Source: a virus. Taken from it: a DNA stretch of 22,070 nt. The position numbers were made by a program, and so were the translations under genes. Positions 1 through 22,070 of the stretch are shown piece after piece. Below the pieces are notes generated by a model that was not told the origin of the DNA, did not search any database, and was given only the letters and a program-made list of their open reading frames with translations. The stretch's first letter is position 1, and each line of letters opens with the position of its first letter. The stretch covers positions 1 to 22,070 of the IMG/VR virus record IMGVR_UViG_3300031705_000060. The stretch is one strand, 5' to 3'.

Positions 1-386
1 GTGCGGTCTCAACGATTTCCGCAACGGTCAGTTCGCTCACTAAGCAGGGAAGTAGCCAGATTTCATCAGACGCAACGGGATTAACAGCTCTTGTAAGTTC
101 GATAACGAAGCAAGGAAAAATTGATACGGCAGAACAGACGCGCGTCTTGGAAAATGGTTCTCGCAGAATAACCGAAGCCGGTCTGATCCGGGTAATACGT
201 TCAAGCGACACAGTGACAGCGTCACTCCACGCGGACAGTACGAGAGTTATATGGGCTGGGCAAACTTCAGTTTACGTCGGCACAACGTGGAAAGTTCCGA
301 TAACGTACGTCAACGATAATTCGTCGTGGAAGGTCGTAACTTCCGGCTACTTTTTTGAGACTAACAAATGGAAGAGGATAGTATAG
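1..386 (+). CDS. Tail fibre / tail-tip protein, C-terminal end (5' truncated)
   Basis: The gene enters from outside the window. The frame starting at base 3 is open to the TAG at 384-386, giving the last 127 residues. Two related segments, ATVSSLTKQG and ALVSSITKQG, lie 22 residues apart near the start. Heptad-like Ser/Thr/Leu/Ile/Val repeats of this kind are usual in the coiled-coil shafts of tail fibres and tail-tip attachment proteins. The end (after ITEAGLIRV) has a predicted beta-rich character with many Trp, Tyr and Val and could be a receptor-binding or trimerising tip. An ATG at 147 lies inside the frame, but upstream coding is uninterrupted, so it is not a likely start. The four following small genes look like fibre-tip partners. 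The fibre assignment is inferred from the repeats and the position, with no recognised catalytic motif. Confidence 0.6.
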   Translation, partial: AVSTISATVSSLTKQGSSQISSDATGLTALVSSITKQGKIDTAEQTRVLENGSRRITEAGLIRVIRSSDTVTASLHADSTRVIWAGQTSVYVGTTWKVPITYVNDNSSWKVVTSGYFFETNKWKRIV

Positions 387-710
387 ATGGTAGATGTAAA
401 AATATCTGGGCTCCCTGCAAAAGGGTCCGCGATGGTCGCGGGTGATGAGTTTGAAATAAATGACGCTGGTACTTCAAAAAAGCTTACCGGGCAGAACATC
501 ATTGACGCCAATCCAGCGCCTAGTGCCGCCAACGCTTCAGCAGCCGGCATAGTCGAGCTGGCAACGAATGCTGAGGGCATAAGCGGGACAGACAGTGCCC
601 GTGCGATGACCGCGTCAGCCGTTACCGCGGTCCTCGGAGCTGCGACCACTTTTAACAAACTCGATCAACGTAGCAAGACCGCTGCACGGTTGTCCCTATC
701 AAGACTTTAA
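387..710 (+). CDS. Small tail-fibre-like protein with GIVELATNAE motif
   Basis: This 107-residue protein starts directly after the stop of the fibre gene, with GAGGA at 374-378 eight bases before the ATG. Its N-terminus (VDVKISGLPAKGS, then GDEFEINDAGTSKKLT) resembles the short attachment segment at the start of many phage fibre proteins. The middle carries AGIVELATNAEGISGTDSAR, close to the 'GIVELAT.AEA..GTD..RAV' motif that recurs in tail fibre and collar-type proteins. The C-terminus (KLDQRSKTAARLSLSRL) is basic and helical. It is probably a short fibre or a fibre-to-tail connector; a stand-alone 107-residue version is short. The motif assignment is from memory of the family and the exact role is inferred. 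Confidence 0.6.
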   Translation: MVDVKISGLPAKGSAMVAGDEFEINDAGTSKKLTGQNIIDANPAPSAANASAAGIVELATNAEGISGTDSARAMTASAVTAVLGAATTFNKLDQRSKTAARLSLSRL

Positions 711-731
711 ATTTAACCAGGAGTATTTAAC

Positions 732-1148
732 ATGGCTTTAATAAACGATCCCGTCTTCGCACAGGAACCAAAAACCGCTGGTATCGCATTCGCCGCTGGT
801 ACGCAGATCACCGAAATGGACCCGGGCACGGTTGCGCCCACAGTCTTAGTTACCGCTGGAGCGGACGGTGCAATTGTAACTTCCGTGGTATACCACGGCG
901 AGGTGACAGTCACCGCTCAGAAAGTTGTTCTTTGGCTTCAGCCACTCGGAACAGGCAGTTGGTACCCGCTCGCAGAAAAACTTCAAGCGGCGTATACGAT
1001 GGCGGCTACAACGGCTCAAACGGCTGTTACCTTTGTTGATAAAGAAAAGCCGAACATGGCGATCAGACTTGCGGGTACTGATAAACTAGGCGTGACACAC
1101 CATGTAAATTTGCAGGGTATGGCCGTCGCAGAATACACGGACATGTAA
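732..1148 (+). CDS. Small virion-associated protein, fibre cluster
   Basis: This 138-residue protein has a clear ribosome site (AGGAG at 719-723, eight bases before ATG). It begins MALINDPVFAQEPKTAG and has TVLVTAGADGAIVTSVVYHG, a beta-strand pattern like that of small phage proteins found beside fibre or capsid genes (typically '..LFTAGA.GSRI..I'). Several alternating hydrophobic strands follow (VTVTAQKVVLWLQPLG, QTAVTFVDK), suggesting a compact beta-sandwich. There is no signal peptide, membrane segment or catalytic motif. A virion surface or fibre-associated subunit is a reasonable guess from fold character and context only. Confidence 0.5.
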   Translation: MALINDPVFAQEPKTAGIAFAAGTQITEMDPGTVAPTVLVTAGADGAIVTSVVYHGEVTVTAQKVVLWLQPLGTGSWYPLAEKLQAAYTMAATTAQTAVTFVDKEKPNMAIRLAGTDKLGVTHHVNLQGMAVAEYTDM

Positions 1149-1150
1149 TA

Positions 1151-1804
1151 ATGACTATAAATAATCAGTTATTGTCGATTGGGGGCTATGCGCCCCCGGT
1201 CGCAGAAATCTCTCGAAGTGGGTTGAAATCTGTTCAGGTTTTCGATTCAAGTAGCGCTCACGGTGGCGCCGGGCACGTTACACATACGTGGACAAAACCG
1301 GAGGGTGTTACGGTGATACGTGTGCAATGCCAAGGTAGTGGTGCCAGTGGTAACACTAGCGGTAAATCAGGTGGTGCTGGCGGCTATAGCGAAAAAATTA
1401 TCGATGTGACAAACATTGTATCTGAGACAGTCACTACCGGCAACTCAGAGTCGGGTCATAATAATTCAGGTCACACTTCGTCGTTTGGGTCGCATTTGTC
1501 AGCGACGGGCGGCTACAACAACTCCAATAACAAAAGTCCATATGCTGCTACTGATGGAGGCTACGGAGGCTCTGGAGTGGGCGGAGATATAAACTCAAAC
1601 GGCGGCGGCGGAAACTCCGCGAAAGCGGGAGACGGTGGTTTCGCTGGCGCTGCTTCATACTTCGGCGGCGGGAGTTCAGGTCAGAATACAAGCAATAAAG
1701 GCACACATCCACAGGCGTATGGCAGTGCCGGCGCTGGTTGCAACAATGGATATGGCTCCGGCACCGGACAACAGGGCTGTGTAATAGTTTGGGAGTACGC
1801 ATAA
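1151..1804 (+). CDS. Glycine-rich tail-fibre tip adhesin candidate
   Basis: This 217-residue protein starts two bases after the previous stop and lacks a strong ribosome site, so it is probably translated by coupling. Residues 43-64 (THTWTKPEGVTVIRVQCQGS) match the 'W..P.GVT.IRV...G.G' opening of glycine-rich phage adhesin domains. Residues 62-205 are extremely rich in Gly, Ser and Asn, with runs such as GGYGGSGVGG, GGGGNSAKAGDGG and FGGGSSGQ. The end is a hydrophobic strand, GCVIVWEYA. Known relatives of this architecture (for example the Gly-rich adhesins of T-even-like fibres) bind receptors through polyglycine helices and variable loops. The host-recognition role is inferred from that. 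Its position just after the fibre gene fits. Confidence 0.65.
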   Translation: MTINNQLLSIGGYAPPVAEISRSGLKSVQVFDSSSAHGGAGHVTHTWTKPEGVTVIRVQCQGSGASGNTSGKSGGAGGYSEKIIDVTNIVSETVTTGNSESGHNNSGHTSSFGSHLSATGGYNNSNNKSPYAATDGGYGGSGVGGDINSNGGGGNSAKAGDGGFAGAASYFGGGSSGQNTSNKGTHPQAYGSAGAGCNNGYGSGTGQQGCVIVWEYA

Positions 1805-2157
1805 TGAAAGCTTTACTAGAACCTGACAACACTGTTTGTCAGATTGTCGCGGACAATAATACTTTTCCTGTCCACTCCACATTAGTGTGGGTTGACGCAC
1901 CAGAAGGTGTGAAAGAGGGTTTTTCGTATGACGAAGATACTGGAAAATTCACTGATGAAATGAAAGCTAACGCTGCAACCCCGGAAGGCTTGTACGACGC
2001 GTTTTCAGCCGCCCGTTTGGGCGCTTATGGAGAGGTCGGAGATCAACTCGATATGATCTATAAAGATGCGCTGAATGGCACGACACTATGGAAAGACAAA
2101 ATCACAGCGGCAAAAGCGGCGACCGCCAAAGTCGATAAACCCGACCTCCCGGAGTAG
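1804..2157 (+). CDS. Fibre-tip accessory / assembly-like protein
   Basis: This 117-residue protein starts at the ATG at 1804, which overlaps the preceding TAA (TAATG), with GGGAG at 1791-1795. The longer reading frame from 1738 lacks a ribosome site and would run into the adhesin gene. The N-terminal part (MKALLEPDNTVCQIV ... FPVHSTLVWVDAPEGV) and the part around residues 72-100 (RLGAYGEVGDQLDMIYKDAL) resemble a common phage protein type with 'Y..IGDQLD.IY..' that sits next to tail-fibre or tail-tip genes. The C-terminus is helical and rich in Ala and Lys. It may help fibre assembly or cap the fibre, but no enzymatic motif is present. Assignment is by motif recollection and neighbours. Confidence 0.5.
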   Translation: MKALLEPDNTVCQIVADNNTFPVHSTLVWVDAPEGVKEGFSYDEDTGKFTDEMKANAATPEGLYDAFSAARLGAYGEVGDQLDMIYKDALNGTTLWKDKITAAKAATAKVDKPDLPE

Positions 2158-2166
2158 GCGTAATTT

Positions 2167-3351
2167 ATGGATTTTGATAAACACTTTTCTATAGCACATT
2201 GGGATCAACACCCGAATGACGACGATTTCTACACCGCTTTCGCGGAATCAAGTGACGATTACAAAAGAGAAATCAGGGACATTTATTTTGGAGTTGAATT
2301 TCGGTACGAGCATTTAGGTCGAAGCCAGAGGTACGGCGAGACTATGGGTGTCGCGGCGACAGAAGGTCAACTCAATAACCTCTTACGCATACAAAGCGAA
2401 TTCGGTGTGGAATGTTCAATGACTGTCAATTCTTTGAACATTCCACTCGAACTAGCAACCGATCCGGTTGTATCGCAGAAATTTATAAATTGGATCGGGG
2501 AATACTACGAGAAAGGTGTTCGCAGTTGTACGCTTTCTCATACTCATTTTATGAGAAACGGCGTTCTCCAAAAGAACTTTCCAAATATGAATTGGAAAAA
2601 CACGGTTAACCAACAAGTCAAATCTGTTCAAGAAATGTACGACTTCGCGGCACTCGGCTACAACACCATCTGTTTTGACAGGTCTCTGAACCGAGACACA
2701 ACAACTCTTAAAGAAATTTATCGTGAAGCCAAGAAAGTAAAAATCGAAGTTTCTCTTTTAGCGTCAGAGGGATGCCTCCCTTCCTGTCCGTTCAAAGGAG
2801 AACACGACACTTGGCAAGAAGAATTACAAAAATCTCCACGAAATTATTGGGAAACATTTGACAACACTTGCACAGGCTGGAGAGCAAGAGCTGATGCTCA
2901 AATGCCTCGCCTCGGGACAGATATTAACATGGCGACCGAAGAGCTTTTTGAACTCTTTATGGAGAACACTGACGTTTTGAAGTTCAGCGGAAGAATGAAC
3001 GCCCCGAGCGAAATCACTGACGCGGCGTTATGCTGGACGGGAACAACCCATTCTTCGAGCCGAACAGGTGACGAAATCCAATCGGTTCCTCAATTTGAAT
3101 ACGCGGACAGTGTAAGAGAAATCTATGAGAAGAAACTTGCTCCATATCTGATAGGTCGTTGGACGCCCGGTTGGACGGCAGTATACGAAAAAAATCAATT
3201 CAAGTTAACAGGCGAAGATAACATTTGGCTTACTAAAAAAGGCAAGGGGCTGAGTAAGTTACTTTCTAATTGTAAGAATAGATGTTGGGACTGCCATGCG
3301 TGTGAAAAGGTATTTGGCGTCGAACCTTTTAATACGGTGTTGTCGTTATGA
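2167..3351 (+). CDS. U32-family-like protein (Fe-S TIM-barrel), phage accessory gene
   Basis: This 394-residue protein has hallmarks of the U32 'peptidase' family. SLLASEGCLPSCPFKGEH (residues 196-213) matches the family's '(N/E)..C...CP.R..H' cysteine motif, and DRSLNRDTTTLKEI (171-184) matches the preceding 'SREL(S/T)..EI' segment that follows a barrel strand. A second cluster, C369-x3-C373-x2-C376-x2-C379, lies at the C-terminus. Characterised U32 relatives (RlhA, TrhP, UbiU/UbiV) act in hydroxylation of rRNA, tRNA or ubiquinone, and UbiU/UbiV bind 4Fe-4S clusters; they are not proven proteases. An Fe-S oxygenase-like or modifying role is therefore possible here, but the substrate is unknown. 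The gene overlaps the sulfotransferase start by four bases (ATGA), so the two are coupled. The DNA is more AT-rich than the packaging genes. GGAG at 2151-2154 is a rather distant ribosome site. Confidence 0.65.
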   Translation: MDFDKHFSIAHWDQHPNDDDFYTAFAESSDDYKREIRDIYFGVEFRYEHLGRSQRYGETMGVAATEGQLNNLLRIQSEFGVECSMTVNSLNIPLELATDPVVSQKFINWIGEYYEKGVRSCTLSHTHFMRNGVLQKNFPNMNWKNTVNQQVKSVQEMYDFAALGYNTICFDRSLNRDTTTLKEIYREAKKVKIEVSLLASEGCLPSCPFKGEHDTWQEELQKSPRNYWETFDNTCTGWRARADAQMPRLGTDINMATEELFELFMENTDVLKFSGRMNAPSEITDAALCWTGTTHSSSRTGDEIQSVPQFEYADSVREIYEKKLAPYLIGRWTPGWTAVYEKNQFKLTGEDNIWLTKKGKGLSKLLSNCKNRCWDCHACEKVFGVEPFNTVLSL

Positions 3352-4253
3352 GCTTTAAAATACAAAAGTTATTTGCTCGGGCAGATGAGCTTAGAGCTTT
3401 TGGTGATTATGAGAACGCCTTCACTTGTTTAGAGGAAGCTAACATGCTTCGGCGTAAAAAATTACCTTTCGACATTGAAACTGATCGAGAGGTTTTTAAC
3501 CGTATTAAAACCGCGTTCAAGCGCGACTTCTTACATAACATTAACATACAATTTTCTTCTACAAATGTTGTACCGGTCTTTGTCCTCGGGATGCCGCGGT
3601 CTGGAACAACCCTAGTCGAACAGATTTTAGCTAGTCATTCGGAAGTTTACGCCGCCGGCGAATTAACGATATTGAACGAAGCTGTAAATTCTGTAGAAAA
3701 AGATTTTGGAGTTCCAGAGCTTACAGTGTTACGAGATTTTTATCTTGGAAGGCTGGAGCAACTGGCTCGGGGTAAAAAAAGGTATGTTATCGATAAACTC
3801 CCTCTGAATTTCAAATGGATAGGGTTTATCGCACTTGCTCTCCCAGAAGCTAAAATTATAAATCTAAACCGAGACCCTCGCGCGGTTTGTTTCTCTAATT
3901 TTTGTACAAACTACACCCCAGACGGAAATAATTTTGCGTATGGATTGGAAGATATTGCTCAATATTACAATCTTTATACAGAGCTTATGGATTTTTATGA
4001 CGAAAAATTTCCCCAACGTATTTTTCAAATGAACTATGAGCTTTTAACTGAGTATCAGGACACCGAGACACGACGACTTTTGAAATACGTCGGTCTAAAT
4101 TTTGAAAGTCAGTGCCTCGATTTTCAAAATAACGGTCTTGAGGTAAAAACTGCTTCTTCTCATCAAGTCAAGTCTGCGATGTACCAAGGTTCTTCACATA
4201 CTTGGCGGAATTATGAGAAAAACCTATCACCTATGTTGAAAATATTAGGATAA
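3348..4253 (+). CDS. PAPS-dependent sulfotransferase
   Basis: This 301-residue protein contains the sulfotransferase nucleotide-binding signature. The 5'-phosphosulfate loop is VFVLGMPRSGTTLVEQIL (77-94), an acidic/lysine pair DK follows at 149-150, and the 3'-phosphate site is INLNRDPRAVCFSNF (171-185) with R175 and S183. The C-terminus (SSHQVKSAMYQ, then HTWRNYEKNL) matches the end of the Sulfotransfer_3 / tyrosylprotein-sulfotransferase-like group, often fused to TPR repeats in bacteria. Residues 9-36 (FARADELRAFGDYENAF onward) look like one remnant TPR-like helix pair. It would transfer sulfate from PAPS to a hydroxyl or amine; the acceptor is unknown. Translation is probably coupled to the U32-like gene (ATGA) because no good ribosome site is seen. 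All core motifs are intact, so it is likely active. Confidence 0.85.
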   Translation: MSFKIQKLFARADELRAFGDYENAFTCLEEANMLRRKKLPFDIETDREVFNRIKTAFKRDFLHNINIQFSSTNVVPVFVLGMPRSGTTLVEQILASHSEVYAAGELTILNEAVNSVEKDFGVPELTVLRDFYLGRLEQLARGKKRYVIDKLPLNFKWIGFIALALPEAKIINLNRDPRAVCFSNFCTNYTPDGNNFAYGLEDIAQYYNLYTELMDFYDEKFPQRIFQMNYELLTEYQDTETRRLLKYVGLNFESQCLDFQNNGLEVKTASSHQVKSAMYQGSSHTWRNYEKNLSPMLKILG

Positions 4254-4260
4254 TAATATT

Positions 4261-4776
4261 TTGGAACCTGTCACCACAACTCTCAGTCTAATTGCGATTG
4301 TGAAAGCTGGTTTAGACCACGCTGAAGACCTCAAATCGATAGGGTCTTCGCTTGATAATTTATTTAGTCATCACGACGAAAGAAAAGCTGAAGAAACACA
4401 ACAGCAAAAAGTGTTGAGAAAAAGAACCGGAGAAAGTGGCAAAGACGAAAATAGCATTAGCGCCGTTATGGACGAGGTTTTGACCGAGAAATCTCACCAA
4501 ATTGCCATCGAAAGTTTGGCTAAAGAAATTAATAAGAAATGGCCCACGCCAGAAGGCGAACCGACCACATGGGAAGTCATATTGACATTGCGAGAGGAAA
4601 AACTTGCGAGAGCAAAGATACTGAGAATTAGAAAAAAGAAAAAAGATGAAGAGTTTTTTGATACTGTTTTCGCTTGGTTGAAAAATATCACGATTTTAAG
4701 TGGAGTGGCAATTGCCATCGCTGTCGCAGGTTACGTCATATATGTGAACCGCTGTGTGAACGCAACTTGCTCATGA
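4261..4776 (+). CDS. C-terminally membrane-anchored phage protein of the lysis region
   Basis: This 171-residue protein starts at TTG 4261 with AGGA at 4247-4250 upstream; no in-frame ATG gives the conserved-looking N-terminus. Residues 1-35 form a helix (LSLIAIVKAGLDHAEDLKSI), 36-135 are highly charged, and residues 143-162 (ITILSGVAIAIAVAGYVIYV) are one membrane segment followed by a short Cys-containing tail. A motif around 101-125 (TTWEVILTLREEKLARAK) resembles the '.TW..I...R..R...A' stretch I recall in uncharacterised proteins beside terminase or spanin genes in marine podoviruses and myoviruses. It could be a holin-like, antiholin or virion membrane protein. The family match is from memory. 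It ends in an ATGA overlap with the next gene. Confidence 0.55.
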   Translation: MEPVTTTLSLIAIVKAGLDHAEDLKSIGSSLDNLFSHHDERKAEETQQQKVLRKRTGESGKDENSISAVMDEVLTEKSHQIAIESLAKEINKKWPTPEGEPTTWEVILTLREEKLARAKILRIRKKKKDEEFFDTVFAWLKNITILSGVAIAIAVAGYVIYVNRCVNATCS

Positions 4777-4994
4777 AAGTATTTGAAGTTGGCGTATATA
4801 ACAAAATAGTTAGAGAAATTATTCGTTCCGGGAGAGACCTACCTTCGACGAATAATATTAGCCCGGAGTTTGAAAACACTCTTTATTTTGAACGCTTTGC
4901 GGATGATGAACCAGACGCGCGCAGACGAGTTAGTTATGAATACCCAAGAAAACTAGGTTACGTGATCGACTTCGTTAAGTTAGTGAGGGATTAG
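4773..4994 (+). CDS. Hypothetical 73-residue protein
   Basis: The start is the ATG at 4773, inside an ATGA overlap with the preceding stop, and the reading frame ends one base before the spanin ATG. A longer frame from 4674 would run through the membrane segment of the upstream gene and is rejected. The protein (MKVFEVGVYNKIVREIIRSG ... FERFADDEPDARRRVSYEYP) is soluble and charged, with an N-terminal helix and no membrane segment. It is not recognised. In T7 a small terminase lies in a similar spot between lysis genes, but this protein is shorter than usual small terminases and shows no DNA-binding motif, so that role is not claimed. It is kept because of its fit between coupled genes. Confidence 0.5.
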   Translation: MKVFEVGVYNKIVREIIRSGRDLPSTNNISPEFENTLYFERFADDEPDARRRVSYEYPRKLGYVIDFVKLVRD

Positions 4995-4995
4995 A

Positions 4996-5349
4996 ATGAA
5001 CGGCGCAATTGATATTAAACTTTTACTCTCTCTTGGTGCTATTTTAGTCAGTATTGTCAGCGCGAGCGTAATTGTTAAGCAGAAACTAGCCGCTGTCATA
5101 GATAGACTAAACGCCTTGCAAAAAGATTACGAGAGCCGACTAAGATTATTAGACCAGAGGACAGACAAGCAAGAAAATATGATCGATTTAAACGCGCAGA
5201 AAACCACGGTTCTCAGTGGTATTTTATCGCCCTCATCCCTAGAAAAACGGCACAGAGAGATGGAGCGTATACTTGTTATGTCTACAAGCAATGAAGAGCG
5301 TATAAAGAAATTAGAAAGTTTACATAATGGCAAGCATCCAAGTGTTTAA
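4996..5349 (+). CDS. Inner-membrane spanin (Rz-like) candidate
   Basis: This 117-residue protein has GAGGGA at 4985-4990 before the ATG. Residues 8-27 form one N-terminal membrane segment (LLLSLGAILVSIVSASVIV) without a cleavage site. A long charged coiled coil follows (about 28-70, AVIDRLNALQKDYESRLRLL) and then a second helix (79-110). This is the type II layout of inner-membrane spanins, which span the periplasm and bind a lipoprotein partner to fuse inner and outer membranes in the last step of lysis. The 53-residue lipoprotein gene starting inside its 3' end supports the call strongly. No sequence identity to lambda Rz is claimed. Confidence 0.7.
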   Translation: MNGAIDIKLLLSLGAILVSIVSASVIVKQKLAAVIDRLNALQKDYESRLRLLDQRTDKQENMIDLNAQKTTVLSGILSPSSLEKRHREMERILVMSTSNEERIKKLESLHNGKHPSV

Positions 5350-5488
5350 AGTTCTTATGTTGTTGATGTTATTTAATATAGTTGGCTGCAAAACGCTACC
5401 TAACTTTCCTATATTATTTATGTCACACCAAGATTTACTCGATCAAACTAGAGAAATAGACGGCAATAAAAAAGGAGAAGCAGATTGA
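5327..5488 (+). CDS. Outer-membrane lipoprotein spanin (Rz1-like), 53 residues
   Basis: This short frame starts at ATG 5327, 23 bases before the end of the inner-membrane spanin gene and in another frame, and stops with TGA at 5486-5488. The product begins MASIQVFKVLMLLMLFNIVG and then Cys21: a short basic N-region, a hydrophobic stretch and a lipobox (IVGC), so signal peptidase II cleavage before C21 is expected. The mature part is about 33 residues, with a Pro and a Phe close after the Cys (KTLPNFPILF) and a charged tail. Overlap of a small lipoprotein gene with an i-spanin gene is the classical two-component spanin arrangement. The ribosome site is weak (AGAAAG region), suggesting coupling. 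Its stop overlaps the TTG of the holin-like gene. Confidence 0.75.
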   Translation: MASIQVFKVLMLLMLFNIVGCKTLPNFPILFMSHQDLLDQTREIDGNKKGEAD

Positions 5489-5925
5489 TTACATTAATTT
5501 CAAGTGTCTTGGGATTTGGCACTTCTTTTCTCCCCAGAATCCTTGGATTCTTTGAGGAAAAACGTGATCAAGCCCACGAAATTAAAATGATGGATAAGCA
5601 GCTTGAGCAACAGATTAAGATCGGCAATCAGAAGATGCAGATGATGGACATATCTGCGGACATTGCTGAGAGCGAGACTATTCATAAAGAACACTCGAGC
5701 ATTACTCAGAAAAGCTCTCAATGGTGCATAAATTTGTCTGCGAGCGTACGTCCCTTAATTACGTTTTTTCTATTCTTTGAGTTTGTAATCTTAACATTCT
5801 TGCTGGCGTTTGGGTTCATCGATAACGATATGTTCTCCCTACTCTGGAATTCGGATACGATGGCTCCTGTTTTTGCAGCTTGCGTGAGTTTTTGGTTTGG
5901 AAGCAGAAGTTTCAATAGGAAGTAG
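5485..5925 (+). CDS. 3-TM holin-like protein (GTA holin superfamily)
   Basis: This 146-residue protein starts at TTG 5485, overlapping the lipoprotein stop (TTGA), with GGAG at 5474-5477 seven bases before. No ATG in a sensible place is available. Residues 3-22 are a hydrophobic/amphipathic N-terminal segment, 24-75 a charged helical region rich in Gln, Lys and Met, 90-112 a strong membrane helix (ITFFLFFEFVILTFLLAFGF), and 127-140 a second one. The C-terminus AACVSFWFGSRSFNRK with the preceding SVRPL matches the 'RP..T......W......S.WFG.R...R' signature of the 3TM holin family. It probably permeabilises the inner membrane to release the lysozyme encoded next. The superfamily call is by motif; holin activity is inferred. 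Confidence 0.75.
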   Translation: MITLISSVLGFGTSFLPRILGFFEEKRDQAHEIKMMDKQLEQQIKIGNQKMQMMDISADIAESETIHKEHSSITQKSSQWCINLSASVRPLITFFLFFEFVILTFLLAFGFIDNDMFSLLWNSDTMAPVFAACVSFWFGSRSFNRK

Positions 5926-5935
5926 GATATTTAGG

Positions 5936-6388
5936 ATGACGATGCGCATTAATGAAGCCGGTCTGGACCTCATCAAACACTATGAAGGGTGGCGCGCGTC
6001 CGTTTATCTGTGTAGTTCAAACCGAAATACGATTGGGTGGGGGAGTACGTGGGATCGTGATGGCAATGCTGTTACCCCTAACCATCCTGATATTACGGCC
6101 AAGCAAGGCGAGTATCTGCTTCTCCGCGAGGTGCGTCATTCTGAGAGAGCAATTGGAAAACTTGTCAAATCGGAGTTAACCGAAAACATGTTTTCCGCTC
6201 TTTGTTCGTTCGTCTACAACGTCGGATCCGGGAACTTTCAGCGTTCTACGCTCCGTATGAAACTAAACCGCGGCGAGTACGGAGAAGCTGCGAAAGAGTT
6301 CGGCAAGTGGAAGAAGGCTTCTGGAAAGACAATCCGAGGGCTTGTAATTCGCCGTAAATCTGAGCGCGAGCTGTTCTTAGCGGATTAA
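5936..6388 (+). CDS. Endolysin, GH24 lysozyme (T4/lambdoid type)
   Basis: This 150-residue enzyme cleaves the MurNAc-GlcNAc bond of peptidoglycan. The catalytic arrangement E17-x8-C26-x5-T32 (HYEGWRASVYLCSSNRNTIG) is the E-8-D/C-5-T triad of phage lysozymes, with Cys in the middle position as in some lambdoid and P1-type enzymes. The family's later motifs are present: ALCSFVYNVGSGNFQRST (88-105), the KW...SGKTIRGLVIRRKSE segment (124-143). There is no N-terminal signal or SAR anchor, so export should depend on the holin-like protein upstream. The start at 5936 is chosen for the GTAGGA at 5922-5927; 5942 is an alternative that removes two residues. The frame extends upstream to 5897 but overlaps the holin gene without a ribosome site. 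Confidence 0.9.
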   Translation: MTMRINEAGLDLIKHYEGWRASVYLCSSNRNTIGWGSTWDRDGNAVTPNHPDITAKQGEYLLLREVRHSERAIGKLVKSELTENMFSALCSFVYNVGSGNFQRSTLRMKLNRGEYGEAAKEFGKWKKASGKTIRGLVIRRKSERELFLAD

Positions 6389-6484
6389 AGGGGGAAGAAT
6401 AAGATGAAGGGAGAATTGTTCTGGCGTTCGACGAGATGCCTTTGGTTTCGTTATAAACAGTAGCTATTTTGTCCTTAATGGGGT

Positions 6485-8089
6485 ATGACAAAAGACATGA
6501 AACAAGACATAGATGCACAAATTCAAAAGGATAAACGCAGAGAATTACTTCTCAGGCGTAAACGTGCCGTCTTGGTGGCGCGAGACGACTTACTAGAAGC
6601 AACACGTCTCACAATGCCGCATCCAGACAATATGGACGATCCAAGGGAAAGTCTTTACGTCGCGGCGAAGCACCACGAATTAGTAGCCAAAGTATTGATG
6701 GCGGTTGAGCGCGGAGACGAGGATCGAGTAATTATCTCGGCCCCACCAAGACACGGAAAAACTCAGCTAACAACCAAGACGTTCCCCGCTTGGTACATGG
6801 GCCGAAACCCTAAACATTCTGTAATAGTTGCCACCTACAATGAAAAATTTTCAGTCGATCTGGGACGTGCAGTTAGAAATTTGATGCGCTCAACTATGTT
6901 TGGTCAAGTTTTCCCCGACGTATGTCTTGAGACGGGGTCTCAGGCGAGTGATTTTATGACCGTTGAGGATGGCGGCTCTTTAGCCTTTGCCGGACGAGGC
7001 GGAACGATTACCGGGCGTGGCGGAGACTTGCTGTTGATTGACGATCCGCTTAAAGGCCGCGAGGAAGCGGATAGCCCAACAATCCGCAACAAATTGTGGA
7101 ATTGGTATCTTAACGATTTAAAATCGCGTTTAATGACGGATAGTGGCAAAATCATAATTATTCAAACACGTTGGCACGAAGATGATTTGATCGGGAGACT
7201 GACCGACCCCTTAAACTCCTATTACGAGCCTCAAGAAGCCGCACGTTGGAAAATAATAAATCTTCCCGCTTTGGCTGAAGACAACGACATACTGAAGCGT
7301 CAAACGGACACGGCTTTGTGGCCCGACCGGTTTAGTACAAAACACCTTAAAGACTTACAGCGCGCGGACCCCCGCGGTTTTTCAGCGTTGTACCAAGGGA
7401 AACCAAGCCCCGACGACGGGGATTTTTTCAAAGACGAACACATACAAACGTATGGCCGGAAAGATTTGCCTCCCAAGGAAGCGTTGAGGTTTTACGTCGC
7501 CAGCGATCACGCCGTCTCGACCAAACAAGGTCGGGATAGCACCGTCTTAATCCCCGTTGGTGTAGACGCCGATGACAATATTTGGGTTATGCCGGATGTA
7601 TGGTGGCGGCAACAGCCGACAGACGTAGTCGTCGAGGCGATGCTGAACACAATTGAAATGTATCAGCCGTTTTGGTGGTGGGCCGAGCGCGGCCATATTT
7701 CCAAATCTATTGGGCCTTTCCTCCGCAAGCGCATGATCGAAGAACGTGTTTTTTGTGCGATGGACGAAATTGTGCCTATTAATGACAAACAGACCCGGGC
7801 CCAGAGTATACAAGCACGGATGGCGCTCGGGAAGGTTAGGTTCCCAAAGTTCGCGTCTTGGTACCCTGCGGCTCGGGACCAACTTTTAAAATTCCCCCAC
7901 GGAGCCCACGACGATTTTGTCGATGCTCTTGCGTATATAGGTCTTGGTTTGAACAAGATCGTACCGTCCAGATATTCGGGGAAGAAAAAGCGAAAAGAGG
8001 CCCAAGTCGGGACAATCGGGTGGGTCAAAGAACGGTCAAACCAAGAGCGCAAAGCGCGCGTATTAGAATCCAATAGCGGCGGGTGGTAA
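6485..8089 (+). CDS. terL: Terminase large subunit
   Basis: This 534-residue protein is the packaging motor ATPase and nuclease. The Walker A-like loop is SAPPRHGKT (85-93), Walker B is LLLIDDP (182-188) and the coupling motif IIQTRWHEDD is at 225-234. The C-terminal RNase H-like nuclease shows ASDHA (D341), WWAERG (E401) and HGAHDDFVDALAYI (D476/D477), the usual three acidic clusters. The length is typical. The ribosome site before 6485 is weak (GGGG next to the ATG); an in-frame ATG at 6497 is an alternative. The portal gene follows at once. No small terminase gene is recognised in the 96 bases upstream or elsewhere in the window. Confidence 0.93.
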   Translation: MTKDMKQDIDAQIQKDKRRELLLRRKRAVLVARDDLLEATRLTMPHPDNMDDPRESLYVAAKHHELVAKVLMAVERGDEDRVIISAPPRHGKTQLTTKTFPAWYMGRNPKHSVIVATYNEKFSVDLGRAVRNLMRSTMFGQVFPDVCLETGSQASDFMTVEDGGSLAFAGRGGTITGRGGDLLLIDDPLKGREEADSPTIRNKLWNWYLNDLKSRLMTDSGKIIIIQTRWHEDDLIGRLTDPLNSYYEPQEAARWKIINLPALAEDNDILKRQTDTALWPDRFSTKHLKDLQRADPRGFSALYQGKPSPDDGDFFKDEHIQTYGRKDLPPKEALRFYVASDHAVSTKQGRDSTVLIPVGVDADDNIWVMPDVWWRQQPTDVVVEAMLNTIEMYQPFWWWAERGHISKSIGPFLRKRMIEERVFCAMDEIVPINDKQTRAQSIQARMALGKVRFPKFASWYPAARDQLLKFPHGAHDDFVDALAYIGLGLNKIVPSRYSGKKKRKEAQVGTIGWVKERSNQERKARVLESNSGGW

Positions 8090-8091
8090 AA

Positions 8092-10215
8092 ATGGAAAAC
8101 GAATACGATACTGATTTAAACAATCACGAAGAAAGCACCGAGCAAGACAAGGTGATTTCTCGAGACACGCCCGTCCCGGAAGAAGCCCGCGCGGCTCTCG
8201 TTCAATTGTGGAATGAACGGGTCGTCGAGGCCAAAGGCTATTACTCCAAATCTTTTGATGGTATGCGCGCCGATCAGAGTTTTGTCCGGGGCACTCAATG
8301 GAAAGATCAGAACGGTAAATACGTTGCGAACATCGCGCACCGGCACGTCCAACAGAAGACGGCGTTTCTTTACGCTAAGAACCCGAGAGTGGTCGCTAAG
8401 ACGCGGGAACGGTTATTAGGCAAAGTCTGGGACGGCTCAAACAGTCAACTTATGACGGCACAACAGGCCCTAATGGGGGCCCAACAAGGCGCACCCGTAG
8501 GCCCCGAAGCTCAGACTATTGTTCAAGAGGCGGAACAAGCCAAAAGCCACAATAGAATGCTCAAACGTGTCGGGGATACTTTGGCGATCCTGTACGAATA
8601 CAATATTGATGAACAAGTCGACCCGTTTAAAGCCATGCTCAAATTGACCGTGCGCCGCACAATTACAACCGGGGTCGGGTACATTAAGCTGGGATTTCAA
8701 CGCGTTATGGAAATGCGACCGGATGTCAAGAACCAACTAGCAGATTTTACCCAGCGTTTACACACTATGGAGCGGTTGGCGGCGGATATGGCCGACGGCG
8801 AAATAGACAAAGATGACGCCGAGGCGGAACAATTGCGTCTCAACATCCAAGCGTTACAAAAGGTTGAACACGCTCTTGTTCGGGAGGGTTTGTCCCTAGA
8901 TTACCCGGATAGCACGTCGATCATTCCTGACAAAAAATGTAAAAACTTGAGGACTTTTTCGGGGTGTGATTGGGTCGCGCAAGAATACTTGTTGTCACCT
9001 GAGACTGTTCAAGAAATCTATGGCGTGGACATCTCTACGCACTACAAAGGATATTCCCGCAAGGGGGCTGACGATAGTGGCGTGGCCGCGGAAGCGACCG
9101 CGGAGATGGAAGCGCGGGAAGAAACACGCGAAGACGGCGTTCGTTCTGAGGCTTTAGTTTGGGAATGTTACAGCCGTCTCGACGGATTAGTTTACGTCGT
9201 TTGTGATGGATACCCTGAGTTTCTCGAGGAACCCGCGGAACCAGATGTCTACACTGAACGGTTTTGGCCTTGGTTCCCGGTCGTATTCAACGAAGTTGAC
9301 GACCCGAGCAACATTTTCCCGCCAAGCGACGTAACTTTAATACGGGACATGCAAGAGGAATATAACAGGTCGAGACAGGGCTTGCGTGAACACCGCAAAG
9401 CCAACAGGCCGAAGACGGCGGTCGCGGCCGGCGTCTTGGATGAAGAAGATATAGCCAAATTACAGAGCCACCCCGCCAACGCAGTCTTGGAACTTAACGC
9501 ATTGGCCCCCGGGCAGTCTATCGACCAAGTCTTACAAGCTGTTAAGGGTCCGCCTATCGACCCGGCACTTTACGAAGTCAACAGCGTTTACGAAGACATT
9601 TTAAGAGTTGTCGGCGTCCAAGAGGCGACAATGGGCAGTGTTTCGGGGGCTACGGCCACCGAGACGTCGATTGCTCAAAGTTCGCAATCTAGCGCAACAC
9701 AATCAAATGTAGACGATTTGGATGACATGCTTACACTGTTAGCCCGCTCCGCTGGTCAAATTTTGTTTAAAGAAACAAGCCTTCCAACGGTTGAGAAGAT
9801 CGTTGGCGACGGCGCAGTATGGCCGGAAATGACGATGGAAGACATTGCGTCTGAAATCTACCTACAGATTGAAGCGGGCTCGACAGGACGTCCAAACCAA
9901 GCGCAAGAAATCCAGAACGCTGAACGGATTTTCCCTCTACTTATGCAAATCCCGGGTATCGACCCGGAATGGTTGGGCAGAGAACTTATTAAGCGTCTCG
10001 ACGACCGCATTGATCTAAGCGAAGCGTTTGCCGCGCAACAACAGTCCATTGTGTCTCAAAACCAAAACCAACAGCCAACGCAAGGAGCCCCCGGCGAAGA
10101 CCCCGCGGAGCAAGGCGCGGAAGGTGGAAACAACACTCCGACACCGGCAGAGAGCCAAGCCCCTGATTTGGGCCAAATAGTTCAAGACGTGGCCGGCGGC
10201 CTGATGCAACAATAG
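8092..10215 (+). CDS. Portal protein
   Basis: This 707-residue protein lies directly after the terminase, overlapping or abutting it, as portals commonly do. The size is like the P22-type portal. Features include an N-terminal region with QLWNERVVEAKGYYSKSFDG, a charged central helix (about 205-270), a beta-rich wing region (YPDSTSIIPDKK, DWVAQEYLLSPETVQEIYG), the segment QEEYNRSRQGLREHRKANRP typical of portal helices, and GSVSGATATETSIAQSSQSS around residue 520, like the 'G..TATE.....' portal motif. The C-terminal 60 residues are Gln/Pro/Gly-rich and probably disordered. ATG 8092 is preferred to the GTG at 8083 because GGTGG (8082-8086) then lies at a normal distance. It would form the twelve-subunit DNA channel of the capsid vertex. 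Confidence 0.85.
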   Translation: MENEYDTDLNNHEESTEQDKVISRDTPVPEEARAALVQLWNERVVEAKGYYSKSFDGMRADQSFVRGTQWKDQNGKYVANIAHRHVQQKTAFLYAKNPRVVAKTRERLLGKVWDGSNSQLMTAQQALMGAQQGAPVGPEAQTIVQEAEQAKSHNRMLKRVGDTLAILYEYNIDEQVDPFKAMLKLTVRRTITTGVGYIKLGFQRVMEMRPDVKNQLADFTQRLHTMERLAADMADGEIDKDDAEAEQLRLNIQALQKVEHALVREGLSLDYPDSTSIIPDKKCKNLRTFSGCDWVAQEYLLSPETVQEIYGVDISTHYKGYSRKGADDSGVAAEATAEMEAREETREDGVRSEALVWECYSRLDGLVYVVCDGYPEFLEEPAEPDVYTERFWPWFPVVFNEVDDPSNIFPPSDVTLIRDMQEEYNRSRQGLREHRKANRPKTAVAAGVLDEEDIAKLQSHPANAVLELNALAPGQSIDQVLQAVKGPPIDPALYEVNSVYEDILRVVGVQEATMGSVSGATATETSIAQSSQSSATQSNVDDLDDMLTLLARSAGQILFKETSLPTVEKIVGDGAVWPEMTMEDIASEIYLQIEAGSTGRPNQAQEIQNAERIFPLLMQIPGIDPEWLGRELIKRLDDRIDLSEAFAAQQQSIVSQNQNQQPTQGAPGEDPAEQGAEGGNNTPTPAESQAPDLGQIVQDVAGGLMQQ

Positions 10216-10324
10216 TCACGTCTTGTGTGTTTTGTATTGCGAAAGACAAAGGATATGTGCTAAAGACAAAGAAGACAAAACCTAAGACACGTCTTGAGAC
10301 GCGTTTTAACTTTAAGGAGGCGTT
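10216..10324 (+). promoter_or_regulatory. Leader before the scaffold gene with repeats and possible alternative stems
   Basis: This 109-base gap holds no gene. It contains CACGTCTTG twice (near 10217 and 10287), AAAGACAAAG twice (10242-10251, 10262-10271) and the related AAGACAAAAC (10272-10281). GTCTT at 10220-10224 can pair with AAGAC at 10284-10288 and TTTTGT at 10230-10235 with ACAAAA at 10275-10280, forming an imperfect long stem. The second GTCTT can instead pair with adjacent AGAC. It ends in an exceptionally strong ribosome site. A translational or transcript-processing control of head-protein dosage is possible, but this is inference. Confidence 0.3.
10313..10320 (+). promoter_or_regulatory. 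Near-perfect Shine-Dalgarno (TAAGGAGG)
   Basis: TAAGGAGG is complementary to the 3' end of 16S rRNA over all eight bases and lies four bases before the scaffold ATG at 10325. It is the strongest ribosome site in the window, which fits the high scaffold output needed for capsid assembly. Confidence 0.8.
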
Positions 10325-11374
10325 ATGCCCGGTAGTTCGCCAGCCGATACAGAAATCACCGACGATATTTCTCTTAATGAGAGTGCGACCCCGTCGGGCG
10401 CAGAAGACATAGGGGCCGAGCATGGTAATTTGCTTAATGCTGTTGCCGACAGCATCGACACGGAGTTCGAGGCCGACGCCGATTTAGACGTCGAAAAAGA
10501 ACTCGCAGATATTCAAGCTCAAAAAGAGGACGACCCCGATCCTCAAGAGACGGTCATGGACCCGAAGACGGAGACAGACCCGACCGAAGCCAAAACCGAG
10601 ACAACCGACGATCAAGAGATAACAGACGAGCCGGACGAAGCCGAGTTGGCGGAATACAAACCGAAGACGCGGAAGCGGATCGAAAAACTGTTAGGCGAGC
10701 GAAACGAGCTAAGACACGAACGCGCAGAATATGCGCCTTTTGTCGAGGCAATGACGACCCACGATATCAACCGCGAGGATATGTCCCTGCTTTTAGGAGC
10801 CGGGGCGGCACTTCGAAAAGGTGATTTTGAGGCATTTTTGGCTGGGGTTATGCCTTATGTCGAAACGGCTCAAAGCATGGTGGGACAGAGACTTTCGCCC
10901 GACTTACAAGATCAGGTTAATCAAGGTTATGTTACCCAAGATGCCGCGAAAGAGTTAGCCCAACGGCGAGCCCAAGAACAGCATTATCAGGGTGAACAGC
11001 AACGTACTCAAAAGCAAAACGAGCAACAAGCCGTTGAACGTCACGCGAATGATGTACAAGTCGGCATTTCGGATTGGGAAAAATCTATTGTTCTAAGAGA
11101 CCCAGACTACTCGCAAAAAGCGGACGCCGTTCGGCGGTATGCCCAAGCCCTTATTCAAGAACATGGAGCCCCAAATTCGGCGGCTCAAGCTGTTGAATAC
11201 GCGGAACACGCATATAAAGAGGTCTCCGAGTTGACTAAATCTGTTGCACCGCAACGACAGCCAACCCGAAGAACTCCGAGCAGTGACCATTCTTCTAACG
11301 CTCATGGAGCCCGGACAGAGCCCGGAAGCCTAATGGAAGCAGCAATGCAAGGCTTGGCCGCGTCAGGCTCCTAA
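10325..11374 (+). CDS. Capsid scaffold protein
   Basis: This 349-residue protein lies between portal and capsid genes, the usual place of the scaffold. The first ~115 residues are strongly acidic (many Asp, Glu and Thr) and low in complexity. A charged helical part starts around 120 (TRKRIEKLLGERNELRHERA), then a short hydrophobic segment (MSLLLGAGAALRKGDFEAFLAGV). Residues ~200-245 form a Gln/Arg/Glu-rich coiled coil (AQRRAQEQHYQGEQQRTQKQ), and the C-terminus is basic then Ser/Gly-rich (QPTRRTPSSDHSSN). Acidic N-terminus, central coil and basic C-terminal capsid-binding tail are typical of scaffolds. There is no cysteine and no protease motif. The assignment rests on composition and gene order. 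Confidence 0.75.
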   Translation: MPGSSPADTEITDDISLNESATPSGAEDIGAEHGNLLNAVADSIDTEFEADADLDVEKELADIQAQKEDDPDPQETVMDPKTETDPTEAKTETTDDQEITDEPDEAELAEYKPKTRKRIEKLLGERNELRHERAEYAPFVEAMTTHDINREDMSLLLGAGAALRKGDFEAFLAGVMPYVETAQSMVGQRLSPDLQDQVNQGYVTQDAAKELAQRRAQEQHYQGEQQRTQKQNEQQAVERHANDVQVGISDWEKSIVLRDPDYSQKADAVRRYAQALIQEHGAPNSAAQAVEYAEHAYKEVSELTKSVAPQRQPTRRTPSSDHSSNAHGARTEPGSLMEAAMQGLAASGS

Positions 11375-11391
11375 ATTCGGAGTAGTATATT

Positions 11392-12465
11392 ATGTCGTTT
11401 ACATCAGCAGAAGTTACAAGTATCGCCAATGCCTCATTGGATTTCTTTCTTAACAAAGGCAAAGCCTTTGGACAATCTATACAGAAAAAGCCACTTTTAG
11501 ACCGTCTTACGCGCACCAAGAAGCAATTCTCCGGTGGCAAAGGCGATATTTCAGTCGGCGTCAAAGGCACTTACGGTGCCGGCGGGACTAACGACGGCGT
11601 CACGGGTTATACCCACGACGACACTGTGTCGTTTTATACCCCAGAAAACATCCAACGTGCCGCATACACTTGGCGGGAAATGCACATTGGCATGGCCTTG
11701 ACACACACTGAACTAAAAATCGACGGTATTTCCGTCACTGACGAGAGCGGTTCTGAAAACACCAAGCACTCAAAACGGGACATGCACACGTTAGTCGGTT
11801 TACTTGAAAACAAAATGGAAGACTTGGGCGAGCAATACGCTTCGACCATGAACACCCTTTTGATCGGAGACGGCACCGGAGACGCGAAAGCACTCGCCGG
11901 TATTCAGTCTATCGTTACAGCTAACCCGGCGACAGGTACAGTCGGCGGCATCAACCGCGCAACGTCTGCAAACTCTTGGTGGAAGAACCGCGCTCTTACA
12001 GCGGCTCACGGTTCCACCGCTGTTACGTCGGCAACAGCCAACGGCGGGGCATTGTTCCAAGCATTGCAGACAGAACACCGTCAGTTGACACGTTACGGCG
12101 GTTCTCCAAATTTCGCGTTTGCTGGCTCTGATTTTCTAGCCGCTTTGGAAACAGAAATGCGCGCGAACGGTAATTACAGTGATAAAGGTTTCGCCGATGG
12201 CGGAAACGACTTCGCAGTTACCGGCCTAAACTTCATGGGGCAAAAATTTATCTACGATCCTACGTTAGACGATTTGTCCCTTCCAAAGCGCTGCTACTGG
12301 CTAGACACAAAAGCGATCTTCTTAATGACCATGGAAGGCGAATGGAACCGGACACATACTCCGAGCCGCGCGTCTAACCAGTTCGTTATGCACCGCTCAA
12401 TCACTTGCACCGGCCAAATTGTCGCGCGTCAGTGTAACTCATCTTTGGTAATTGATATCGCCTAA
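11392..12465 (+). CDS. Major capsid protein
   Basis: This 357-residue protein directly follows the scaffold gene, with GGAG at 11379-11382 before the ATG. The sequence has the look of an HK97-fold phage capsid subunit: an N-terminal helix (SIANASLDFFLNKGKAFG), a Gly-rich loop (TKKQFSGGKGDISVGVKG), a long helix region (YTWREMHIGMALTHTELKID) and a conserved-looking C-terminal domain with MEGEWNRTHTPSRASNQFVM. MEDLGEQYASTMNTLLIGDG resembles the spine helix segment of such proteins. It would form the icosahedral shell. Gene order (terminase, portal, scaffold, this) makes the call firm even though no exact family is named. A strong hairpin lies 14 bases after the stop. Confidence 0.85.
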   Translation: MSFTSAEVTSIANASLDFFLNKGKAFGQSIQKKPLLDRLTRTKKQFSGGKGDISVGVKGTYGAGGTNDGVTGYTHDDTVSFYTPENIQRAAYTWREMHIGMALTHTELKIDGISVTDESGSENTKHSKRDMHTLVGLLENKMEDLGEQYASTMNTLLIGDGTGDAKALAGIQSIVTANPATGTVGGINRATSANSWWKNRALTAAHGSTAVTSATANGGALFQALQTEHRQLTRYGGSPNFAFAGSDFLAALETEMRANGNYSDKGFADGGNDFAVTGLNFMGQKFIYDPTLDDLSLPKRCYWLDTKAIFLMTMEGEWNRTHTPSRASNQFVMHRSITCTGQIVARQCNSSLVIDIA

Positions 12466-12479
12466 GAGTTTACCGGTAA

Positions 12480-12511
12480 GGGGGGCGGGTTTCTACCCAT
12501 AGCCGCCCCCC
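12480..12511 (+). terminator. GC-rich hairpin after the capsid gene (leaky terminator or 3' stabiliser)
   Basis: GGGGGGCGG (12480-12488) pairs perfectly with CCGCCCCCC (12503-12511) around a 14-base loop. A smaller competing stem, GGGT/ACCC (12487-12490 with 12495-12498), overlaps its 5' arm. No T-run follows, so it is not a classical rho-independent terminator. A hairpin just after the major capsid gene is known in other phages, where it lets capsid mRNA exceed downstream mRNA by partial termination or protection from exonucleases. Confidence 0.55.
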
Positions 12512-12546
12512 GAGCCACCAACCGCATGTTAAAATCAGGAGACGTC

Positions 12547-12954
12547 ATGCACCTATGTACTTGCGAAATATCAGTGGCCGGGGATATCCGTAACACTGTA
12601 GTTAGAGACAAATTTGATCCGGTCACGTACCCAGAAGTTGAAATTTTAAAACTTATCCATGGCGCGGGCTCGGTTTCGGACGTTGAAGTTTGCGGCGAAA
12701 TTGACCGAGACCCCGGCGAAGAAAAAACTCGGTTGCTTCGTAAATACCCAAGCAGATCGGTTGAGGCTCTGTTTCCGGGAAGTAGGCCGCCAATGGAAAC
12801 GGAACTTCGCGGCGCAAAAGCACCCGCAAAAAAGAAGAAAAAAGCACCAGCCAAGAAACGGGCTCGGACCGACGACGGCGAGTTTATAGCTGACGACCCA
12901 GCGACCCCAAACGTCAATGAAGCGTTCGAAGAAGACGGGCCCTTTACGGAGTAA
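12547..12954 (+). CDS. Capsid-adjacent phage protein with Lys-rich tail
   Basis: The start at ATG 12547 is chosen over 12526 because AGGAGA (12537-12542) is placed correctly only for it; the product is 135 residues. Residues 1-50 (VAGDIRNTVVRDKFDPVTYP, then ILKLIHGAGSVSDV) match a recurrent phage pattern, 'GD.RNTV.K..VTP.E...L..IHG...V', that I recall from small genes next to capsid or tail adaptor genes. Residues 90-110 hold a Lys/Arg/Pro/Ala stretch (APAKKKKKAPAKKRAR) and the last 25 are acidic and probably disordered. The basic stretch could touch DNA or the capsid interior. The function of this family is unknown to me. Confidence 0.6.
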   Translation: MHLCTCEISVAGDIRNTVVRDKFDPVTYPEVEILKLIHGAGSVSDVEVCGEIDRDPGEEKTRLLRKYPSRSVEALFPGSRPPMETELRGAKAPAKKKKKAPAKKRARTDDGEFIADDPATPNVNEAFEEDGPFTE

Positions 12955-12960
12955 TAGGTT

Positions 12961-13656
12961 ATGCCAACAGGCGTTCAATTGAGCCAAATGATTTCGGATT
13001 TGCGGAGTGAACTAGGTCACTCTGTCAACGTCGCGCACGGCGTGAATACGAAAGACAACATGGCGTATTCGCTTCGTCGTACTCAAGAAGTTTTGTACGA
13101 GGAACATGATTGGCCGTTCCTGTTGGTGGACCGGACTGTAGCCGCCTATCCCGGGCAATTCTTATACAACTACCCCGCGGATATGCCGTTCGAGGTCATT
13201 AACGGAACTTGGTGGAAAGAAGGTTCGTACCTCACTGAGATGGATTACGGCATTACCATCGCAGATTTTAACCTATATGACACATCAGCAGACCAGAGGT
13301 CTAATCCTGTTCAGAAATGGAGACACCGCCCAGATGAAGGGCAGTTTGAACTTTGGCCGGTGCCAAGTCTCGCGGGTGAAATCCGGTTTCGCGGTTCGGC
13401 TCCACTAAAAGCCATGATATCGGACAGCGACGCTTGTACGTTAGACAGCAACCTTATTGTTTTACACACCGCCGCCGAACTTTTGGCTCGGCAAAAATCA
13501 GAAGACGCCCCACTTAAAGCGAGCATGGCGGGAAAACACCTCATAAAATTACTGAGTAACCAAGGCGCGCAGAAACGCCGGCCTTGGGTTATGGGGGGAG
13601 GAAGCGCCGCTCCGCGCGGACGCCCCGGCATCGACTACATTCCGACGAGGGGCTAA
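12961..13656 (+). CDS. Head-tail adaptor / tail tubular protein A-like
   Basis: This 231-residue protein has GGAG at 12948-12951 before the ATG. The N-terminus is helical (QLSQMISDLRSELGHS, then NMAYSLRRTQEVLYEEHDWP) followed by beta strands (LVDRTVAAYPGQFLYNYPAD, EIRFRGSAPL) and a helix (NLIVLHTAAELLARQKSED). Helix bundle, 'Q..LY.E.DWPFL' and beta insert are usual in podoviral gp4 (P22) or gp11 (T7) adaptor proteins, which form the ring between portal and nozzle. The C-terminus is Gly/Arg-rich (GGGSAAPRGRPG). Position before the nozzle candidate agrees. The exact family is not certain. Confidence 0.65.
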   Translation: MPTGVQLSQMISDLRSELGHSVNVAHGVNTKDNMAYSLRRTQEVLYEEHDWPFLLVDRTVAAYPGQFLYNYPADMPFEVINGTWWKEGSYLTEMDYGITIADFNLYDTSADQRSNPVQKWRHRPDEGQFELWPVPSLAGEIRFRGSAPLKAMISDSDACTLDSNLIVLHTAAELLARQKSEDAPLKASMAGKHLIKLLSNQGAQKRRPWVMGGGSAAPRGRPGIDYIPTRG

Positions 13657-13659
13657 TCT

Positions 13660-15039
13660 TTGTCTTTTTTCCTAATTGAAGATTTTCGCGCCGGGTTGGA
13701 CGTCCGTAAAGCGGCGGACACTTCCCCCGCGGGAACACTGACACAGTTCGAAAACGCTCACGTCTCAAGCGGGGGCGAAGTCGAAAAGCGTCTTGCATTT
13801 GATAGTAAATACACCCTCCCGGCGAACACGTTTGGACTTGCTACGCTCGACAACGTTATTTACGTTTTCGGAACAATCGTAGACCCACTCACTAGCGCAC
13901 ACGTAAACACGACATACGTCAGGCTAACTACTTCATCCGGCGCACTCTTGAGTAAGATGGTAGATTGGGATGTTTACGACGGTTTGTTATATGTTGTTTT
14001 TGAGTTGGCTGACGGCGTTGTAGACCACTTTTACAACGGGGCACTCGTTACCGCCGCGGCGGGTAAAGGTCGTTTCGTTAAGACATTCCAGACGAAGACA
14101 TATTCTGTTATCGAAAAAACCTTAAACTTTAGCGCAACAGGTAACACAACGGATTGGACGGGCACCGGAAGCGGGTTTATCAACCTTGCACAGCAAGACG
14201 CCAGAGGCGTCGATGCTGTTGGCCTTGAAGTGTATTTTAATAGGTTGGCGGTCTTTGGCCGGCGGGTAATTTACATTTGGGCGCTCGATGTCGATCCCTT
14301 AAACAACGCTCTTGAGCAAACACTTCAACAAACAGGCACTTTAGCCTCTCGGTCTGTCTCACAATTCGGCAACGGAGACGTATTGTATCTAGGGGATAGC
14401 GGTCTCCGATCTTTACGCGCACGAGACAGTTCTAACGCCGCCGCGGTCTCAGACATTGGATCGCCGATTGATCCGCTACTAGTTGCCGCGATTCAAGCCG
14501 CGGGAGAAGCGACTACGTCCTTGGCTCAAGCCATCGTTGAGCCGGTAACGGGCCGATTTTGGCTAATTCTCGGAAACAAGGTTTACGTCTTGTCCTATTT
14601 CCCCGGGCCAAAGATTACAGCTTGGTCAACCTACACACCCGGCATTACGTTTGACCACGTCGCCGTCTTGGGAAACAGCATCATAGGCCGGGCCGGAGAC
14701 GTAGTGTTTACGCTTGGAGGAACGTCCGGCGTAGTCTACGACACGTCGAAAACACAGATTACAACTCCGTTTCTTGCGATTACTAACCCATCAGCACAGA
14801 AAGTTTTTCAAGGCATCGACGTCGCATGTATAGGTACTTGGGTCGTCGGCGTTGCTTTGGACCCATTTAACCCGATTTACGAAACAGTTGCGACGATTAC
14901 GGACTCGACTTACCGAACAGGCCGTATCGAACTTGGCGGTTCCGGCACACACATTTCAGTACAGTTGACCTGCACCGACGCCAGCGCGGCCAGCGTTGCG
15001 AACGTCGGAGTACATTATAGCGGCGGGGAGATAGGATAA
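13660..15039 (+). CDS. Tail nozzle / tubular protein B-like
   Basis: This 459-residue protein starts at TTG 13660, with GAGG near 13647-13650 upstream. The opening (FLIEDFRAGLDVRKAADTSP, then AHVSSGGEVEKRLAF) matches the 'F..G..........PAG....NA....G....R.G' beginning of podoviral stabilisation (P22 gp10) and tail tubular B (T7 gp12) proteins. The rest is repeated short beta strands with many Val, Tyr, Gly and Asp (VIYVFGTIVDPL, LYVVFELADGVVDHFYNG), consistent with a beta-propeller. It would form the hollow distal tail tube to which fibres attach. It ends in a TAATG overlap with the next gene. Confidence 0.7.
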   Translation: MSFFLIEDFRAGLDVRKAADTSPAGTLTQFENAHVSSGGEVEKRLAFDSKYTLPANTFGLATLDNVIYVFGTIVDPLTSAHVNTTYVRLTTSSGALLSKMVDWDVYDGLLYVVFELADGVVDHFYNGALVTAAAGKGRFVKTFQTKTYSVIEKTLNFSATGNTTDWTGTGSGFINLAQQDARGVDAVGLEVYFNRLAVFGRRVIYIWALDVDPLNNALEQTLQQTGTLASRSVSQFGNGDVLYLGDSGLRSLRARDSSNAAAVSDIGSPIDPLLVAAIQAAGEATTSLAQAIVEPVTGRFWLILGNKVYVLSYFPGPKITAWSTYTPGITFDHVAVLGNSIIGRAGDVVFTLGGTSGVVYDTSKTQITTPFLAITNPSAQKVFQGIDVACIGTWVVGVALDPFNPIYETVATITDSTYRTGRIELGGSGTHISVQLTCTDASAASVANVGVHYSGGEIG

Positions 15040-15539
15040 TGACTGTCGCACTCAAAGCGGGACCAGATTTAGACGCACTCAGACACATAGCGTTTAATTT
15101 ACGCGAGCGAGACACAGCGGAGATTTTTGCTACCCGCTGGACTGACGACCCCGAAGACTTGGCGACAGACGCCGGTAATTACGGGGAATTTCAGTGGATT
15201 GCGGCGCACGACGACGTCCCAGTGGCGGCAATCGGGGCTATCCCTGTGTGGCCCGGGGTCTGGTCCGTCTGGGCTTTTGGCACTGATGATTGGAATAAAG
15301 TCGTTTTATCGCTGACAAAACATGTAAAACGGTTTATGATACCAGCGTTATACGAGCATAAGGCGCACCGCGTCGAATGCAGAGCCTTGAAGGATCACGC
15401 GGAAGCGTGTAAATGGCTTGAAATGCTCGGAGCGCACAAAGAGGCCGCGTTAGATGGGTTCGGTCGCCATCGTGAAGATTTTAACCTTTACGTATGGAGA
15501 CGCGAAAATGTGCGGTGGAGCCCCAAAAGTAGACAATAG
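15039..15539 (+). CDS. gp13-like internal virion protein (DUF2833, GNAT-like fold)
   Basis: This 166-residue protein starts at the ATG overlapping the nozzle stop, with GGGGAG and AGGA just upstream. It has the pattern of the DUF2833/T7 gp13 group: an N-terminal helix with LRHIAFNLRERDTAEIFATR, a strand pair QWIAAHDDVPVAAIGAIP, VWSVWAFGTDDW, a helix LTKHVKRFMIPALYEHKAHR followed by VECRALKDHAEACKWLEMLG. The last part imitates the acetyl-CoA pocket region of GNAT acetyltransferases, but the usual Q/RxxGxG/A loop is not obvious, so catalysis is doubtful. T7 gp13 is needed for virion assembly or ejection. The gene's 3' end overlaps the next gene by 32 bases. Confidence 0.7.
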   Translation: MTVALKAGPDLDALRHIAFNLRERDTAEIFATRWTDDPEDLATDAGNYGEFQWIAAHDDVPVAAIGAIPVWPGVWSVWAFGTDDWNKVVLSLTKHVKRFMIPALYEHKAHRVECRALKDHAEACKWLEMLGAHKEAALDGFGRHREDFNLYVWRRENVRWSPKSRQ

Positions 15540-16161
15540 TGCGGCAAACGCGGCGGCGGCTGAAGCCGCGGCGGCAAGAGCTAGAGAAGAACAACGCGCG
15601 GCGGACATCGCGTCCGGCCAAGCGAGCATTAACTCTAATTTTAGCCAGTTTAACGACGATTTTTATAACAATCGTCGAGACGCGTACCAAGATTACGCAA
15701 CTCCTCAACTAACTGACCAGTTCGACGAGGCTCAAAAAAACCTCACTTTTAATCTTGCCCGCGGCGGGAACTTAAAGTCGCAGGCGGGTATAGATCAGGT
15801 CGCAAAACTTGCAAAACAATTTGCATTCCAAGAGGCTAACGTTTTGAGCGAAGGCGAACGCCAGCAACAGGCTTTGCGGTCAAGCGTCGAGAACGAACGC
15901 CAATCCCTGTTTAACCAGCTAGACGCTTCGGCAGACCCGACCGCCGCCGCTAACGGTGCGTTGACGCAATCCAATTTCCTCTCAAACCAAACACCTAATT
16001 TCTCACCGCTTGGAGCCTTGTTTCAAAACGTAGCCCTCACCGGCGCAAACAACTATGTCGCTGGTTCGCAATACGGCCGAGACGACCGCCTCGCGAATGA
16101 GTTCGCCCTAAATACCCCGGGGCTCGGTAAAGCCACCGGCTCCGGGCAGATATTTAACTAG
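15508..16161 (+). CDS. Internal virion protein B-like (gp14-like), first copy
   Basis: The start is ATG 15508, with GGAGA at 15496-15500 seven bases before; the frame is open from 15454 but that part lies within the previous gene. The product has 217 residues and begins MCGGAPKVDNSAANAAAAEA. It continues with a helical, Ala/Gln/Arg-rich region and FDEAQKNLTFNLARGGNLKS. The 'MC...' start and Ala-rich N-terminal helix are typical of small internal virion proteins of T7-like phages, which enter the host envelope during ejection. The C-terminal third is Asn/Gln/Gly-rich. The gene overlaps the gp13-like gene by 32 bases. Confidence 0.6.
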   Translation: MCGGAPKVDNSAANAAAAEAAAARAREEQRAADIASGQASINSNFSQFNDDFYNNRRDAYQDYATPQLTDQFDEAQKNLTFNLARGGNLKSQAGIDQVAKLAKQFAFQEANVLSEGERQQQALRSSVENERQSLFNQLDASADPTAAANGALTQSNFLSNQTPNFSPLGALFQNVALTGANNYVAGSQYGRDDRLANEFALNTPGLGKATGSGQIFN

Positions 16162-16172
16162 GAGAGACAGAT

Positions 16173-16925
16173 ATGTGCGATCCAGTAACAATAGGAAGTC
16201 TGGCTCTCTCCGCCGGGGGTACTATGTATAACAACAGAACCCAGAATAAAGCCGCGGCGGCTAGTCAACGAGCGCAACAAGACGCGCTTTCGGCGTCAAA
16301 CAGCCTTCGAGACGCGGAGCGTGGACGTCAAGACGCGTTCGCCGCCAAGTCTCGGGCACGGTTCGAGGAAAACCTTGGAAAGAAAACTCTTGAAAGCCAA
16401 GAGACCCAACTCGACGGAGAACGGCAACGCGTCCAAACTTTGTATAATGAGAACATCCCCGACGCGACGACTAATAATTCTTTGTTGTCTGGGATGCAAA
16501 ATGCCGGGACGAACTTTGACACCGCGGCGGCAAAATCGCTGGCGGACAGTAGCGCGGACGTGCGGCAACGACTAAACGCTCTAGCTCGGCTACAATCCTA
16601 CGGTGGAAACCAACAGAAAAACGACTTTGACCGCGTCTCAACGAACCGAGCCCAAGGCACTATCTCTAATAACGCAGGAAATAGTTTGAACACAAATTCC
16701 CGCGCACGAAGCAGTGCAATGCGTCACCCCGCGCAAGTTACTTCGGGCAGTACACTTTTAGGCGACGTAATGATGGGCGCGGGCCAAGCGGGCATGTTTG
16801 CCGGCGCGGCGGGCTACAACCCATTCGGCGGTGCGGCACCTTATAAAGGTATAGGCACAAGCATTAACGGCGGCGGCGCGTCGATCTACAGCAAACCGGG
16901 GTCATACGTCCCAATAGCATTTTAA
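16173..16925 (+). CDS. Internal virion protein B-like (gp14-like), second copy
   Basis: This 250-residue protein has AGGAGA at 16160-16165, seven bases before ATG. It begins MCDPVTIGSLALSAGGTMYN, followed by a long Ala/Gln/Arg/Asp helix (NKAAAASQRAQQDALSASNS). This is close in style to the T7 gp14 family: MC, a short hydrophobic helix, then a coiled coil. The C-terminal 60 residues are Gly-rich with a small hydrophobic part (LLGDVMMGAGQAGMFAGAAG), which could insert in membrane. It probably forms part of the ejection channel across the outer membrane. Its neighbour upstream has the same layout, so the two may be distant paralogues. Confidence 0.65.
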   Translation: MCDPVTIGSLALSAGGTMYNNRTQNKAAAASQRAQQDALSASNSLRDAERGRQDAFAAKSRARFEENLGKKTLESQETQLDGERQRVQTLYNENIPDATTNNSLLSGMQNAGTNFDTAAAKSLADSSADVRQRLNALARLQSYGGNQQKNDFDRVSTNRAQGTISNNAGNSLNTNSRARSSAMRHPAQVTSGSTLLGDVMMGAGQAGMFAGAAGYNPFGGAAPYKGIGTSINGGGASIYSKPGSYVPIAF

Positions 16926-16935
16926 GGAGCCCAAC

Positions 16936-18690
16936 ATGGCTGGATACACAACCAATCCCGGATTAGCGGAGACCCTTGGGGGTCTTGCGAAAACCTTTAT
17001 GGGCGATCCTAGCGCGAGAATGAAGGCCGCTCAGTTGCGGGCTCAAGCCGGTAAATTTAATCAAGACCGTTTGGCGTCCATACAGACTATGGAAATCGAG
17101 AAGGCCGCGGAGGTGGAACGCGTAGCAGGGGTGGAAGCACTCAAACGCTCTCAGAAATCCCTCGGAGACGCCTTTAAGATCAATCCGGGCGACCACGAAA
17201 AGTGGGACGTAGACGCACGTCCGTCTCACGGTTTCGTCGGCCCTATGGGGGCTACCGAAGACACATACACTCAACCCGAAATAGACAACAAACTCGCCGG
17301 GATTTTATCCGGTATGTCCGGGGACAAAGACGCACACGCGGCGGCTATCAATACTCTCCAAGCGCAACAAGCACTAGGCTTTGGCGACCGGGCGCAACGT
17401 GTCGTCGGCCTCGGTAATCCGGGTACGACAGCCGCGCTCGACAGTCTTTCCCAACGTCGCGAAACAGATAATCTCGACGACAGCCGCGGGAACACTCACG
17501 AGCTAAACAAACTGAGGGTCGCGGCTGGTCTCAAGCCACTTAAAGCTGGTGATATCTTGACCGGGCCGCTCGCGAAGGCCACCGACATGACGCAAGATCA
17601 AGTCAACGTCGAAGGCGACAGACAGTCCGAACTCAAGGCTCAAGTGGCTTTGCGTCTTGAAGCCCGTAAAGGCATCCAAACCCGCATGACGAACGCCCAA
17701 AAATACTATAATGAGCGGATCGCTAATTTGCAGAAAAACGGTTTCGAAGTCGAGGCTAAAAAGGTCGAGAACGAAGCGGCTGACGCTATGGCAAGACTAC
17801 AGGCGCAACTTGATGCCACATACAAGCCGCTCGTTCCGGGTGAAGTACAGACCGGCCCGACCCGGCAATTAACCGGTATTCCGCAAGTGGATTTACAGGC
17901 CATAGACGACAACAACAAAAACCGAGACACGGATAACACGATCAGGATAAACAATGAGAAGCCCTTGACGGGCAATGATGTACTGAATTGGGTCGGCCCA
18001 GACGGTAGAGGCGGAACTTCCGTGGACGGGAAAACGGACCTCGTATCCGGGAGCCCACTCCCGGCCGATTCTCGCGTCTTCAAAGCGACCACCAACGGTA
18101 CCGTCGGAGACGCGACCAACATTGGGACGCCGACGCAACAAGGCAGGCGCACGCAACAACTCGCTTCATTGACTAGCCTTGAGGAAATGGTCGGCGCTGA
18201 AATCGCCAAAATTGAAAAAAACCCGACCATAGTCGGAACATCGGGTATCATCCAGAATTTCTCACAAGGATTACTCGATAGTTTGTCCGGTTTAGGGGGT
18301 GTTAAGCGAAGCACTGAGGATATAATCGCGGACGTTGCGGTTAACGAAAACTTTAGCCCAGAGCTACGAAGTCAACTGTCGGCCTCGTTTAACGACGATT
18401 TGGCGAGCATGAACACTCGGTTCGACATGATGGCGTATCTCGCCGCGGAAAGTATCGCGGGACAGGCCGGGCGCGGGTTGTCTGATAAAGACTTTAATAA
18501 TTTTCGGAGAGCGCTCGGAGACCCTAGATCGTTCTTTACCGGGGCTAAAACGGTCACGGCTCGTTTAAAGTCCTTCCAAAACATGATCGTCCGCAAACGG
18601 AAAGAACTCCGCTCTCTCGGCGGGTCCAGCCCCCGTGAAGAAAATCACCTAGGCACGTACAACCCAGATACCGGGGAGTTTGATCAATAA
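16936..18690 (+). CDS. Internal virion protein C-like (gp15-position), 584 residues
   Basis: AAGGAG at 16924-16929 overlaps the previous stop and lies six bases before ATG. The N-terminus (PGLAETLGGLAKTFMGDPSA, then MKAAQLRAQAGKFNQDRLAS) is a helical segment common to podoviral ejection proteins. The middle holds coiled coils (about 225-295, ERIANLQKNGFEVEAKKVEN). Residues ~430-565 form a conserved-looking helical domain with MMAYLAAESIAGQAGRGLSD and DFNNFRRALGDP. No cysteine was found in the whole protein. No enzyme motif is visible. Gene order relative to the gp14-like and giant last protein matches the T7 gp14-15-16 series. It ends in a TAATG overlap with the next gene. Confidence 0.65.
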   Translation: MAGYTTNPGLAETLGGLAKTFMGDPSARMKAAQLRAQAGKFNQDRLASIQTMEIEKAAEVERVAGVEALKRSQKSLGDAFKINPGDHEKWDVDARPSHGFVGPMGATEDTYTQPEIDNKLAGILSGMSGDKDAHAAAINTLQAQQALGFGDRAQRVVGLGNPGTTAALDSLSQRRETDNLDDSRGNTHELNKLRVAAGLKPLKAGDILTGPLAKATDMTQDQVNVEGDRQSELKAQVALRLEARKGIQTRMTNAQKYYNERIANLQKNGFEVEAKKVENEAADAMARLQAQLDATYKPLVPGEVQTGPTRQLTGIPQVDLQAIDDNNKNRDTDNTIRINNEKPLTGNDVLNWVGPDGRGGTSVDGKTDLVSGSPLPADSRVFKATTNGTVGDATNIGTPTQQGRRTQQLASLTSLEEMVGAEIAKIEKNPTIVGTSGIIQNFSQGLLDSLSGLGGVKRSTEDIIADVAVNENFSPELRSQLSASFNDDLASMNTRFDMMAYLAAESIAGQAGRGLSDKDFNNFRRALGDPRSFFTGAKTVTARLKSFQNMIVRKRKELRSLGGSSPREENHLGTYNPDTGEFDQ

Positions 18691-21533
18691 TGGCCGGATT
18701 TATCACTTTAACGACCCCAGACGGGAAACTAGCCAAGTTCCCCGATACCATGTCCAAGACGCAAATTCGGAACGTCATGGCGTCAAAGTACCCTAAAGAC
18801 GCGTCTCAAGACACTCCAACGCCCTCCGACCCGGATGAATTTGCCGATCTAGGCGCACCGCCTCCACCGCCCGAAGTCTTGACCCAAAACGAGGGCTTAA
18901 TGTCTGACGCGGCTCGGTTTATGGGGTTCGACCCCCACACCGACCAAGCCGGCGACACAGTGGTTAAAATGGCAGAAAAGAACGAACAACTAAGCAGTTA
19001 CATCCCCGACCCGATGTTTTCAGTCGGTAAAGCTGGCCGCGATCTGGCATCTGGGCTTTTGAATTTACCCGGTGACGTCAAAGAGTTCATTACCGGCGAA
19101 AACGGTATGGAAGTAAACATTCCCGAGTTCCGCGGGGGTACAGCCGAAAACATCGCTTCCGGTCTTTTACAGTTTGGTCTCCCGGCGGTTGGCGCGGCGA
19201 ATAAAGTGTCACAAGGTATAAAGGCTGTTGCACCGAACGCGGGAAATCTATCCCGAGGTTTGGCTAGTCTTTTTGCTGGCGCGGGGGCCGACGCCCTTGT
19301 CGTAGACACGCAAGACAAAAAGTTATCAGGTCTTGGGAACCTCCTCCCGGGGTCTCCGACGGCTATAGAGCCCGACGACAGCGGAATGACAAAGCGTATC
19401 AAGACCGGTTCGGAAAACCTCTTTATAGGGGGTGCAACGGACACATTAGGTAAACTTCTCGGCGCGGTTACAAGCCCATTCCGGCGCGGGCGCGGCACCG
19501 AAATAAGAACGGATTCACAAGGAAATCAAGTTGAAATCGAAAACTCCGGCGCTATGGGACAGGCAGAGGATAGACTTGCTAACGAAATGCAAGAGGGGAT
19601 TATTGTGCGGCCCGGCGAGACACAAGACGAAGCGATCCAACGTGTTACTACAAACATTGACGAAAGCTTAGAGCGTTCCAAGAGAGACGGTTATCAGCCG
19701 ACCACTGGGACGGCGTCAAACGATCCTACGTTGCTTATGCTTGAAAAAACGAACTCAACATCACCAGCCGCGATTGGCCGGGCACAACAAAATAAAGACG
19801 CCATAGCCTCTCGAATTAGTCAAGCCACAGATACAACGGGTATGCCGTCTCCCGAGACGGCGTCGGACGTGGCGCGCCAAAACCGAGACGCGCAACTTGG
19901 CGTGGAAGAGACAAATGTCGCGAACGCTGAACAAGACCTAGCCACGGTCCAAGCGAACCGGGTCGCGGAAGGTAACACTCTGGCGACAAACGTCGGCAAG
20001 GCCCCGGACGCAAGTACCACGCTGGACGGACAGTTGGTTGACCTTAACCAAAACATGACGAATACCAAATCTGACATGTTTGACGCTATAGACCCACAGG
20101 GCCGGGTGCAGTTACCCGCCAACAATCCCATGGCGGACGCAATCACGGATTTACGGGCCAATACAAATCCAGCAATTATGGCAGACGTGGACGGCTACGC
20201 AAAAGGCGTCTTGGACGAACTGTCTAAGCCCATATCGTTTAAAGAAATGAACGAGCTTCGCAGTGGTTTAAGCGGGGCGATTGAGCGGGCGAACCGCGCG
20301 GGAGACGGGCACGTCGTAACGCGGTTGACCGAGATTAAAAAACAGTATGACAACGTAATAACTCAGCTATCTCAAACCGCGGGCTCTATCCAAGCTGGGA
20401 ACCGCGCAAAGAACGCCACAGATAATTTTCAAGACGAATTTGCGCCCATACAGCGCGACGGCGTCGGCGGAGCCGTGGCCCAAAGTATTAAAAATGATCC
20501 GTCGCGCTCCACGGCGTCTAAGACCGCCGGGAAATACCTAGGTAGCCCAGAAGGCGCGGAGCAATTGGCTCAGACCATCGCAAAGGTCAAAGACCCGAAA
20601 GCCGCTAAACAAGCGGTACGGGATCATATGTTCGATGAAATAGCGTCCTCCACTATCAAAGCCGACGGAACGATCAACGTGGACCGTTTGTCCAAACTTA
20701 TTGAGCAACGCCGGGCCGTATTGCGAGATTTTCCCGAGGTTCTAAGCGAGTTAGAACAGCTACGTAACAAGGCTAAATCCGGGGTTGATCTCGGGGCTAA
20801 CGCTACCGACGCCCTGAGACGCGCCAAAGACAGCTTAACCTCGACCAAACGAGAACAAGAACTTTCCGCGGCGGCAATGTTGCTGAAATCGGACGACCCC
20901 GTGGTAGCGGTCAACAAAGCGTTAGACAGCGACGCGCCTAAACGTAAATTATCTGAAATGCGAGAAGCCATGGAAGGAGACGCTGACGGACTTGCGGGCC
21001 TACAGTCTGCGACCCGGCAATCCGTAGTTTCTCGAGTTGGCGGCGTCTTAGAGACAATCGGGCCGAACAAAGACCGGGTTGTCAGTCTTGCGAAGCTGGA
21101 TAAAATTCTCAAAAACAAACCGGCTCGCGAAGCTATGCTGGCGAGCGGGGTTTCGGCGGACGATCTTGCCAAACTGGATGGGGCGTATGCTCGTATTCAA
21201 GAGATGGCGCGGATCAACGAAAAAGTTACGGGTGGATCGGATACCGCGGCGAATATCTCTAAGTCCGCGGAAGGTGTCAAAATTTTCGCGGCGTCTTACT
21301 TCGGTATTGTTGCCGGTCGTGGCGTCTTTCGTATCATCGACATGGTCCAGAACATTTTAAAATCTGGCGCTAAACAGATTACCGCGGGCTCAATCGACGA
21401 TATCGTACTCGACCCTGCATTTGCAAAGATGCTTTTGCTGAGAGACACGAACGCCGTTCGCACTAAAATGAAGACGTATTTAACCGCCAACCTCCCGGGG
21501 CTTGCGTCTCGCGAAGACGGCAACGACGAATAA
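18690..21533 (+). CDS. Large internal virion (ejection) protein, 947 residues
   Basis: The start overlaps the preceding TAA (TAATG), with GGGGAG at 18673-18678. Residues 4-35 (ITLTTPDGKLAKFPDTMSKT, then IRNVMASKYP) match the short 'DG....FPD.MS...I..VM...YP' module found at the N-terminus of many phage internal proteins. Residues ~145-265 hold several Gly/Ala-rich hydrophobic segments (IASGLLQFGLPAVGAANKV, GLASLFAGAGADALVV, LFIGGATDTLGKLLGAV) that could enter membrane. The remainder is long coiled coil and helix, and the end has FAASYFGIVAGRGVFRIIDM. No cysteine was found, and no lytic transglycosylase motif is seen, unlike T7 gp16. It is likely the largest ejection-conduit protein. Confidence 0.65.
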   Translation: MAGFITLTTPDGKLAKFPDTMSKTQIRNVMASKYPKDASQDTPTPSDPDEFADLGAPPPPPEVLTQNEGLMSDAARFMGFDPHTDQAGDTVVKMAEKNEQLSSYIPDPMFSVGKAGRDLASGLLNLPGDVKEFITGENGMEVNIPEFRGGTAENIASGLLQFGLPAVGAANKVSQGIKAVAPNAGNLSRGLASLFAGAGADALVVDTQDKKLSGLGNLLPGSPTAIEPDDSGMTKRIKTGSENLFIGGATDTLGKLLGAVTSPFRRGRGTEIRTDSQGNQVEIENSGAMGQAEDRLANEMQEGIIVRPGETQDEAIQRVTTNIDESLERSKRDGYQPTTGTASNDPTLLMLEKTNSTSPAAIGRAQQNKDAIASRISQATDTTGMPSPETASDVARQNRDAQLGVEETNVANAEQDLATVQANRVAEGNTLATNVGKAPDASTTLDGQLVDLNQNMTNTKSDMFDAIDPQGRVQLPANNPMADAITDLRANTNPAIMADVDGYAKGVLDELSKPISFKEMNELRSGLSGAIERANRAGDGHVVTRLTEIKKQYDNVITQLSQTAGSIQAGNRAKNATDNFQDEFAPIQRDGVGGAVAQSIKNDPSRSTASKTAGKYLGSPEGAEQLAQTIAKVKDPKAAKQAVRDHMFDEIASSTIKADGTINVDRLSKLIEQRRAVLRDFPEVLSELEQLRNKAKSGVDLGANATDALRRAKDSLTSTKREQELSAAAMLLKSDDPVVAVNKALDSDAPKRKLSEMREAMEGDADGLAGLQSATRQSVVSRVGGVLETIGPNKDRVVSLAKLDKILKNKPAREAMLASGVSADDLAKLDGAYARIQEMARINEKVTGGSDTAANISKSAEGVKIFAASYFGIVAGRGVFRIIDMVQNILKSGAKQITAGSIDDIVLDPAFAKMLLLRDTNAVRTKMKTYLTANLPGLASREDGNDE

Positions 21534-21610
21534 TTCCCCATACCCAATATGGGTGATTAGCGCGTATTTTTCCGAGGGGCGCGCACCTCAAAGTGAATGG
21601 AGTTCACGAT

Positions 21611-21820
21611 ATGACCCGAGTTAAAGGCCATCCAAATCCAAACATCGGTACTTGCACCGTCGCGGCTGTTCCGACTACTAACCTAGCGGCTGGTGACGTT
21701 ATCTTTGTCACCAACGCACTTGTCGCGTCTCAGTCAACTGGTAACGGCACCGGTCAAGTCGCTTACTACAACGGAACCGCTTGGATGCGCTCCGATACTG
21801 GCGTAGCAATCGGCGCGTAA
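21611..21820 (+). CDS. Small beta-rich protein at the end of the late block, 69 residues
   Basis: ATG 21611 is preferred to the GTG at 21593 because GGAG (21599-21602) is eight bases before it. The product (MTRVKGHPNPNIGTCTVAAV ... QVAYYNGTAWMRSDTGVAIG) is small, Gly/Thr/Val-rich and free of charge clusters. Its second half, VTNALVASQSTGNGTGQVAY with YNGTAWMR, resembles the last beta-hairpins of phage fibre or decoration proteins ('..V.YYNG..W.R'). It lies between the largest ejection gene and a terminator, with its own 77-base leader. A minor capsid decoration or fibre protein is possible; it is not recognised. Confidence 0.6.
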   Translation: MTRVKGHPNPNIGTCTVAAVPTTNLAAGDVIFVTNALVASQSTGNGTGQVAYYNGTAWMRSDTGVAIGA

Positions 21821-21834
21821 CTAAAGCACAAAAC

Positions 21835-21873
21835 AGTGAGGGGGAAGACACTTTGCCTCCCCCCTCACTTTTT
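21835..21873 (+). terminator. Rho-independent terminator closing the late block
   Basis: AGTGAGGGGG (21835-21844) pairs perfectly with CCCCCTCACT (21860-21869) around a 15-base loop and is followed by a T-run (21869-21873). It lies 15 bases after the 69-residue gene and probably ends the late transcript. Confidence 0.9.
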
Positions 21874-21878
21874 GTTAT

Positions 21879-21895
21879 GTGCCGCGATGCGGTAC
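21879..21895 (+). repeat. Small hairpin after the terminator
   Basis: GTGCCGC (21879-21885) pairs with GCGGTAC (21889-21895), with one G-T pair and a three-base loop GAT. It follows the terminator by only five bases. It could back up termination or be part of a regulatory site. Confidence 0.45.
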
Positions 21896-22070
21896 TGTTA
21901 CACTTAAATAAACTATATAAAACAACAGGTTAGACGCCAACCTCGCCATTAACAATGGGATGTCCCAGACACACCCGACACCCGGGAACGTTAGTGTGTA
22001 TAACGTTTTGTGACTATTTAACGTGACACATCAAGACAAAACAGACAGTATTTGCGGCACTGTTAGGTCG
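21881..22070. other. Non-coding end region with inverted and direct repeats
   Basis: No gene is seen in these 190 bases up to the window end. They hold an inverted repeat TGGGATGTCCCA (21956-21967), AGGTT/AACCT (21927-21931 with 21939-21943), three AACGTT/AACGTG units (21987, 22002, 22020), and GCGGTACTGTTA (21889-21900), which recurs as GCGGCACTGTTA (22054-22065). An AT-rich stretch (TTAAATAAACTATATAAAAC) lies at 21904-21923. The region looks like an inter-module control region or a genome-end region. Which of the two cannot be decided from the window. Confidence 0.45.
21889..22065. repeat. Direct repeat GCGG(T/C)ACTGTTA, two copies 165 bases apart
   Basis: The copies at 21889-21900 and 22054-22065 match at 11 of 12 positions. 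Both are non-coding. They could be binding sites or promoter elements; the second one runs close to the window edge, so further copies may lie outside. Confidence 0.4.

Follow-up and report, generated by a model that had tools for sequence, protein, structure and literature searches.

A U32-fold protein and a sulfotransferase encoded beside the tail-fibre tip of a phage: a candidate tip-tailoring locus

Gene order around the U32L and sulfotransferase genes

We analysed the whole 22,070-base virus record IMGVR_UViG_3300031705_000060, which comes from a marine phage and is referred to below as the window, and in which the gene of a U32-fold protein (U32L) and a sulfotransferase gene lie side by side within a fibre block. 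The features of this block and of the lysis genes downstream are as follows; L003 and similar labels denote loci with which the window was compared.

387..710, + strand: tail-fibre related protein, 107 aa; PHROG tail-fibre matches phrog_8443 and phrog_910; conserved in L003
732..1148, + strand: conserved fibre-block protein of unknown function, 138 aa; L003 homologue 82% identical; no match in Pfam or PHROG
1151..1804, + strand: tail-fibre adhesin forming the receptor-binding tip, glycine-rich (23% of 217 aa) and proposed as substrate; matches phrog_863 ('tail fiber assembly') at 1.2e-28 and, weakly, PF21722 (Gly_rich_2) at 0.0039
1804..2157, + strand: phrog_1787 protein, 117 aa, probable fibre-tip partner; phrog_1787 7e-16
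2167..3351, + strand: U32L, U32-fold, putative Fe-S enzyme, 394 aa; AF2 model, fold match to 5D88, invariant Cys, phrog_1458 7e-25
3348..4253, + strand: putative PAPS-dependent sulfotransferase, 301 aa; PF13469 5e-38; ATGA overlap with U32L
5485..5925, + strand: putative membrane protein of holin type with which the lysis block begins, not part of the module; phrog_6637 3.5e-22, weak phrog_3427 (holin)
5897..6388, + strand: endolysin, a phage lysozyme, outside the module; PF00959 2.5e-37, phrog_7 3.6e-47

Reading of the junctions revealed that the ATG start of the phrog_1787 gene at 1804 overlaps the tip-gene stop codon by one base, and that the U32L and sulfotransferase genes overlap by ATGA at 3348-3351 (TCGTT-ATGA-GC), with no internal stop in ORF 2167-3351 or ORF 3348-4253. 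The pair is flanked upstream by the phrog_863 tip and phrog_1787 genes and downstream by the putative holin-type and phage lysozyme genes, which bears out the original prediction of two intact, overlapping genes set between fibre-tip and lysis genes. Relatives of the window portal (8083-10215) among phage isolates were limited to Microcystis phage Mae-Yong1326-1 (49%) and Rhizobium phage RHph_N65 (41%), so that the window belongs to a sparsely sampled group.

The product of the second gene matched PF13469 at 5e-38 (132 bits, cut-off 27) over profile positions 1-215 of 216, and PF00685 at 3e-11. It contains the 5'-PSB and 3'-PB motifs by which membership of the PF13469 family is judged, and its conserved motifs comprise PRSGTT (83-88), E105, DK (149-150, with K150) and RDPRAVCFS (175-183, with R175 and S183). 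The complete PAPS-binding motifs expected of this gene are thus present, and its sequence identifies the 301-aa protein as a complete PAPS sulfotransferase of putative activity. The best matches among solved structures were the protein-tyrosine sulfotransferases TPST1 and TPST2 (5.5e-5), a ranking that may merely reflect which members of PF13469 are among the few solved; the PAPS loop, the Glu, the Lys and the 3'-phosphate motif align between the phage protein and TPST. In the plasmid collection, the nearest sequences were bacterial TPR-sulfotransferases at 33-36% identity. The phage protein has the PAPS-binding motifs of both groups, with its Glu aligned to that of TPST, and differs from them in being predicted to be cytoplasmic and in having, as read from the sequence, only a short N-terminal helical remnant ahead of the catalytic domain.

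Fold and cysteines of U32L and features of the fibre tip

An AlphaFold (AF2) model of U32L built from 54 relatives reached a pLDDT of 88.6 and a pTM of 0.89. Its top match among solved structures was 5D88 (Foldseek 1.7e-8; VIA Z 16.4, rmsd 3.2, 227 aligned residues), ahead of a VIA runner-up with Z 11.8, and the U32 barrel on which the original prediction had staked itself was thereby found. Because no U32 model matched U32L in Pfam (E<0.1) or NCBIfam (E<1), and because EGCLPSCP (residues 201-208) offers only a CX3C motif, the kinship of U32L to U32 rests on the fold. Canonical U32 membership by sequence was tried and rejected: besides the missing Pfam match, comparison by hhalign with one sequence each of UbiV, UbiU and TrhP yielded probabilities below 3%, too low to be usable, although such single-sequence templates are weak and kinship may still hold. 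A U32L profile likewise found no U32 match among the sequences of solved structures.

Across the 54 U32L sequences 38 columns are invariant, including C203, C207, C235, C369, C373, C376, H377 and C379. The seven invariant cysteines fall into two clusters with the pattern CX3C...C...CX3CX2CX2C, and their count suggests that U32L may hold two Fe-S clusters. The published U32 cysteine motif is CX6CX15CX3/4C, from which UbiV also departs (PMC6747719), and U32L does not contain it; the peptide EGCLPSCP, which had been put forward as the U32 motif, is present as described, and its equation with that motif did not stand. In a hand reading of a weak hhalign match to TrhP (E162, C170 and C177; PMC6599085), C203 fits C170, the Glu position is occupied by V, T or L, and CX3C replaces CX6C. 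U32L shares with UbiU/UbiV, RlhA and TrhP (PF01136) a U32-type TIM-barrel and conserved cysteines suggesting an Fe-S cluster; it differs from them in having no PF01136 match, another cysteine motif, no conservation of the essential Glu of TrhP/RlhA at the aligned position, and a mostly phage-borne occurrence in fibre loci. By its predicted structure, U32L is related to the U32 proteins in fold, has a distinct cysteine pattern and lies outside PF01136.

The nearest solved fold, 5D88, is deposited as U32 peptidase Mk0906, and a trypsin-like protease gene lies 3' of U32L in L008-L013. Both would fit U32L as a protease or folding factor of the fibre tip and not a redox enzyme, with the sulfotransferase acting alone. 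We consider this very improbable, since the invariant cysteines, seven in number and grouped in two clusters, fit an Fe-S protein, and hydroxylation is the activity of those characterised U32 proteins that have cysteine motifs (PMC6747719, PMC6599085).

A profile of the window tip and nine relatives (10-sequence alignment) matched cyanophage gp38-type tips at up to 1e-63 and had no match among the sequences of solved structures. The fold model of the tip was poor (pLDDT 63), and its matches to the Bxb1 tail tip (probability 0.94) and to the ALK glycine-rich domain are suggestive only. Like the T-even gp38 adhesins, the window tip appears to be a Gly-rich receptor-binding tip at the fibre end, with Gly-rich motifs separated by hypervariable segments as described for the gp38 tips (PMC12892980). 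A term search of that paper found no mention of post-translational modification, whereas the window tip gene is adjoined by genes of enzymes. The phrog_1787 gene lies between the tip and the tailoring enzyme in most fibre-type loci, and its product may serve as a chaperone of the fibre tip.

Distribution of U32L and exchange of its neighbours

Relatives of U32L with 32-79% identity were found in about 90 other loci (at least 79 viral loci in one scan and eight genome contigs), and at 25-30% identity U32L was found in 123 phage records, all of them cyanophages. These further loci, together with the 38 invariant columns and a dN/dS of about 0.06 for U32L (L007 against L008), indicate that the locus is more than a chance arrangement. 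A sulfotransferase neighbours U32L in five of 34 gene arrangements (the window, L003, L005, L007/L033 and L047), the one 3' of U32L in L047 being divergent and weakly scoring. Four of the eight distinct phage loci of this sulfotransferase subfamily adjoin U32L, and the other four show no U32L in the DNA examined, some of these stretches being short or bacterial-looking. A dedicated U32L-sulfotransferase pair as a general rule was consequently rejected, and the original prediction is partly supported. A fibre context was recognised in 18 of the 34 U32L architectures.

About half of the U32L architectures lie outside a recognised fibre context, which counts against tailoring of the tip. One large lineage has U32L in a replication block beside RegA and clamp-loader genes, and in L049/L050 U32L follows DNA polymerase. 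A pterin synthase/QueD-like gene neighbours U32L in L023, L025 and L040. A U32L that hydroxylates tRNA or rRNA in the manner of RlhA and TrhP, which act on RNA (PMC6599085), would suit both the neighbourhood of the translation repressor RegA and the QueD-like neighbours, and would leave the sulfotransferase as unrelated adjacent cargo. Such a target is rather improbable in view of the frequent fibre-tip context, the repeated pairing with tailoring enzymes, the slot that U32L shares with halogenases (see below) and the lack of a sequence-level match between U32L and RlhA or TrhP.

Several further occurrences of U32L were recorded. Two U32L genes stand in tandem at L053:4385-7034, where the block is of replication type and has RegA and clamp-loader genes nearby, and the pterin synthase/QueD-like gene (PF01242) lies immediately 3' of U32L in another phage lineage at L023:7295-7795 and L040:7246-8109. 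Bacterial MAG contigs L088, L089, L091 and L094 carry U32L relatives of 33-39% identity, whose neighbours comprise, among others, pyruvate:ferredoxin oxidoreductase in L089, multihaem cytochrome-like proteins in L088 and, in L094, a URO-D protein. The Thaumarchaeota MAG contig L087 matches an equally long IMG/VR phage contig (L021) and is probably a phage contig in the bin.

Comparison of related loci revealed exchange of the gene next to U32L. The window and L003 have TerL/portal DNA in common at 85%, whereas their sulfotransferases have only 57% protein identity; the sulfotransferase genes of L003 and L007 are 95.9% identical over 652 bases of DNA, and the adjacent U32L proteins are 56% identical. 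L007 and L008 resemble each other as far as the stop codon of U32L; beyond it L007 has the sulfotransferase and L008 a trypsin-like protease (PF13365, L008:6922-7770) in the same slot. In L005 a sulfotransferase lies between phrog_1787 and U32L, and L014 has none there. Judged by these alignments, the sulfotransferase gene is exchanged on its own, as a cassette. The L003 copy (7165-7999) has no in-frame start and may be decaying or misassembled, because its N-terminal part lies in another frame.

Partners of U32L include Trp halogenases (PF04820), 2OG-Fe(II) oxygenases (PF13640), DUF6445, Asp/Asn hydroxylase (AspH, PF05118), carbamoyltransferases (PF02543) and GT9. Tailoring enzymes account for 29 of 133 genes at most two positions from U32L and for 10 of 211 at positions 4-8 (Fisher p 1.7e-6, merely indicative because the classes were chosen post hoc and the lineages are related and not independent). 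Short overlaps join U32L to the sulfotransferase, U32L to a 2OG oxygenase, a 2OG oxygenase to a halogenase, and a sulfotransferase to U32L; in L024 such short overlaps link three successive genes, those of U32L, a 2OG oxygenase and a halogenase. Cyanophages Syn33, P-RSM1 and P-SSM4 carry a U32L homologue, and in two of these phages it overlaps a gene annotated as denV; the Syn33 'denV' copy has a borderline PF13640 match (0.0015) and clusters with 2OG oxygenases. Genes labelled 'DNA endonuclease V' (denV, phrog_274) at L001:11644-12144, L112:9602-10111 and L196:13415-13933 match our local 2OG-Fe(II) oxygenase profile, and the label on these phrog_274 genes looks wrong.

A shared slot beside the adhesin tip

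In most fibre-type architectures the order is tip, phrog_1787 and, immediately downstream, U32L. When 80 loci were anchored on phrog_1787, 23 had U32L, 19 a tailoring enzyme, 11 both, and eight a Trp halogenase without U32L. Nine cyanophages with halogenases of the VirX1-like group (Syn10, Syn9, S-CREM1, S-RIM44, S-WAM1, Sf-FP1, S-SZBM1, P-RSM6 and P-TIM40) have the order tip, phrog_1787, halogenase(s), 2OG oxygenases; the tip-phrog_1787-halogenase order was not seen in S-B64 or in the distant-halogenase phages S-MbCM6, S-SSM7, S-PM2 and P-SSM2. The Syn10 gene CPUG_00131 encodes VirX1, a solved halogenase (PDB 6QGM), and in Syn9 and Syn10 the VirX1-type halogenase fills the slot held by U32L and the sulfotransferase in the window. 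At L195:6482-9587 (Syn10), a Gly-rich tip pair and the phrog_1787 gene directly precede VirX1. The VirX1 locus thus has the phrog_863 tip, phrog_1787 and tailoring enzyme(s) in the order found at 1151-4253 of the window, and differs in having a flavin-dependent halogenase in place of U32L and the sulfotransferase, with a series of 2OG-Fe(II) oxygenases after it. A halogenase review gives neither a native substrate nor a gene cluster for VirX1 (PMC8407142); the position of its gene suggests that VirX1 naturally acts on the fibre tip.

Fibre genes are recombination hotspots, where cargo may land by chance. The neighbours of the tip might accordingly be auxiliary metabolic genes acting on small molecules, an explanation with which the L008 protease and nearby lysis-type genes are consistent. 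For halogenases, antibiotic-like protection of the infected host has been published as an idea, with PrnA in this role in cyanophage papers and reviews that mark it as speculative (PMC2984593, PMC9964418). We find this quite improbable, since a hotspot should gather mixed cargo, whereas narrow tailoring chemistries recur here and are often translationally coupled.

Sugars are another candidate target, either a virion-fibre glycan or a host surface polysaccharide, the latter modified to block superinfection or change the receptor; the sulfotransferase would then act on a sugar in the manner of NoeE-type enzymes. The profile of the Nod-factor sulfotransferase NoeE matches the window sulfotransferase weakly (5.7e-10; 38 bits, where the cut-off is 500 bits). 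In L072-L084, U32L is flanked by GT9 and carbamoyltransferase genes, and these partners, the carbamoyltransferases being of NodU type, suggest sugar chemistry and run counter to tailoring of a protein tip, as do the heptose and sugar-epimerase genes near the distant halogenase of S-SSM7. The annotated genes around the pair in the window include no glycosyltransferase, however, and the position next to the tip and the AspH and halogenase partners in the slot better fit protein or aromatic targets, so that we regard a sugar target as unlikely. In the S-SSM7 stretch in question (L207:2075-10867), the distant Trp halogenase is accompanied by heptose genes, 2OG oxygenases and two carbamoyltransferases of NodU type, a combination that resembles sugar chemistry.

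The reading we prefer, with a probability of about 0.5, is that the locus is a fibre-tip tailoring locus with interchangeable enzymes beside the adhesin tip, because a single slot beside the tip recurs with different, cassette-exchanged modifying chemistries. Its direct support is the gene order, the synteny across lineages, the cassette exchange, the folds and the motifs. By sequence comparison, a Gly-rich adhesin tip (phrog_863), phrog_1787 and then exchangeable tailoring enzymes form a conserved unit common to many marine phages. The partner classes of U32L with known protein-modifying members are the TPST-like sulfotransferase, AspH (PF05118) and the 2OG oxygenases, and the late fibre-block position supports the virion or surface target suggested at the outset. 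As the original prediction had stated, no phage system of this pair is described in the mostly open-access literature searched; the same search found nothing on U32 proteins with cyanophages, no phage sulfotransferase tied to fibres, and no mention of phage enzymes that hydroxylate or halogenate the fibre tip.

From this arrangement we infer the catalysis, the substrate, the order of steps and the effect on adsorption. The tip protein would be modified in the cytoplasm during late expression, before or during fibre assembly. U32L may oxidise or hydroxylate tip residues, possibly aromatic ones on the analogy of UbiU/V, RlhA and TrhP, which hydroxylate sp2 carbons; neighbour genes alone cannot show such hydroxylation. 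The sulfotransferase would then add a charged sulfate to a hydroxyl, possibly one made by U32L and alternatively that of an existing Tyr, Ser or Thr or of a sugar. Receptor binding would thereby be changed or diversified with the sequence of the tip unchanged.

More tentatively, and short of an even chance in our estimation, marine phages may practise interchangeable post-translational tailoring of their tips by hydroxylation, halogenation, sulfation and carbamoylation, with U32L as a new protein-modifying clade of U32-fold Fe-S proteins and the adjacent adhesin tip as the natural substrate of VirX1. If so, adhesin chemistry would be tuned by swappable enzymes as well as by changes in the tip sequence, which would bear on the inference of host range from genomes, and tips made without the enzymes might fail to bind. 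VirX1 would gain a natural substrate, and the many cyanophage 2OG-Fe(II) oxygenases now filed as auxiliary metabolism or 'DNA endonuclease V' would gain a role. The chemistry of the U32 fold would then reach protein, beyond quinone and RNA.
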